Assembly (NCBI RefSeq): GCF_003491345.1
Contig: NZ_CP025513.1
Location: 372,001 to 436,000 of the forward strand
Direction of reading: 5' to 3'
From: Neorhizobium sp. SOG26
GTDB lineage: Bacteria; Pseudomonadota; Alphaproteobacteria; Rhizobiales; Rhizobiaceae
Length of the DNA: 64,000 nucleotides
Below are positions 1 through 64,000 of the stretch, piece by piece (within the stretch, counting starts at the first letter, position 1; the number at the start of each line of letters is the position of its first letter). The notes under the pieces are model-generated. The model did no database searches. It saw nothing but the letters and a program-made list of their open reading frames with translations, and was not told where the DNA came from. The translations under genes were made by a program, and so were the position numbers.

Positions 1-697
1 CGATGCCGGCGATATCCACGGTGCGGGCGACCATCGTGCACCACGCCTCGATGGAGGCGCAGTACTCGTCCCCGGTGATGTTCCGATAAGCTGCACAGCC
101 GATGACGCCGCCCGTGTCTTTCAATGCACGAATGACGTCATCCGACTTGTTACGCTTGTGCATGAAAAGCGACTGCGCGTTGGCATGCGTCACAGCGATC
201 GGTTTTTCAGACACTTTGATTGCGTCCAAGGTGGTTCGGTCGCCGACATGGCTGCAATCGACAAGGATTCCGGCTGAATTCATCTCGCGGACCACTTCCT
301 TACCAAAGCGGGCCAGACCGGAATCCTCCGCTTCGTAGCAGGAGCCACCGAGCTCGTTCTGATTGTTGTACGTCAGTTGCACGACGCGTACACCGAGTTC
401 GGCGAACATCTCCACGAAACGGATGCGACCTTCAAAGAGGTTGGCGTTCTGGAAACCCATGATGATCGCGAGCTTGCCCGATTGCGATATGCGGGTGATA
501 TCACGCGCCGTAAGAGCGATCTCAGCGATGTCGGCGTTGTCTCGAACGAGGTCGCGCCAACGACCTATTGAATCCATGGATTCAACGGCACCCTCCCAAA
601 AGCCGCAGGTATTGACGACGCCGCCCACATCTCCTGCGAGGAGAGCTTGGAAAGCGGCACGATCGAAATGACCGCATTGCAACCCGTCGATGATCAT
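1..697 (-). CDS. Membrane dipeptidase family (M19, renal dipeptidase-like), 3' end beyond the window
   Basis: Translating the minus strand from the ATG at 697 gives an open frame of about 232 codons to the window edge, so the C-terminus is missing. Family features are an early HFD (residues 10-12, the His-x-Asp zinc pair), LTYNNQNELGGSCYE (108-122), DCSH (147-150, His ligand) and THAN (170-173, His ligand). The position where classical renal dipeptidases have the bridging Glu reads GFQN (81-84), with Gln. I recall this change from a bacterial subfamily that often sits in small-molecule catabolic loci. The start ATG overlaps the stop of the upstream gene (ATGA at 697-694), so translation is probably coupled. 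Members hydrolyse dipeptides or related amides; the substrate here is unknown. No signal peptide is visible, so it is probably cytoplasmic. Confidence 0.88.
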   Translation of the reverse strand, partial: MIIDGLQCGHFDRAAFQALLAGDVGGVVNTCGFWEGAVESMDSIGRWRDLVRDNADIAEIALTARDITRISQSGKLAIIMGFQNANLFEGRIRFVEMFAELGVRVVQLTYNNQNELGGSCYEAEDSGLARFGKEVVREMNSAGILVDCSHVGDRTTLDAIKVSEKPIAVTHANAQSLFMHKRNKSDDVIRALKDTGGVIGCAAYRNITGDEYCASIEAWCTMVARTVDIAGI

Positions 698-1413
698 GAT
701 GCGGCTCCTTCCTTGATCCGTTCAGAGAGGTTCGAAGCCAGGAAGGAGACGTCTGTCTCGTCGTCGTTGTCTTTGCGACCGATAACGGTGCCGTCTTCGT
801 TGACAATCATTGGCCCAGCATGTCGTCGTGAAACGGCGCTGTCCGTAGCAAGCGCTTGCTTCGCCAGATGGTAGATGCGCCACCAGAGATCAGCTTCGAT
901 CTCGACACCTTCGTTGAGGAGAGCCCATAGCAACGGATCGTCTTCTTGAACGTCGCCTTTAACAGGAGCAGGTCTCGCTCTCAACACGTTGTCCCGGACG
1001 GTGATCGCCAGCCCCGATCTTCCACCGAAAGCGGCCGCGAGTTCCAGTTCGTCAGCGTCTGCCGCATTCTGCACTGTCAGTTCTGCGGAGCCATGGCGTG
1101 CGACGATCTCCCCAAGAAGATCGATAGCACTGGGCAGCGCAAACCACGCGTGCTCCCCATGGGCATCCAACGCGATCAAATTGTCGGTCTCGCTGACTAC
1201 GCTGATACGCACGGGATCGGCAGACTTGAAGTCGCCGAAGCGCCTTTCGAGCATGTCGAAGCCGCCCAGGCCACGCTTTTGCGAATACATCGGGAAGTCG
1301 CAGATCGCGAGGAAAAATCCCTTTGGAAGACTGCAAAGGGAGAAGATGCGCTCGGACATCAGGCGCATCTCGCGAGGCATCACCCTCATCGTGGTGCTGG
1401 ACAAGACATTCAT
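694..1413 (-). CDS. Unrecognised conserved-looking protein, 239 aa
   Basis: I do not recognise this family. The start is set at the ATG at 1413 because it overlaps the stop of the upstream gene (ATGA at 1413-1410). An in-frame start further upstream (1440) would lie inside that gene. The protein has an N-terminal stretch rich in Met, Leu and Phe, then an acidic, soluble-looking body with no membrane segment. A Trp/Tyr patch (DLWWRIYHLAKQ) lies near residues 175-186 and the tail is charged. It is the third gene of a four-gene operon (IclR regulator, 569-aa protein, this one, dipeptidase), overlapping both neighbours by 4 bp. That arrangement suggests it acts with them, perhaps as a subunit or accessory protein of the same catabolic step. 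That role is inference from position only. Confidence 0.72.
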   Translation of the reverse strand: MNVLSSTTMRVMPREMRLMSERIFSLCSLPKGFFLAICDFPMYSQKRGLGGFDMLERRFGDFKSADPVRISVVSETDNLIALDAHGEHAWFALPSAIDLLGEIVARHGSAELTVQNAADADELELAAAFGGRSGLAITVRDNVLRARPAPVKGDVQEDDPLLWALLNEGVEIEADLWWRIYHLAKQALATDSAVSRRHAGPMIVNEDGTVIGRKDNDDETDVSFLASNLSERIKEGAAS

Positions 1414-3119
1414 AGAACTGGCTCCGCCGGGTAGTACCAAGTGCCAGTGTAACCGGCACGCAGATCATCAGGCGTCGGGGCGCCGTGATAAAGGACACCG
1501 CGCAGGTTGCGGCTCAGGAAATCCCGGCTCTTGTCGATGCCGTGGATGCCGACATTCATCAGCCTCACAAGGTCAATTGGAACGAACGCTTCGGAGTTAA
1601 TATTGGCGCGCGGCGTGTGATATTCGTGCCCTTTGAGGCTCTGAACCCGTGACACCATGTAGCGGTGCTGCGGGTGTTTCAAGAGAAAGCGAGCGACGGA
1701 AAGCGTGCGGTCTTCGGCATTGAGATCAGCGAGCAGGGCCTGGATGTTACCGCACACATCCAGACCAAGGTCCAAGGCGTCCGGCACTTCTTCACGAGCA
1801 CCTCGTCGGGGCTCCTCTGCCGTCTCGGACTTGTACCACACGTATTTGTAGGCGTCCGGACCCGACATATCCACGTCAAGAGCCCACTGGTAATCCTGGC
1901 GTACCAGCGCGATCAGATCTTCAACTCTATCGGCAGGAGAGACGACCAACTCATCGGGCGCCTTGACTGCCTGCAACAAGGCATCGGCCTCATCCGGTAC
2001 GAGTTCCAGATAGAGCGACAAGAGCGTCTCATATGCCTCAGGAACGACTTTGCCATCGAGATGGTCCGCCAATACGTCCAACGGCTGAACCGTTTCGCCC
2101 CCAAAGACAACACCGCTGGCCCGGAACTGGTGTAGCTGCCCCAAGATCATCTCGAGATCGTCGGCAACCTGAGCACTGGATGCGAACGTCTCGTAGACCA
2201 TCCTGTCCTGCTGGCGAAAGAGGATCGCTCGCCGAAGAAGGTTTGCAAGCTGTTCGATACGACGATCCGCTTTGTCTAATATGAGCGCCCGCGCAAGCGC
2301 GATGGCCTGTTCTCGTGCCGAAAGGAGCCTGTTTATCAACCGTGGGTGCTTGTGCACGAAGAAGATGAGCCCAAGAGCTGATCCGTTGCCTACACCGATA
2401 TAGCGGCGCAGCTCTGGCGCTAGCTTGATTGCCCGCGAGGACGTCTTGGCGGCAAGATGCTCAACCAGGTCGCAGGAAAACTCGCGCATCAGGTAAGCTG
2501 TCAGCAACTGGGCTTCGAGCACGCCCCCGAGGGCATGGCTTGCGCCAAGCGATGGAAAGGAGCGCGTTCCGAAAGTCCCGTTTCCGTCAAGGCCGGTATT
2601 GCGCATCAGGTAGCACACCCGAGCGATGTCCTCCACCTGAGGCTGGCGGCCTTCGGCCAGCGCTGCCATGGTCTGGTCGAAGACACGCATCGATCTGTTT
2701 GACCGGCACCATATGAGGGCGCTGGACGTCGCCCTACCTGTATAGAGCTTCGGGATCTCCCGGCGCGCGCTCTCTATCTCCTCTTCCGTGGCGGGACCTT
2801 CGATGAGTGCACCCATCATGTCCCAGGCTTGGCCAATGATGCGACCTGTTCGCGCGGTGCGGCTTGGCGGACGCGAAAAGCCAATGAAGGAGAATTCCTG
2901 ATTTGGCGCCTTGATCGAGTAGACAACGGTGCCATCTGCATTGCTGTCCACATCGAACCGAACAATGCTGATGTCCCATCTTTCGCGGATCATCTTGTTC
3001 ATGAAAGCACGAGTCCCGCTGAGCCGGCTCGGCTGAATGGCTGCCAGCCTGGAGGTCTTCATCACCTCGTAGCCTGGCCTCGGCAGCGGCTTTGCTGCCT
3101 TTGTGGATGTTGCGGTCAT
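1410..3119 (-). CDS. Unrecognised large soluble protein, 569 aa
   Basis: I cannot name the family. The chosen start is the ATG at 3119, five bases after the IclR stop; a longer frame reaching back to 3242 would overlap the IclR gene. The protein begins MTATSTKAAKPLPRPGYEVM and has no signal peptide or clear transmembrane helix. Notable stretches are a Gly/Phe-rich segment GNGTFGTRSFPSLGASHALGG near 200 and RRYIGVGNGSALGLIFFVHKHPRL near 260. The centre is helical and Leu/Arg/Ala-rich, and the C-terminus is aromatic (GTWYYPAEPVL). It overlaps the downstream 239-aa gene by ATGA. Coding character is good along the whole length. Lying between an IclR regulator and a dipeptidase-family enzyme, it may be an enzyme or large subunit of an uncharacterised degradation pathway (inference). 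Confidence 0.75.
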   Translation of the reverse strand: MTATSTKAAKPLPRPGYEVMKTSRLAAIQPSRLSGTRAFMNKMIRERWDISIVRFDVDSNADGTVVYSIKAPNQEFSFIGFSRPPSRTARTGRIIGQAWDMMGALIEGPATEEEIESARREIPKLYTGRATSSALIWCRSNRSMRVFDQTMAALAEGRQPQVEDIARVCYLMRNTGLDGNGTFGTRSFPSLGASHALGGVLEAQLLTAYLMREFSCDLVEHLAAKTSSRAIKLAPELRRYIGVGNGSALGLIFFVHKHPRLINRLLSAREQAIALARALILDKADRRIEQLANLLRRAILFRQQDRMVYETFASSAQVADDLEMILGQLHQFRASGVVFGGETVQPLDVLADHLDGKVVPEAYETLLSLYLELVPDEADALLQAVKAPDELVVSPADRVEDLIALVRQDYQWALDVDMSGPDAYKYVWYKSETAEEPRRGAREEVPDALDLGLDVCGNIQALLADLNAEDRTLSVARFLLKHPQHRYMVSRVQSLKGHEYHTPRANINSEAFVPIDLVRLMNVGIHGIDKSRDFLSRNLRGVLYHGAPTPDDLRAGYTGTWYYPAEPVL

Positions 3120-3124
3120 GCCCC

Positions 3125-3883
3125 TCAACGCGCTCCCTGCTGCATCTTGGTTATGGCGCGAGCCGCTTCGAGAAGCGGTTCGCGGAAGGTTTCGAGATCG
3201 AAGCGCGTTTCCGGCATCACCAGCGAGACCGTGGAAAGGCACTTGTCGTGAATGTCGAAAATCGGCGCGGCGATCGCGACTACTCCGCTATGGGTGTAAC
3301 CGCTCGAGACGGCGTAACCCTTCTGACGGGCCTCATCGAGAAGCGCATCGGCTGCGAGCGGGTCGCCGTTCTGCTTGAGCCGCTCAAGCGTTGCTGGATC
3401 CGCGAACGCTGTAAGTACTCGCCCTGACGCTGATCCTTCCAGCGACATGGTGGTGCCGATCTTTTGCTCGGCCCTCAAAACGCTCTGGGATTCGACACGC
3501 GAAACGATGCACGGCACGCCACGGTCAAGAACGGCGAGCGACGCGGTTTCCTTCACCCGGGCGACGAGCATTTCAAGGATTGGCTGGACCCGCGTACCCA
3601 GATCGGCTTGCTCCAATGCGGCCGCTGCCAACCGGCAGGAATGCATCGAAAGTCGGTAGCGCAACTCGTGATCCTGCTCGACCAGACCTGCCTCAACTAA
3701 CGTCAACAGGCGCTGATAGGCCGTTGGGCGCGACAATTCCATGGCCATCGCAATCTCGGGCAGTCGCATCCCACGACTGCTTTGCGCCAACACATCGAGC
3801 ACAGCCATAGTTTTGATGACCGTCGACAGAGGACGTACGCCCGAATTTTCCTCTTGTATTCTATATGAATATGTTGTATCCAT
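3125..3883 (-). CDS. IclR-family transcriptional regulator
   Basis: The 252-aa protein has the IclR layout. A winged helix-turn-helix occupies about residues 19-80 (helices around LPEIAMAMELSRPTAYQRLLTLVEAGLV). A C-terminal effector-binding domain follows at about 85-250, including the GYAVSSGYTHSGVVAIAAPIF segment typical of the family. IclR proteins repress or activate small catabolic operons in response to a pathway metabolite. This one is the first gene of the minus-strand operon, so autoregulation is likely. The start at 3883 lies in an AT-rich stretch and has no strong ribosome-binding site. The next gene begins 5 bases after its stop. Confidence 0.93.
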   Translation of the reverse strand: MDTTYSYRIQEENSGVRPLSTVIKTMAVLDVLAQSSRGMRLPEIAMAMELSRPTAYQRLLTLVEAGLVEQDHELRYRLSMHSCRLAAAALEQADLGTRVQPILEMLVARVKETASLAVLDRGVPCIVSRVESQSVLRAEQKIGTTMSLEGSASGRVLTAFADPATLERLKQNGDPLAADALLDEARQKGYAVSSGYTHSGVVAIAAPIFDIHDKCLSTVSLVMPETRFDLETFREPLLEAARAITKMQQGAR

Positions 3884-4387
3884 AGAGAATATATTGAACG
3901 GTCGGTTGATCTATGTCAACCGCCACATAAGCTCGCGGCTACTCATTGCGCTTTAAGTCTCAGCCGCCGCACACCGGAACATGCGGTGATAAGTCTGCTA
4001 CAGAAAGCGGTTCGTACGACGGGCCCTCGATTTCGGTCGGGTGCAGAGATTGGACGGCAAACTCGAACCGACTGCGTTCGGAGGACCAACGGTCACCGCA
4101 GGCCACTACTTATAGGCGGCTTTCTGCTGGGGGAGACGGAGCTGCTTGCACGGCACGGTGAGCCGCCCTTAGCTACGAAGAGGAACTCTCCATTCTCGCC
4201 GGGCACAGGAGCGCAAGGTAAGACTGAAATTGAGCAACCCAAGAGCGAACGAGGCGCATCCTCCAGCGCCGCTCAAACGGCTCTGCCTGCCTCCGTTCTA
4301 GTAGACTTGTCGGAGCGTTGGCTGCGCTTTCGGTAGCCGGTCTATAGGGCGATCATAGGTCGCTCTGCCCGACGACCGAATTTTCGC
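3884..4387. other. Intergenic region between the IclR gene and an insertion sequence
   Basis: The first 70 bases (about 3885-3955) are AT-rich and should hold the promoter and operator of the leftward IclR operon. I could not assign a specific operator. From about 3960 to 4387 the sequence is GC-rich with several short overlapping frames but no recognisable protein, RNA or repeat. Confidence 0.4.
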
Positions 4388-4455
4388 TCTTTGACCTGAG
4401 CCCCTGAACTTCCTCCAGAATTTGGTAGAGTCCGTCACAGCTAGGAGACGGACGG

Positions 4456-4722
4456 ATGAAGCGTTCACGGTTCACGGAAGAACAGATCATCGGGATATTG
4501 AAGGAGCAGGAGGCGGGCGCGAAGACAGTTGATGTCTGCCGCAAGCACGGCATCTCGGATGCGACCTTCTACAAATACAAGGCGAAGTACGGCGGCATGG
4601 ACGTGTCGGATGCGCGCAAGCTGAAAGCGCTTGAGGACGAGAATGCCAAACTGAAGAAGCTGCTCGCCGAGGCCATGCTGGACAATGCGATCCTTAAGGA
4701 TGTCGCTGCAAAAAAATGGTGA
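4456..4722 (+). CDS. IS3-family transposase OrfA (IS407 group)
   Basis: This 88-aa protein starts [21 protein letters not shown] and carries the helix-turn-helix that binds the element ends (about 8-50). A leucine-rich coiled coil follows (about 58-80). It ends in the A7 run at about 4710-4716 followed by TGGTGA, where a -1 ribosomal frameshift would join it to OrfB to make the active OrfAB transposase. The length and motif order match the group. Confidence 0.93.
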
Positions 4723-5555
4723 CGCCCGATGTGAAGCGGGATGCGGTGGCTCATGTCTGTGTGCAGCACGGGGTGAGCCAGCGTCGGGCGTGCGAGGTTC
4801 TGTCGGTTGATCGTTCGAGCATGCGGTATCGCAGCGTGCGGCCTGACGATGCGGTCATTCGTGAGGCGATGAAGAAGGTGGCATCTGAGCGACGCCGCTT
4901 CGGTTATCGCCGTATCCACGTCATGCTGGGCCGGCAGGGGATCGTCATGAACCTGAAGAAGCTTCGGCGTCTCTACCGGGAGGAGAAGCTGACGGTGCGC
5001 AAGCGTGGCGGCCGAAAACGGGCCTTGGGGACAAGGCGGCCTCTGGCTCTGCCCTTACGCCCCAATGAGCGCTGGAGCCTGGACTTTGTCAGCGATGCCT
5101 TCACCGACGGTCGCCGGTTTCGGGTGCTGGCGGTCGTCGACGACTTCAGCCGTGAATGCCTGTGCCTGGTGGCAGACACATCGCTGTCTGGCGCAAGGCT
5201 GGCTCGGGAACTGGATAGTCTCATCGCCAGACGCGGAAGACCGAGGACGATCGTCTCGGACAACGGCACGGAGATGACCAGCATGGCCATCCTCAAATGG
5301 TGCCAGGAGACCAAGGTCGACTGGCACTACATCGCCCCCGGCAAGCCGATGCAGAACGGCTTCGTCGAAAGCTTCAACGGCAGCTTCCGTGACGAGTGCC
5401 TGAATGAGACGCTGTTCTCGTCGCTCACCCAGGCCCGCGCCGCCATCACTGCATGGAAGGAGGATTACAACAGGAACAGACCGCACTCGTCGCTGGGCAA
5501 TATCACCCCCAGCGAATTCGCAATGAAAATGGCTATGGAAAAACAGGCCGCATGA
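4716..5555 (+). CDS. IS3-family transposase OrfB (IS407 group), DDE integrase domain
   Basis: The 279-aa frame has an HTH_21-like N-terminus ([16 protein letters not shown]) followed by the rve integrase core. The catalytic triad is visible as [10 protein letters not shown] (first Asp), IVSDNGTEM (second Asp) and [17 protein letters not shown] (Glu). It is intact to its C-terminal [15 protein letters not shown] motif. It overlaps OrfA by 7 bases in the -1 frame, consistent with programmed frameshifting. Expression is expected mainly as the OrfAB fusion. Confidence 0.93.
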
Positions 5556-5714
5556 GGCCAGATTGAAAACCCAGACTCTCTCGAAAACTGGAGGGAAGTT
5601 GGGTCTCAGGCCATCTTGAAGGGATCAAGGACCTTTGACCCCTTCATCTAAGGCTGTCGCATCCGAACCGGACACAAATTATGCTCTTTTGCACTATTAG
5701 CGCACAGACGCGCG

Positions 5715-6854
5715 TTACGGATAGGCTGTAGCGCCATCCGGCTTGCGAGTTACCTTTCGCTCCCAGTGGACATAGTCATCTGTCAACAGCGCTTTCTCAT
5801 CGATCTCGATGCCCCAGCCCGGCCGATCCGGGCGTAGGTTCATGTGACCGTCCACCGGCATATAAGGGTCGAGCGCCCAAGGAGCGTGGACGTGCGGCTT
5901 GAACTCGAGAACCTTGAAGTTGGGTTGTGCTGCAGCGAAATGAACGTTGACGGCAGTCGCGAGCGGGCCCATCGGGTTATGGGGAGCCATGGTGACATAG
6001 TGCGCTTCCGCAATAGCGCCGATACGGCGCATCTCGGTTACACCACCAACAACGCAGATATCAGGCTGGATAATATCGGCGCCACGCGCCGAAAGCAGCG
6101 AGAGAAACTCAAAGCGATTGTAAAGTGACTCACCCGTTGCCAAGGGAACGTTGACCTTCGACTTCAGCTCGGCCCATGCCGGGATATGCTCCATACGAAT
6201 GGGTTCTTCGTAGAAGTATGGATCATAAGGAGCGATTGCGGCAGCAAGCTGGATGGCCTGATACGGCTCGAAGATCTTCGCATGCGCGTCGAAGGCAAAT
6301 TCGAAATGCGACGGCGTGATCTCGCGGATCCGACCAAACCAGTCACCGGTTTCCTTCACCAGTTCCCCCCACCGGCCAGAATGCAAGTCGCGACGGTAGG
6401 GGCTGAGCTTGAAGGCAGTATAGCCGTATTTCTCGTTCAGCTTCAGTGTCTGTTCCTTGGCATGCTCGGCATCGGGCGCGGTATAGACACCGCAGTAGAC
6501 CTTGACCCGGTCACGGACGTTACCGCCTAGCAGCATGTAGACCGGCAGACCTGCGGCCTTGCCAGCGATGTCCCATAACGCGTGATCGATTGCAGAAATC
6601 GCGGCAAGACCTAAGGCTCCGGGAGGAAACCGGCACTGTTGGTTCAGCTTTAGAATCAGAAATTCGACGCGGCGTGGGTCTTCACCCTCGATCTGATGGA
6701 AAAGATAATCCAGAAGCGGCGGCAGCGCCCAGTCGGGCCCATGATTGTAGCACTCACCCCAGCCGGAAATTCCTTCGCTCGTTTCGATCTTAAGTAGCAA
6801 GCGAGGACGTTCATCGACGCGCTGCATGTAAGTCTTGATGCCAGTAATACGCAC
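5715..6854 (-). CDS. Enolase-superfamily (mandelate racemase/muconate lactonizing type) sugar-acid dehydratase
   Basis: The 379-aa protein has the N-terminal capping domain (1-115) and the barrel of the superfamily. Metal ligands are visible as FDAH (Asp189), YEEP (Glu216/217) and TGES (Glu242). A catalytic His lies in APHNPMGP (His292), which points to the mandelate-racemase subgroup and resembles galactonate dehydratases. The usual second-strand KxK reads KLS (149-151), so the second base is altered. Family members abstract the proton alpha to a carboxylate and often dehydrate aldonic acids; the exact acid cannot be read from sequence. It is last in the leftward operon behind a DapA-like enzyme and a GntR regulator, 14 bases after the former. 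An importer is divergent to them. Confidence 0.88.
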   Translation of the reverse strand: MRITGIKTYMQRVDERPRLLLKIETSEGISGWGECYNHGPDWALPPLLDYLFHQIEGEDPRRVEFLILKLNQQCRFPPGALGLAAISAIDHALWDIAGKAAGLPVYMLLGGNVRDRVKVYCGVYTAPDAEHAKEQTLKLNEKYGYTAFKLSPYRRDLHSGRWGELVKETGDWFGRIREITPSHFEFAFDAHAKIFEPYQAIQLAAAIAPYDPYFYEEPIRMEHIPAWAELKSKVNVPLATGESLYNRFEFLSLLSARGADIIQPDICVVGGVTEMRRIGAIAEAHYVTMAPHNPMGPLATAVNVHFAAAQPNFKVLEFKPHVHAPWALDPYMPVDGHMNLRPDRPGWGIEIDEKALLTDDYVHWERKVTRKPDGATAYP

Positions 6855-6868
6855 TTGGTGTATCTCCG

Positions 6869-7789
6869 TCAGGCGGCCAGAGCTTCGGTGTTCACGCGCT
6901 CGACGATGCCGCGCAGGATGCGTCGCTCATCATCATTGAGGGCAACGACGCCCGGTACACGAACTGGGCCGACATCCGTGCCGAGCATGCCGAGCGCTTC
7001 CTTCACAACCGTTACGTTGGCGCCGTTGTTGTATTTGGTGCGCAGCATCTCGAAGCCCGCAATGCCATCGATCAGGCCGCGCGCCGTCCCGTAGTCGCCA
7101 GCTTCCAGCGCTTGGTGGATGGCATGCGAGCGTTCGGGGAAAACATTGACGAGGCCGGAGGTAAAGCCTTTCGCGCCCATCGCGTAGAATGCCGGTGCCC
7201 AACCTTCCGCCAGACCACAGACCCAGATGGCCGGCGCGTCGTGGGTGGCGCGGATGACTTCGGCAAGCAGCATAAGGTTCGGCGAAGCGAACTTGATGCC
7301 GGCGATGTTCGGATGCAGGGCGAGCTTACGGAAATCTTCCACAGAGAAGCTGTCACTGCGTACATAGGCGATCACCGGAACGGTCGAAAATTCGGCCAAC
7401 TCCAGGAAGTAGCCCGCTTGATAGGATGGTCCAGCAAATGGATCCATGGGATGGTGCCCCATGATCGCATCGGCGCCTTCAGAGATGGCATCCTTTGCAA
7501 GCGTCTTGGCCTCGGCAAGTGAACGCCCTACGGCTGCACTGACCAGCGCCTTGCCGTCGGCCGCCTTGACCGTCGTGGCGTGCACGAGCCGCACTTCGTC
7601 CATCGTCAGCGTAAAAAATTCGCCCGTGTTGCCGGCAGCCATCAGGTTATGCACCTTGGCTGCGGCCATGCGTTGGATCAGGGAGGAAAGCGTTTCGGCG
7701 TCGACAGTCCCGTCTTGCCGGTAGGGCGTCACCGGAACTCCAGAGATGCCGGTCAGCGCCTTCCTTACAGTCTGAAGCCTGTCATTCAC
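6869..7789 (-). CDS. DapA/NAL-family aldolase or dehydratase
   Basis: This 306-aa protein has the class I aldolase barrel signature. AAGNTGEFFTLT (51-62) is the carboxylate-binding loop. AYVRS carries the conserved Tyr (Tyr142), and GIKFA carries the Schiff-base Lys (Lys166). Length matches the family. Because it is paired with an enolase-superfamily dehydratase and a FadR-type regulator, the likely substrate is a 2-keto-3-deoxy sugar acid or a relative rather than a lysine-pathway intermediate (inference). Its start follows the GntR stop with essentially no gap, so the genes are co-transcribed. Confidence 0.88.
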   Translation of the reverse strand: MNDRLQTVRKALTGISGVPVTPYRQDGTVDAETLSSLIQRMAAAKVHNLMAAGNTGEFFTLTMDEVRLVHATTVKAADGKALVSAAVGRSLAEAKTLAKDAISEGADAIMGHHPMDPFAGPSYQAGYFLELAEFSTVPVIAYVRSDSFSVEDFRKLALHPNIAGIKFASPNLMLLAEVIRATHDAPAIWVCGLAEGWAPAFYAMGAKGFTSGLVNVFPERSHAIHQALEAGDYGTARGLIDGIAGFEMLRTKYNNGANVTVVKEALGMLGTDVGPVRVPGVVALNDDERRILRGIVERVNTEALAA

Positions 7790-7790
7790 G

Positions 7791-8534
7791 TCAGATATCC
7801 TTTTTGTTTCCGAAAACGATGTTCAAGTATGTTTCGCCTGAGCGCACCACGTGGTTGCGCATCTGCCGCTCGGCGAGATCAGCATCGCCTGAGACAATCG
7901 CCTCGGCGATGGCGGTGTGCTCTTCAAGAGCTTTCTCGCGCTCAGTGGGATCCATATGAATCACACGCCGAATGCTGGCGTCATAGAATTGCTGGCGCTC
8001 TATCAGCTTGGCCAGATAGCCGCATCGCGAACTGCGATGAATGTGCTCATGGAACTTCTCGTTGAGGGTGATCAGACTGTCGGCATCAGCCGACCCTGTC
8101 GCTTTCGCCATCATTTCGGCGATCGCCGTAAGCTCTTCATCAGCCGGCTTCTCAATGCGCTTTGCAGCCAAATGAGCAATCATCGACTCCAGCGCTGCCC
8201 GAGCGAGGATCATCTCCTCCGCCCAACTGCTGCTGAAACGGATGACGACACCGCGCCGCGGTAAAGCTTCGACCAGCCCCTCGGTTTCGAGTTGCCGAAG
8301 AGCCTCCTTCACCGGAGTGGTGCTGACGCCGAACTGCTCAGCAAGACCGCGTTCGTTGATCTTATCGCCCGTGGCAAAGCGCCCACCAATGATCGCATTG
8401 CGGATCGTACGGTGCACGTGGTCGCGAACCGTTGTCTGGAAGCTGGGATCGATTTTCTCGAAACCTTCCGGACGCCGCTCCTCTTGGCCCATCCCCTCAA
8501 TCATTTTTCCAAGGTCCGTTGACGAGAAAAACAT
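7791..8534 (-). CDS. GntR-family regulator with FCD domain (FadR type)
   Basis: The 247-aa protein has a GntR winged helix (about 34-100, including INERGLAEQFGVSTTPVKEALRQLETEGLV) and an all-helical FCD effector domain (about 105-235) with His-containing motifs (NEKFHEHIHR, EEHTAIAEA, RNHV). FCD regulators commonly respond to sugar acids or other carboxylates through a bound metal. It heads the leftward catabolic operon and diverges from an ABC importer. A palindrome 9 bases in front of its start is a plausible binding site for autoregulation and control of both arms. Confidence 0.93.
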   Translation of the reverse strand: MFFSSTDLGKMIEGMGQEERRPEGFEKIDPSFQTTVRDHVHRTIRNAIIGGRFATGDKINERGLAEQFGVSTTPVKEALRQLETEGLVEALPRRGVVIRFSSSWAEEMILARAALESMIAHLAAKRIEKPADEELTAIAEMMAKATGSADADSLITLNEKFHEHIHRSSRCGYLAKLIERQQFYDASIRRVIHMDPTEREKALEEHTAIAEAIVSGDADLAERQMRNHVVRSGETYLNIVFGNKKDI

Positions 8535-8542
8535 TATGTGAG

Positions 8543-8558
8543 ATCTGGTATATCAGAT
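8543..8558. promoter_or_regulatory. Candidate GntR/FCD operator (palindrome)
   Basis: The 16 bases ATCTGGTATATCAGAT form a near-perfect palindrome with a TGGTATATCA core. This is close to the TGGT-N2-ACCA style of sites bound by FadR-subfamily regulators. It sits between the divergent GntR gene (start 8534) and the importer's binding protein (start 8629), where one dimer could block both promoters. Binding is inferred. Confidence 0.7.
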
Positions 8559-8628
8559 TTCAGAACGATGTCGACATCGAAATTGATCAACACGAAAGAG
8601 GTTGAGGAGCCTCGGAGGAGCGAGAACA

Positions 8629-10224
8629 ATGTTCAGACGCAGTTTCATCATGCTATCGGGCGTAGCGGCGCTCGCCTCGACACCCCCCCTTGCCGCTCTC
8701 GCCGCGACGCCGAAGGATCAGCTGGTCGTGGCAATCACCATGTCTTCCATGCGCGGTCTTGATCCGCATGAGATAAACCAGCTTGAGTCGGCAGAAGTTG
8801 TTGCCAATCTCTACGAGCGCCTGATCGTGCTCCCAGCTGACAAGATCGCCGAGCCACAGCCTGGCCTCGCTGAGAGCTGGACAATTTCACCAGACGGCAA
8901 GACGTTCACGTTCAAGATCCGTCAGGGTGTGAAGTTTCATTCGGGCAACGCGCTTACCGCCAAGGATGTGGAATGGTCGCTGCGCCGTCTCGTCAAGCTT
9001 GGCCTCGCTCCATCGACCGACCTTCGCCAATGGGGTTTCTCCGCCGACAACGTCGAGAAGTTGATCCGCGCAACAGATGACAACACGCTGGTTCTCGAAA
9101 CACCAGAAGTATGGAACGCGAACCTCATCCTATTCTCACTTGCAAGCTTCTCCACTTCGGTTCTCGACAGCAAGTTCCTTGCCGATAAGGACAAGGGCGG
9201 CGACATGGGTCGTGAGTTTCTCCAGACAGCCGATGCCGGTTCTGGTCCTTACGCCCTGCGCTCCTGGCGCGCGAACGAGTTGCTCATCGCTGAAGCCTTC
9301 AAGGGCTATTGGCAAGGCGAGCCGAAGATGCGTCGCGTCCTGCTGCGTCACATCCCCGAGTCGGCTGCGCAGCGCTTGCAGATCGATAACGGCGACGTCG
9401 ATGTTGCAGCCCGACTCTCCTCCACCGACCTCGGTGCGCTAGAAGCAGGCGGCAAGGTCGACATCCAGAAGACCCCTGGCTTCGGATACTACTACCTGGC
9501 GCTGAACCAGAAGGACGAGATCCTTTCCAAGCCCAAGGTCCGAGAAGCATTCCGTTATCTCATCGACTATGATGGCCTGTCTGCCACCGTGATGAAGTAT
9601 TATGGCATCAAGCAGCAGACCATCATCCCGCCGGGCCTGCCGGGCGCGATCGACAAGAACCCCTACAAGCTCGACATCGAGAAGGCCAAGCAGTTGCTCG
9701 CTGAAGCCGGTTATCCGAACGGTTTCACCAAGGTCTACTACGCAACACCCGTCACGCCGGAATATGAAGTCGCCCAGTCACTCCAGGCCAACGCAGCCAA
9801 AGCCGGCATCAAGCTCGACCTGCAGGGCGGCGACCATATCGGCAAGTTCCGTAACCGCGATTTCGAGCTCTTCTCGGCACGATCCGGTGAACGCCTGCCT
9901 GATCCACACGCGATCCTGCAGTCCTACGCGACAAACGCTAATAACACCGACGAAGCCAAGCTCACTGGTTTGAACGCTTGGCGCACAGCCTGGGATGTCC
10001 CCAAGGAGATACAGGACATGGTGACGGCAGCAGCTCATGAGACGGACCAAAGCAAACGCGCCGAACTCTATGCCAAGATCAACGAAGCCTATCTCGCCGC
10101 CTCGCCTGCCCTCGTAACCTCGTTCCAGCGCACGGACGCCAAGGCGGTCCGTAAGGAAGTCAACGGATATCTCGGACACTCGACCTGGCTGACCCGCTGG
10201 GACACGGTCACCAAAGCCCAATAA
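8629..10224 (+). CDS. ABC transporter substrate-binding protein, family 5 (DppA/OppA type)
   Basis: The start at 8629 is preferred because GGAGGAG lies about 10 bases upstream and it gives a proper signal peptide (MFRRSFIMLSGVAALASTPPLAALAA). The 531-aa product has the SBP_bac_5 pattern: LYERLIVLPADKIAEPQPGLAESWTISPDGKTFTFKIRQGVKFHSG near the N-terminus, then the long two-lobed body. It captures a solute in the periplasm for the permeases encoded next. Although the family is named for peptides, members also bind opines, sugars and other acids. The adjacent enolase- and DapA-type enzymes suggest a sugar acid or conjugate (inference). Confidence 0.92.
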   Translation: MFRRSFIMLSGVAALASTPPLAALAATPKDQLVVAITMSSMRGLDPHEINQLESAEVVANLYERLIVLPADKIAEPQPGLAESWTISPDGKTFTFKIRQGVKFHSGNALTAKDVEWSLRRLVKLGLAPSTDLRQWGFSADNVEKLIRATDDNTLVLETPEVWNANLILFSLASFSTSVLDSKFLADKDKGGDMGREFLQTADAGSGPYALRSWRANELLIAEAFKGYWQGEPKMRRVLLRHIPESAAQRLQIDNGDVDVAARLSSTDLGALEAGGKVDIQKTPGFGYYYLALNQKDEILSKPKVREAFRYLIDYDGLSATVMKYYGIKQQTIIPPGLPGAIDKNPYKLDIEKAKQLLAEAGYPNGFTKVYYATPVTPEYEVAQSLQANAAKAGIKLDLQGGDHIGKFRNRDFELFSARSGERLPDPHAILQSYATNANNTDEAKLTGLNAWRTAWDVPKEIQDMVTAAAHETDQSKRAELYAKINEAYLAASPALVTSFQRTDAKAVRKEVNGYLGHSTWLTRWDTVTKAQ

Positions 10225-10279
10225 AGAAGGTTGAGCTACCCGACCGGGGACAAGATCGCCGCTTTCAAGGACAGCGAAA

Positions 10280-11341
10280 TTGAGCATCGCGCAAACAACA
10301 GAGCATCCATATCAGGGCAGCAGGAAACTGCTGTCCGGTCTCCGCAAGATCGCAACATCGTTCGCGGTCATTTTGACGACGCTCTTCGGCCTGCTCGTCA
10401 TCACCTTCATCGTAGGACGGATGGTCCCGGCAGATCCGGTCATTGCGGTCATCGGAGACCAGGCGGACCAGGCAACTTACGACCGCGTCTTCACGGAGAT
10501 GGGCCTCGATCGGCCGCTCTACGTTCAGTTTGGCCACTATCTCACTGACATTGCCAAGCTCGATTTCGGGCAATCGCATGTCACGAAGAACCCAGTGGCA
10601 AGTGATCTTGCGCGTGTTTTCCCGGCAACGCTGGAGCTCGCCACGCTCGCAACACTGATCGGCGCCTGCTTCGGGGTACCGCTTGGCGTTTTAGCGGCGG
10701 TCAGAAAGGGGACATGGGTAGACCATGTCGCCCGTGTCGTCGGTCTCCTCGGTTATTCGACACCGATTTTCTGGCTCGGCACCATAGTGATCCTGGTCTT
10801 CTACGCCAAGTTTGGCCTCATCCCTGCTGGCGGCAGGATCGACATCTACAACGAAGGCCTTGTCGAAGGCCCGACCAATTCGTTGCTGATCGACTCTCTT
10901 CTCGCGAGGGAATGGGACGTCTTCTGGAGCGCCATGCACCACGTCATCACGCCGGCCCTCATCCTGGGTTATGCTGCAATGGCCTATTTGAGCCGTATGA
11001 GCCGCAGCTTCATGCTGGAGCAGCTCCGCCAGGAATACATCCTGACCGCCCGCGCCAAAGGACTCGGCAAGTGGCCGATCATCTGGCGACACGCATTCCG
11101 CAACATCCGCGTCCAGCTCCTGACCGTGGTGGCACTTGCCTATTGCGGCCTGCTCGATGGAACGGTGCTGATCGAAACTGTTTTCGCGTGGCCCGGCCTC
11201 GGTCAATATCTGACATCCGCGCTTTTCTTCGCCGACATGAATGCGGTTCTTGGCAGCGTGCTTCTGATCGGCATCATCTCGATCGCGATCAACCTGCTGT
11301 CGGATATCGTCTACCGCTTCATAGACCCTCGCACACGCTGA
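10280..11341 (+). CDS. ABC transporter permease, DppB type
   Basis: A TTG start at 10280 gives a 353-aa integral membrane protein. One N-terminal transmembrane helix (about 28-47) is followed by a periplasmic loop and five further helices, the DppB layout. The cytoplasmic EAA loop appears as YILTARAKGLGKWPIIWRHAFRN. A 55-base gap separates it from the binding protein and 20 bases separate it from the second permease. It forms half of the transmembrane channel. Confidence 0.9.
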   Translation: MSIAQTTEHPYQGSRKLLSGLRKIATSFAVILTTLFGLLVITFIVGRMVPADPVIAVIGDQADQATYDRVFTEMGLDRPLYVQFGHYLTDIAKLDFGQSHVTKNPVASDLARVFPATLELATLATLIGACFGVPLGVLAAVRKGTWVDHVARVVGLLGYSTPIFWLGTIVILVFYAKFGLIPAGGRIDIYNEGLVEGPTNSLLIDSLLAREWDVFWSAMHHVITPALILGYAAMAYLSRMSRSFMLEQLRQEYILTARAKGLGKWPIIWRHAFRNIRVQLLTVVALAYCGLLDGTVLIETVFAWPGLGQYLTSALFFADMNAVLGSVLLIGIISIAINLLSDIVYRFIDPRTR

Positions 11342-11361
11342 ACAGAACCCGGTAAAAGATC

Positions 11362-12276
11362 ATGACACGATCCGGATACTTCAACGACCTGCATAACTGG
11401 CTGATCAGCGAGGACTTCACCTCGACGCGTCAAGCACGGCTGCACAAGGCTTACGTCGCCTGGCTGAGCCTTCTCGCCAACCCACTCGCCTTCGCGGGCT
11501 TTGCTGTCGTGGTCCTCCTGATCCTCATCGCCACGCTTGCGCCCATCATCACGCTTCACGATCCGGTTTCTCAGGACCTGACGATGGCGCTCAAGGCACC
11601 GTCGGCAGCGCATTGGTTCGGCACTGACGAGTTCGGTCGTGACGTCTACGCCCGCCTCGTCTATGGCGCGCGCACGACACTCTACATCAGCATTCTGGTG
11701 ACCGTCATCGTCGCTCCGATCGGCTTTGTGATCGGCGCCATGTCCGGGTATCTCAGCGGCTGGATCGATGTTGTTCTGATGCGCATCACCGATATCTTCC
11801 TCTCCTTCCCAAGCCTTGTTCTCGCGCTGGCCTTCTCGGCAGCCCTTGGTCCCGGGATCGAGAACGCTGTAATTGCCATTGCATTGACCGTTTGGCCGCC
11901 AATTGCCCGTCTTGCTCGGGCTGAGACGTTAACTTTCCGAAACGCAGATTTCGTTGTCGCCGCGGAGCTTCAAGGTGCAGGCATGTGGCGTATCCTGTTG
12001 CGTCATATCGTGCCGCTTTGCGCACCATCGATCGTCGTTCGTCTGACGCTCAATATGTCGAGCATTATCCTGACGGCTGCCGGTCTCGGCTTCCTCGGTC
12101 TAGGTGCGCAACCCCCGATGCCCGAGTGGGGTGCGATGGCTGCATCAGGCCGTCAATACCTTCTCGACGCCTGGTGGCTGACGACAATCCCAGGGATCGC
12201 GATCCTGACGGTGAGCCTGGCATTCAATCTGCTCGGCGACGGCCTGCGTGACATTATGGACCCCCGCAATGCGTGA
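11362..12276 (+). CDS. ABC transporter permease, DppC type
   Basis: The 304-aa protein shows the DppC features: an N-terminal OppC-like helix (about 50-72), FGTDEFGRDVYARLVYGARTTL after it, and an EAA loop around VVAAELQGAGMWRILLRHIVPL. It partners the DppB-type protein to form the channel. Its 3' end overlaps the ATPase gene by 8 bases. Confidence 0.92.
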   Translation: MTRSGYFNDLHNWLISEDFTSTRQARLHKAYVAWLSLLANPLAFAGFAVVVLLILIATLAPIITLHDPVSQDLTMALKAPSAAHWFGTDEFGRDVYARLVYGARTTLYISILVTVIVAPIGFVIGAMSGYLSGWIDVVLMRITDIFLSFPSLVLALAFSAALGPGIENAVIAIALTVWPPIARLARAETLTFRNADFVVAAELQGAGMWRILLRHIVPLCAPSIVVRLTLNMSSIILTAAGLGFLGLGAQPPMPEWGAMAASGRQYLLDAWWLTTIPGIAILTVSLAFNLLGDGLRDIMDPRNA

Positions 12277-13117
12277 TCACAACGACACCATCTTGGCCGT
12301 CGAAAACATGTCGGTGGAATTCCCAACGCTCTCTGGCGTCGTCACTGCGGTCCGCGACGTCTCCTTCAGCGTTGGACGTGAAAAGGTTGGCATCATCGGG
12401 GAATCCGGTTCAGGAAAAAGCACGACCGGCCGTGCCATTATGCGTCTTCAACCTCCCAAGGCCGTCGTCAAGGCTGACCGCATGCAGTTCGAGAACATCG
12501 ACCTCATGAAGGCGAGCGAAGAGCAGATGCTGTCCGTACGCGGCAAGCAGATCGCGATGATCCTGCAGGACCCGAAATACTCGCTCAATCCTGTCATGAC
12601 CGTGGGCGAGCAGATCTCGGAAACCGTCATCCTACACGAGCGGGTCAGCCGGAAGCAGGCTCGTGAACGCACGCTCGCCATGCTGGAGCGGGTCAACATA
12701 CGCGATCCGCGGCGTGTCTTTGATCTTTACCCACATGAAGTCTCTGGTGGCATGGGACAGCGCATCATGATCTCGATGATGCTGATTGCCTCGCCTTCGC
12801 TGATCATAGCGGACGAACCGACTTCGGCGCTTGATGTGACCGTGCGCCAGCAGGTGCTGTCGATTCTGGATGACTTAGTGACGGAGCGGAATATCGGGCT
12901 GATCTTCATATCGCACGATCTTAATCTCGTGCGCAGCTTCTGTGATCGCGTCATCATCATGTACGCGGGCCAGATCGTAGAGACGGTTGCGGCGGCGGAT
13001 CTGGATAATGCAAAGCATCCCTACACCCGCGGCCTGTTAAATGCTTTGCCGAGCCTGGATCACCCTCGCGACCGCTTGGAAGTCCTGCGCCGTGATCCGG
13101 CTTGGCTGGAGAATTAA
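12269..13117 (+). CDS. ABC transporter ATPase, DppD type
   Basis: The ATG at 12269, inside the end of the permease gene, gives 282 aa. Walker A is GESGSGKST (44-52). The signature is VSGGMGQR, where the usual LSGGQ is changed as in some DppD proteins. Walker B is LIIADEPTSALD. It ends shortly after HPYTRGLLNALPS without the C-terminal cysteine cluster of longer OppD/DppD proteins. It powers the importer together with the next ATPase. Confidence 0.9.
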   Translation: MRDHNDTILAVENMSVEFPTLSGVVTAVRDVSFSVGREKVGIIGESGSGKSTTGRAIMRLQPPKAVVKADRMQFENIDLMKASEEQMLSVRGKQIAMILQDPKYSLNPVMTVGEQISETVILHERVSRKQARERTLAMLERVNIRDPRRVFDLYPHEVSGGMGQRIMISMMLIASPSLIIADEPTSALDVTVRQQVLSILDDLVTERNIGLIFISHDLNLVRSFCDRVIIMYAGQIVETVAAADLDNAKHPYTRGLLNALPSLDHPRDRLEVLRRDPAWLEN

Positions 13118-13118
13118 G

Positions 13119-13880
13119 ATGAGCATGATCAACGTCGATCACCTTGCCGTATCCTACGGACGTGGGGAAACCATGACGCGCGTCGTCAAAGATGTTTCCT
13201 TCGATGTCGCTGAAGGGGAGAGCTTTGGCCTTGTCGGGGAAAGCGGCTGCGGCAAATCCACCGTACTGGGAGCCTTGGGCGGCCGAAACAGGCAATGGAC
13301 CGGCACCATCACAATCGATGGCGAAACGATCAACCAGAAGCGCTCGATATCGCAACTTGCGAAACAGCAGATGGTGTTCCAGGACCCCTTCGGCTCCATT
13401 CATCCGCGCCACACGATCGGCAGGGCGCTGCTTGAGCCACTGGAGATCCACGGCAAGAACAACCGGCAAGAGCGCGTGGAAAAGGCGCTGAAGGATGTCG
13501 GCCTGCCGTTGAACTTCCGCTACCGGTTCCCGCACCAGCTTTCTGGCGGACAGCGCCAGCGCGTGGCTATCGCCCGTGCGCTCATCCTCGAGCCGCGCAT
13601 CCTCCTGCTCGACGAGCCAACATCCGCGCTCGACGTGTCTATTCAGGCGGAGATCCTCAACTTGCTCAAGGATTTGAGGGAGCGTGAGAAGCTGACCTAC
13701 ATCCTCGTCAGCCATGACCTCGCTGTCGTCGCACACCTCTGCGACCGGATTGCCGTGATGCAGAACGGAACCTTCGTGGAAGTCGCGTCAAAAAAGCAGC
13801 TGCAAAATGGATCAGTCACGCATCCTTACACACGTACCTTGATTGATGGCAGCCGGGGCTATGTCGTAAAGCAGGTTTGA
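13119..13880 (+). CDS. ABC transporter ATPase, DppF type
   Basis: Translation is placed at the ATG at 13119, one base after the previous stop. The 253-aa protein has Walker A GESGCGKST, signature LSGGQRQRVAIARAL and Walker B ILLLDEPTSALD, all canonical. With the DppD-type protein it forms the ATPase heterodimer. It is the last gene of the importer operon. After it (13881-14129) only a ten-codon frame with a good ribosome-binding site is visible (13982-14014, MTLLSDLDLP then stop), probably a gene remnant. Confidence 0.92.
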   Translation: MSMINVDHLAVSYGRGETMTRVVKDVSFDVAEGESFGLVGESGCGKSTVLGALGGRNRQWTGTITIDGETINQKRSISQLAKQQMVFQDPFGSIHPRHTIGRALLEPLEIHGKNNRQERVEKALKDVGLPLNFRYRFPHQLSGGQRQRVAIARALILEPRILLLDEPTSALDVSIQAEILNLLKDLREREKLTYILVSHDLAVVAHLCDRIAVMQNGTFVEVASKKQLQNGSVTHPYTRTLIDGSRGYVVKQV

Positions 13881-14129
13881 ATCCAGCAGCGTGAAATTAC
13901 GTCCGCTGGCGTGGCCGAAGATAATTACCGGTTCGGATTATTGATCTACAGATTTGAACGCTCTTGAGGGGAGCAGAACCAATGACCCTGCTATCAGACC
14001 TCGATCTGCCATAGGTTTCTCATAGCCGTCCAACCGGATTGGCCGGTAGAGGAAATCCGTCCCAGAATAGCGTCTAGATTGCCCCGTACTATTCCGTTAA
14101 GGTTTGAACCGACGACTGATCGGCGATCA

Positions 14130-15203
14130 TTAGCCGTCGGCTGCGTCCGCCCGCTTGAATGCGATCGTAACTGCCATCCCCTTGCCGCGGTCGGATTGTA
14201 CGTCGATCTCGGCTTTCGCATTGTGCCTGACCGATTGCACGATCATAGCGCTTAGCTTGCCTCGCCGGGGCCAGTCGGCCTTATCTGCAAGCCCGACACC
14301 ATCGTCTGCAACGAGGACCTTGCATCCCGCGTCGTTGACCGTGCAACGTACTTTAATCTGACCGCCGTCCCGGCCTACAAAGGCGTGTTTCAAGGCATTG
14401 GTCATCAACTCGTTGATAACAAGGCCGACGGGCATGGCGACGTTAACCGAGACAGGCCAACTGTCAACTTTCATGTCCAGTCGAATGCCCTCGCTCGCAT
14501 GAGCGGCCATAACGGACGAGGCAATTTGGCTGACATAGGTGCCGAGATCAACGGTCTCGGTCTCGCTCCCGGCGTAGAGCGAACGGTAAAGGATAGAAAG
14601 AGCCTCAATGCGGCCGGCGAGCCGATCGAAGCGTTCCCTTTCTTCCAGTCGCTGTGCGTTACGCGCCTCCATACGGATCAAGGCGGTGATCATCTGCAGA
14701 TTGTTCTTGACCCGATGCTGAAGCTCTTTCAGCAGTGTGTCCTTTTCCGCTAGTGTCTCGTTTAATGCGGCAACATCATCTGCGCCGCTTCGAACGGACA
14801 TTGCCAACAGCCGAAAGGTGGGTTGACCGGCGTCATCTACGATCGTGTTCGACCAGGCGTCCACGACACGGTCATTGGCATCGACAGTTAGATTGAAAGC
14901 GCCAAGATATTCCTCGCCTTGCAGCAATGCATCCGCAAGGTTCGGCCCGTCTGCTATGGGAAGGGCCGTCGGCAGCACGGACCAGGTTCTTCCCTGCAGA
15001 ACCTCGCCGCCAAGACCGGTCAGCCGCTCAAACTCAATGTTGCCGTAGACTAAATGCTCTGCCTCGCCAAGTTCAGCGACCGCGACTGCAAAGGGTACAT
15101 GATCCAGGAACTGACGAAACCGGTCGTCCTCTAGCGCTGCTGCTAGGTGCGGAAGATCGGATACCGTCGCCGGTTCCAAATTGGTGTCTTCAGGATTGGT
15201 CAT
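14130..15203 (-). CDS. Sensor histidine kinase, PAS plus HisKA_2 (HWE-like)
   Basis: The 357-aa soluble protein has a PAS-type sensor domain (about 28-140) and a HisKA_2 dimerisation domain with the phosphoacceptor in ELQHRVKNNLQ (His163). An HATPase follows, with NELMTNALKHAF and DDGVGL motifs. There is no membrane segment, so it senses an internal cue. The separate receiver gene downstream (15304-15639) points the same way but lies upstream in transcription, 100 bases away, and is the obvious candidate partner. HisKA_2 kinases of this type are abundant in rhizobia. Confidence 0.9.
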   Translation of the reverse strand: MTNPEDTNLEPATVSDLPHLAAALEDDRFRQFLDHVPFAVAVAELGEAEHLVYGNIEFERLTGLGGEVLQGRTWSVLPTALPIADGPNLADALLQGEEYLGAFNLTVDANDRVVDAWSNTIVDDAGQPTFRLLAMSVRSGADDVAALNETLAEKDTLLKELQHRVKNNLQMITALIRMEARNAQRLEERERFDRLAGRIEALSILYRSLYAGSETETVDLGTYVSQIASSVMAAHASEGIRLDMKVDSWPVSVNVAMPVGLVINELMTNALKHAFVGRDGGQIKVRCTVNDAGCKVLVADDGVGLADKADWPRRGKLSAMIVQSVRHNAKAEIDVQSDRGKGMAVTIAFKRADAADG

Positions 15204-15303
15204 TGGTATCCACGCTATGGGCAGGCGCAGTCCTTACCATAGCAGTTGAAGCATTCGCCAGAAATTTCCGTCGGTTGATGGCGTTGTCAGCCGCGTCAGA
15301 GCC

Positions 15304-15639
15304 TCAACGATCGGTCTGTGCGCGTAGGGGCTTTGGGAAAAACAAAGGACGCTCGGGCATGTCTGCTACATTCACCCTCCGGTGTCCCGACGTGATGATG
15401 ATCTCGATCGGTGGCCAGCGGTCTCGGACGATCCAGGCAAGCATCAATCCATCGAGCTCTCCCGGCATATCAATGTCAGTGAAAATCGAACCGATCGACG
15501 CGTGGCTTTCAAGAAGGGCCAATGCTTCGTCGGCATTGCTTGCTTCGAGGACGTGGAAGCCGGCATCTTGCAGATTGTCAGTCACCGACATGCGGAGCAA
15601 TGGCTCATCTTCTATGACGAGTATGGTGGTATGCGGCAT
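15304..15639 (-). CDS. Single-domain response regulator (receiver)
   Basis: The 111-aa protein is a lone receiver domain. The acidic pocket is VIEDE (8-12), the phosphoacceptor lies in FTDIDMPG, and the conserved Lys is in FFPKPL. With no output domain it probably acts by protein contact or as a phosphate shuttle. It is encoded just upstream of, and parallel to, the HisKA_2 kinase at 14130-15203. The C-terminus is short compared with usual receivers (about 120-125 aa). Confidence 0.85.
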   Translation of the reverse strand: MPHTTILVIEDEPLLRMSVTDNLQDAGFHVLEASNADEALALLESHASIGSIFTDIDMPGELDGLMLAWIVRDRWPPIEIIITSGHRRVNVADMPERPLFFPKPLRAQTDR

Positions 15640-15657
15640 TGCGGCACCATGCTAATA

Positions 15658-15686
15658 TGTTGATTTGCGCTGAGAGTTGACCCGGG
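15658..15686 (+). repeat. Fragment of an IS21-family terminal repeat
   Basis: TGTTGATTTGCGCTGAGAGT and the following TGACCCGGG match, with two differences, the ends of the complete IS21 element at 31787-34280 (TGTTGATTTGCACTGAGAGC then TGACCCGGG). No IS21 gene follows. After a run of Gs the sequence passes directly into the left end of an IS3-type element. It is a leftover of an older insertion. Confidence 0.75.
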
Positions 15687-15730
15687 GGGGCGGGTGCGGA
15701 CGAAAACTTGGACCACCAAGGAGGTAGTTC

Positions 15731-16573
15731 ATGTATTCCTACGCCGACAGACTTCGAGCGAGTGAGCTCTATATCCGGCTGGGCGAGCGACTTAACTCGA
15801 CCATTCGCCAGCTGGGATATCCCACCGAGAATGCGTTGAGGGGCTGGTATCGCGAGTACGTACAGCATCTCGACCTGCGTACTCAGCCGATAGCGCGAGC
15901 GCCAAAATATTCAGAGGCTCAGAGGCAGGCGGCACTTGAGCACTTTCGCACCCATGATCGTTGCATCTCTGCGACGATGAGGGCGCTCGGCTATCCCGGT
16001 CGAGGAACTCTTACCGCATGGGTCCGTGAGGCGTTTCCGGAGGCGCGGACATCGATTGTCAGTCAATCGTGGCACCCTGGCTATTCCGAGGAGGTCCGGC
16101 AAGCGGGGGTCACCGGATTATGCAGTGGAGATGAAAGCGCTCAACAGGTAGCTGACCGACTGGGCGTCTCAAGGCCGACATTGTACAGCTGGAAAGATCA
16201 GCTACTCGGTCACGAGGCTCCCATGAAACGCCGCAAAGCCAACCCCAAGGTGCCTGAACGTGAAGAGCTCGAGCGCCAGCTTGAAGCCCTCCAGCGTGAT
16301 GTCCGCCAGTTACAACTCGAGCATGATCTCCTGAAGAAGGCCAACGAACTCCTAAAAAAAGACCTGGGCGTCGATCTGCAGATCCTGAGTAATCGGGAGA
16401 AGACCCAGCTGATTGACGCCCTTAAGGAAGTCTATCGCTTGCCAGAGCTGCTTGCCCAGCTTCGGATTGCCCGCAGCTCCTACTTCTACCATCGCGCCCG
16501 CATGTGCCTGGCAGACAAGTATGCCGGTGTCTGGAACCGAAGCAGGTGGGCTTGGACAACGCTTCTAGGATGA
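15731..16573 (+). pseudogene. Truncated IS3-family transposase (single-frame OrfAB type)
   Basis: The frame starts MYSYADRLRASELYIRLGERL and carries two helix-turn-helix segments. A second, ending in SAQQVADRLGVSRPTLYSWKDQLL, is followed by a coiled coil (EELERQLEALQRDVRQLQLEHDLLKKANELLKKDLGV) and the start of the OrfB part (RSSYFYHRARMCLADKYAGV). Similarity to transposases stops at about 16530 and the whole DDE catalytic core is absent, so it cannot function. The stretch from 16530 to 16700 is unrecognised. Confidence 0.85.
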
Positions 16574-16700
16574 CTTTGCTCTCTCCGTGCATGGGAGCAT
16601 CAACGGTGGAGGATTGGAAAGCCACCTGCGATGCCATATCTCACTCGGTGCTAGCCAATTCGAGAGCGCCAACGCGGTGGAGACGCCCGATGCTTCTTAC

Positions 16701-18593
16701 TCAGCGGCCGGAGACGGAGACTGACGCTTCTACCCGTTCTTGTGCAGGAAACGGTAGGACACCAATTGCCACCTGGTTGCGCCCGCCCTTCTTTGCTTTG
16801 TAGAGCGCCGCATCTGCAGCGGTGAAGAGGCTTTGTGCATTCAACGCTGCCGATGCAGCCGAGGCTGTCGCAACTCCTATGCTCACGGTGACGCAAGCAG
16901 GCGCGTTGGCGGAGTGCGGGATCGCGAGAATCCTGATCATGCGACGGATTTTCTCGGCGACGGATAGCGCGCCGGGTTCGTCCATGTTCGCCAGCAAGAC
17001 AGCGATCTCCTCACCCCCGTAGCGACATGCGACGTCGGTGGGCCGCGTTACGCACTTTCGGATCACGTCCGCGATCTGTCGGAGACATTCATCTCCCGCA
17101 GCGTGACCATAGGTATCGTTAAAGAGCTTGAAGCGGTCGGCATCGACCATAAGCAATGACAGAGAGGAACGGTTGGTTTTCGCCTCCTCAACCATCGTCT
17201 CAAATCTGGCATTGAATGTCCGTCGGTTGGCAAGACCGGTCAGCTCATCGGTCCCCGCGAGGCAACTCAGCTCTTCCTCAACCGTCTTCTGGCGCGTGAT
17301 GTCGCGGCTGATTGCCACCGCCCTTGAGCCTTCCCCCCAGCGCGACGGCAGCTTACTGAGCGCGGTCTCCAGCCAGATCACTTCTCCCGTCGGTTTAACA
17401 TGCTTCAGCACGAACTTCTCGTGCTGTGAACCAGCCTGTATCTTCGCCGTCACATCACGAACAATGGCTGCCGCCTGATCGTCAAGCCCGGCAAAAACAC
17501 TTTTGCCGACGAGGTTTTCGGGAGCGATCCCGAGAATGTCAGCCGCAGACGGTGAGACGTATTCGCGTACCCCGCCCTCATCAAACGTCGCGATGACGTC
17601 GCTAGAGGACTCAGCAAGCAGCCTGAACTCAGCTTCACGGGTAGCTAGGAGTGCTTCGCTTTGCTCCCGTTTCTTGGCGACGTGACGCCACACTGCCAGC
17701 GCGGCGAACGCTGCAAACATCAGCAGCGCCGTGTACAGCCAGCGGATGCGGGCGCTCTCCAGCCACTTGGCGAAGACTTCTTCACGCGAAGCAGCCGCAA
17801 GCGCGACAAGTCCCGTTGCCGAACTCTGCGAGTAGGCTCCGATGCGAGCCGTACCGTCCAAGGGCGAGATGTAGTTGTAAGACCCAACCGGAGCGGCCTT
17901 TAGGTAATGCGAAAACAGCTCGTGCGCAGAAATGTTCGTCCCCAGGAGCTTTTCCTCGATGGGACCCCGAGCGAGAACGACACCGTCGCCGCGGATAAGC
18001 AAGAAAGAGCCTTCGGTGCCGACCTTGAAGCGCCTAAAGAAGTCAACGAAGTGGCCAACCCGGATGGTAGAGATCACGACGCCGCCGAATTCGCCTCCGT
18101 TGAAAGTAACCTTTTGAGTGACTGGAACCACCCAATCGTTGGAAAACCTGCTCTTGATCGGCTTGCCGACGATGGGCAGCGGGAATGAACTGTTCTTGTG
18201 ACGATTGAAGTAGTCTCTGTCTGCAAAGTCGGTGTTGGGAGGCGATGTGTTCGAGGTCGCGACCAGCTTCCCCTGTGCGTCGACATAAGACAGCGTGTTG
18301 AGCGCCGGAGCTGACTTCATCTGCTGGCGCATGAGGATTCCGATCTTGGACGGCATAGCAGGATGGCTCTGCTCGTCCCTGATCTCGGTAATCAGTGCGC
18401 CCAAAGGAAGTCGCGACATCTGCACTACGTCGTCGGCGTGCTGCACGATCGACTCAGCCGTCTGACGTAGTGAGGTTTCCACTCGCGCGATTTCCGTCTT
18501 CCAGTTGGAAAACTCCGACCACCCGAGAAGCCCCGCAAAGGCAAGGCATCCCGCACCGACGGCCGCGGTCATAGCTGCAGATCGTGATACCAC
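16701..18593 (-). CDS. Membrane diguanylate cyclase, Cache-PAS-GGDEF
   Basis: The 630-aa protein has TM1 at about 8-26, an extracytoplasmic Cache-type sensor (about 30-280), TM2 at 285-303, a PAS domain (about 322-440) and a GGDEF domain (about 445-610). The active site is GGEEI (526-530) and an inhibitory-site RxxD is present as RPTD (517-520). It should therefore make cyclic di-GMP and be subject to product inhibition. The sensor faces the periplasm and its ligand is unknown. It has no operon partner. The 145 bases in front of it are interrupted by an IS66 element starting at 18739. Confidence 0.92.
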   Translation of the reverse strand: MVSRSAAMTAAVGAGCLAFAGLLGWSEFSNWKTEIARVETSLRQTAESIVQHADDVVQMSRLPLGALITEIRDEQSHPAMPSKIGILMRQQMKSAPALNTLSYVDAQGKLVATSNTSPPNTDFADRDYFNRHKNSSFPLPIVGKPIKSRFSNDWVVPVTQKVTFNGGEFGGVVISTIRVGHFVDFFRRFKVGTEGSFLLIRGDGVVLARGPIEEKLLGTNISAHELFSHYLKAAPVGSYNYISPLDGTARIGAYSQSSATGLVALAAASREEVFAKWLESARIRWLYTALLMFAAFAALAVWRHVAKKREQSEALLATREAEFRLLAESSSDVIATFDEGGVREYVSPSAADILGIAPENLVGKSVFAGLDDQAAAIVRDVTAKIQAGSQHEKFVLKHVKPTGEVIWLETALSKLPSRWGEGSRAVAISRDITRQKTVEEELSCLAGTDELTGLANRRTFNARFETMVEEAKTNRSSLSLLMVDADRFKLFNDTYGHAAGDECLRQIADVIRKCVTRPTDVACRYGGEEIAVLLANMDEPGALSVAEKIRRMIRILAIPHSANAPACVTVSIGVATASAASAALNAQSLFTAADAALYKAKKGGRNQVAIGVLPFPAQERVEASVSVSGR

Positions 18594-18746
18594 GTCACAC
18601 CCTCCTGAAGGTGCGGGAACTTTGGCACGGACAGTTTAGAAAAAAATGAATCACCGAGATGTAGGGCTGTTCGCGAGGTTCGCTGAGCGCAGTCCAGCGG
18701 TGTCTGGCTCTTTATAGGTGGCAACGATCAACTCGACCGTAAGCGG

Positions 18747-20366
18747 TTAGCCGATAGCGTCAGGCCTGAAGTTCCAGGGCATGAGCGCGTCCAGCTCGGA
18801 TACTGGCCAGCCTTTCGCGATGCGGGTCAAGGTCTGGGAAAGCCAGTCGAGCGGATCGACGTTGTTCATTTTGGCCGTCTGGAGAAGCGTGGCCAGCGTC
18901 GCCCACGTCCGTCCACCGCCCTCGCTGCCGGCAAATAGACTGTTCTTTCTCGTAATTGTTTGAGGCCTGATCGCGCGCTCGACGATATTGGAGTCGATTT
19001 CGATCCGGCCGTCCGTCAGGAAACGCTCCAGTGCTTCGCGCCGGGTGAGCGCGTAACGGATTGCTTCGGCGGTCTTGGACTTGCCAGAGACCTTGCCCAG
19101 CTCCTTCTCCCAAAGATCAAAGAGTTCGGAGACGATGGTTGCAGATCTTTCCTGACGCAGCACCGAACGGCTGTCGGCATCCCGACCGCGGACCTCATCC
19201 TCGATGCGCCACAGCTCGGTCATCGCGATGATCGTGTCCGTTGCAGCCTTTGAGACACCACTGATGTGAAGGTCGTAAAACTTGCGGCGAAGATGCGCCC
19301 AGCATCCTGCGAGCCGGATCGTTTCATTGCTGCCGTCTTTGGCACGCGTCTTGGCGAGACTGGTATAGGCCGAGTAGCCGTCAACTTGCAGGATGCCGCT
19401 GAATCCGGCGAGATGACGGACCACGCAGTCAGCGCCCCTACTGTCCTCAAACCGATAGGCCACCATCGGCGGGCTGGTTCCACCATAGGGTCGATCATCG
19501 CGAGCGTAAGCCCATAGCCAGGCCTTCGTCGTTTTTCCCGAACCGGGCGCAAGAGTGGGTAAGGTCGTTTCGTCGGCGAAGATCCTTTCGCCCTCCTTGA
19601 CGCGCTCAAGGATGTAATCGGCGCAAATCTGAAGTTCGAAGCCCAGATGCCCCATCCACTGGGCCATCAACGATCGGCTGATCTCGACACCGTCGCGTAG
19701 ATAGATTGCCTCCTGCCGGTAAAGCGGAAGGCCGTCGGCGTATTTGGAGACGGCGATATAGGCGAGCAGCCGCTCCGTCGGCAGGCCGCTTTCGATGATG
19801 TGCGCCGGTGCCAAAGCCTGGAGCACGCCATCGTGGCCGCGGAAGGTGTATTTGGGGCGACGCGTCACGATGACCCGGAACTTCGGCGGCACGACATCCA
19901 GCCGTTCGGAGCGATCCTCACCAATCAGGACCTTTTCCAAGCCCACGTATTCAGCAGGGATCTCCGGCTCGATCACTTCCTCGATGCGTTCGAGATGAGC
20001 GGCAAAGCCCTTGCGCGGACGTGCTGCCCGTTTCGGCTTGTCCTTGGCCGCTTGATCAAGCTCGCTCTGGATTGCCGAAAGGCCGGTCTCGACTTCCTCG
20101 AAGGCAAAGGACACCTGCTCGTCATTGACACCAAGGCGCAGTCGCTCGGAACGGGTGCCATGTTGGGTACGCTGCAGAACCTTCAGGATCGATGTGAGGT
20201 TGGCAATCCGCTCGTTGGCGCTCTTCTCCACCGCCTCCAACCGGGCGATCTCAGCTTCAGCGGCCTTCAGTCGGGCTTGTTTCGCAGCCTGCTCGCGCGC
20301 CATCGCGAGGACCATCGCTTTCAGCGCGTCAACGTCGTCCGGCAGGTCGTGAGGGGGCAAATCCAT
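18747..20366 (-). CDS. tnpC: IS66 transposase TnpC
   Basis: The 539-aa protein has the IS66 order. An N-terminal coiled coil (about 12-65) is followed by a short basic spacer, the zinc-finger-like segment degenerate here, and the DDE core with IFADETTLPTLAPGSGKTTKAWLWAY and LQVDGYSAYTSL. The C-terminal block DGRIEIDSNIVERAIRPQTITRKNSLFAGSEGG is characteristic. It is full length and is read after tnpB in the same direction. Confidence 0.95.
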   Translation of the reverse strand: MDLPPHDLPDDVDALKAMVLAMAREQAAKQARLKAAEAEIARLEAVEKSANERIANLTSILKVLQRTQHGTRSERLRLGVNDEQVSFAFEEVETGLSAIQSELDQAAKDKPKRAARPRKGFAAHLERIEEVIEPEIPAEYVGLEKVLIGEDRSERLDVVPPKFRVIVTRRPKYTFRGHDGVLQALAPAHIIESGLPTERLLAYIAVSKYADGLPLYRQEAIYLRDGVEISRSLMAQWMGHLGFELQICADYILERVKEGERIFADETTLPTLAPGSGKTTKAWLWAYARDDRPYGGTSPPMVAYRFEDSRGADCVVRHLAGFSGILQVDGYSAYTSLAKTRAKDGSNETIRLAGCWAHLRRKFYDLHISGVSKAATDTIIAMTELWRIEDEVRGRDADSRSVLRQERSATIVSELFDLWEKELGKVSGKSKTAEAIRYALTRREALERFLTDGRIEIDSNIVERAIRPQTITRKNSLFAGSEGGGRTWATLATLLQTAKMNNVDPLDWLSQTLTRIAKGWPVSELDALMPWNFRPDAIG

Positions 20367-20441
20367 GGCAATGAGTAGAGCACAAAAACAGCCGTTTTCC
20401 CAACCATTACAGCGGCATGATTCATCTTGCCGCAGGCGCTG

Positions 20442-20786
20442 TCAGCCCATCAACAAGGGTCGCCTGACCTTGGCCGGGCGGATCTTCTTCCAATCCATTC
20501 CGGCCAGCAACGCCATCAGCTGAGAATGGTCCAGACGGATCCGTGCCGCCGATATGCCCGGCCAGCAGAAGCCCTGATCTTCCAGGGTTTTCGAATAGAG
20601 GCAGACCCCACTGCCATCCCACCAGACAATGCGAATACGATCGGCCCGTTTCGAGCGGAAGACGTAAAGCGCGCCATTGAAGGGATCAAGACCGCCATCC
20701 CGCACCAGCGCCATCAACGAGGCGGCTCCCTTGCGAAAGTCGACCGGCTGGCACGACACATAGACCACCACACCTGAAGCGATCAT
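20442..20786 (-). CDS. tnpB: IS66 accessory protein TnpB
   Basis: The 114-aa protein matches the IS66 Orf2 family, with VSCQPVDFRKGAASLMALV, NGALYVFRSKRADRIRIVWWDGSGVCLYSKTLE and the RIRLDHSQLMALLAGMDW tail. It is needed for transposition of IS66 elements, but its biochemical role is not settled. Its ATG overlaps the tnpA stop by 4 bases. Confidence 0.95.
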   Translation of the reverse strand: MIASGVVVYVSCQPVDFRKGAASLMALVRDGGLDPFNGALYVFRSKRADRIRIVWWDGSGVCLYSKTLEDQGFCWPGISAARIRLDHSQLMALLAGMDWKKIRPAKVRRPLLMG

Positions 20787-21199
20787 GCCTTGCGAACCGC
20801 CCGTAGAACCCTCACCAGGTGATCGGGATCAAAATCGCCGCCGACGCGCACGACCATATCCGCAATGACAATATCGACCGAGCCGTTGTATACCGTTTCA
20901 ACGCGCGCGAACTTTTGCGTTCCCGTTCCCTCTGTCAGGGGTGCTACAACTGGTGCTACAACGCCCGATGCCAGTGCCTTGCGACGCCACCCATAAAGCT
21001 GCGAGGGATCCAAGCCTTCAGACCGGGCAACCGCCGAGACATTGGCCCCAGGCTGCAGCGTCGCGGCGACGATCCGCGCCTTTTCGTCATCCGACCAGTC
21101 CCGCGGCTTGCGTCGTCTTCTCACGGGCTCCGCGGTCAAAATCTCAAAGGTTCGAGCCTGATTCACACTATCACTCATAGGACTCTCCGCATGACTCAT
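20783..21199 (-). CDS. tnpA: IS66 accessory protein TnpA
   Basis: The 138-aa protein contains the helix-turn-helix expected of IS66 TnpA (RRRKPRDWSDDEKARIVAATLQPGANVSAVARSEGLDPSQLYGWRRKAL). The C-terminal half is the VDIVIADMVVRVGGDFDPDHLVRVLRAV segment. A second in-frame ATG at 21178 may be the true start. It is the first gene of the element. Confidence 0.92.
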   Translation of the reverse strand: MSHAESPMSDSVNQARTFEILTAEPVRRRRKPRDWSDDEKARIVAATLQPGANVSAVARSEGLDPSQLYGWRRKALASGVVAPVVAPLTEGTGTQKFARVETVYNGSVDIVIADMVVRVGGDFDPDHLVRVLRAVRKA

Positions 21200-21482
21200 G
21201 CAGAAAATCGCCGATCAGCATTCCGAAAGATACGTGGGGTCGCCTACGCGCTTACACTCGACCAGCAGACGCCGCTCATGAAGGCGGCTAAGCATCCTGC
21301 CGATCCTGCTTCGGAGACGTGCAGGACCTCAACGCCCGGATCGCCGGAGGCCATAGCTTGCGGACGCGTGATGATTCGTTGTGGTGGCAATGAAAAGAGT
21401 TCCTTCTCATTAAGGAGGCCTCGGAACCACTTACTTACGTTCTTCTGCGATAGTCTTGTCAGGATCGTACGGAAATGAATCT

Positions 21483-21725
21483 ATGCTTCGCCACTTTATC
21501 AGAGACAGGTCGGGAAACTTCGGGATCGTGAGCGCGCTGCTGATGATGCCGCTCGTAGGTGTCGCAGGGTTAGCCATCGACGTCGCCGACGCCCTGACAC
21601 TGAAGACCGAGCTGCAGGATGCAGCGGACTCAGCTGCCCTCGGTTGTGTTTCGGCGTGCAAAATTTCCCCGCCGATTGACGCCGTTGATTGGTATTGTCG
21701 CACCTGTCGCCATCCTGGACAATAA
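21483..21725 (+). pseudogene. N-terminal fragment of a TadG-like pilus-assembly protein
   Basis: The frame starts MLRHFIRDRSGNFGIVSALLMMPLVGVAGLAIDVADALTL. This is the hydrophobic N-terminus of TadE/TadG-type Flp-pilus proteins, with the following LQDAADSAALG. After about 55 residues (near 21645) the sequence switches to unrelated out-of-frame reading and stops. Full-length relatives run to over 400 residues, as in the gene at 47358-48620. It is a truncated remnant. Confidence 0.75.
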
Positions 21726-21816
21726 AATCACGCCTGATTTTGCGCTTGGATTACTGCTTGTGTTGGCAGGTATGCTCCTGGCGGCGAAAACAAACGGTGG
21801 CTCGTCCTCAGTCTGA
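21646..21816 (+). pseudogene. C-terminal fragment of a small transporter (EamA/DMT-like), probable
   Basis: In a second frame the stretch reads LTPLIGIVAPVAILDNKITPDFALGLLLVLAGMLLAAKTNGG then stop. This resembles the last two helices of drug/metabolite-type transporters. It is fused directly behind the TadG fragment, which marks a deletion or recombination junction near 21645. The match is short, so the family is tentative. Confidence 0.4.
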
Positions 21817-22438
21817 GATGTACAGCGACCTCACCGACACGACCACGCTTGGTGCGCGTCGGTCAAAGCCCGCAAGTTTCTCTGTCGCCTCACGGCCGTC
21901 GCGCCCTTGCGATAATCCAGCTCTTGAACGGAACCCGTGACTCGCTATTAGTTCGAATACGACCCGGCAGATAACCGCAGTAGATCGAATACCTCGTCCA
22001 CTTTGGCATGTCCGGAATGGGGCCCCTTGCAGCCGTTCCGCCAACAGTTCGCCGCGACATTCAGTGCAGCAGGAGGAAGCCGATTTCAAGGCTCTCCCAC
22101 CAGCCTGCAGTACCAGGCTGGCGGGTTCAAATGAAGCCCGCAAGCCTGTTGACGCCGATGTCGCTGACTGCCAACTCCCAAGCGTACTCCGTCCGTCGGA
22201 CCAACCACGCCTCGGAAGGTAGGTGTGGGCATCAAGGTCATTCGAATGTCATGACAGAACCCGACGCACGACATGACCTATGCTGGCAACGCTTGCAAGC
22301 TCAAGCCGGAGAACGACGTGCAGCGTGATCATGTCTGGGCGTTCGCCGACCCGGATAGCGTAGTCAAACCTGTCTTCAGCCAGCGGGGACAGTTGATCAT
22401 GCGGTGGTAGGCAACCTCCGGTCCTACCGTGCTTCACG
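21817..22438. other. Degenerate region, no intact gene
   Basis: Only short overlapping frames are present. On the minus strand around 22310-22385 a segment reads EDRFDYAIRVGE. It resembles the effector-domain motif of LysR regulators, but it is too short to call. Nothing else is recognised. Confidence 0.35.
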
Positions 22439-22678
22439 CCGGTGGCCAGTCCGCAGTCCAACGGAATGTCCTTGCGTCGGGAAAACAGTCCACTGGACTG
22501 TTTTCAAATCCTCCTCACCTTCGTCAAGACCCTGAAGCGGGACTATATCGGCATATCAGCACTACCGGACGCCGAAACAGCGCTCCGGTTCATCGACGGA
22601 TGGATCGAGGACTACAACGAAATCCATCCGCTCAAGATGGCTTCCCCTCGGCAGTTCATCAGGGCTAAATCAAATTAG
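22439..22678 (+). pseudogene. C-terminal fragment of an IS3-family OrfB, with a palindrome inserted
   Basis: The frame reads ASPQSNGMS, then an alien LRRENSPLDCFQILL stretch, then TFVKTLKRDYIGISALPDAETALRFIDGWIEDYNEIHP and KMASPRQFIRAKSN. The parallel element at 42119-42709 has SPQSNGMAEAFVKTFKRDY without the insertion. The extra 14 or so codons coincide with a perfect hairpin at 22481-22505. The rest of the transposase is missing. Confidence 0.8.
22481..22505. repeat. Perfect 11-bp inverted repeat with 3-base loop
   Basis: GAAAACAGTCC (22481-22491), loop ACT, GGACTGTTTTC (22495-22505). It lies inside, and in frame with, a transposase fragment that lacks it in the other copy in this window. 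That suggests it is a small mobile palindromic unit rather than part of the gene. Confidence 0.8.
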
Positions 22679-22828
22679 CCGAAATGTCCGGTGAAACGGG
22701 GTGCACTCCACCATTCAAGTTGCGGCTGCATCGCACTTATCTCAAGTGGGACGTACCAGCGCCACAAGCCTGTGCTTCAGCCTTTTTGCCTATTCCGGCT
22801 GTCCGGTCAAAATGAAAACAGTTTGGTG

Positions 22829-23266
22829 TCAGGCGCGATACGCAATGAGCATTGCCCCTCCAGCAATCATGGCAACTCCGAGCCAGTTGGGCAGTGACAG
22901 CCGTTCCCCAAGGAACAGCACGGCGAACACCGAGACGAACACGACCGACAGCTTGTCTATCGGCGCGACGCGGGCGGCATCACCAAGCTTCAAGGCTCGG
23001 AAATAACATATCCAGGACGCGCCCGTGGCAAGGCCGGAAAGCACGAGGAAAAGCCAGCTTTTGGGTGAGACGGTTGATGGTTCTTGCCAGTTACCGGTGA
23101 CGTACAGCATCAGTCCAGCCGCCATCAGGATAATGATGGTGCGGAAGAAGGTGGCAAAGTCTGCGTTTACGTTCTCAATACCAACCTTAGCAAAGATCGC
23201 GGTCAAGGCAGCAAATCCCGCCGAAAGAAACGCCCATAGCGGCCAGCTCAGAAGCAGATTTTTCAC
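22829..23266 (-). CDS. Small EamA-family membrane protein (DMT superfamily)
   Basis: The GTG at 23266 gives a 145-aa protein with four to five transmembrane helices and an EamA ending (VSVFAVLFLGERLSLPNWLGVAMIAGGAMLIAYRA). The length matches the short single-EamA-domain transporters that act as dimers. It starts two bases after the stop of a 2-hydroxy-acid dehydrogenase fragment, so it was probably once co-transcribed with that enzyme. The substrate is unknown. Confidence 0.85.
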   Translation of the reverse strand: MKNLLLSWPLWAFLSAGFAALTAIFAKVGIENVNADFATFFRTIIILMAAGLMLYVTGNWQEPSTVSPKSWLFLVLSGLATGASWICYFRALKLGDAARVAPIDKLSVVFVSVFAVLFLGERLSLPNWLGVAMIAGGAMLIAYRA

Positions 23267-23268
23267 GC

Positions 23269-23343
23269 TCAGTTCCTCAGGAGAACATCTGAAGAGATTT
23301 CGTCGATCGTCCGTGCGCCGGTTAGCGCCATGGCGGCCTCGAA
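23269..23343 (-). pseudogene. C-terminal scrap of an FMN-dependent 2-hydroxy-acid dehydrogenase (LldD type)
   Basis: The minus strand reads EAAMALTGARTIDEISSDVLLRN then stop at 23271-23269. This matches the last helix of lactate dehydrogenase/glycolate oxidase-type enzymes (the MALTGA motif). Further upstream the frame loses similarity, so only the tail survives. Confidence 0.65.
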
Positions 23344-23699
23344 CTCGGGCGCCTCGTTTGGTGGCGAGGTAGGCGCGTAGTAGGTATCGACTTGTGCCGC
23401 CAAGGATGGGCGATCGCTAGAGCGAATAAAGGACACCACTCACAGAACACGCGACGAATATCTCCAAAATATCATAACAAATCCTGACTAAGCCCCCTCT
23501 CCAAAGGGCGAAGTTGTCACCGTCCACACAAACTACAAGATACAGCGCGGGGCTCACATGGATCGTGCACCCGCAATGATTAGATTCAGTCGTCACTGGA
23601 TTAAGAACGTCGGCAGCGGCCAGCCGGGGATGCTCGGGGTACCATTATCCCGCCGCTCAGCTACTTGGAAACCTCGTTGCTCTCGAATCCTCGGCATTC
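23344..23699. other. Intergenic debris
   Basis: No coding frame, RNA or repeat was recognised here. Base composition is more AT-rich between 23440 and 23500. Confidence 0.3.
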
Positions 23700-24014
23700 T
23701 CATGAGGTGGATGGTGGTGGCGGATGCCCCTTAACACGAACACGCCCAGCCAAAGGGGCTTGCTCGACGGTCAAGGGCATGCCTGCCTCCAAGCAAGCGC
23801 TAATGAAAGCTTCACGCGCAAGCTCAACAGGAGCAAGATTGTTCAAGGCCGCGCGGCAATGATGAAGCGCTTGTTCATAACGCTCACCACGCCTCGATGG
23901 CCATTCATATTCGAGAAAATCGAGAGCATCGTAGACGCTGAGGAAACTATGGTCGAGCCCGTTTAGAAGTCTTGCCCGAACAGGAACGCGAAATGGTATC
24001 TCCGGAATGTTCAT
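23700..24014 (-). CDS. DUF982 family protein
   Basis: The ATG at 24014 is chosen because AAGGAGGAGATC precedes it; a longer frame to 24227 has no family similarity. The 104-aa protein has the rhizobial DUF982 pattern: VRARLLNGLDHSFLSVYDALDFLEYEWPSRRGERYEQALHHCRAAL and LAREAFISACLEAGM. The family is small, soluble, multi-copy in Rhizobiaceae and of unknown function. It stands alone among fragments. Confidence 0.82.
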   Translation of the reverse strand: MNIPEIPFRVPVRARLLNGLDHSFLSVYDALDFLEYEWPSRRGERYEQALHHCRAALNNLAPVELAREAFISACLEAGMPLTVEQAPLAGRVRVKGHPPPPSTS

Positions 24015-24405
24015 GATCTCCTCCTTCAGAACGTAACCGGCATTCTCCCTAATATACCATCTTGTCGCTGCGAATCTACTTCCTGGAGAGCCATCGACAG
24101 GCTCAGTCATCGCCCCATATAAGTGCGTGGAATGGAGTTGAAGATGACTGTCACCGCTTACGCACCAGATTAAAAAAATGTCGGTACATGCCGCGGGTTC
24201 GCCCCATCGGTGGAGGAGGAACTGCAAGAAATCGCCTGCGTGCGACGAGAGATCGGGGCTGAAGATGATGGCCCTGTCGTTCCAACTGCTGTCTAGGCAT
24301 TCAATGTTGCGAACCCGGAGCTTGAGCAGCTCTATTCGGTGCTCAACGGAGAGGTTGACTTGTGCGATCTCATCCTTTCTGACCTGCTCCCCTTTTTGTC
24401 CGCGT
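24015..24405. other. No gene recognised
   Basis: The stretch upstream of the DUF982 gene should hold its promoter. Beyond about 24060 only short frames without known similarity are present. Confidence 0.3.
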
Positions 24406-24552
24406 TTATAAGTTAGCTCTGTTCATGTTTTGGTCCTCTCTGGACCGGGTTGCAAACTCGTAAGGGGTTAAGCCGTCGAGGCTGGTATGCGGGCGGTTCA
24501 GGTTATAGTCGTTTCTCCAGTCTTCGATAATCTCCCTCGCGTGGCGGTAGCT
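24406..24552 (-). pseudogene. C-terminal fragment of an IS3-family OrfB
   Basis: The end of this minus frame reads LFTSYRHAREIIEDWRNDYNLNRPHTSLDGLTPYEFATRSREDQ. That is the C-terminus of an IS3-group integrase. Sequence before LFTS has no transposase character, so only about 50 codons remain. It differs from the other IS3 copies in the window. Confidence 0.8.
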
Positions 24553-24787
24553 GGTGAAGAGGTGCTTTCCATCCTGAGCGATCATGAAACGACCGCCTTG
24601 CAGAGGGAATGCGCGCTCACGCGCATTCAAAGGGGGAAGCACTCCATACGTTATATAGATCAAAACGCCGCCGAACAGGAAGCAAGCGTGGTCCACCGAG
24701 TATGCGGCACAGATGATCTGTGGGAATTTCTCCAAGGACGCCCAACATGTTTCCTTACCGACCACAGCACAGAGGCTGCGAACAGCA

Positions 24788-24979
24788 TCACGACTGCATA
24801 ACGGGCAAATGTCCTGCCATATCCCCGACCAGCAAAACAAGCGTTACAAAGACAGTCGCATCGGCCACGATCAACAGCCACGCTGCCTCGGTGAATTCAT
24901 CAAGAGTGAACACTCTCCACGCATAGGCAAGCGGGAGGCCGATACAGACGAGTAGCATCAAGAGCGTCATGAGAAGCAT
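24788..24979 (-). pseudogene. Frameshifted small membrane protein, unrecognised
   Basis: The frame from the ATG at 24979 encodes MLLMTLLMLLVCIGLPLAYAW, then FTEAAWLLIVADATVFVTLVLLVGDMAG and stops soon after. The -1/+1 frame continues sensibly with FARYAVVMLFAASVLWSVRKHVGR (to about 24660). This suggests a one-base indel near 24825 in a longer membrane protein. No family was identified. Confidence 0.4.
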
Positions 24980-25041
24980 GTCACGTCTCCCTCACTCTCC
25001 CATCATCGTTCCCTTTGGCCGCCGGTGGGTCGCCCAAGGCA

Positions 25042-26106
25042 TCACATCACGAGCTTCTCCAAGGGGATGTTCAGCTCAAGACGGAGACCGCTGCTTCGCC
25101 AGTCCCTTCTGATCGAGCCTCCGAGCCCACGTAGGGCAGCTTGTTCCAATTTTGTGCCAAACCCTTCACGCTCGGGCGCTCCGCCCAACGTCGGCACTCC
25201 ACGCTCGTCCCAGCTTAGGCTCAGTTGCTCATCCGCAGCCGATACCTCAATCGCCAGATGTCCGGCCGGATTGGACAAGGCGCCATATTTAGCAGCATTC
25301 GTCGTCAGTTCATGAAGCAGTAGGGCAAGCGACGTAAGCGCCGTTCCTTTTAACGGTGCATCAGAACCGTTGATAGTAACATGAGGGCCATCGGAATGTT
25401 CGTGCGGTGCTACGATCGCCTTGAGCAGGGCTGATAACGTCGTCGCAGAGCTTCCCGAGTCACCCGCTCCATTGAAATCAGGAAGAGTGAGCTCGTGAGC
25501 CCGCGCCAAGGCTCCCATACGCGATTTTAGATCCAACTCAAGTTCTGCCACGCTGGTCGCGGGACGCGCGCTGAGCGAGATTAGCCCGGCCGTCAGGCTG
25601 AAGAGGTTCTTGATACGATGGTTGATTTCACGAAGAAGGATATCCTTGTGGGTCGCCGCCTCTTTCAGAGCTTCCGCCTGCGCCGCTAGCTCGTCACGCT
25701 GCGCCGCCAGTCGCTGTCTCTGTCGATAAAGCTCGAAGAACACTTCCACCTTGCTGCGCAGAACATCCGGCTCGATCGGCTTCTGGATGAAGTCCACCGC
25801 GCCGGCCTCATAGCCGCGGAAGCGTCGTCCATCTGCAGTTCCGGCTGTCACGAATATGATTGGGATACGTCGGGTCCGCTCGTTGCCCCGCATAAGTTCC
25901 GCGAGTTCAAATCCATTAAGGCCCGGCATCTGCACATCGACGAGTGCTAGCGCCACATCATGCTTAAGCAGCAACTCAAGCGCCTGATCGCCGGAGCGAG
26001 CTTTCAGCAGAAGATGGTCATCACGCTTAAGGAGTGCCTCCAGCGAAACGAGGTTTTCCTCGAGATCATCGACCAAGAGAAATGGAACAGGCCCCATATC
26101 AGACAT
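25042..26106 (-). CDS. Receiver-HisKA_2 histidine kinase (response regulator fused to kinase)
   Basis: The start is placed at the ATG at 26106, which overlaps the CheB stop by 8 bases. Longer frames upstream lie within CheB. The 354-aa protein has an N-terminal receiver (LVDD at 11-14, phosphoacceptor Asp57 in LVDVQMPG, Lys in IQKPI) and a linker coiled coil. The HisKA_2 domain follows with REINHRIKNLFSL (His163) and an HATPase ending GTKLEQAALRGLGG. Being soluble, it probably takes phosphate or contact signals from the hybrid kinase encoded first in the same operon and passes them on. Confidence 0.9.
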   Translation of the reverse strand: MSDMGPVPFLLVDDLEENLVSLEALLKRDDHLLLKARSGDQALELLLKHDVALALVDVQMPGLNGFELAELMRGNERTRRIPIIFVTAGTADGRRFRGYEAGAVDFIQKPIEPDVLRSKVEVFFELYRQRQRLAAQRDELAAQAEALKEAATHKDILLREINHRIKNLFSLTAGLISLSARPATSVAELELDLKSRMGALARAHELTLPDFNGAGDSGSSATTLSALLKAIVAPHEHSDGPHVTINGSDAPLKGTALTSLALLLHELTTNAAKYGALSNPAGHLAIEVSAADEQLSLSWDERGVPTLGGAPEREGFGTKLEQAALRGLGGSIRRDWRSSGLRLELNIPLEKLVM

Positions 26107-26665
26107 CCCCCAAAAAACCCGCGATGGCCTCGAGCGAAAGCACGCGCGCCGCAGGGCATGCCCGGATGGCGGCTTCCGGCATCGCAGACGCGAATGCGGT
26201 TTCCGGCACCTGGACCAGCCCCACTCCCCCGGCCTCCAATACTGCCTGCGTTCCTTTTGCACCATCATGATTGGCACCGGTGAGCACAATCGCGATCAAC
26301 TCGGCTCCATAGACATCAGCAGCGGTTTCAAACAAGACATCGATCGAGGGACGAGAAAACAGCACTGGCTCATCATTGGAGAGCGACAATGTCATAGAGG
26401 CTTCAACAAGCACGTGATAGTCTGGAGGGGCAAAATAAATAGTACCAGCTACTAGAGGTTCCTTATCTTCCGCTTCCTTCACCGCAAGCTGACACTTGGC
26501 ACTGAAGAGGTCGGCGATCACACTCCGCCTGTCAGGTGGGATATGAACGACGACTATCACGGGCAGCTTGAACGTGGGTGGCAAGGCAGGCAGTATGACT
26601 GACAAGGCCTCGACAGCTCCCGCCGATGCACCGACGACCACGGCTTGGTACCTGCTTGACGTCAT
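26099..26665 (-). CDS. Stand-alone CheB-type methylesterase domain
   Basis: The 188-aa protein consists only of the CheB catalytic domain. Ser14 lies in GASAGAVEA, His41 in VVHIPP and Asp134 in NHDGA, together the Ser-His-Asp triad. The receiver domain of classical CheB is missing, so its activity is not controlled by its own phosphorylation. Its ATG overlaps the CheR stop (ATGA). With no chemoreceptor in this operon, its substrate may be the hybrid kinase or a remote receptor (inference). Confidence 0.9.
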   Translation of the reverse strand: MTSSRYQAVVVGASAGAVEALSVILPALPPTFKLPVIVVVHIPPDRRSVIADLFSAKCQLAVKEAEDKEPLVAGTIYFAPPDYHVLVEASMTLSLSNDEPVLFSRPSIDVLFETAADVYGAELIAIVLTGANHDGAKGTQAVLEAGGVGLVQVPETAFASAMPEAAIRACPAARVLSLEAIAGFLGDV

Positions 26666-27501
26666 TCACCTTGCCTCTGATAGATCTTCTCTTCCCTAAC
26701 GAAATCCGAGAAGGCACCGGCATGCCGAGAAAAGCGAAGGCTCTCTTTCGCACCGATTCCCAGGAACCCTTTTCGCGCAAGTGATGCTTTGAACAGCCCC
26801 AGCGCCCGGTCCTGCAGATCGCGATCAAAATAGATCATGACGTTGCGACAGGAAATCAGATGCATCTCGCCGAAGACTGCATCGGTTACGAGGCTGTGGT
26901 CCGAGAACACCACGTTGCGCCGCAGGCTTTTATCGAAAGACGCCCTGCCATAAGCGGCCTGGTAGTAGTCGGACAGACTGGATTTCCCGCCAGCCTTGCG
27001 GTGATTTTCCGTGAAGAGCTGGATTCGCTCAAGCGGATAGACGCCGGCTTCAGCCGACTGCAAGGCTTCCTGATTGATGTCTGTGGCATAGAAGATGGTC
27101 CGATCCTCCAAGCCTTCCTCTCGAAACAGGATGACGAGCGAGTAAAGCTCCTCACCGCCGCTGCAGCCGGCGACCCAGACTTTCAGCGAGGGGTAGGTAC
27201 GCAGATGCGGCACTACCTTCTCACGAACGGCTTTGAAGTAGCTCGGATCGCGGAACATTTCGCTCACCTGAACAGTCAGATAGCGCAGAAGCCGTGGCAA
27301 CATCGACGGTTCGCGCAGCAGACTTTCCTGGAGCGCTGAGAAGGTTGCAAAGCCCATCTGCTCACGGGCCTGGCGGAGCCGCCGCTTGATCGACGCCATC
27401 GCATAGTTGCGAAAGTCATAGTGATATTTGAGGAACATGGCCTCCAGCAGGAGCCGTATTTCAATATCTTCAACCTTTTCGGACGCCGGCATTTCTGTCA
27501 T
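26662..27501 (-). CDS. CheR-type protein-glutamate methyltransferase
   Basis: The 279-aa protein has the CheR N-terminal helical domain (about 10-75, YAMASIKRRLRQAREQMGF). The SAM-binding domain carries VWVAGCSGGEELYSLVILF, ATDINQEAL and LISCRNVMIYFD. Length matches the family. It overlaps both neighbours by ATGA, so it is stoichiometrically coupled to the hybrid kinase and CheB-like protein. Classical CheR methylates chemoreceptors; the target here is uncertain. Confidence 0.92.
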   Translation of the reverse strand: MTEMPASEKVEDIEIRLLLEAMFLKYHYDFRNYAMASIKRRLRQAREQMGFATFSALQESLLREPSMLPRLLRYLTVQVSEMFRDPSYFKAVREKVVPHLRTYPSLKVWVAGCSGGEELYSLVILFREEGLEDRTIFYATDINQEALQSAEAGVYPLERIQLFTENHRKAGGKSSLSDYYQAAYGRASFDKSLRRNVVFSDHSLVTDAVFGEMHLISCRNVMIYFDRDLQDRALGLFKASLARKGFLGIGAKESLRFSRHAGAFSDFVREEKIYQRQGE

Positions 27502-30500
27502 TTGGGCATCCAGACGCGCACTAACGACAGCAGCTTGTCAACGTCGAGGGGCTTAGCCATGTAATCATTGGCGCCAGCATCGATGCAACGCTGCTGGTCG
27601 TCCGGCATCGCCTTGGCCGTCAGGGTGATGATGGGCAGCTTCTTCCATGCTGCGTTTCTGCGGATCTCGCGCGTCGCCGTTAAGCCATCCATGATCGGCA
27701 TCATTACGTCCATCAGGACGAGGTCGATGGGCGCACCACCATCCGCCGACGTTTTCTCCAGAACATCCAGCGCCTCACGGCCATTGCGGGCGATGTCGAC
27801 GATTGCTCCTCGTGGCTCAAGGATATTGGTCAAGGCATAGACGTTGCGGACGTCGTCTTCGACAACCAGGATCCGTCGTCCTTCTAAGATGGCATCCCGG
27901 TTACGGGCTTTGCGGATCATCTTCTGCTGTTCGTCCGGCAGCTCCGAGATCACCTGGTGCAGGAAGAGGCTGACCTCGTCGAGCAGGCGCTCGGGTGATT
28001 TCGCACCCTTGATGATGATGGATTTGGAGTACCGCCGCAGCCGCTGTTCGTCATCGGCGGTCAGTTCACGGCCAGTATAGACAATCACCGGCGGGAAGGC
28101 ATAGGCATCCTCCTGGCTGAGGGTTTCCAGCAGCGAGTAGCCCGAGGCATCCGGCAATGTGAGATCGAGAACCATGCAATCGAAGGTTCCCTGTTTCAGA
28201 AGGTCAAGGCATTCGGCCACCGTGCTTGCCGTGATTGTCTCGACGTCCTGGGTGCCGAGAAGTTTCGCTACCGCGTCGCGCTGTACCGGATCGTCCTCAA
28301 CGATCAGCACGCGGTGCACGCGTTGCGACAGACGCGTCTCCAGCTTTCGCAAGACTTCTACCAGTTGGTCGCGGTTAACTGGCTTGATGACGTAGCCTAC
28401 CGCACCGAGTGAGTAGGCGGTTTCGGTATGGTCGCTGCCGGAAACCACATGAACCGGAATGTGACGCGTCTGGACATCATTCTTGAGCCGGTCAAGCACA
28501 GCTAGGCCCGACTGGTCCGGCAAGCCTACATCGAGCACAACAGCGCTCGGCATGAACTCCTTGGCAAGTCTTAGGGCCTCCTCCGCGGTTCCGGCGACTA
28601 CAGATTGGAAACCGAGTTCGCGCGATAGATCGCGCAGGATGGCGGCGAATGTCTCATCGTCCTCGATCACCAGGAGGATGCGCTTTCCATCGGTCAGCGC
28701 CTCGCGGTCATCGTCGATCTTGCGCGGCAGCTCCCGTGGAGGCTGAGCCGCGCTCGGCTGCGGAAGGGTCGGATTGGCCGGACTGGTGGGCATCAGGTCG
28801 CGCGGCGTGACCTTGGCGGGATCGTACCGTTCGGGGACTGTAACCGTGAATGTGCTGCCATCTCCAGGACGGCTTTCGAGGTCGATCGCTCCGCCTAAGA
28901 GACGTACAAGCTGGCGAGAGATGGACAGCCCGAGCCCTGTGCCACCGAACTTGCGGCTGATGGTGCCGTCGGCCTGATGGAAGGCGTCAAAAACGCTTTG
29001 CTGATGTTCGGGGGCGATACCGATCCCTGTATCGGAAACAGCAAAAACGACCTGACCGTCACCGTTCTTACGGATGGAGAGCCTGACTTTGCCTCTCTCG
29101 GTGAACTTGATGGCGTTTGAAAGAAGGTTCTTGATGACCTGTTCCAGTCTCTGCGGATCGGTGTCGATCGTACTCGGGGTCTCTCCGTCGAGCTCGATCT
29201 TAAAGTCCAGTTTCTTTTCAGCGGCAAGCGGCTGAAAGAGCTGGCGGAGATTTGTCGCCATCCTCTCGATTGCAACCGTCTCCGTCCGTATATCCACATG
29301 GCCCGCCTCAATCTTCGACAGGTCGAGGATGTCGTTGATCAGGTTGAGCAAGTCATTTCCGGACGACTGAATGGTCTTTGCGAATTTGATCTGCTCTTCC
29401 GTCAGATTGCCTTGGGGGTTATCCGCAAGGAGCTTTGCCAGGATCAGCGATGAATTGAGCGGCGTGCGCAGCTCATGCGACATATTGGCGAGGAAGTCGG
29501 ACTTGTACTGGCTGGCCTGCTCCAACTCCCGCGCCTTGAGTTGAACCGAAATGTTGGCGCGCTCCAGATCATCTCGTTGGACCTCCAATTGCTGGGCCTG
29601 TTCTTCGAGCTGTGCATTCGTCTGCTCAAGCTCGACTTGCTGCTGCTCCAAGCGCGCCTGAGATTCTTTCAAAGCTCTGCTCTGCTCTTCCAGCTCTTCG
29701 TTGGAAACCCTTAGTTCCTCGCTTTGGGTCTGCAGTTCCTCCGATTGCCGCTGGGTTTCTTCCAGCAGGCTTTGCAGTTCGCTCCGATAGATTGCCGACC
29801 GGACAGCAATTGCTACCGCCTCCGATGCCCGATCCAAGAGGGTCATGACGTTCTTATCCACGGGACGCAGAAAGCCCAGTTCGATGACGGAGTTGACGGC
29901 GCCATCGACACTTCCGGGCAGAATGACCAGGTGTCTCGGCTTGTCTGCACCAAGAGCCGAACCGAACATAAGATAGCCGTCCGGCACCTCATCGATCATC
30001 ATCGACTTGTCTTCCGCAGCTGCTTGGCCGAGTAACCCTTCCCTTAACCTGAAGGAGGCCGGTATGGCGTCCTTATCGCGGACGCCATAGACCGACGCGA
30101 GCTGGTAATTGTCATCCCCACCGGTGAACACGGCCCCCGCCACGGCACCGACATATCCCGCCAAGAACTCCAGAATGCTATCGCCGAGTTGCTCGACAGG
30201 CTGATCGCCCATCATGGCGCTGGTCAATGCAACCTGACCAGACTGAAGCCAGTCTTCACGGCGGCGAGCCAAGGTGGCCCTACGGACGAGGAAGCCGATC
30301 GTCGCGGTCAGCGCAATCCCGAGCGCGCCAGCCAAGAGTGTACTGACTAGCGCCCGCTGCTGAGCACCACTCATTTCTGCAAGGCGTTGCCTCCTGACAT
30401 CACCCTCGCCTTCGATCATTACGGCGATCTGAGCACGGATCGCATCCATCTCACGCTTGCCGCGATCAGTATTAAGGAGAGCAATTGCAGATGCCAGATC

Positions 30501-30926
30501 ACGGGTGCGACGAAGATCGATCGCGTCGCGGAGCGCAGACAGTCTGGCTGCAACATGCTGTCTTAGTGCCGCCAGCCTGCCCGCTTGACCCGGATTGCCT
30601 CCTGTTAGCTCACCTATCGTGTCTAGTTGTGACGGAATGGCCTGAACGGCTGTGTTATAGGGAACGAGGTAGCTCTCGTCGTTGGTGAGCAGGAAGCCGC
30701 GCTGACCTGTTTCGGCATCCTGAACTTGTGAAAACAGTTGGTCGAGCGCGACAATGGCAACGTGGGTTCGGACAATTCTCTCGTTGCCCTCCTCCAGAGC
30801 ACGAAGATTTAGATATGATAAGAATCCGCTGATCAGGAAGAAGATGATTGCACCTGCGAGGCCGAGAGCGACAGCGGGATCGAGGCCGAGCGTGCGTTTG
30901 GGGTCATCAGGCGTTGCTTGCTTCAT
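27498..30926 (-). CDS. Large hybrid histidine kinase: CHASE3-GAF-coiled coil-HisKA-HATPase-three receivers
   Basis: The 1142-aa protein has TM1 at about 18-38, a CHASE3 sensor loop (about 40-190) and TM2 at about 193-214. A GAF domain (about 235-380) and a long Gln/Glu-rich coiled coil (about 385-475) follow. HisKA has SHELRTPLNS (His484), and the HATPase has NLLSNAIKF, DTGIGI and GGTGLGLS. Three receivers follow: about 748-865 (Asp799 in VLDVGLP), about 873-990 (VLDLTLP) and about 1017-1140 (LMDVMMP). The first gene of a four-gene overlapping operon with CheR, CheB and a receiver-kinase, it is probably the membrane input of a multistep phosphorelay that uses methylation for tuning. Confidence 0.93.
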   Translation of the reverse strand: MKQATPDDPKRTLGLDPAVALGLAGAIIFFLISGFLSYLNLRALEEGNERIVRTHVAIVALDQLFSQVQDAETGQRGFLLTNDESYLVPYNTAVQAIPSQLDTIGELTGGNPGQAGRLAALRQHVAARLSALRDAIDLRRTRDLASAIALLNTDRGKREMDAIRAQIAVMIEGEGDVRRQRLAEMSGAQQRALVSTLLAGALGIALTATIGFLVRRATLARRREDWLQSGQVALTSAMMGDQPVEQLGDSILEFLAGYVGAVAGAVFTGGDDNYQLASVYGVRDKDAIPASFRLREGLLGQAAAEDKSMMIDEVPDGYLMFGSALGADKPRHLVILPGSVDGAVNSVIELGFLRPVDKNVMTLLDRASEAVAIAVRSAIYRSELQSLLEETQRQSEELQTQSEELRVSNEELEEQSRALKESQARLEQQQVELEQTNAQLEEQAQQLEVQRDDLERANISVQLKARELEQASQYKSDFLANMSHELRTPLNSSLILAKLLADNPQGNLTEEQIKFAKTIQSSGNDLLNLINDILDLSKIEAGHVDIRTETVAIERMATNLRQLFQPLAAEKKLDFKIELDGETPSTIDTDPQRLEQVIKNLLSNAIKFTERGKVRLSIRKNGDGQVVFAVSDTGIGIAPEHQQSVFDAFHQADGTISRKFGGTGLGLSISRQLVRLLGGAIDLESRPGDGSTFTVTVPERYDPAKVTPRDLMPTSPANPTLPQPSAAQPPRELPRKIDDDREALTDGKRILLVIEDDETFAAILRDLSRELGFQSVVAGTAEEALRLAKEFMPSAVVLDVGLPDQSGLAVLDRLKNDVQTRHIPVHVVSGSDHTETAYSLGAVGYVIKPVNRDQLVEVLRKLETRLSQRVHRVLIVEDDPVQRDAVAKLLGTQDVETITASTVAECLDLLKQGTFDCMVLDLTLPDASGYSLLETLSQEDAYAFPPVIVYTGRELTADDEQRLRRYSKSIIIKGAKSPERLLDEVSLFLHQVISELPDEQQKMIRKARNRDAILEGRRILVVEDDVRNVYALTNILEPRGAIVDIARNGREALDVLEKTSADGGAPIDLVLMDVMMPIMDGLTATREIRRNAAWKKLPIITLTAKAMPDDQQRCIDAGANDYMAKPLDVDKLLSLVRVWMPK

Positions 30927-31173
30927 GAGTGTACGATCGACAGAGAGGACGGGGGCTATTCAGCGGCGGGATGCGGGAGTAATCCTGAAAGATACATGAT
31001 CTAAGTGTTCTTGCTCCAATCGGAAGCGCAATATCAGATGTGGGAGGTGCCGCGTAGGAAAATCTCGCAGCCATGAGATTGCGTCACAGTGTCGGCGGCA
31101 CGCTCGCTCCGGGGGTAAAGAACGACCCATAATTGAACTCGATTTTTCACCGGAACCTCATGCACCTCCGAAC

Positions 31174-31390
31174 ATGACGGCCAAGGTGCTAGTTGTGGAA
31201 GACGAGCCTCTTCTCCTGATGTTCGCAGCAGAACTCGTCGAAGAGGCAGGACTGGAGCCCGTTGCAGCCCGAAACGCGGACGACGCCATTAAACGTCTGG
31301 AGCGCGATTCCGCGATAAGGATCCTGATGACGCACATCGATGCCTAGCAGCATGGACGGCTTGAAACGGTCAGTGGCAGGTTGACGACGT
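31174..31390 (+). pseudogene. Frameshifted single-domain response regulator
   Basis: From the ATG at 31174 the frame reads MTAKVLVVEDEPLLLMFAAE and continues as a receiver to ILMTHIDA, then stops at 31345-31347. In another frame the expected continuation MPSSMDGLK follows at once, as in the receiver at 15304-15639 (FTDIDMPGELDGL). About two bases have been lost at the phosphoacceptor region. The rest of the domain is not recovered. Confidence 0.75.
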
Positions 31391-31786
31391 AACTGTCCTG
31401 ACGCCGAAGCGCGGGCAGTCTACTTCTCCGAGAAGGTTGGGGACTATAGCGTCAGAAACGACCTCGGAGATGTCATCGAAATCGACGGCTTTTAGGGAAG
31501 AGCAGTTCCGTGTGAGCCTTGAGCCGAGATCTCCAGACAGTTCAATCTGGATAACGGATCTACCCAGACGCCCGTTTTCGAGACCTGAAGGGAGCCACTG
31601 GCTCCCTTCATTTTTCTACATGTGTCGTTTAGGGGAAGCCGCAACACCCTTATGAGGTGCGGGATGACACCGTCGGATGGATCAAAAGCAGCAATGAATA
31701 ACATGACTAAAGCGGGCGGCGAAAATCTTCCGCATGTAATTACCGCGATCAACTCCCACATCATTCGCGTTCAGAAGTCCTTACGC
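31391..31786. other. Gene debris with a terminator
   Basis: A short open stretch around 31410-31496 (EARAVYFSEKVGDYSVRNDLGDVIEIDGF then stop) looks coding but has no start and no family I know. Beyond it lies a strong terminator (31587-31615), then unrecognised sequence up to the IS21 element. Confidence 0.4.
31587..31615 (+). terminator. Rho-independent terminator
   Basis: GAAGGGAGCC (31587-31596) pairs perfectly with GGCTCCCTTC (31600-31609) around a three-base loop and is followed by ATTTTT. It probably served the gene whose debris precedes it on the plus strand. Confidence 0.8.
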
Positions 31787-31839
31787 TGTTGATTTGCACT
31801 GAGAGCTGACCCGGGATTTGCGCCGAGAAGTGACCCGCC

Positions 31840-32652
31840 TTAGGTATCGTCCGTCGTGGTTGGGGTGGTCAAGTTCCTGCGTTTCTCCTTCGTAGTTTTG
31901 GGCTCATGGGCTGAACTGTTTTTGAAGCGGAAGCTGTCGTTTCCGGTTTCGAGGATGTGGCAATGATGTGTGAGCCGGTCGAGCAACGCGGTGGTCATCT
32001 TGGCATCGCCAAAAACGCTGGCCCATTCGCTGAAGCTCAGGTTGGTGGTGATGATGACGCTCGTGTGCTCGTAGAGTTTACTCAGTAAATGGAAGAGCAG
32101 CGCACCGCCTGAAGCACTGAACGGCAGGTAACCGAGTTCGTCCAGGATGACGAGATCGGAGTGTGCCAGGCGGTTGGCGATCTGCCCTGGTCGGCCTTGG
32201 GACTTCTCTTGCTCGAGCGCGTTGACCAGTTCCACGGTCGAGAAGAACCGAACTCGCTTGTGATGATGTTCGATAGCCTGGACACCAATTGCCGTGGCGA
32301 TATGCGTTTTGCCCGTGCCGGGGCCGCCGACCAGGACGATGTTGTTGGCGTCGTCGAGGAAGTCGCAGCGATGAAGCTGACGCACCAGCGCCTCATTGAT
32401 CTCACTGCTGGCGAAGTCGAAGCCGTTCAGATCACGATAGGCTGGAAAGCGTGCCGTCTTGAGCTGGTAGGCGGTCGATCGAACTTCGCGTTCCGCAGTC
32501 TCGGCCTTGAGAAGCTGCGACAGGATCGGGATTGCCGCCTCGAACGCCGGCGATCCTTGCTCCGTGAGCTCGCCGACGGCCTGGGCCATGCCGTGCATCT
32601 TCAGTTGCCGCAACATGATGACGATAGCGCCGCTTGCCGGATTATGACGCAT
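31840..32652 (-). CDS. istB: IS21 helper ATPase IstB
   Basis: The 270-aa protein is a DnaC-like AAA+ ATPase: Walker [10 protein letters not shown], Walker [13 protein letters not shown], and the C-terminal [36 protein letters not shown] motif typical of IstB. It assists IstA in target capture. Its start overlaps the istA stop by 11 bases. Confidence 0.95.
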
Positions 32653-34177
32653 GGCGAGCCTCCGTCTTTCTCAGCGCATCGTAGCGTTCGACATTGGCCT
32701 TGGGCTCGTTGATGAGCGTCAGGGCCTGAGGGGCGTCAATGGTGGGCGGTGTGAAGGATTTGCCGTCGACGAGGCGATGCAGCAGGTTCAGCACGTGGGT
32801 CTTCGTGGGGACGCCGGACTTCAGTGCCATGTCCACGGCCGACAGGATGGCCTGTTCGTCGTGCTGGAGGACCAGCGCCAGGATATCGACCATCTCGCGG
32901 TCGCCACCCGGCTTCTTCAGGAGGTATTGCTGCAAGGCTCGGAATGCGTCCGGTAGCTCAACGAACGGTGCACCATTGCGAAGAGCGCCCGGCTTGCGTT
33001 GCACGACCGCCAGATAATGCCGCCAGTCGTAGATCGTCTGTCCCGGTCGATCATGAGAGCGATCGATGACACGGCGGTGCTCACAGACGATCTGGCCCTC
33101 CGCGGCGACAACGATACGGTCCGGATAGACCCGGAGGCTCACCGGCCGATTGGCGAAGGATGCCGGGACACTGTAGCGATTGCGCTCCAGATGGACGAGG
33201 CAGGTCGGCGTGACCCGCTTGGTATACTCGACGAAGCCGTCGAACGGCCGGGAAACCGGCATCAATACCAAAGCTTCCTCAGCCCAGATGTCAGCGATGG
33301 TGCCGCGCATCTGGCCGTGTGGCGTCTGCGCCCACAATTCCTTGCAGCGCTGCTCCAGCCAGTCGTTCAACGCTTCCAGCGACGGAAAGCGCGGCGTGGG
33401 CTGCCAGAGACGATGACGGGCATCCTGAACGTTCTTCTCGACCTGTCCTTTCTCCCAGCCGGAGGCAGGATTGCAGAACTCGGGTTCGAACACATAGTGG
33501 CTGGCCATTGCCAGGAAGCGGATGTTGACGTCACGCTCTTTGCCACGGCCGACCTTGTCGATTGCCGTGCGCATGTTGTCGTAGATGCCGCGACCGGGGA
33601 TGCCGCCGAAGACCCGGAATGCATGGTTGTGGGCGTCGAACAGCATCTCGTGCGTCTGCAAGAGATAGGCACGGACGATGAAGGCGCGGCTGTAACTCAG
33701 CTTCGTATGCGCCACCTGCAGCTTGGTGCGCTCATTGCCAATGATGGCCCAGTCCTCCGACCAATCGAATTGGAACGCTTCGCCCGGCTCGAAGGCCAGA
33801 GGCACGAACGTTCCGCGCCCCGTCGTCTGGAATTCCCTCTGCCGGTCTGCCTTCCATTCCCGGGCAAAGGCTGCAACACGGCAGTAGGAACCGTCATAGC
33901 CGAGGCTCACCAGGTCGGCGTGGAGCTGCTTCAGGGTGCGCTTCTGTTTGCGGCCCTTCTTGGATTCCGTCTTCAGCCAGGCCGACAGCCGATCTGCGAA
34001 AGGGTCGAGCTTGCTCGGTCGCTCCGGGACCTTGAACTTCGGCTCGACGCCGTCCAACCGCAGGTATTTGCGGACAGTGTTCCGGGACAGGCCGGTCCTG
34101 CGGCAAATCTCCCGAATCGAAAGATGCTCTCGAAAATGCCAGCGTCGGATTACGCTCAGTAACGCCATGTCGATCAC
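32642..34177 (-). CDS. istA: IS21 transposase IstA
   Basis: The 511-aa protein has an N-terminal helix-turn-helix ([23 protein letters not shown]). The rve integrase core shows [20 protein letters not shown] and [15 protein letters not shown] carrying the DDE residues. A C-terminal beta-barrel-like region follows ([25 protein letters not shown]). It is complete and has the usual size. Confidence 0.95.
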
Positions 34178-34280
34178 TCCAAAGCCCCCGCTGAAACCTC
34201 GCGAGGGATGATTGAAACATGGGTCAAATCTCAGTGATAATTTCCCGCAATCCCGGGTCAGCTCTCAGTGCAAATCAACA

Positions 34281-34518
34281 CGCCATTACCTTTGGTCGCG
34301 CCGCGAGGCAGAGGCCCGTTACCCCATGCTCTAGAAGCAGCGGGCCTCGTTCATGCCCGCATTGCGAGCTGCCGCGCCAACCGTTTCAACGGGGCGAGGT
34401 CAATTCTAATAAACTCGTCCTGAAGTTACTCAGGTCAAAGATCTAGCAAGCGGGCGGTCAGACTTCATTAACCGTTTCCAGTGATAGTTGCCGTGGGTTC
34501 AGTGAGTGGTTCCCTTTC
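34281..34518. other. Intergenic, nothing recognised
   Basis: The sequence after the IS21 element shows no convincing frame. The terminator-like hairpin at 34519 closes it. Confidence 0.3.
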
Positions 34519-34566
34519 GACTAAAGGGCTCAGACGGGAAAAACGGCTGAGCCCTTTAGTCGTTTT
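34519..34566. terminator. Strong hairpin, probable bidirectional terminator
   Basis: GACTAAAGGGCTCAG (34519-34533) pairs perfectly with CTGAGCCCTTTAGTC (34547-34561), a 15-bp stem, and GTTTT follows. For the leftward direction it lies 3' of the small gene at 34576-34836 and could terminate it. Confidence 0.7.
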
Positions 34567-34575
34567 AGCGATCGC

Positions 34576-34836
34576 TCATCCTTGGTCGCACAAGGTCCGC
34601 CACTTATCCAACGCCTGCCTCACCGCCAATTGAGGCACCCAAAGGAGAGCTGCCCCCTTCTTAACACACACCTCCGGGTGGCTCTCCTTTATTTGTTGTC
34701 CGATCTGGTGCTGCGGATCCTTCGCGCACTCGTATAGTGCTGGACACACGAAGCGTCCAAACCGATCCCATCGTCCTTTCAGGATGCTTCGCTTCAGAAA
34801 GGCTCGCCGCCCCCGCCGCGAGCCTTTCTTCTGCAT
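34576..34836 (-). CDS. Small basic hypothetical protein, 86 aa
   Basis: I do not recognise it. The ATG at 34836 has AGGGAGTG about eight bases upstream, and a strong hairpin follows the stop, so it looks like a complete transcription unit. The protein is basic at the N-terminus (MQKKGSRRGRRAFLKR) with three Cys and several Trp and no membrane helix. Function is unknown. Confidence 0.45.
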   Translation of the reverse strand: MQKKGSRRGRRAFLKRSILKGRWDRFGRFVCPALYECAKDPQHQIGQQIKESHPEVCVKKGAALLWVPQLAVRQALDKWRTLCDQG

Positions 34837-35125
34837 GATTGCACTCCCTTCATGACTTCCACGAACATCTCCGGCGACGGATCATTGAAGGTCCCTGTAA
34901 CATTCTCTGACGTCACATGTAATAGCACGCACGTACTCTCGTTCGGCAAGGCCAGAGGGACCCCCCCCCCCGGAACTCAGACCCTTCCTTAGCCTTCTTG
35001 TGCAAGATCGGTGCTAGTTCTCCTCAAAGATTGACTTCGCTGGCGATTGTTCATCCGAACCAGCAAAAAGCGACGAGGGAACCTCGGTAGAAGAAATAAC
35101 GAATGATTTCCTATACCGATAATTA

Positions 35126-37423
35126 ATGAAAACAAAAGCTTCGTCGCCCATAGATCCTCGATCGAGGGTGAGGATCACGACATTGGCTGAAACAGACATC
35201 AAGCGTCCACTTTGGATGACGATCACTGCCTGCGGCTTCGCTGCAGTGCTTTTTTCAAGCATCGCCATTGGTGGAACCGCTTGGTATCGCCAATCCGTCG
35301 CAAGCAGCGATGCTCTTGCACGCGAAGCCACAGGTGATCTAGCGCTAGTAGAGACTGACATGGCTGCACAAAGAAAAGCAGCATCGGCTCTAGCGCTGGC
35401 GATCGCAGGACAGCCCGACACCGCTGACCTGATCCAGCGAAATGCACGCGAAGATATCATCGCTCGTTACACCGGATCGTTGCCTTCGGTGATCGCAGAA
35501 GGCGGGCTGCAACTCATCACCTTCATCAATGGCAAGGGCGAAGCCGTTGCCCGCATCCACACGCCGGACAAATTCGGTGACGACATGACGTCACGCCGCA
35601 AAACGGTCGTGGAAGCGTTGTCCAGCGGGAAGCTTGTCGCCGGCATTGAGCCCGGCCGCTCAGCCGTCAGCATGTTTGCATCGGCACCTGTGGTGCGAGA
35701 CGGCAACGTGCTCGGTTTGGTTGACGCAGGGACGGGCTTGACCAACGCCTACTTCGAACCACTCGCCAAACGGATCGGCGGGGAGATCGCAGTCCATATC
35801 CTTGTTGATGGGAAACTAGAGAAGCAGGCATCGACATCGCAGACGGGCTTCCTTTCCGAGCAGGTGCTGAAGTCAGCTTTCGATGGGTCACCCGTTCAAG
35901 AGCAAGTCACGACCGAGAACGGCACGTATCTGGTAAGAACCGTTCCATTCAACAACTTCTCCGGCGCCAAGATTGGGATTCTCGAGATCGCATCCGACGT
36001 CACCTCAGTTGTGGAGGATGCTCGCACGGCCATCTGGATGACCGTTGGCGGAACGCTTTTCGTTTCAATCCTTTCTCTGATTGGCTTCTTCTTCTTTGCC
36101 CGTTCGCTGGGGAGTTCACTCGGCCGCTTGACACGGACGATGTCCCGACTGGCCAGTGGGGACCTCAATGCTGCGGTCGACGGTGGAGGTCGTGCCGACG
36201 AAGTTGGCGCGATGGCGCGGGCGGTGCAGGTATTCAAGGACAATGCTCTGCGCACCAGGGAACTTGAGCAGCAGGCGGAATCTCAACGCAGCCAGTCGGA
36301 AGAACAGCGTCGCCGCGCCGCGGAACAGGAGCGCATTCGTGCCGAAGCCATGGCACAGGCAACGTCCGGCCTTGCCGATGGTCTCAAGCAACTGGCCGCC
36401 GGCAACCTGACCTTCCAGCTGTCGCAGTCATTTGCTCAGGAGTTCGAGCAGTTGCGTGGTGACTTCAATCAGGCGGTCCAGCAACTGCGGGAAACAATGA
36501 CATCTGTCACGGAATCCACCGGCTCGATCGACAGCGGCTCGCGCGAGATCAGCCAAAGCGCCGAGGATCTGTCGAAGCGCACCGAGCAGCAGGCTGCCTC
36601 GCTCGAAGAGACCGCCGCAGCACTCGACCAGATCACCACCAATGTTGCGAATTCCTCCAAGCGTGCCGAAGAAGCCCGCGCAGTGGCAATCCAGGCAAAC
36701 GAAAGCGCCAATCATTCCGGCTCGGTGGTTGCCAACGCCGTTGACGCCATGGGGCGCATTGAACAGTCGTCGAACCAGATCTCCAACATCATCGGCGTCA
36801 TCGATGACATTGCCTTCCAGACCAACCTGCTGGCGTTGAACGCCGGTGTGGAAGCGGCACGCGCCGGCGACGCCGGCAAGGGCTTTGCAGTCGTCGCCCA
36901 GGAAGTACGCGAACTTGCACAGCGTTCCGCCACGGCCGCCAAGGAGATCAAGGATCTGATCCGCAACTCGTCTGGCGAAGTCGCCACCGGCGTCAAGCTG
37001 GTCAGCGAAACGGGTGAAGCCCTGAAGACGATCGAGGGCTATATCGTCACCATCAACCAGCACATGGATGCGATCGCCACCTCGGCACGCGAACAATCGG
37101 TGGGCCTGTCGGAAGTCAACACTGCCGTCAACCAGATGGACCAGGTGACGCAGCAGAACGCCGCCATGGTGGAAGAAGCCAATGCCGCCGGCGCAACGCT
37201 CGCCAACGAAGCAAGCCGCCTGCGCGAAATCGTTTCGCAGTTCCAGGTGGGCGCAGTTTCAGCCGCCAACCCCGTTCGACGTGCCGCTCCGGCTGTTGCC
37301 AGCTCCGCCGCCGCCCCGGTCTCTTCGCCGGCACGTGGCATGGTCAACAAGATCGCGCGCGCCTTTACCAGCAAGGGCATTGCTGCAGTCGCGGTTAGCA
37401 ACGAGAGCTGGGAAGAATTCTGA
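35126..37423 (+). CDS. Methyl-accepting chemotaxis protein with C-terminal CheR/CheB docking pentapeptide
   Basis: The 765-aa protein has TM1 at about 30-52, a periplasmic single-Cache-like sensor (about 55-300), TM2 at about 303-326 and a HAMP domain. A helical linker with a second HAMP-like part and the signalling domain follow, the latter with the hairpin tip IDDIAFQTNLLALNAGVEAARAGDAGKGFAVVA. It ends NESWEEF. The last five residues, SWEEF, fit the W-x-x-F tether that recruits CheR and CheB. No coupling gene is adjacent, so it must use a chemotaxis array encoded elsewhere. An 11-C tract lies at 34961-34971 upstream. Confidence 0.94.
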   Translation: MKTKASSPIDPRSRVRITTLAETDIKRPLWMTITACGFAAVLFSSIAIGGTAWYRQSVASSDALAREATGDLALVETDMAAQRKAASALALAIAGQPDTADLIQRNAREDIIARYTGSLPSVIAEGGLQLITFINGKGEAVARIHTPDKFGDDMTSRRKTVVEALSSGKLVAGIEPGRSAVSMFASAPVVRDGNVLGLVDAGTGLTNAYFEPLAKRIGGEIAVHILVDGKLEKQASTSQTGFLSEQVLKSAFDGSPVQEQVTTENGTYLVRTVPFNNFSGAKIGILEIASDVTSVVEDARTAIWMTVGGTLFVSILSLIGFFFFARSLGSSLGRLTRTMSRLASGDLNAAVDGGGRADEVGAMARAVQVFKDNALRTRELEQQAESQRSQSEEQRRRAAEQERIRAEAMAQATSGLADGLKQLAAGNLTFQLSQSFAQEFEQLRGDFNQAVQQLRETMTSVTESTGSIDSGSREISQSAEDLSKRTEQQAASLEETAAALDQITTNVANSSKRAEEARAVAIQANESANHSGSVVANAVDAMGRIEQSSNQISNIIGVIDDIAFQTNLLALNAGVEAARAGDAGKGFAVVAQEVRELAQRSATAAKEIKDLIRNSSGEVATGVKLVSETGEALKTIEGYIVTINQHMDAIATSAREQSVGLSEVNTAVNQMDQVTQQNAAMVEEANAAGATLANEASRLREIVSQFQVGAVSAANPVRRAAPAVASSAAAPVSSPARGMVNKIARAFTSKGIAAVAVSNESWEEF

Positions 37424-37480
37424 GATCGGTGGCAAGATCCTAACCGAAGATGGCGGGAAATCGCCTTCGGGAACCTGACA

Positions 37481-37504
37481 AACCCGGCGATTTCGGCGGG
37501 TTCT
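37481..37504 (+). terminator. Terminator after the chemoreceptor gene
   Basis: AACCCG (37481-37486) pairs with CGGGTT (37497-37502), extended inward with one mismatch around an ATTT loop, followed by TCTTACTGTTCTT. It lies 57 bases past the stop codon. Confidence 0.6.
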
Positions 37505-37559
37505 TACTGTTCTTATGCTGAACCGAAAAGACCGAAGGTTTGGGAAAGCCCTTGCTCCC

Positions 37560-37837
37560 CGCGCCGGAGCCAGTAAGCAGATGGAGCCACCGTCAGACAT
37601 CAGCGGCGAAGCCTTCTGGATCGTGTAGACCGTTTCTTCGACGTTGATGTCGAACAGGCGGTCGAAGTGGCCGTCCTGAATGTCATCGATTGACGCGGAT
37701 TCCGACACACCAGCGTTGGCGTAGACCACATCTACGCGTCCATGTTCGCTTTTGATCTGGTCAAAGAAGCGGTCCATGTCTGCAGGATTGCTGACATCCC
37801 CTTGAACCCAGATCGCGCCATGGCCGGTAGCGGGCAA
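37560..37837 (-). pseudogene. Internal fragment of a short-chain dehydrogenase (SDR)
   Basis: The minus strand reads GHGAIWVQGDVSNPADMDRFFDQIKSEHGRVDVVYANAGVSE and then FDRLFDINVEETVYTIQKASPLMSDGGSICLLA. These contain the SDR NAG and N-V motifs. The Gly-rich nucleotide-binding start and the YxxxK active site are both absent, so this is a remnant truncated at both ends. Confidence 0.85.
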
Positions 37838-37948
37838 GACGCCATGGACAATTCTGTACGCTTTATGAAGCGTTAGCGAACCCGATGATCCGCAACGTCT
37901 GTGGAGCGGTCGAGCAACGCTGGCAAAGCGCGAACGCGAAGCCTTGTT

Positions 37949-40309
37949 TTATACGGGCTGTGAACGGGCAACTCTGGCATTCGGCGCTTCAAGCAGCAAT
38001 GCGTGAGCGGGCTGGGGTCGCGCGAAGAGATAGCCCTGCACCTGCGTACAGCGCATGATCTGGAGGCAACGAAGCTGTTCCTCATTCTCCACCCCTTCTG
38101 CTGTCGTGATCATACGGAGCTCGGTGCTGAGCTGGACGATCATCTCGATCACCGAAGAGGCGTTGGCTCGCGTTGAGATATTCCGGACGAAACTTCGGTC
38201 AATCTTGATCTTGTCGAAGGGAAATGTCGTCAGGTAACTCAGCGAGGAGTATCCGGTGCCGAAATCGTCAAGGGCGATGCGTACGCCAAGCTGCCGTAGC
38301 TGATGAAGCGTCAACAATGTGCTTTCGGCAGCTTCCAGAAGCACCGACTCCGTGATTTCCAGCTCCAGCCGGTGGGGAGCCAGGCCGGTCTCCGACAAGA
38401 TACTGAGGACGCGGTTCGCAATGTTGCCCGAGTGGACCTGCATCGGGGAAATATTGACTGCAACGGTCAACTGGGAGGGCCAGTTTAGAGCCTCCTGGCA
38501 AGCGTGTCTCAGAACCCACTCTCCGATCTCGTCAATGAGGCCCAGCTTCTCTGCGACCGGGATGAAGTCCGGCGGAGGCACAAAGTCGAGGCCTCGGCGT
38601 TTCCAGCGGAGCAGGGCTTCGAAGCCTTTGACCTGCCGTGTCTGCGTATCGTGCAGCGATTGATAGTGGACTTCCAGGTGGTTCAAGGACATCGCCTCAC
38701 GCAGATCGGCCTCAAGCGACTTCTGCGCGAGCAATCGTTCCGCGATGTCCTGCGAGAAGCGGGTGACCCGGCCTTTACCGTCTGCCTTGGACTGATACAT
38801 GGCAAGGTCGGCATGTTTGAAGACTTCGTCCGGCGTGCAGTTTGTCCCGATGTGCGCGGCGATCCCGATACTGGCGGTCACGACAACATTGCGACCATCC
38901 AGATGGAAGGGCTCGGCGATTGCCGCGAGGATGCGTTCGGCAAGCTCGCTCGCGTCATCCGAGGTGCAACCCGGACGCGTGAGGATTGCGAACTCGTCCC
39001 CGCCCAGGCGACCTACGATCCCTTCGTGTGCAACACAGGAGCGAAGTCGGGCGGCAACCTCCCTCAGCATCTGGTCGCCGATGTCGTGCCCAAGGGTATC
39101 GTTCACTTCTTTGAACCCGTCCAGATCGAGAAGGAGGATATCGCAACCATCTTCGATGGCTGGCTCGGCACATCGGTCCAGCAATTTCTTTCGCATGAGA
39201 ACGCGGTTCGGCAGCCCCGTCAGCGCGTCATGGTGCGCCATGTGGAAGATTCGCGCTTCCGTTTGCCTGCGCTCGCTTACGTCTTCATAAGTGGCAAGCC
39301 AACCTCCATCGGGGATTGGCTCATGGGAAACGGCGTATGCCCCGCCATCCGGCAGATCTACGGTAAAGCGCCCTTTCCTTCTTCCCTCGATGAAACTCGA
39401 TTGCTGCTGCAAGATGATCTCGATGACTGAGGGCGTATTTTGCCCCGCCGCGGCTGCAATGACTTTCTTTAAGTCCATTCCGGCCAAGGTGGCGGGCGCG
39501 ATCCCGACCAGTTTTGCGAACTGGTCGTTGAAGACGATCAACTGGCCATCAACATTACAGGTGCATAATGCCTGTGACATGCTGTTCAGCGCCGCATCGA
39601 AGCGCTGGTTCTGCGAGACGAGGCTTTTATGTGCTTCCTCGAGCTTCGTTGCCGTCGTTTGCAGCTTCACATGCGCCTTGCGCACAAGCTTGTTCTGCCG
39701 CCAGATCAGCGTGATCAGAAGGATTCCGCAGAAGATCAGGCCTGACATGAGCCCGGACAGGATGAGGTGCAGCCGGGCCAGTTCCCGTTGGTCGGCTTCC
39801 GAACGCTCGGCCCCGTAGGCCGCCGCGCGCGAGGTCAAGGCTGTCATGTCAGCGTTTAGCGACTCGAGAGTTTGCAGCGCCCCTCCTACATCGAATGCCG
39901 GGTCATTCGTGTTCAACAAGCCATCGATAGTTTCCAGGCTTGCGCGGAGCCGTTCGACCACCCTCTCGTTGCGTACGTCACTCCTGATGAACTGCCTCAG
40001 GCTCCGGCCTTTGCCGAATTCCGTCTCCTCGCTGGGCTGGAACGTGTCCAGTCGGCTGAACATGATATCCAGCCGTAGTTGAACGTCATCTAAAGTAGTC
40101 GCTCCTTGCGGCAGCGCATAGGATGCCAAGGTACGCTCAAGCTCCAGAAACTCGGCGACTGCCTGGCTGACGGTCCAGGCGGCATTGTAGCGGGAAATCG
40201 TCTGCAGGGCGGCCTGCCGCTGGGAGATGACGACCGCCGTATAGCCAGCGGCAAGCATCAAGAAACAGACTACGGCGGCGAGAACTCTTTCCAACGCCTT
40301 GGGCGGCAT
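37949..40309 (-). CDS. Membrane GGDEF-EAL protein with PAS domain
   Basis: The 786-aa protein has TM1 at about 9-29, a helical periplasmic sensor (about 30-180), TM2 at about 184-203 and a PAS domain (about 235-350). GGDEF (436-440) is intact but the usual RxxD inhibitory site is not visible. The EAL domain has EALLRW (564-569), NISPMQ, EITE, DDFGTGYSSL and KIDRSF, so both cyclase and phosphodiesterase activity are possible. A gene for a secreted molybdopterin-domain-like protein lies 17 bases upstream and is read first. The pair is probably one unit in which that protein supplies a periplasmic signal (inference). Confidence 0.92.
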   Translation of the reverse strand: MPPKALERVLAAVVCFLMLAAGYTAVVISQRQAALQTISRYNAAWTVSQAVAEFLELERTLASYALPQGATTLDDVQLRLDIMFSRLDTFQPSEETEFGKGRSLRQFIRSDVRNERVVERLRASLETIDGLLNTNDPAFDVGGALQTLESLNADMTALTSRAAAYGAERSEADQRELARLHLILSGLMSGLIFCGILLITLIWRQNKLVRKAHVKLQTTATKLEEAHKSLVSQNQRFDAALNSMSQALCTCNVDGQLIVFNDQFAKLVGIAPATLAGMDLKKVIAAAAGQNTPSVIEIILQQQSSFIEGRRKGRFTVDLPDGGAYAVSHEPIPDGGWLATYEDVSERRQTEARIFHMAHHDALTGLPNRVLMRKKLLDRCAEPAIEDGCDILLLDLDGFKEVNDTLGHDIGDQMLREVAARLRSCVAHEGIVGRLGGDEFAILTRPGCTSDDASELAERILAAIAEPFHLDGRNVVVTASIGIAAHIGTNCTPDEVFKHADLAMYQSKADGKGRVTRFSQDIAERLLAQKSLEADLREAMSLNHLEVHYQSLHDTQTRQVKGFEALLRWKRRGLDFVPPPDFIPVAEKLGLIDEIGEWVLRHACQEALNWPSQLTVAVNISPMQVHSGNIANRVLSILSETGLAPHRLELEITESVLLEAAESTLLTLHQLRQLGVRIALDDFGTGYSSLSYLTTFPFDKIKIDRSFVRNISTRANASSVIEMIVQLSTELRMITTAEGVENEEQLRCLQIMRCTQVQGYLFARPQPAHALLLEAPNARVARSQPV

Positions 40310-40326
40310 GATCCTTCCCGGCGCTC

Positions 40327-40839
40327 CTACTCGACCACAAGCTTGGCGACTTGCCAGGCTGCCCGACCAAAATAAGTCTGCGTCCGGAGCGCCGGATCGC
40401 TGTCGAAGGGGTAAATAATGAAAAGTGGGCCTTTTTCACGAATGGACATATATCTTCCGTCCCGCTTCAGCGCCAGTATCGCCTGATACCGCGAGAAATC
40501 CTCTATCGGAATGGTCGTCACGTAGTTGTTCAATGCGACCGCAGTGACAGCCTGCCCATGCGCTCCGACGAGATCCATCAACTTGTCGAGCCGCACGCCC
40601 GAGAACTCTGTCACCCCATCGAACCAGGGAGTCTTTGTTACGATCTTCTCTGTTCCCAGCGCTTCCAGCATATCACGGTCGAGTATTGCTTCATTACCGG
40701 AATTGGTAACCTTGATCGCCCCCGAGATCGACAGGACAGGTGTTCCCTGCGGCAAAGGAAGTTCCGCAGCAAGCAATGGCAATGGCGAGATCAACATGAC
40801 GGCAAGGGCTGTGATGAGGCGGATCAAGAGACTATGCAT
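40327..40839 (-). CDS. Exported protein with oxidoreductase molybdopterin-binding-like fold
   Basis: The 170-aa protein has a signal peptide (MHSLLIRLITALAVMLISPLPLLA). A domain of the sulfite-oxidase molybdopterin-binding type follows, in a short form (LSISGAIKVTN, WFDGVTEFSGVRLDKLMDLVG, VTAVALNNYVTTIPIEDF, GPLFIIYPFD). The Cys that would ligate molybdenum is not evident, so it may bind ligand rather than catalyse. I recall such short proteins next to GGDEF/EAL membrane proteins, which fits the following gene. The start follows a weak AT-rich promoter region. Confidence 0.75.
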   Translation of the reverse strand: MHSLLIRLITALAVMLISPLPLLAAELPLPQGTPVLSISGAIKVTNSGNEAILDRDMLEALGTEKIVTKTPWFDGVTEFSGVRLDKLMDLVGAHGQAVTAVALNNYVTTIPIEDFSRYQAILALKRDGRYMSIREKGPLFIIYPFDSDPALRTQTYFGRAAWQVAKLVVE

Positions 40840-42084
40840 ATGATTACCACATATACGTTCTCGCTAATTTGCCTAGTGTAATTCAGTAATATCTTAAACA
40901 GATCATGAAGGCTGAACCCCTATAAGTAATTTGACCGGCAGTTCCTCTGATAGGTTCCCTCTAAACTTTCCGGCCCTATGGCGACAATCTGACGAGACGC
41001 GTCCCAAGGAAGACAGGCCTTCGCTGAGGCGACAGAGATATCGCCTCCCGGAAGATATTTTCGCATGTCGAAACCATTAGGCTCACGAATCGAAGGCCCT
41101 CGAAGAGCCTGATCTTTGTAAGGATGCTGGAGAAGAGCACTTCCTATCGCGGCAGCATACCCATCCGCCACTCGCTGTTTCCCTTGCTCCCGCACTCGCG
41201 GCGGAGCTTCGGCAGTGGATCGCGAGCGTCCTCCACTCGGGCAAGGATGCGAAGGTATACCTGGGATGATTTAGGACTTCCGGAAACGAATCCGGCCCAG
41301 TCCTGACCTTCGGCGGCTTCAATGGTTCGGGAGGATTGGGCGCAAGCTCGCACGTCATGCGGGTCCGCCCGTTCATGTGAACGATGACTTCCCGGGGCGT
41401 TCACGCATCGCGGCTTTGCAGGCTAGCAACGCAAACTGGTTGATGAAGCAGTCAAGAAGACGGCACTCGCCCGACGCGGTTCCGCAAACCGTGAAAAAAC
41501 CAGGGTGGAGGATGCCGGTTGGGGCTCGCTTCGAGGGATAGACTCAAGCAAACCTGTGGCCTCGAAGAGGAACGAAGTGAACTGTCATGAACACGGAAAT
41601 TTGCCACTTAAGCTCGAATGCTGCGGCCTTCCTTGCGGAGACGGACACGCAGCGCATCAGAGCTACCAGATCACGTCGCTGGCTGATTTAGCTTGGCTGC
41701 TGCTTGTAGCGGTGAAGGCGTCGAAACCGTCTGGTATCGCCGCCACTGGGTCATGCACCCACGTGGGTCGCGTTCTTTAGTGATCCGGCTTCGCAGAAGG
41801 GCGTGACGGACGCGGAGCTTACCTCTGGTGCGAACTGGACCCAGGTCTACGATCCGAAGCTGGTATGAATGACCACTCTGCTCGACAAATGCGTCACGGG
41901 CAGCGGAAGACACTTCTGCATCATGTGCCCGCCAGTCGCGGCGGGTAAGGGGGTTAAGGCCCCTGTCGTACGGTCGCGGACAACCCTGGCCCGCACGAAT
42001 TGAACCGTCCCATGCTGCCAAAAGGCCATCATATTGTTCAACATGGTGGTTCGCATAGGAAGGAGCGATTGCTTGTCGACCAGT
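40840..42084. other. Long stretch without a convincing gene
   Basis: About 1.2 kb carries only short frames on both strands. A 91-codon minus frame with a GTG start (40920-41195) has plausible composition (GGDISVASAKACLPWDASRQIVAIGPESLEGTY) but no known family. A plus-strand tail around 41760-41868 (FFSDPASQKGVTDAELTSGANWTQVYDPKLV then stop) looks like the end of a lost gene. I see no RNA gene or repeat. Confidence 0.35.
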
Positions 42085-42118
42085 GGTACTGGGGTTGCCC
42101 CCAAAAGACCGGACATGC

Positions 42119-42949
42119 TCAGGTTTGAGATTGCGAGCTGATGAACTCGCGCGGGGACTGATATCCTAATGCGCTGTGCGGGTGAAGATTGTTGTAGTGC
42201 TCGAACCAGAACGGCAGTTGAGCGATGACGGTTTCAGCATCCGGGGTGGGATTGACCGAGACGTAATCGCGCTTGAAGGTTTTGACGAACGCCTCGGCCA
42301 TGCCATTCGATTGTGGACTGCGCACCGGCGTCGTGCACGGCTCCATGCCGATGTCGCGCAGTAAGGATGCGGTGTCCTTGGCGATGAAGCAGGAGCCGTT
42401 GTCGGTGAGCCATTCGATAGGTTTGGACAGCATGTTGATGCGGCCGAAGCGGTTCTCGACAGCGGTGATCACCAGGTCCTGCACGTCTTCGCTCTTGATA
42501 CCTTCGGTGGTGGCAACATGGGCGATTGCTTCACGGTCGCAGCAGTCGAGGGCGAAGGCGACACGGACCTTCTCCTTGTTGTCGCAGCCGATCTCGAAGC
42601 CGTCGGAGCACCATCTAATGTTCGAACGCTCGACGGCGACCCGGTCGTTGTGAAGGCGATCATCGACCGCTCCGGTGTGGCGCACCAACAGCAGATTGTG
42701 CAGCTTCATGACACGTTAAACGCGTTTGGCATTGGGCCACGAACGTCCGTCTTTCCGGGCATTCCGACGCAGGATGGCATGGACACGACGATAGCCGTAG
42801 GTGGGCGTTTCGGCGATGACGGCCTTGATGTCCTCCACCAATTCGCGATCAGGTAGTGGCGGGCGTCCTCTGGCTCTGGAAGGGGAGCCTGCGGCACGCG
42901 CCGCGATATTCGACCAGGCGACACGAAGAGTTTCGCAGACGGTCTTCAT
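42119..42949 (-). pseudogene. IS3-family OrfB with a premature stop
   Basis: The frame runs from ATG 42949 ([21 protein letters not shown], then YGYRRVHAILRRN) to NAKRV and meets TAA at 42718-42716. It then resumes in the same frame with RVMKLHNLLLVRHTG and the integrase core (IRWCSDGFEIGCD, WLTDNGSCF, NGMAEAFVKTFKRDY). Relatives have a Tyr codon where the stop is. A single base change therefore splits an otherwise complete OrfB. Confidence 0.88.
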
Positions 42950-43338
42950 TTCAAAATCCCCCTCGGAAGAGAGAGCGAGCGCAACAGATGTTTTTTTGGG
43001 CCTCCGGCGATTTCGAGCGCTTCCTTGAGGATTTCGCTCTCCATCGTCTTCTTGCCCAGCAGGCGTTGCAATTCCTTCACCTGGGCCTGAAGCGCCCGGT
43101 ATTCGGATGCCGGAACGACCTCCTCTTCGGCGGCCGTCGCCGTCAGCGCCCCTTGGGACGCCAGCTTGCGCTAGGCGAACAACTGGTTCGGCTGGATGCC
43201 ATGACGACGCGCGACGATGCTCACTGTCGCGTCCGCCTCATAGGTCTCTTGGATGATCGCCAGCTTCTCTGCCGTGCTCCAGCGCCGCCGACGTTCCGGC
43301 CCGGAGAGGACTTCCATCTTAAAATTGCTGCTAGTCAT
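42946..43338 (-). pseudogene. IS3-family OrfA with a premature stop
   Basis: From the ATG at 43338 the frame reads MTSSNFKMEVLSGPERRRRW and a helix-turn-helix (ATVSIVARRHGIQPNQLFA). TAG follows where relatives have Trp (NQLFAWRKL). It then continues in frame with [19 protein letters not shown] and the leucine-rich coiled coil. An A7 run near 42990, the presumed -1 frameshift site to OrfB, is retained. Confidence 0.88.
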
Positions 43339-43432
43339 ATCACCAACATTACTCCTACCCAATTAACTAAATGGGGGAGCATGTCCGGGCCTTTCGGGGG
43401 CTAGTTCAGGTACAAGCGCGCTGTCGTCCTTC

Positions 43433-46045
43433 TTAGGCGGAGATCGAAGCATCGAGTTCTGCCATGGCAACTAAGGTGTCGCTCAACGCAAGTTCAAGCT
43501 CGCGTAGGAGCGCGTGGTCAGCTGTAGCGCCCGAAACCAGCACCGTTTCAATCCGCTCGCAGATTGACATCGCTCTTGCAGCCCCTGCACTCGAGCAGTT
43601 CGACTTTAAAGCATGAATGAGCCGCTTCCCCTCCGGACCATTTGACATGATCTCAGCAACCGCCGTTCGAAATGCATCGAGCGCGCTAGCGCGAAACATT
43701 GCAAAGACCTTACTGCGTATATCCGCTCCTGTGCTCGTCCGTATGTTCTCGAACATCGTCATGGTTTCGCTTGAGAGTAGCGAGTCCACCCCATGGTTTG
43801 TGACTATGTCTTCCCCATTTCCGGGACGAACGATCTGCAGGTCGTGGAAAACCCTGGTCAACTGAGCGATATTGAAAGGCTTTGCGAGGTAGCTGTTCAT
43901 CCCCGCATCTTTCCAATTTCCACTCTCCGTGCCCATGACGTGTCCGGTCAGCGCGATGATGAGTGAGGGCTGGCGAGCCGCAACCTGCTCCAGCGCGCGG
44001 ATCTCTCTGCTAGCTTCGAAGCCATCCATTCCAGGCATGGAGCAGTCCATGAATATGACATCATACGATCTGGCGCGAGCCTGGCTGATCGCGTCCTGAC
44101 CGGACTCGGCGAGGTCGGCTTGGATCCCAAACGTCCTCAAAGCTTCTGCGAGAACCTCACGATTCACGGCTACGTCGTCGACGGCAAGCACCTTGAGGTG
44201 ACGCAGGTCTGGAAGAACGTTCGTGCGCTTTTCCCGGCAATCAAAGTCAAGCGTCGAAAAATCACCGTCCTCCACGGCTGCACAGACTAGGTCGAACGCC
44301 GACCGCGGAATTGGAAGTGGAACTTCTGCGGTGACGTCAAGATGGTTCGGAATAGAGACTGACGTAGCGGCGAAGGGGCGAAGGAGGACGATAGGCATGC
44401 CGAGCGCAATATCGGAGAGATCGTGAGAAGTGCCGGCGCGGATGAATACAGCCTTGCAGACGCCACTCGTCCTTTCAAACACAGAGATACCCCTTGCCTC
44501 CAAGGCTTGGGCAACAGACCAACGGGTTATGACGTCGTCATCGAACAGAGCAACCGAAAAGTCAAAGCGCTTCGATATCTCACTCGCTGCTTCAGTCATC
44601 TTGAACGGAATCGATATGATGAACCGAGACCCTTTCTCAACCTGGCTTTCGACCCGAACCGTCCCTTTCATCAGTTCGGTCAGTTGTTTCGAGATCGATA
44701 GGCCGAGTCCAGTCCCGCCGAACTTGCGAGTAATGCTGGAGTCGGCTTGGGAGAAGCGCGTGAAGATCCTATGGATCTGGTGGGAGGCTATGCCTATCCC
44801 CGTGTCCTCTACCGTAATGGCAATCTGGTCGTCGACCACCTCGAGCCTGATCGTAACACCGCCCGTCTCGGTAAACTTCAAGCCATTGTTGACCAAGTTA
44901 CTAACGATCTGCGTCAGGCGTACGGGATCACCGACGACTTTGAAAGGCACCTGAGGTGAGATGAATACGGCGAGCGAAAGTCCCTTCTCCCTCGCCCGCT
45001 CTGAGAACAGACAAGCTACATCCTCAACAAGAGCATCGAGAGAAAACTCAACCTCCTCGAGTTCGATTTTACCCGATTCGATCTTCGAAAAATCCAGGAT
45101 GTCGTTGATTATGTGAATGAGGTTCTTGCCGGATCTTGTGATAATCTCCGCATATCGTTGATGCCTTGGCGACAGCGGCGCCGCCGACAGCATCTCGGCC
45201 ATCACCATCATGCCGTTCATCGGCGTTCGGATTTCGTGACTCATCGTTGCAAGGAAGGTGGACTTGGCAGCATTTGCTGCATCCGCTTCATCCTTTGCCG
45301 CTCGAAGCTCTTTGGTGCGCGCGTCCACCGTCTCCTCCAAAGTCTCCATATGTCGTTGCAGAAGACGATCGCGCTCATCGATATGCGCAAACATCTGGTT
45401 GAACGCGTCGACCAGCACGCCCACCTCGTCGTTGCGTTGCTTGTTCAGACGGCGCCTGAGGTCGGACCGTTGGCCGATGTCGATGAATTGTTCTGATAGA
45501 TCCCGTAGAGGACGGATGACCCGCACCACCTTGATCCTGGCGAGGTACGAAGTTAGGCCTACAAGCATGCCCCCGAACAGAAATGCATAAAGGGCGGCGT
45601 ATAGGTAACGTTCGATCAGGTCCTTTGGCTGTGCGCGCATCAACACCGATCCCACAGATCGGCCGGCACGCCTCACGTCGGCTGTCACCTCGATCGTCGT
45701 CGGGATGTGCCACCAAGCGTCCTCTCGCCCGACTAGCCTAGCCCCGCCTCCGATCTCGGCAATCACGTCTCCAGTTGAATCAAGCGTCGCGATATATCCC
45801 ACCTCAGGAAGATTGCGGACACCGCGGATGACTTCGAGTACCGTGCGAGCGTTCTGTTCAGCAACGCCGTCACTGGCGGCAGCAGCAAAGGCAAAGGCCG
45901 CGCTCTGGTAGCGAGACGTCTCAGCTAGCATCGACTGACGAAAGTCAACGACAAGGAAACCACCTACGGTAACGCTAATACCTGTGGCCACCGCTGCGAT
46001 GACAATCCGTGAGATACGGGTCGAGATCGGGCTATCAGGCTTCAT
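43433..46045 (-). CDS. Membrane hybrid histidine kinase: HAMP-HisKA-HATPase-pseudoreceiver-receiver-Hpt
   Basis: The 870-aa protein has TM1 at about 12-33, a periplasmic loop to about 148, TM2 at about 149-168 and HAMP (about 170-222). HisKA has MSHEIRTPMNG (His270); the HATPase has NLVNNGLKF, DTGIGIA and GGTGLGLS. A degenerate receiver-like region follows (about 497-590). The true receiver has Asp667 in FMDCSMPGMDG, and a C-terminal Hpt domain has His811 in IHALKSNCSSAG. It contains all relay steps up to Hpt, so it needs an external receiver. The divergently encoded receiver-EAL protein 150 bases away is the prime candidate. An IS3 element ends 24 bases past its stop. Confidence 0.93.
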   Translation of the reverse strand: MKPDSPISTRISRIVIAAVATGISVTVGGFLVVDFRQSMLAETSRYQSAAFAFAAAASDGVAEQNARTVLEVIRGVRNLPEVGYIATLDSTGDVIAEIGGGARLVGREDAWWHIPTTIEVTADVRRAGRSVGSVLMRAQPKDLIERYLYAALYAFLFGGMLVGLTSYLARIKVVRVIRPLRDLSEQFIDIGQRSDLRRRLNKQRNDEVGVLVDAFNQMFAHIDERDRLLQRHMETLEETVDARTKELRAAKDEADAANAAKSTFLATMSHEIRTPMNGMMVMAEMLSAAPLSPRHQRYAEIITRSGKNLIHIINDILDFSKIESGKIELEEVEFSLDALVEDVACLFSERAREKGLSLAVFISPQVPFKVVGDPVRLTQIVSNLVNNGLKFTETGGVTIRLEVVDDQIAITVEDTGIGIASHQIHRIFTRFSQADSSITRKFGGTGLGLSISKQLTELMKGTVRVESQVEKGSRFIISIPFKMTEAASEISKRFDFSVALFDDDVITRWSVAQALEARGISVFERTSGVCKAVFIRAGTSHDLSDIALGMPIVLLRPFAATSVSIPNHLDVTAEVPLPIPRSAFDLVCAAVEDGDFSTLDFDCREKRTNVLPDLRHLKVLAVDDVAVNREVLAEALRTFGIQADLAESGQDAISQARARSYDVIFMDCSMPGMDGFEASREIRALEQVAARQPSLIIALTGHVMGTESGNWKDAGMNSYLAKPFNIAQLTRVFHDLQIVRPGNGEDIVTNHGVDSLLSSETMTMFENIRTSTGADIRSKVFAMFRASALDAFRTAVAEIMSNGPEGKRLIHALKSNCSSAGAARAMSICERIETVLVSGATADHALLRELELALSDTLVAMAELDASISA

Positions 46046-46194
46046 TTGTTTCCTCTTTTTAGAGAGGATCGCAGAAATTCCTTAACCAGACGGAACGGAA
46101 GAACGATCGATCGCATGAACGGTGCGATTTCCTGCGCACGCCTAGTAATAGGTTCTTATTCATTCTCATATGTCCTCCATATCAGGAGGCTTTA

Positions 46195-47361
46195 ATGAAG
46201 CATTCAATCAACTGCCTGATCGTAGATGACGACCCGATGTATGCCATCGTGGCATCTAGCATCTTGTCGACGCTTACATCGGGCTTATTGCGAACGGCAC
46301 CCTGCGGACGGGCCGGACTGGCTGCATTGACACGGGAGGCGCGCGACACCGACCTCGTCTTCTTGGACCTCAACATGCCGGACCTTGATGGCCTTGCGTT
46401 CATGCGCGCAGCGCACGAGGTTGGTTATGCTGGGAATATCGTTATTTCTAGCGGCGAAAGCCGCGCGGTTCTCCGGTCTGCGGAGGCCATGGGCAGAATG
46501 CTTGGGATCTCGATCCTCGGTGTCCTTACCAAGCCACTGACGATGGAGGGGGTCGCCGAGATGCTCGCGAAGTCAGAGATGACAAGGGGGCCGTCGGCCA
46601 AGCTTGGGGGACTGGCTGGTAAGGACTGCGAACTGACTCCGTACTACCAGCCTCAATATGATCTCGCGACGCTTAGAATTGCAGGTTTCGAATCCCTGAT
46701 CCGACTGACCTCAAAAGATGGCCGAATCCATGGACCGGCAGATCTCTTTTCATCGGTCAACGGACTTGAGGATCTAACCGCTGTTTCGCTGGAGATCGCG
46801 ACTAAAGTCGTGCGTGACTTCCGAACTTGGCCAGTTGGCCGAACTCGAGCTGATGTATCAATAAATTTCGACGCCTCCGTCCTTGAGCGGCCACACGTAA
46901 TCGCCGATCTCCAGCAGGCTGTGACTGACCTTAGCGCAGATCCAAACACGATTTGCATAGAGGTTACGGAAAAATCGCTCCCTAAAGATCCCTCGCGTTT
47001 GGTCGAGGCTCTGACGAGGTTGAGGATGTTTGGGTTCAAGCTATCGCTGGATGACTATGGAATGGGAGCTTCTAGCTTTGAGCTCCTTCGGCTTTGTCCA
47101 TTCTCAGAGATCAAGGTTGACAGGTCAATCATCGAAGCATGCCCGCATGATCGCGTCACACGAAAGTTTTTGCACGCGGTTGCGGGGCTTGCCCGGGACC
47201 TTGAACTTGTCTCTGTTGCCGAAGGCGTTGAAAACCAGGAAGAACTGTCAGAGGTTCGTGCGGCGGGCATGGATCGCGTACAGGGTTTTTTGTTCTCTCG
47301 ACCGGTGCCATCCCAAGCAGTTGCTGAACTGATGAGCGATCCGGAGGCATATCCGGCATGA
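46195..47361 (+). CDS. Response regulator with EAL phosphodiesterase domain
   Basis: A good AGGAGG precedes the ATG at 46195. The 388-aa protein has a receiver (DDD at 11-13, phosphoacceptor Asp58 in FLDLNMP, Lys in LTKPL) and an EAL domain (about 145-385). The signature reads ESL (166-168), but the residues needed for metal and catalysis appear kept: Glu166, Asn224, Glu256, Asp286/Asp287, Lys307 and Glu343. It probably hydrolyses cyclic di-GMP when phosphorylated (inference). The next gene, TadG-like, overlaps its end by ATGA, tying it to pilus or surface-protein production. Confidence 0.92.
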   Translation: MKHSINCLIVDDDPMYAIVASSILSTLTSGLLRTAPCGRAGLAALTREARDTDLVFLDLNMPDLDGLAFMRAAHEVGYAGNIVISSGESRAVLRSAEAMGRMLGISILGVLTKPLTMEGVAEMLAKSEMTRGPSAKLGGLAGKDCELTPYYQPQYDLATLRIAGFESLIRLTSKDGRIHGPADLFSSVNGLEDLTAVSLEIATKVVRDFRTWPVGRTRADVSINFDASVLERPHVIADLQQAVTDLSADPNTICIEVTEKSLPKDPSRLVEALTRLRMFGFKLSLDDYGMGASSFELLRLCPFSEIKVDRSIIEACPHDRVTRKFLHAVAGLARDLELVSVAEGVENQEELSEVRAAGMDRVQGFLFSRPVPSQAVAELMSDPEAYPA

Positions 47362-48620
47362 TTGGATCTTCGGTGCTGCGGACGTCCCACCGTATATTGG
47401 CTTGCACACGTGGCCACATGGCAATGCTCACGGGAATCATGGCTCCGCTGTTAATCGGTGTCGCGGGCGGCGCTGTCGACGTGAGCGCATTTCTGACGCA
47501 CAGGACAAACCTGCAGAACATCGCCGATGCCGCAGCTCTTGGTGCGGCGAAGGAGGCCTCCTTGAATGGCTGGGCAAACTCTGCCGCAGTCGCGGTCGTG
47601 AACGGTTACCTCGAAGCGCACAAGCACTCCGGGGCTGAGGGCACCGTTGAAGCGAAAGTCGAAGTGGACTCCATCAAAAAGCAGGTCACCGTAACACTTG
47701 AGCAGGACCACCATCCGTATTTCGTGGTTGGGTATCTTGTTGGAAGTCCGCAGATTCGAGTGTCATCGGCCGCTCAGACCAATAACAACACCAACATTTG
47801 CGTTATTGGGTTAGACGAGGCAGATGCAGCGACGGTGTCGCTCGAAACAAATGCGGCGATTTCGGCCCCGAAATGTACGGTCTACTCGAATTCTTTGAGC
47901 ACGAGCGGCCTCACCTCAACTGGAAACGCCAACCTCGTCAGCCAGCTCGCCTGTTCGGCAGGCGGTTTTGCTGGCGCACCGCGGAACTTCAACTATCACA
48001 ATCCCTTGACGGACTGTCCTAAAGTCGCGGATCCTCTCGCCTCTCGTCCGCCTCCAGCTGTTGGTCCCTGCCGTGAGATGGAGGCCGACTATCAACAGTA
48101 CATTGGAAACCTACAGCCGGGGGTCTACTGCGGGGGTTTGACCATCCGCGCCTCTTCTCAGGTTTCGCTCAAGCCAGGCATATACGTCATCAAGGACGGA
48201 CCGCTGATCATAGAATCCAGCTCTGTAGTTGAGGGTAAAGGTGTCGGCTTCTATTTTACGGGAAAACACGCCGGCATGTTGTTCGGAAGCAGCGCGCAGG
48301 TCGACATCGAGGCTCCCATTACTGGCGCTTTGGCCGGCCTCGTCACCTTTCAGGACCGCGCATCCGCTGAAACGGACTTCGTAATCACGAGCAACAAAGC
48401 GCGAAAGCTACTCGGCACAATCTACCTTGCCAACGGAAACTTGATTATCGACGCCAATAACAAGGTTGCCGACGCGTCAGCATACACAGCCATCGTCGTC
48501 AGGCGTCTTCGCCTCTCCAAGGGACCCAACCTCGTGCTGAACACTGACTATAACAAGACTCTTGTGCCGGTTCCTGAAGGCGTCGGTGAGCAAGCGACCA
48601 CGGTGCACCTACTATACTGA
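47358..48620 (+). CDS. TadG-like pilus-assembly/surface protein
   Basis: The 420-aa protein has a TadE/TadG N-terminus: a basic lead, a single hydrophobic segment (MAMLTGIMAPLLIGVAGGAVDVSAFL) and then LQNIADAAALGAAKEAS. The remainder is an extracytoplasmic beta-rich region with six or more Cys and repeated Gly/Ser-rich strands (ITGALAGLVTFQDRASAETDFVITSN). It has no von Willebrand domain, unlike classical TadG, and is shorter. Its ATG overlaps the stop of the receiver-EAL gene. No other tad genes are present, so it may act with a Flp-pilus system encoded elsewhere or independently. Confidence 0.82.
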   Translation: MIGSSVLRTSHRILACTRGHMAMLTGIMAPLLIGVAGGAVDVSAFLTHRTNLQNIADAAALGAAKEASLNGWANSAAVAVVNGYLEAHKHSGAEGTVEAKVEVDSIKKQVTVTLEQDHHPYFVVGYLVGSPQIRVSSAAQTNNNTNICVIGLDEADAATVSLETNAAISAPKCTVYSNSLSTSGLTSTGNANLVSQLACSAGGFAGAPRNFNYHNPLTDCPKVADPLASRPPPAVGPCREMEADYQQYIGNLQPGVYCGGLTIRASSQVSLKPGIYVIKDGPLIIESSSVVEGKGVGFYFTGKHAGMLFGSSAQVDIEAPITGALAGLVTFQDRASAETDFVITSNKARKLLGTIYLANGNLIIDANNKVADASAYTAIVVRRLRLSKGPNLVLNTDYNKTLVPVPEGVGEQATTVHLLY

Positions 48621-49325
48621 AAACATCGCCCGAATTGGACACAAGCAGTACGCCACGTCGATGTGTTTGTGTACCAACAGAGCTGACGTTAACAGGGACG
48701 CCGCGTGAGACGTTAGCAACCGACCTGAAGCAGTCGCTGTCTGCGCTAGCGTGAGTCAAGTATGACTTCGTTCATTTCAGAAGGGTTGGCTGCGGTGTCA
48801 CCTAGACGACACAGATCTTCCTGTCGCTGGGCCGCTTCGATGCGCTCGATGATGAGCTAACCTCCGTTGATTGCGCCGGTGCGCTGTCCAGCGGTCCCGC
48901 GACATGACACTTCAGACAATCGCCACGAGTCTTCTGTGGCATGAGTTTTCTCCTGCGCCAGCGCATTCTGAGCTTGAGGCGCGTTGCCATGGCATTTTCG
49001 ATCTCCAGAAGAACCTCTTGATGATATGGGCGGCGCAGCATCTAACACAAGGCAGGCAGCGGGTGGATCGATGATCCAGTGCTCACGCCGCTGTCATACG
49101 CAGCTGTCACCCACCTAGTGCTTGGATGCAGGTTCTTCTTTGGGAGTCGTCTCAGGAGCTGCCGGTTTAACTTGGTAAGGGGAAGGCTAGATCTCGAGGT
49201 TTCGAAGAAGACATTGTGACGCTGCCACTGGCGGTACCTTGGCATCTTCCTGAGGGCTCACACGAGGCGTCCTTGATGACAAGCACAACGGCGATACGTC
49301 TTCTACCGAGACGCACGATTAGGAT
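48621..49325. other. 700 bp without a recognised gene
   Basis: Short frames occur on both strands (for example 48871-49074 plus and 48802-49041 minus) but none has family character or a good start. No repeat or RNA structure was recognised. Confidence 0.3.
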
Positions 49326-49805
49326 CTAGTCCGGTTCCGAATGCTTTGGCAGGATCAGGGGGACAGCTGCGAGAATTATCAAAACGATCACCGTAGACAA
49401 GACGGCGGTCGCTTCCAATCCGAGACCGGCAATAATACCGATCCCCGCGGTGGCCCAGATGTTGGCCGCCGTGGTCAGTCCTTCTACCTGGCGCTGTGCT
49501 GTGCGAACCATGATAGCGCCGGCACCAAGAAAGCCAATTCCTTGAACGATTCCCTGCAGTACGCGTGACAGATCGCCGATCTCCATGCCGCCCTGCAGCG
49601 GACCTATCACGAATAGTGCCGCACCGACGGCCACGAGCATATGGGTCCGCACCCCGGCGCTTCTCCGCTTACGCTCACGTTCATATCCAAGGATCCCCCC
49701 AAGCACCGCCGCGATCACCAGGCGCACCGTAATTAGTGTTATGGTAGACGAGTCTGGAATGTCCGAAAATTCTCTCACGAGAGTCGACCATATTTCCTCC
49801 CCCAC
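49326..49805 (-). CDS. MgtC/SapB-family membrane protein
   Basis: The 159-aa protein has four to five transmembrane helices and the MgtC N-terminal domain pattern: LVIAAVLGGILGYERERKRRSAGVRTHMLVAVGAALFV, then LQGIVQGIGFLGAGAIM and GLTTAANIWATAGIGIIAG. It lacks the soluble C-terminal domain of full MgtC, as do many SapB-type members. MgtC proteins affect magnesium homeostasis and ATP synthase activity in some bacteria. It is monocistronic here. Confidence 0.9.
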   Translation of the reverse strand: MGEEIWSTLVREFSDIPDSSTITLITVRLVIAAVLGGILGYERERKRRSAGVRTHMLVAVGAALFVIGPLQGGMEIGDLSRVLQGIVQGIGFLGAGAIMVRTAQRQVEGLTTAANIWATAGIGIIAGLGLEATAVLSTVIVLIILAAVPLILPKHSEPD

Positions 49806-49919
49806 GGCAGCACCTCTTTATTCGCGGATACGGAAAGCCGAGGACTTCCATACAATATATAAGCGCTGGCAATTAGCGTCACAAGCGGGCGTCTGCAAGA
49901 GCAAGCGGCGCGACCAGGT

Positions 49920-50344
49920 TAGGAAAAGGAGCATCGCAATGAACCGGAGATCGCCAGCGACTGGAACGTTGCGACGCGTCACATCGACCTACACGACCAT
50001 GCAGATCACGGACGAGGATCGCCCGTCGCGGATGACACTGAAGACGTCGAGACCTATTTCATGGCCCGCCTGCGCATCGGCAAGGCGCACCGACATGTCG
50101 ATGAGGCCGAACCGGCCCTACAGCTTCGAACATATCTCCGACGATGCAGGTGGCGAAGTACTCGTCTACTCAATCGGGAGGTCGATATCGAAACCTTTTG
50201 TGATGGAGAGTTCTCGGAGCTGCTGAAGTGGGACCGTCATACTGGTCTTGGGAGACGCACTGGGATCGTCGACGAGCTGCGGGGAGACAAATACATGATC
50301 ATCGCGCGTCAGATGCCGGTGACAGGGATCGGGCGACGAGGCTG
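49920..50344 (+). other. Open frame of about 140 codons, unrecognised, no good start
   Basis: After a TAG the frame reads EKEHRNEPEIASDWNVATRHIDLH and runs uninterrupted to TGA at 50344 (ending DELRGDKYMIIARQMPVTGIGRRG). Its only early ATG is internal (MARLRIGKAHRH). It could be a decayed gene or a chance frame in GC-rich DNA. A competing frame from 49939 (MNRRSPATGTLRR) is no more convincing. Confidence 0.25.
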
Positions 50345-50825
50345 AAAAGGGGTTCACGTTGCAAGTGGGCTACCCTGTTCGGAGATGAGCTCATCGTCGG
50401 CTCCCACGGGAAAGTCTGCCAGGAGGAGTGGATCAAGCGCGTCGCCCTGAGGGCTACACCGCATCTAGCTAGGACTGGGGCCATGTCTATCGGCGGGTTC
50501 GGGGTGTCATTAATGTTGGAGGGGCGAGACGTCGTCCACGAGGCGGCCGGGTGGGCATTCGTACCTGGAACGGCGGTATCTCTTCCCGCGCAAGGGCTCA
50601 TGCAAGCCATTCCAAGAGCCGATCAACGAACGAGAGCATGGCAGCAGCACGTTTTCTTGTTCCCGTCTCGAATTTATGGTCTCTGCTCACCCCCTTGAAC
50701 ATGAAGCCGACCGTGCCTAAATGCAGCGTAACCCGCTGGTCCGGGCCCCTCTGGCGTAGCTGTCGGCGCTTGCGCGATGTCGGACCGTTTCCGACATGCT
50801 GCCGAGTACGAAAGAGTATCCTTCG
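50345..50825. other. No gene recognised
   Basis: Several overlapping frames up to 150 codons exist, but all look like random GC-rich reading. No repeat or structured RNA was identified. Confidence 0.3.
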
Positions 50826-51137
50826 ATGTTGTCCGAGATCGCCGCTTGGTTGTTCGCCCTGTTTGTAGTCGATCCAATCTATGAAGAAGTGCGCGAACGC
50901 TTGGAGGCAGCGAACCTATCAACGCAGGTCTTCCAGCAGTCCCAGCAATGCCTCTCCACCCATGGACCGAGGCTTCTCACGCAGGCGGGGGAGGATCCCG
51001 TTTGGGCCATCGGGACCGCCGTCGGTATCGCGACCGGCTCGATATCGCCCCAACAACTTCTGAACATCAACGACCGTCATTGCTCTGTCGTATCTGGGCT
51101 ACTTGCGAACCAGCGACGCGAGAGCGCGGAAAGCTAA
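50826..51137 (+). CDS. Hypothetical protein, 103 aa
   Basis: The ATG at 50826 has AAAGAG about 12 bases upstream. The product starts MLSEIAAWLFALFVVDPIYEEVRERLEAANLSTQVFQQSQQCL, a hydrophobic N-terminal segment followed by an amphipathic, soluble-looking part with two Cys. It reads like a real secreted or membrane-anchored small protein. I know no family for it. It stands 149 bases before the TerC gene and in the same direction. Confidence 0.5.
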   Translation: MLSEIAAWLFALFVVDPIYEEVRERLEAANLSTQVFQQSQQCLSTHGPRLLTQAGEDPVWAIGTAVGIATGSISPQQLLNINDRHCSVVSGLLANQRRESAES

Positions 51138-51286
51138 CCCATGACGGCCGGCGTCAACTCCGCCGGATGCTCCGGCGTGTACGTGGGGCTGACGCTGCTA
51201 ACTCGAGCCGTTCTTGATTTAGCGCACCTTCCGTAGATCATCAGTTCGGTCGCAGTCTTTTGCGACGCCCTCAGGAGAAGACTTAA

Positions 51287-52033
51287 ATGCAAGGTCTTAT
51301 AACGCTCGCTCAGGATCCGGCCGCGTGGGTGGCTCTTCTGACGCTTGTCGTAATGGAGGTGGTTCTTGGCATCGACAACCTCATCTTTATTTCCATCCTT
51401 ACCAACAAGCTTCCCCCGGAAAACCGAGAGCGGGCGCGCAAGATTGGTATCGGGCTTGCCCTGGTCATGCGCCTCGCGCTGCTTGGAACCGTGGCATGGA
51501 TCGTCCGGTTGACGACGCCGATCTTCGAGATCTTCGGACATGCCTTCTCCTGGAAGGACCTCATCCTGATCGCCGGCGGTCTGTTCCTTGTCTGGAAAGC
51601 AACAAAGGAGATCCACCATTCGGTCGATCCTGTCGATCACAAGGAGGACATGGTCGGAGGCGCCGCCTCGATCACCTTCAGCGCGGCTATCGGGCAGATC
51701 CTTCTCCTGGATCTTGTCTTCTCGATCGACAGCATCATCACCGCTGTTGGCATGACACCCCACCTGCCGATCATGATTGTTGCCGTCATGTCGGCAGTTA
51801 CAGTCATGCTGATTGCCGCAACGCCGCTTGCCAACTTCATCGCCAAGAACCCGACGATTGTGATGCTGGCGCTCGGTTTCCTGCTTATGATTGGCACCAC
51901 GCTGATTGCCGAAGGCATGGGCTTCCATGTACCAAAGGGCTACGTCTACGCGGCCATGGCTTTCTCCGCTCTGGTGGAGGTCCTGAATATGTTTGCCCGC
52001 AAGCGAAAGAAGTCCGGTAACACCACAGCTTGA
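51287..52033 (+). CDS. TerC-family integral membrane protein
   Basis: The 248-aa protein has seven or so transmembrane helices and TerC signatures. These are [21 protein letters not shown] near the N-terminus, [24 protein letters not shown], and [18 protein letters not shown] with the conserved acidic residues within membranes. TerC proteins export manganese or affect tellurite and metal stress. GGAGAAG precedes the start. No metal riboswitch of the yybP-ykoY type was evident in the 149-base leader. Confidence 0.93.
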
Positions 52034-52205
52034 CAGCACAGAAGACGTTTGCGGAATCGCTTCATCTTCATCCGGCGGAATTGCGATACTTAAAGATCTG
52101 CCTTTCTCACTACCTACCGATAACTGCAACACCAGCGGCTCAACGGGAAACCTGACCCTTCCCAAAGCTGACCGATGGGCTGGCACCTCTGTCTGCGCCA
52201 CCGGC

Positions 52206-52232
52206 CGGATGCGGAAATGATTTCCGCATCCG
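52206..52232. repeat. Perfect 12-bp inverted repeat
   Basis: CGGATGCGGAAA (52206-52217) pairs with TTTCCGCATCCG (52221-52232) around TGA. It lies 170 bases past the TerC stop with no T tract, so it may be a weak terminator or a protein-binding palindrome. Confidence 0.6.
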
Positions 52233-52280
52233 TGCACCCTATGATCTCCAGTAAGGAGCCTTTCCCCGAGTACCTCACGT

Positions 52281-52502
52281 CTACATCGCGCGGATGGTAC
52301 GGCACCACCGGCGGCAGGCATGGTCAAGCTGGCACTTGGGCCGGAATGGGTAGAGGGCGTCGTTGCATGCTAGGGCGATATCATTGAACACCGCCTCCCT
52401 CTCACGGATACTGAGGCCTTGGCACTCCAAGTAGTCCGCGAAGGAGGCGTGGGTTTCTCCAGTGAACGCGGCGTTCTCTTGCTTGCGAGCTGCCGTCGTC
52501 AT
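52281..52502 (-). CDS. Possible small protein, 73 aa
   Basis: The frame reads MTTAARKQENAAFTGETHASFADYLECQGLSIREREAVFNDIALACNDALYPFRPKC, followed by a Cys/Arg-rich end. Composition of the first 55 residues looks protein-like; the end may be read-through of non-coding sequence. No family was recognised. Confidence 0.3.
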   Translation of the reverse strand: MTTAARKQENAAFTGETHASFADYLECQGLSIREREAVFNDIALACNDALYPFRPKCQLDHACRRWCRTIRAM

Positions 52503-52692
52503 CTGCCCCGAGTACGCACTTCAATAGTTGTACCGGCTTTGTCGAAACCTCCTGCTCGCTCATCGTGCCCCCGCTGCTGGCGCGCTACCTCCGCGGCGTG
52601 CGTTTTCGCTCCTCTGAACTCCGCAACGTCTTCGCTCCCGTTCGCCGGCAGCCTCAGTGTCGGCCGGCCACATACATCATGAAGCTGGATCG

Positions 52693-52894
52693 CTACCTTT
52701 GGCCGACGGCATCCACTGCGAACAGAGGTGGTCCCGCTTGGTGAGACAGCTTGGCGGCTTGGCTAAGGTGCTCTGGTTTCGTTTCTACGCCGCCAGTTTC
52801 TCCGTCATTTCCGCCATAGCATAGACCTTGGTATTCGGCGAGAGCGCTCTCGAAGTCGTGCCGACGCTCACTGTCATTCATGTAGATTTCGGGC
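52693..52894 (-). pseudogene. 3' part of an AAA_28-type ATPase gene interrupted by an IS21 element
   Basis: Read on the minus strand, the sequence to the left of the insertion gives PEIYMNDSERRHDFESALAEYQGLCYGG. This continues the RVFLTPPWPE read from the right flank once one copy of the 8-bp duplication is removed. The RVFL-PPWPEIY-D-ERRH pattern is characteristic of AAA_28/NadR-like P-loop proteins. After the Tyr-Gly stretch similarity is lost, so the original 3' end has also decayed. Confidence 0.7.
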
Positions 52895-53000
52895 TGTGTT
52901 TAAGCATGGAATGTTGACCCCACTGTGGAGTGCGCCCCTTGGGGTGGACAGATCGGGATGAGGAATTGACCGGCCTACCGGGTTTTCGGAAAGAAGACCC

Positions 53001-53351
53001 ATGGCAAAACACCGCAGTCACAGCGTCGAATTCAAACGTCAGCTCGCGCAGGAATTCTTGGCCGGCGAAACGCTGCATGGTCTGGCAAAACGCCACGACG
53101 TGTCGCGCAACCTTATCCGCATCTGGGTGCAGAAGTATGAGCAAGGCGCATTCGACGACGATGCGCAGGCGGTCGATCTCATCCAGGAATACGAGGCCCG
53201 GATCGCCGCCCTCGAGCGGCTGGTTGGCAAGCAGGCTCTGGAACTGGAATTTCTAAAGGGGGCTCTGAAAAGCGCACCGCGGCGGAAAAACGGGACTACA
53301 TCCATCATCACCGGCCCCGCGGCATCTCCGTCGCGGAAGGATGCCGGCTGA
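53001..53351 (+). CDS. IS3-family transposase OrfA
   Basis: The 116-aa frame starts [20 protein letters not shown] with a helix-turn-helix ([23 protein letters not shown]) and a coiled coil ([21 protein letters not shown]). Near CTGAAAAGC at about 53266-53274 the -1 frame becomes coding ([38 protein letters not shown]). The last 25 codons are therefore probably not translated usefully and the frameshift product is the transposase. Confidence 0.92.
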
Positions 53352-54148
53352 TGGGAATGGCGCGCTCCACCTATTATGACTGTCCAGAACGGCCGGCCGA
53401 CGACACCGCGATCGTTGAAGCGATGTTCGCAATCTGCGACGAGTTCGAGTTCTACGGCTACCGCCGTGTCGGTGCGGCCCTGCGACAGCAGGGTCTTGTC
53501 GTGAACCACAAGAAGATCCGTCGCCTCATGCGCGAACACGATCTGCGTCCGAAGATCAAGCGACGTTTCATTGCCACGACCGACAGTGACCACGACGGCC
53601 CGATCTTCCCGAACTTGGCGAAGGACATCATCCCGAGCGGTCCCAACCAGCTCTGGGTCAGCGACATCACCTATGTCGCTTTGCCGGCCCGGTTCATCTA
53701 CGTCGCCATCATCCTCGATGCCTGGTCGCGGTTGATCGTCGGTTACGCCATCGGTCGGTCGATCGACGCACGGCTGACGATGGCAGCCTTGAAGGCGGCC
53801 ATTGACCAGAGAAAGCCGCCGCCGGGCGTGGTCCACCATTCGGATCGCGGCTCGCAGTATGCTGCCGAGCTCTACCGCGAGACACTGGCCGTCAACGGCT
53901 TGATCGGCTCGATGGGCCGCCGCGGCAATCCGTACGACAACGCCAAGGCCGAAAGCTTCATGAAAACGCTGAAGGTCGAGGCGGTCTATCCGATGGCCTT
54001 CGAAACCTTCGAAGAGATCACCGAGCACCTTCCCCACTTCATCGAGGAGGTCTACAACAAACGCCGGCTCCATTCAGCGCTCGGCTATTTGAGCCCGCAA
54101 CAGTTCGAGGATCAACACATCCGGCAGACTGGCAAATCAGCAGCCTGA
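53351..54148 (+). CDS. IS3-family transposase OrfB
   Basis: The 265-aa frame from the first in-frame ATG contains an HTH_21 segment ([31 protein letters not shown]). The rve core has WVSDITYV (Asp), [10 protein letters not shown] (Asp) and [15 protein letters not shown] (Glu). The -1 frame is open for at least 25 more codons upstream, so the natural product begins by frameshifting from OrfA. It is complete to [16 protein letters not shown]. Confidence 0.93.
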
Positions 54149-54268
54149 TCCTTGTCCACCCCAAGGGGCGCACTCCACTGGCGGGGTGATACTTATCCAA
54201 TTTTGACCCCTCCCTATTTTCATCGGACCATCCGGCTTTTCAGCGGATGGAGTGGGGAGTTGAAGAGT

Positions 54269-55759
54269 GTGGATACGATTGCGCGTGTCCGACGAGCCTT
54301 CCATGTTCAGGGTTGGTCGGTAAAGAAGATCGCCAGAGAACTGAATGTTTCGCGGAATACGGTCCGCAAGATTGTGCGCTCCGATGCCACCGAGTTTACC
54401 TATAAGCGAGAACATCAGCCGCTACCCCGGATCGGAGCCTGGAGTGGCGATGTCGAGCGGTTCTTGATTTCGAACGAAGGCAAGCCGTCTCGTGAGCGGC
54501 TGACGTTGATCCGGATTTATGAAGAGGTCCGGGCTCTTGGCTATGATGGCAGCTACGATACCGTCCGCCGTTACGCCAAGTCCTGGGCCAAGGCACGCGG
54601 AACGGTCACGTCCGAGGCTTACGTTCCGCTCTACTATGCACCCGGCGAAGCCTACCAATTCGATTGGAGCCACGAGATCGTCCTGATCCAGGGCGTGACG
54701 ACGACGGTGAAGGTGGCGCATGTCCGGCTCTGCCACAGCCGGATGATGTTCGTCCGGGCCTATATGCGAGAGAGCCAGGAGATGGTCTTCGATGCGCATG
54801 ACAAGGCCTTCGCCTTCTTCCGTGGCACCTGCACACGCGGCATCTATGACAACATGAAGACGGCGGTTGAGGCCGTGTTCGTCGGCAAGGGACGTGTTTA
54901 TAACCGCCGGTTCCTGCAGATGTGCAGCCACTATCTCGTCCAGCCAGTTGCCTGCACGCCAGCATCCGGCTGGGAGAAAGGACAGGTCGAGAACCAGGTC
55001 GGCCTTGTACGCGAGCGTTTCTTTACGCCACGCCTCAGGGTCAAAAGCCTGGAAGAGCTGAATGCCTGGCTACTCGATAAATGCATTGCCTATGCCAAGG
55101 CTCATGGCCATCCCGAACAGACGGGACAGACGATCTGGCAGGTATTCGAAGCCGAACGCAGCAGCCTCGTGCGCTACGTCGGCCCATTCGACGGTTTCCA
55201 CAGTGTCCCGGCATCCGTGTCAAAGACCTGCACGGTCCGTTTCGATAACAATAAATACTCCGTCCTCTCAACGGCGGTGGGTCGCCCTGTCGAAGTTCAC
55301 GCCTACGCCGACCGGATCGTTATCCGACAGGACGGGATGAATGTGGGTGAACACGAGCGTTGCTTCGGCCGAGGTGAGACCACTTACAATCCTTGGCACT
55401 ATGTTCCTGTCCTCGCTCGCAAACCTGGCGCATTGCGTAACGGCGCACCATTCAGAGACTGGGCGCTGCCAGCCGCGATGGAGAAGGTCCGCAAACGGCT
55501 GAAGAGCGACGATGATGGTGATCGGCAAATGGTTGCCATCCTTGCATGCGTGCCCGTTGACGGTCTCACGGCTGTCGAAGCGGCCTGCCAGGAGGCTCTC
55601 GATCATGGCGTCTGCTCCGCATCCGTGATCATCAATATTCTGGCTCGAAGCCGCGATCCGGCTCCCGCCGTGACCCTGCAAATCCCGGATGCGCTTCGGC
55701 TTGCCCATGAGCCGGTCGCCGACTGCGCTCGTTACGAGAGGCTCAGGAGGGTAAGTTGA
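54269..55759 (+). CDS. istA: IS21 transposase IstA (second type)
   Basis: The GTG at 54269 follows GTGGGGAG by about nine bases and gives 496 aa; an apparent ATG at 54152 lies inside the nested IS3 element. Domains are an N-terminal helix-turn-helix ([22 protein letters not shown]), the integrase core ([34 protein letters not shown]) and the C-terminal [24 protein letters not shown]. It is related to, but clearly different from, the IstA at 32642-34177. Confidence 0.94.
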
Positions 55760-56493
55760 TGGAACCCACGCAGGTTCTCGAACTGATGAGCACGCTGAAG
55801 CTCTACGGAATGCGCAGCGCCTACGATGAGGTCATGGGAAACGGCATCAAGCGGCAGCATGAACCACCGCGCATTGTCGGTGATCTCCTGCAGTCGGAGA
55901 TCGCCGAGAAGCAGGCACGCTCCATTCGCTATCAGCTCAGCATCGCCAAATTGCCGTTGGCAAAAGATATCGACGACTTCGATTTCGCCGATACGCCCGT
56001 CAATGAATCTCTGGTGCGGGAACTGGCCACCGGCACCTTCGTCGCAGACCAGCGCAACGTCGTCCTCGTCGGCGGCACGGGAACCGGCAAGAGCCATCTG
56101 GCCATCGCGATTGCCCGTGCTCTCATCCGCAACAGCACACGTGGCCGCTTCTTCAACGTTGTCGATCTGGTCAATCGGTTGGAAACAGAGACGCGCAACG
56201 GCAAGCAAGGCCGGACGGCGGATTACCTTACACGCCGCGACTTCATCATCCTCGATGAACTCGGCTATCTGCCGTTCGCGCAGGCAGGAGGCCAGCTCCT
56301 GTTCCATTTGATCAGTCGGCTTTACGAGCGCACCTCGATCATCGTCACCACGAACCTTGCCTTCGGCGAATGGCCGCCGGTCTTCGGCGATGCGAAGATG
56401 ACGACCGCACTCCTCGACCGCCTGACACATCACTGCGAGATTGTGGAAACCGGAAACGAATCCTGGCGCTTCAAAAACCGCTCTCAAAGCTAA
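55759..56493 (+). CDS. istB: IS21 helper ATPase IstB (second type)
   Basis: The ATG at 55759 overlaps the istA stop (TGATG). The 244-aa AAA+ protein has Walker [10 protein letters not shown], Walker [13 protein letters not shown] and the [37 protein letters not shown] ending. It is complete. A nine-G run (about 56578-56586) follows before the right terminal repeat. Confidence 0.94.
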
Positions 56494-56633
56494 AGCCGGA
56501 GATACCCATCACCCGCACTTGGCCTACCCTCTGCAACCCCGGCCAGCGCCGGGCAGGCCAAGCGCTGATCGTCTACAGGGGGGGGGTGAAGATTGGATAA
56601 GTAAAAGGGGTGAATGTTCGGTGCTGATTGACA

Positions 56634-56830
56634 TTTCGGGCCAAGGCGGTGTCAGGAAGACTCGCGAGTAGTAGCGGCTGGATTGTATCAGCGTATCAAG
56701 AGCGGGCTCACCAGCCGCGTGCTCAAGGGCCGCCGCGTCTACAAGCCCTCGATCAAAGAAGACCCAGCCACCACTTCGGGCCGCGTGCTCGCGGTCCCAG
56801 CAGCGAGGCTGATCGCACGTCTTGCGAATG
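56634..56830 (-). pseudogene. 5' part of the interrupted AAA_28-type ATPase gene
   Basis: On the minus strand an unbroken frame reads WDREHAARSGGWVFFDRGLVDAAALEHAAGEPALDTLIQSSRYYSRVFLTPPWPE and runs into the IS21 target duplication. WVFFDRGLVD and RVFL-PPWPE are typical of AAA_28/NadR-like ATPases. The Gly-rich Walker A start expected about 40 residues earlier is not found, so the gene was already damaged or lost its 5' end. Confidence 0.7.
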
Positions 56831-57130
56831 CAGCCAAGTCAACCCATGGAACCGCAGTGCCATCCCGGCGCGACTTCGGGCGACAGCGCTCTTGAACAGA
56901 TATGAACCGCCGGTGCCTGCGTTCAGTAGTTCGCCGCGCCGAAGATTATTCGAACGCCTCACTTTGCGCGCTTGATCCAGTCGACGTTTTCTTACCTGAC
57001 GCCACACTATCGCGAGTGAACGCCTGCCTGTTGTCGAACAGCGTTTAATCCATCGCGGCACTAAGCAATAGTGCGGATCAAACCGACCGCGCTTCAACCT
57101 CGATGAGTGAAGCTTTCGGCTTTGATCGTC
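56831..57130. other. Intergenic, nothing recognised
   Basis: This 300-base stretch lies between the ATPase remnant and the 3' end of cobQ. Short GC-rich frames only. Confidence 0.3.
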
Positions 57131-58588
57131 TTAGCGCGCAAGTGTAAGGAGCATGTCCAAATCAAGATGTTGCTCGACATGGTCCGCAAGGCGGTCAAGT
57201 ACTGCATCTATCTCTGCGTTATAATCGAGATGAGATGCGGTTCCTCCGATCCTGCAAAGCCAGGCCGAGCGTTGCCGATTGTCAGCGAATAATCCATGGA
57301 CATAGGTTCCCGTTACGCGCCCATTCACTGAGATCGCACCCTCGTCTTTGCCGTCGACAGTCGCAAACGGTCGAGAACAAGCGGGTCCCTGCGTGCGCCC
57401 GACATGCATTTCATAGCCAGAAAAGAACTCGCCGTCGAAGCTTCGCCCCTCGACCGCCTGCAGTCGCTTCTGCCCATCCAGTTGCGTCTCTACGTCAAGC
57501 AGGGCAAGACCATCAATCGAGCCCGGTTCACCTTCGAAACCAAACGGATCGCTTACCTTCCGACCTAGCATCTGGTAGCCGCCGCAAAGGCCGAGGACAT
57601 GGCCACCACGGCGTGCGTGAGCGACAATATCAACGCCGAGGCCACTCTCCTTCAGGACCCGGAGATCTGCAATCGTAGCTTTGGAACCGACGATAAGTAC
57701 GAGATCGCAGTCATTGGGCAGTATCTCGTGCGGTCGCACCCGGATCAGATCCACATCAGGCTCTGCCTCCAGCGGATCGAGATCGTCGAAATTCGATATG
57801 TGCGGCAGGATTGGTACGGCGACGCGCAGTTTGGTGCCAACCTTCCGCTTCTCCGGCTGCCCCAGCCCTAACGCATCCTCAGCAGGAAGACGGGAAGCAT
57901 CCTTGAAGAAGGGCAGCAGCCCGATCGCCTGCCAGCCGGTCAAAGCGGCCACTTGTCGCATCCCCTCTTCGAAGAGCAGAGGATCGCCGCGGAACCGATT
58001 GACAATGAAGCCAGCGATCATTGCCGCATCGGGGGGATCGAGCACTACTTTCGTTCCGACCAAGCTCGCAATCACACCTCCTCGGTCAATATCCCCGATC
58101 ATCACGACCGGCACATCGGCAGCACGAGCGAAGCCCATGTTGGCGATATCGTTTTGGCGCAGATTGATCTCTGACGCGCTACCGGCGCCCTCCACCAAGA
58201 TCAGATCCGCCGCCGATTTTAGCCTCGAAAAGCTGTCCAGGACATGGGGCATCAGCGCCGCCTTCATCCGCTGATACTCGGCGGCCCTTGCATTACAAAG
58301 TACACGGCCCTGCACCACGACCTGCGCGCCCACGTCACCCTGTGGCTTTAGCAGTACCGGGTTCATGTGAACACTGAGGGGCACGTTTGCGGCTCTCGCC
58401 TGCAGTGCCTGCGCCCGCCCAATCTCACCGCCATCGGCGGTCACCGCAGCGTTGTTCGACATGTTCTGCGGCTTGAACGGTAGGACGGTAACCCCCCGCA
58501 GTGTGAAGGCACGAGCGAGTGCTGCAACAACGAGCGACTTCCCTACGTCCGAGCCCGTTCCCTGGAACATCAATGCGCGGGCTGCCAT
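57131..58588 (-). CDS. cobQ: Cobyric acid synthase CobQ
   Basis: The 485-aa protein amidates the b, d, e and g side chains of adenosylcobyrinic acid a,c-diamide with glutamine and ATP. It has a dethiobiotin-synthetase-like N-terminal half (P-loop GTGSDVGKS at 10-18, [36 protein letters not shown]). A class I glutamine amidotransferase half follows, with nucleophile Cys in [10 protein letters not shown] and YVHGLF. Length is typical. It is last in the leftward unit, three bases after the cobO stop, so it is probably under the same cobalamin riboswitch. Confidence 0.96.
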
Positions 58589-58591
58589 CGC

Positions 58592-59206
58592 TCAGAACTC
58601 GATGCCTGCCTGAGCCTTCACGCCGGCCTTGAAGTGGTGCTTCACCAGCGTCATCTCCGTCACGAGGTCAGCCGCCTCAAGCAGAGCCGGCTTGGCATTG
58701 CGCCCGGTAACGACGACATGCAGATCAGGGCGCCGTGCTTGAAGCGTCGTGATCACGGCATCAATGTCGAGATAATCGTAGCGCAGCGCGATGTTCAGTT
58801 CGTCCAGGACGACAAGGGCTATCGTCTCATCCTGCATCAGGTCCACCGCCTTCTGCCAGGCACGTTCCGCTGCTGCGATGTCCCGTTTCAGATCCTGCGT
58901 TTCCCAGGTAAAACCCTCGCCCATCGTATGCCAGACCACACGATCTCCGAAGACCGCGAGCGCAGGTTGCTCTCCGGTAGACCAGGCGCCTTTGATGAAC
59001 TGGACGATACCGACACGCCTGTTGTTGCCAAGCATCCGCAAAGCTAGGCCGAAGGCCGCAGTGGATTTACCCTTGCCGGAGCCGGTGTGCACGAGGAGAA
59101 GGCCCTTTTCCAAGGTCTTCTCCGCAACTTCAGCATCCTGAATGGATTTACGGTTTGCCATCTTGGCGCGATGGCGTGCCTCGACTTGTTCGTCGACCTG
59201 TTTCAC
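58592..59206 (-). CDS. cobO: Cob(I)yrinic acid a,c-diamide adenosyltransferase CobO
   Basis: The GTG at 59206 overlaps the cbtA stop (GTGA) and gives the usual size, 204 aa; the longer frame to 59746 is antisense-like reading through cbtA. The protein has P-loop HTGSGKGKST (40-49), GIVQFIKGAW, MGEGFTWETQD and LVVLDELNIALRYDYLD, diagnostic of CobA/CobO. It transfers the 5'-deoxyadenosyl group from ATP to the corrin cobalt. It sits between cbtA and cobQ. Confidence 0.95.
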   Translation of the reverse strand: MKQVDEQVEARHRAKMANRKSIQDAEVAEKTLEKGLLLVHTGSGKGKSTAAFGLALRMLGNNRRVGIVQFIKGAWSTGEQPALAVFGDRVVWHTMGEGFTWETQDLKRDIAAAERAWQKAVDLMQDETIALVVLDELNIALRYDYLDIDAVITTLQARRPDLHVVVTGRNAKPALLEAADLVTEMTLVKHHFKAGVKAQAGIEF

Positions 59207-59949
59207 CGCACTGGCTCTGCCGCGCCGTTGGAATATGCCTCCTCTCCACCGCGAAGTCGAGCTCTCACAACGCCTGAGACTGTGCCGAGCATCGCCCAGA
59301 AAAGCAGGCTTGTTGCGAAAACGGATGCTACAAAACGCGCATGCAATTCCAACGGAACCGCTGTTTCGTGAGTGTCGGGTAGGGGCGCGCCCCACAGATG
59401 AGGGGCAACAAGTGAAAGGATGCCCAACACAGCGAGGGTTGGCGCTTTGGTATAAGCGAGCAGACCCAGCCCCAGTGCGGTCAAAGCTGCCGTCGCAAAC
59501 CACCACAACTGCCGCGCGGCCAGATCGGCTGCAGGCATCCCGGGAAGTTCTGGCGGCAGTCCGAGCCCCGGCGCCAGGCTGAAGGCAAGGAAGCCGGCTA
59601 AGCCAAACATAAGCCCACTCCTCCACCCATTGAGCGTTCCCAGCGCCTCCGCCGCCGTCAACAGAATGAGAGCGAAGCCGATCCCAGCAAGCATGTTGGA
59701 AGCAGCCGTGTAAACGAAGCGCTCCGTGCCGTCGGCCGGCGTCCATCCCTCTTCTCCATGATCATGTGCAGGCGTACCCTCATCATGCGCATGGGAGTGG
59801 GAATGCCCAACCTCCTCGCCTTTGCCTTCAAAGGTTTCAGCGTGAATAATAAGTGGGATCGTGGCGTAGCTCTGCAGCACGGTAAGGATGAGCCCAGACA
59901 CAAGCCCGGACACCACCGCCGCCAAGACGATGTTGCGAAACAAGTACAT
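59203..59949 (-). CDS. cbtA: Predicted cobalt transporter subunit CbtA
   Basis: The ATG at 59949 gives 248 aa starting MYLFRNIVLAAVVSGLVSGLIL. It has five to six transmembrane helices and a His-rich loop after the first helix (HSHSHAHDEGTPAHDHGEE), which probably binds cobalt. That is the CbtA pattern. It follows cbtB by 10 bases and overlaps cobO. With CbtB it forms a proposed cobalt uptake system controlled by cobalamin. Confidence 0.94.
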   Translation of the reverse strand: MYLFRNIVLAAVVSGLVSGLILTVLQSYATIPLIIHAETFEGKGEEVGHSHSHAHDEGTPAHDHGEEGWTPADGTERFVYTAASNMLAGIGFALILLTAAEALGTLNGWRSGLMFGLAGFLAFSLAPGLGLPPELPGMPAADLAARQLWWFATAALTALGLGLLAYTKAPTLAVLGILSLVAPHLWGAPLPDTHETAVPLELHARFVASVFATSLLFWAMLGTVSGVVRARLRGGEEAYSNGAAEPVR

Positions 59950-59959
59950 GTCGGCTTCC

Positions 59960-60136
59960 TCAGTGGCAGGGGAACGCGAGTGAATGACGCGAATCGTGCG
60001 CGGCGTTGTGAACAACCTCCATATGCGAGAAGCCTACGAACCCTATAACAAACATGCCGAGCATGGCCGTTATGCTAAGGGGAACAATCTTGGAAGCGGA
60101 GGCACCGAGTGCAATGGCTGCCGTCTTGGTCGTCAT
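59960..60136 (-). CDS. cbtB: Predicted cobalt transporter subunit CbtB
   Basis: The ATG at 60136 gives a 58-aa protein with one transmembrane helix (IVPLSITAMLGMFVIGFVGF). Its conserved His-rich tail HMEVVHNAAHDSRHSLAFPCH is diagnostic of CbtB. It is the first gene after the leftward cobalamin riboswitch. Confidence 0.95.
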   Translation of the reverse strand: MTTKTAAIALGASASKIVPLSITAMLGMFVIGFVGFSHMEVVHNAAHDSRHSLAFPCH

Positions 60137-60182
60137 ATCGTTTCCTTTCGCCCTCAACCCCGAGAGCATCTTCTTCACCAAC

Positions 60183-60345
60183 GCGTCGGCAGGTCTCCTG
60201 GCTTGCGGATCACACGCTTTCTCCCGCCTTCCCAGATTTCTCCAGTGGCACTTGGGAGTAAAGCTCTCCGCTTACAGTTGCGGGGGCAGCCGCGGAATCG
60301 ACTATCAGTCTCACCGCATTCCCTTTTCGTCCCGTTCGGACACCG
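60183..60345 (-). ncRNA. Cobalamin riboswitch controlling cbtB-cbtA-cobO-cobQ
   Basis: On the minus strand the sequence has the conserved core. GGGAATGCGGTGAGACTGAT, CCGCGGCTGCCCCCGCAACT with GTAAGCGGAGAGC, the B12 box GCCACTGG (60243-60250 complement), and finally AAGCCAGGAGACCTGCCGAC. It ends about 45 bases before cbtB, so it can act on transcription or translation of the leftward operon. Cobalamin would turn the genes off. Confidence 0.95.
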
Positions 60346-60435
60346 ACGATATCGGCACTATACTCTAATCGTCCTTGAGGGCAATCCGAATAGGAGAACG
60401 CATTGACACGACCCCATACGCGGGCTTACTGAAAT

Positions 60436-60622
60436 GCTGACGGTTCCTTTCCGGCAACGGGAGGGACGAAAAGGGAATGCGGTGCGATTCAATTTGGATC
60501 AATGCCGCGGCTGCCCCCGCAACTGTAAGCGGATAGCTTCAGCCATAAGGCCACTGGGAGACACCCGGGAAGGCTGGTTTGAGAGCAATGACCCGCGAGC
60601 CAGGAGACCTGCCGTTGAGATG
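60436..60622 (+). ncRNA. Cobalamin riboswitch controlling the DUF1636-cobW-cobN unit
   Basis: On the plus strand: AAGGGAATGCGGTGCGATTC, CCGCGGCTGCCCCCGCAACT followed by GTAAGCGGATAGC, the B12 box GGCCACTGGGAG (60549-60560) and GAGCCAGGAGACCTGCCGTT at the 3' end. It is the mirror partner of the riboswitch at 60183-60345, about 90 bases away. A leader of roughly 110 bases separates it from the first gene. Confidence 0.95.
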
Positions 60623-60731
60623 CTGTGCTTTGCCGGGCGGGGTGCTCCGGTGGAAGCGACGATCACGATGGCAGATCCGTAAGTGCGAGTCTGCCTCCGC
60701 GCCCCACATTCAGTTGAGTTGGAACGCGGCA

Positions 60732-61127
60732 TTGATCAACGATCAGCCTAACATTGAACCCGATGTAACGATCTTCGTGTGCACAAACTGCCGTGCAGGG
60801 TCCGAGGATGACTCGCGGCCCGGGATCGGACTGATCCACGCGCTGCGACAGGCAACTGCACATCTGCCACTTTCGGTGAAGCCTGTGACCTGCCTCGCCA
60901 ACTGCGAGAAAAGTCCGAGCGCAGCCTTCAGGCACCGCTCCGGATGGTCTTACGTGTTCGGTCACCTTGCCCTTGGGAACGTTGATGACATCGTCCATGG
61001 CGCCATGATGCTCGCTCAGGATGAACGCGGCTTTCTGCCCTTGCGCGGTCGGCCCTCCTGTCTCCGCGGCAAAGGTATGACAGCTCGCATCCCTCCTTTC
61101 CATCATCATGAGGACTTGCCCCAATGA
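60732..61127 (+). CDS. DUF1636 metal-binding-like protein of cobalamin loci
   Basis: A TTG at 60732 gives 131 aa; no ATG gives the full conserved start. The protein has the DUF1636 pattern VTIFVCTNCRAG near the N-terminus, then LPLSVKPVTCLANCEKSPSAAFRHRSGWSYVFGHL, with ferredoxin-like Cys pairs that could bind metal. Such proteins sit beside cobW/cobN in alphaproteobacteria, and a cobalt-handling role is presumed. Its stop overlaps the cobW start by ATGA. Confidence 0.85.
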   Translation: MINDQPNIEPDVTIFVCTNCRAGSEDDSRPGIGLIHALRQATAHLPLSVKPVTCLANCEKSPSAAFRHRSGWSYVFGHLALGNVDDIVHGAMMLAQDERGFLPLRGRPSCLRGKGMTARIPPFHHHEDLPQ

Positions 61128-62161
61128 CCATCGATGTTGATCGTGTGCCGTGTACAGTCGTGACCGGTTTCCTTGGAGCGGGAAAGACAACGCTTATTCG
61201 ACACCTCATGGAGAAGCTCCCAGGTAAGCGCGTTGCCATCATTGTCAACGAGTTCGGCGACGTTGGGATCGATGGCGAGGTCTTGAAGGGCTGCGCCATC
61301 GAAAGCTGCCCCGACGAAAACATTATCGAACTCGCGAATGGCTGCATCTGCTGCACGGTAGCAGATGACTTCGTACCGGCGATCAACCAGATCTTATCCC
61401 TCAGACCCCGCGTAGATTACATCCTAATCGAGACGTCTGGACTTGCTCTGCCGAAGCCGCTCGTTCAGGCCTTCAATTGGCCTGCAGTGAAAGCCCGTGT
61501 TACGGTGGACGCCGTTGTGGCCGTCGTGGACGGGGTTGCTTTGGCTGAAGGGCGCGTTGCCAGTGATCACGACGCTCTTGAAGCACAGCGCCAGGCCGAC
61601 GGGTCCATCGATCACGACGATCCAGTCGAAGAAGTCTTCGATGACCAAATCGCCTGCGCCGACCTGATTGTGCTTACCAAAACCGACCTGCTCGATCTGG
61701 GCGCCCTTACAAGGGCAAAGTCGCGCGTGGCGGCACACCTGCCCCGCGCCGTGAAGATCGTTGCGTCCGCCCATAGTTCGATCGATCCAGGCGTTCTTGT
61801 CGGACTGGAACTGGCGGTTGAGGATGATATCGAGAGCCGCAGGACACATCACGATGATGAACTTGATCACGACCACGATGACTTCGAGAGCTTCGTGTTG
61901 GATCTGCCTGCAGTTGCCGATGCAGAGGATCTTGCCAAGCGGATCGCCGAGACTGCAGAGGCAAAGGGCGTGTTGCGCGTGAAGGGTTTCGTAAACGTCG
62001 CGAACAAGCCGATGCGCTTGCAGGTTCAGGCGGTAGGCTCACGCGTCAACCACTATTTCGATCGCGTTTGGGCGCCTGGGGAAACGCGCCAAACGCGGCT
62101 CGTCGTGATCGGTGAAAGAGGCATCGACCGTTCTGCAATCGAGAGAATGCTGGCGGCCTGA
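61124..62161 (+). CDS. cobW: Cobalamin biosynthesis GTPase CobW
   Basis: The 345-aa G3E GTPase has Walker A GFLGAGKTT (15-23), the metal-binding CxCC as NGCICC (74-77), IETSGLA (switch region) and VLTKTDLL (guanine specificity). A His/Asp-rich stretch (HHDDELDHDHDD) precedes the C-terminal CobW domain. It is a cobalt chaperone believed to supply metal to the CobNST chelatase. It lies between DUF1636 and cobN, the usual order. Confidence 0.96.
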   Translation: MTIDVDRVPCTVVTGFLGAGKTTLIRHLMEKLPGKRVAIIVNEFGDVGIDGEVLKGCAIESCPDENIIELANGCICCTVADDFVPAINQILSLRPRVDYILIETSGLALPKPLVQAFNWPAVKARVTVDAVVAVVDGVALAEGRVASDHDALEAQRQADGSIDHDDPVEEVFDDQIACADLIVLTKTDLLDLGALTRAKSRVAAHLPRAVKIVASAHSSIDPGVLVGLELAVEDDIESRRTHHDDELDHDHDDFESFVLDLPAVADAEDLAKRIAETAEAKGVLRVKGFVNVANKPMRLQVQAVGSRVNHYFDRVWAPGETRQTRLVVIGERGIDRSAIERMLAA

Positions 62162-62177
62162 AGGCCAGAATGACATT

Positions 62178-64000
62178 ATGCACATACTTGCTACCACATC
62201 GTCGTCACTTGACGACCTCATCGAGCCGGTTGACCTGAAACAGGCACCGGCTGATGTGGTGGTCCTGTCCTTCTCGCCCAGCGATCTCAACAGCATCACC
62301 TCTGCCTGGCCCGCGAGCGGCGCCACATCTATCAGCACGGCAAACCTCAACGATCTCCGCCACCCGATGTCGGTTGACTTGTGGCTGGACAAGACGGCAG
62401 TCCATGCCAAGCTGATCTTGGTGCGCATCTTGGGTGGCTTTGATCGGTGGCAGTATGGTGTGGAGCAACTTGCAACTCTCGCTAGAACCAGAAATATCAA
62501 GCTGGCACTTCTGCCCGGCGAATGCAGTGTTCGGGACGATCGTCTTGCAGCGGCATCCACCGTTAACGCAGATCAACTGGCTGCCATCCTTGCCTGCTTC
62601 CGTCAGGGCGGGCGCAATAACATGCTACTGCTGGCAGGCCATCTGGACGCGCTCGCACGTGATCAGGTGATTGACCTTGTTCCTGCGCAAGAAGTACCCA
62701 AGAGCGGGTTCTATCACCCGGGCACGGGTATAGTAGCGCTTGACTCGCTACTGGCCAATCAGCCCTGCTCCGCTCCGCGGTTGCCAATTCTCTTCTATCG
62801 GTCGATGCTGCTCGCCGATGATGTGTCTCCGATCGACAAACTGTTCGAGTGCCTAGCCGCACGCGGCTTTGTTCCCATACCGTTGTTCCTCGGCAGTTTG
62901 AAGGATCCAGAATGTCTTGACTTCGTCCAGACAGCTATGGAGGCGATCGATCCTGCGGCCATCTTGTCGACCACGGCCTTTGCCGCGGGAGCGGACGTGA
63001 ATAACGACACTATTTTCGATATCTGTGGCGCACCTGTGTTCCAGATTGTCGTCGCAACGACGCCACGGGACGCGTGGTCGAGTAATGAACGCGGCCTTGG
63101 ACCATCCGACCTCGCCATGCACGTCTTCCTCCCGGAATTGGACGGCAGGATTCTCGCCGGTGCCATCTCTTTCAAACAAGGTACCGAGTTGTCGCGTGTC
63201 TTCAATCAACCCGAACTAGATCGAGTTGAACACGTCGTTGAAAGGATCGGCAGCTTCCTGCGCATGCAGCGGACGCCTCGGGCTGAGCGGAAGATAGCGA
63301 TCCTCATGCCGGACTATCCAAATGCTCCCGGCCGGACCGGCTATGCCGTTGGACTGGACGTCCCGCAAAGCGTGCTCTCGATTATGGATACATTGGCAGC
63401 CGCAGGATATCGGCTTTCAACTCAGCCCAGCAGCCCGCGCGATCTTTTGGGCCGGCTGGAGTGCGAGGGTGGGCTGGCGCTGGATGACTACATCCGCAGC
63501 TTGCAGCTGCTGCCTGCAGGCGCCTTAGAGGCAACCGAAGCCGCATGGGGTCCATGCGAGCATGATCCTGACGTAGCCGGAGGCGTCTTCCGGTTCCGCG
63601 CGCATACCTTTGGGAACGTCACCGTTGCGCTCGCTCCTGACCGTGGCCGGCACGCAAATCGACGCGCCGATTATCACGATCCGCACCTCCCACCTCGCCA
63701 TTCCCTGCTTGCGTTCGGTATGTGGCTACGCCAGACGCTCAATGTCGACGCCGTGGTTCATGTCGGTGCCCATGGTACACTGGAATGGCTTCCCGGCAAG
63801 ACGGTTGCGCTGTCAAAGTCCTGCTTTCCCGAAGTCGTGCTAGGTGGCCTCCCTGTCATCTATCCGTTCATCGTTTCCAACCCCGGGGAAGCAGCGGTGG
63901 CAAAACGGCGGATCGGAGCGGTGACCATCGGTCATCTGCCACCGATGCTGAGCAGCGCCGGTCTCACGGAAGATCACATGAAACTGGAACTGCTTGTCGA
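62178..64000 (+). CDS. cobN: Aerobic cobaltochelatase subunit CobN, 3' end beyond the window
   Basis: From the ATG at 62178 the frame is open for 607 codons to the window edge, about half of the usual length near 1270. It begins MHILATTSSSLDDLIEPVDL. Family motifs include ILVRILGGFDRWQYGVEQL, LLLAGHLD, ILMPDYPNAPGRTGYAVGLDVP and VVHVGAHGTLEWLPGKTVALS. CobN is the large subunit that inserts cobalt into hydrogenobyrinic acid a,c-diamide with CobS and CobT. It follows cobW by 16 bases. Confidence 0.96.
   Translation, partial: MHILATTSSSLDDLIEPVDLKQAPADVVVLSFSPSDLNSITSAWPASGATSISTANLNDLRHPMSVDLWLDKTAVHAKLILVRILGGFDRWQYGVEQLATLARTRNIKLALLPGECSVRDDRLAAASTVNADQLAAILACFRQGGRNNMLLLAGHLDALARDQVIDLVPAQEVPKSGFYHPGTGIVALDSLLANQPCSAPRLPILFYRSMLLADDVSPIDKLFECLAARGFVPIPLFLGSLKDPECLDFVQTAMEAIDPAAILSTTAFAAGADVNNDTIFDICGAPVFQIVVATTPRDAWSSNERGLGPSDLAMHVFLPELDGRILAGAISFKQGTELSRVFNQPELDRVEHVVERIGSFLRMQRTPRAERKIAILMPDYPNAPGRTGYAVGLDVPQSVLSIMDTLAAAGYRLSTQPSSPRDLLGRLECEGGLALDDYIRSLQLLPAGALEATEAAWGPCEHDPDVAGGVFRFRAHTFGNVTVALAPDRGRHANRRADYHDPHLPPRHSLLAFGMWLRQTLNVDAVVHVGAHGTLEWLPGKTVALSKSCFPEVVLGGLPVIYPFIVSNPGEAAVAKRRIGAVTIGHLPPMLSSAGLTEDHMKLELLV

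Follow-up and report, generated by a model that had tools for sequence, protein, structure and literature searches.

The YfiBNR system of Pseudomonas aeruginosa resembles the locus described here in that a gene for an extracytoplasmic partner adjoins that of a CHASE8/PAS-type membrane sensor and the output is c-di-GMP; YfiN carries CHASE8. In the PvrSR/RcsCB system of P. aeruginosa PA14, to which RocSAR is a similar case, a receiver-EAL protein is likewise found next to a network built on a hybrid kinase and to a cluster of surface genes. The YfiR-YfiN core is described as highly modular, with distant members having GGDEF-EAL, Hpt or sensor kinase outputs (PMC3375315); in PA14, RcsB, a DNA-binding protein, is what PvrS acts on, and a set of chaperone-usher genes is the target (PMC3842833); and the Caulobacter pilin-family protein PilA acts on the sensor kinase PleC and on c-di-GMP (PMC10790692, PMC12918737). 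TadG of the Flp pilus systems shares its Tad N-terminus (PF13400) with a protein encoded at the present locus. We propose that this locus is best explained as a self-contained switch from the envelope to c-di-GMP, with the Tad protein taking part in sensing, and put the probability of this reading at about 0.6.

The locus lies in a 64,000-nucleotide stretch of Neorhizobium sp. SOG26 (GCF_003491345.1, contig NZ_CP025513.1, positions 372,001–436,000 of the forward strand), here called the window, in whose coordinates all features are given. A hybrid sensor kinase gene (43433..46045, minus strand, 870 aa) diverges from the gene of a receiver-EAL response regulator (46195..47361, plus strand, 388 aa), which overlaps a TadG-like gene (47358..48620, plus strand, 420 aa) by an ATGA stop-start sequence (47358..47361, plus strand); all three frames are open, and the frames and sequence bear out the layout given in the preliminary description. 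The two divergent genes are separated by 149 bases (46046–46194), which contain an AGGAGG (46184..46189, plus strand) that probably serves the receiver-EAL gene as its ribosome binding site. Promoter and terminator scans of the locus did no better than shuffles, and there was no match at Rfam thresholds. Comparison of the window with a related locus (L068) gives dN/dS values of 0.11 for the kinase, 0.08 for the receiver-EAL protein and 0.05 for the Tad protein. All three genes are under purifying selection, and because these ratios are low and the triad is found at seven other loci, they are more than chance open reading frames.

The kinase has Pfam matches to HAMP, HisKA, HATPase_c and Response_reg, together with an Hpt domain that at 23.3 bits falls slightly below the Pfam cut-off of 24.6. 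Its presumptive phosphoacceptors are invariant among the aligned relatives: His270 of HisKA (45236..45238, minus strand) is His in 77/77, Asp667 of the internal receiver (44045..44047, minus strand) is Asp in 76/76, and His811 of the previously noted Hpt (43613..43615, minus strand) is His in 74/74. It had also been stated that the kinase has no final receiver, which is correct in that none follows the Hpt, but a receiver (that of Asp667) does precede it. The sensor part (residues 1–235; 45341..46045, minus strand) is made up of a helix, a small extracytoplasmic domain, a second helix and HAMP, the two helices being predicted to span the membrane, and the predicted structure (mean pLDDT 64) has a small beta domain between helices; a PDB search with this model returned no match at E≤0.001. 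CHASE8 matches five of nine sensor rows at E≤1 (best 3.5e-5), the window row not being one of them, and no sensor checked lies above the Pfam cut-off, L245 scoring 25.7 against 27 bits. Through its relatives, the window sensor can be called CHASE8-like.

The receiver-EAL protein matches Response_reg and EAL in Pfam. Asp58, the receiver phosphoacceptor (46366..46368, plus strand), is Asp in 45/45 aligned relatives. The best NCBIfam model is RR_EAL_PvrR (NF052596), at 207.5 bits and thus short of its curated cut-off of 580. The signature motif reads ESL in six of nine aligned rows, including that of the window, and EAL in the other three. ESL might be taken to mark an inactive enzyme, an interpretation we reject because the EAL residues checked are retained: E166, N224, E256, E259, D286, D287, K307, E343 and Q363 are all present in the window protein, and these nine metal-binding and catalytic positions are kept in all 45 aligned proteins, as the preliminary description had maintained for the window protein in spite of its signature. 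The protein is thus very probably active as a phosphodiesterase.

The third protein combines a Tad N-terminus with six conserved cysteines. Tad (PF13400; 41.7 bits against a cut-off of 22.3) is its only Pfam match at E≤0.01, with no von Willebrand domain found at that threshold, in agreement with the earlier characterization of a TadG-like protein lacking that domain; the same N-terminus is present in 14/14 aligned rows. The annotation of an ortholog on a plasmid reads TadG-related. Substrates of the prepilin peptidase carry Glu at position +5 following their N-terminal Gly, where none of the 14 Tad rows has one. The structure model is of low quality overall (mean pLDDT 50.3), apart from a beta-rich stretch around residues 231–310 that is modelled with confidence and predicted to be a beta-solenoid; the best Foldseek match to the model, an ice-binding protein, is not significant (E 1.0).

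The trio is present in seven other records, with one broken kinase frame and one split receiver-EAL frame among them. The four-base overlap between the receiver-EAL and Tad genes is found in all seven, as ATGA in six and GTGA in one. A survey of the Hyphomicrobiales, in which strong and weaker Tad genes with complete flanks were compared and neighbors were scored within 6 kb, finds the sensor near 54/76 strong Tad genes and 0/20 weaker relatives, and a c-di-GMP phosphodiesterase near 48 of the 54 strong Tad genes with a sensor as against 2 of the 22 without. Viewed from the sensor side, 41 of 52 places at E≤1e-25 adjoin a Tad gene, and a Tad match occurs in 48/51 genomes having the sensor as against 38/346 others. 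The set is retained through 31 distinct orders of the recognized genes and across many families of the Hyphomicrobiales. Several observations count against a switch: 22 of the 76 strong Tad genes have no sensor nearby, 7 of the 52 sensor places have no Tad gene within their visible flanks, 11 of the 70 sensor loci lack a phosphodiesterase within 6 kb (nine have only receivers or receiver-kinases, and two at contig ends have nothing), and the sensor match is weak in L221 and L222 (38–92 bits).

In mirror-tree comparisons, Tad distances follow those of the sensor more closely than those of the kinase core (partial r 0.44 versus 0.18; 61 loci, relatedness not removed), and at the 38 loci with a receiver-EAL gene Tad follows sensor and EAL equally, again with relatedness left in; with that same qualification, these comparisons support co-inheritance of the module parts. 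A class-level search that includes the window genome finds Tad in 21/327 genomes at 1e-50 and the sensor in 13/327 at 1e-15. Outside the Hyphomicrobiales, one genome (G1076) has Tad, a receiver and the sensor kinase together, and in another (G915) about 3 kb separate Tad from the sensor. Judged from gene neighborhoods, the steadier pair across the order is sensor and Tad, not EAL and Tad, and the Tad protein may therefore be an input rather than an output.

The wiring of the enzyme varies. Sensor loci have a receiver-EAL protein, a kinase-Hpt-EAL fusion (L213, L214, L219 and L228, as well as L331 outside the survey), a sensor-EAL, sensor-GGDEF-EAL or sensor-HD-GYP fusion, or a receiver-HD-GYP protein, with HD-GYP replacing EAL in L245, L304, L286 and L287. 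Phosphodiesterase outputs are thus interchangeable between unrelated enzymes at loci of this type, and the recurrence of the module with its enzyme wired differently suggests that the Tad protein functions jointly with the sensor. The GGDEF motif is unbroken in three sensor fusions, which might synthesize c-di-GMP as well; this counts against the switch reading.

All the components of a kinase-Hpt phosphorelay with a receiver-EAL protein are present: the HisKA His, the receiver Asp, the Hpt His and a separate receiver-EAL protein. The preliminary description proposed a dedicated link from the kinase to the EAL protein, and comparison supports such a relay to c-di-GMP hydrolysis because the neighbors are conserved, fusions occur, the residues are retained and HD-GYP takes the place of EAL; the conserved linkage likewise supports its inclusion of the Tad gene. 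In the switch that we favor, the kinase would read the state of the envelope through its extracytoplasmic domain, and phosphate would pass from His270 to Asp667, His811 and then Asp58 of the receiver-EAL protein, where phosphorylation would alter c-di-GMP hydrolysis. A relay to Asp58 is very probable. The Tad protein, translationally coupled to the enzyme, would sit in the inner membrane with its cysteine-rich part outside, as a steady partner of the sensor, with a part in sensing like that of YfiR for YfiN or of PilA for PleC; the switch may in addition act on it. That it is functionally linked to the module is highly probable; that it serves as input, alone or also as output, has a little under an even chance, and a role other than these or output only is unlikely.

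The Tad protein was originally cast as output only, the relay lowering c-di-GMP and so adjusting a surface structure that contains it. This is possible, if rather doubtful. It accords with the translational coupling of the receiver-EAL and Tad genes in the window and all seven relatives, and with PvrR, the nearest named receiver-EAL model, being part of the network by which CupD fimbriae are controlled (PMC3842833). The Flp pilus markers RcpC and prepilin peptidase, moreover, lie elsewhere in 18/18 module genomes checked, all of them module-bearing, which leaves room for a pilus role and counts against the switch reading, though these markers say little on whether Tad is input or output. Output only sits poorly, however, with nine sensor loci that pair Tad and sensor with no phosphodiesterase in view, and with the phosphodiesterase being beside only two Tad genes with complete flanks where the sensor is lacking. 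Tad is also the slowest evolving of the three genes between the window and L068, and many surface proteins evolve faster than that.

It is far less probable still that the neighbors share no function and that an orphan Tad gene simply rides along with a kinase pair as mobile cargo. Transposase genes do flank the module on both sides within the window, plasmid records account for two of the seven relatives, full-length orthologs of the receiver-EAL protein occur sporadically in the genus (2/35 other genomes), and the strong Tad genes without a sensor point the same way, but cargo of this kind would not be expected to persist through so many gene orders and families, to have its kinase and EAL parts fused in several of these families, or to have unrelated phosphodiesterases occupying the same place.

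By default, annotation assigns TadG-like genes outside pilus clusters to pilus assembly, and the module gives one TadG-like subfamily a testable role and a named partner domain. The natural swaps between unrelated c-di-GMP phosphodiesterases predict the output of the module. In the parts of the open-licence PMC literature that were covered, we found no description of a sensor, phosphodiesterase and Tad module.

The module differs from each of its closest counterparts. PvrSR/RcsCB has the DNA-binding RcsB and a chaperone-usher set, whereas the present locus has a single Tad gene and lacks a regulator of that kind. PilA is a genuine subunit of the pilus, and the outcome there is more c-di-GMP through PleD; if Tad is an input, it would join the PilA-PleC pair as a further example of a pilin-like protein that acts on a sensor kinase. 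Compared with TadG of the Flp systems, the module subfamily has its own six-cysteine C-terminal half, and the module Tad gene is not in a Flp/Tad pilus cluster, the module being on C3, while C1 carries RcpC and the prepilin peptidase, near 3.28 Mb. In YfiBNR the partner is the periplasmic YfiR, a family with no match among the window genes scanned, and YfiN is a sensor-cyclase; here the partner has a Tad domain and c-di-GMP is mainly degraded, through a phosphorelay. Nonetheless, the pattern fits Tad as a sensor partner, as YfiR is for YfiN, at least as well as it fits appendage control. We tentatively suggest, as an idea with somewhat less than even prospects, that the Tad protein is a dedicated envelope partner of the membrane sensor and not a pilus part, in which case TadG-related orphans adjoining sensors of this type would encode signalling proteins, and that the pair forms a widespread core, parallel to YfiR-YfiN, that is plugged into nearly every phosphodiesterase wiring.

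By both open reading frames and Pfam domains, the preliminary description of the gene trio is borne out: a hybrid sensor kinase gene (43433–46045, minus strand) diverges from a receiver-EAL gene (46195–47361, plus strand), which overlaps a TadG-like (Tad) gene (47358–48620, plus strand). Behind an N-terminal sensor, in which two predicted membrane helices enclose a small extracytoplasmic domain, the kinase carries HAMP, HisKA, HATPase, receiver and Hpt domains. At 23.3 bits the Hpt falls just short of the Pfam cut-off of 24.6 (those of two fused relatives reach 46.6 and 40.6 bits), and its His is conserved in 74 of 74 aligned domains. Asp58 and all nine EAL positions checked are present in the receiver-EAL protein. 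The Tad protein has PF13400 at its N-terminus and no von Willebrand domain in a Pfam scan; none of the 14 rows of the Tad alignment has Glu at +5, and of six conserved cysteines five are found in all 14 rows and one in 13. Domain knowledge predicts that phosphate would pass from His270 to Asp667, His811 and finally Asp58, and the EAL domain would be expected to hydrolyse c-di-GMP.

The neighbourhood is also conserved, with the same divergent trio present in seven named records (L068–L074; six labelled with Rhizobiaceae genus names and one 'Rhizobiales bacterium'). The receiver-EAL and Tad genes overlap by ATGA in six of these and by GTGA in L070. The kinase frame is disrupted at several points in L072 (Rhizobium sp. 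32-5/1) and the receiver-EAL is divided between two frames in L074 (CC-CFT758), reflecting either sequencing error or decay. Comparison of the window with L068 gives dN/dS values of 0.11 for the kinase, 0.08 for the receiver-EAL and 0.05 for Tad; purifying selection thus acts on all three genes, most strongly on Tad. The trio has a patchy distribution within the genus: two of 35 other genomes have a full-length receiver-EAL ortholog, which is split in one of them. Transposase (integrase core) genes flank the module on both sides (42119–42709, about 0.7 kb from the 3′ end of the kinase gene; 53351–54148; 54152–55759), and a dCache chemoreceptor (35126–37423) and a PAS-GGDEF-EAL protein (37949–40309) are encoded within a few kb. 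A further PF13400 match at 21485–21660 is the beginning of another Tad-type gene, a 103-aa open frame that is soon lost and looks like a remnant.

An alignment of Tad proteins was searched against two overlapping genome sets, 397 from the order and 394 from the family, with four candidates scored per genome, so that some Tad copies may be missed. DNA surrounding each listed place at an E of 1.6e-90 or lower was extracted, and domain models derived from the triad, which may miss distant receivers, were run over all frames. Excluding the window's own locus, at least 113 Tad genes scoring 200 bits or more lie in these stretches; the survey is not wholly independent of its query, since six of its loci and two more, taken as L070 and L073, contributed to the alignment. 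A sensor domain, in some cases a fragment, lies within 6 kb of 70 of the 113, and 21 of the 43 without one sit close to the end of a contig; among Tad genes flanked by 5 kb or more on each side, the figure is 54 of 76. By our own arithmetic, two one-copy genes in a 4-Mb genome would lie no more than 6 kb apart about 0.3% of the time. Of 20 weaker Tad places, selected from those listed to serve as controls, none has the sensor and three have a GGDEF-EAL gene no more than 6 kb away. Tad genes of this family form tandem pairs at three loci (L276, L294 and L341) with no sensor in view.

The reverse search, with the sensor as query against the 397 genomes of the order, yields 52 places at 1e-25 or better in 51 genomes. 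A Tad gene adjoins 41 of them (two cut by contig ends), four are truncated on one side by a contig end no more than 200 bases away, and no Tad was found within the visible flanks of seven, six of whose genomes carry a family Tad elsewhere. A Tad match at 1e-40 is present in 48 of 51 genomes with the sensor versus 38 of 346 without. The set stays together across 31 distinct arrangements (order and orientation) of the recognised genes. Tad distances follow the sensor more than the kinase core (partial r 0.44 versus 0.18; 61 loci), and at the 38 loci with receiver-EAL this tracking cannot tell sensor from EAL. The least variable unit is the sensor plus Tad, with an enzyme that is exchanged, fused or, in nine sensor loci, absent from view. 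The sensor may be CHASE8-like, as weak matches of relatives hint; no relative exceeds the Pfam cut-off and the window's own row has no match.

A phosphodiesterase is near or fused in 59 of the 70 sensor loci; in the other 11 none is in view. Receiver-EAL accounts for 37, EAL next to a separate receiver for seven, kinase-Hpt-EAL fusions for four, sensor-GGDEF-EAL for three, and sensor-EAL (L221 and L222, with a weak sensor match), GGDEF-EAL, sensor-HD-GYP and receiver-HD-GYP for two each. With complete flanks, a phosphodiesterase accompanies 48 of 54 Tad loci with a sensor versus two of 22 without (Fisher p 4e-11, only a guide because the loci are related). HD-GYP domains are unrelated to EAL and do the same job, and their occurrence beside the same sensor and Tad is a better pointer to the output than any one locus would be. 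The sensor-HD-GYP genes carry the HD and HHExxDGxGY motifs; they are near-identical copies in one genome (L245 and L304 in G528), each with a Tad gene, and the receiver-HD-GYP pair (G231 and G349) comes from a single genus; each swap may therefore have happened just once. The GGDEF motif is intact in all three GGDEF fusions, which could also make c-di-GMP. Nine sensor loci have only receivers or receiver-kinases in view; receiver-HisKA-HATPase proteins of about 400 aa adjoin the sensor kinase at four loci (L127, 240–1460; L129, 7606–8889; L207; L223), where a receiver may feed another kinase. Overall, the gene content points to c-di-GMP hydrolysis as the module output, reached by several routes.

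The preliminary description had phosphorylation lowering c-di-GMP to control a surface appendage, with Tad as output only, the last link in the chain. The natural EAL and HD-GYP swaps favour its hydrolysis output, and the comparison permits its placement of Tad, as to which Flp pilus genes, present elsewhere in all 18 module genomes examined (module genomes only), leave room for a tie to pili. Yet what varies least is the sensor together with Tad, while the enzyme varies, and we consider the chain-end placement somewhat the less probable. That the Tad protein acts as an input, alone or also as an output, is our tentative preference, with a probability of roughly 0.45. For a pilin that acts on a kinase, Caulobacter PilA and PleC provide a precedent, as described in PMC10790692 and PMC12918737.

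No description of this module was found in the open-licence literature searched. It resembles YfiR-YfiN of Pseudomonas aeruginosa, for which PMC3375315 describes a modular core of periplasmic partner and PAS-type sensor whose distant members use GGDEF-EAL, Hpt or kinase outputs. Here too the sensor-Tad pair is steady and the enzyme is exchanged, and the module is probably a conserved version of modular signalling from the envelope to c-di-GMP.
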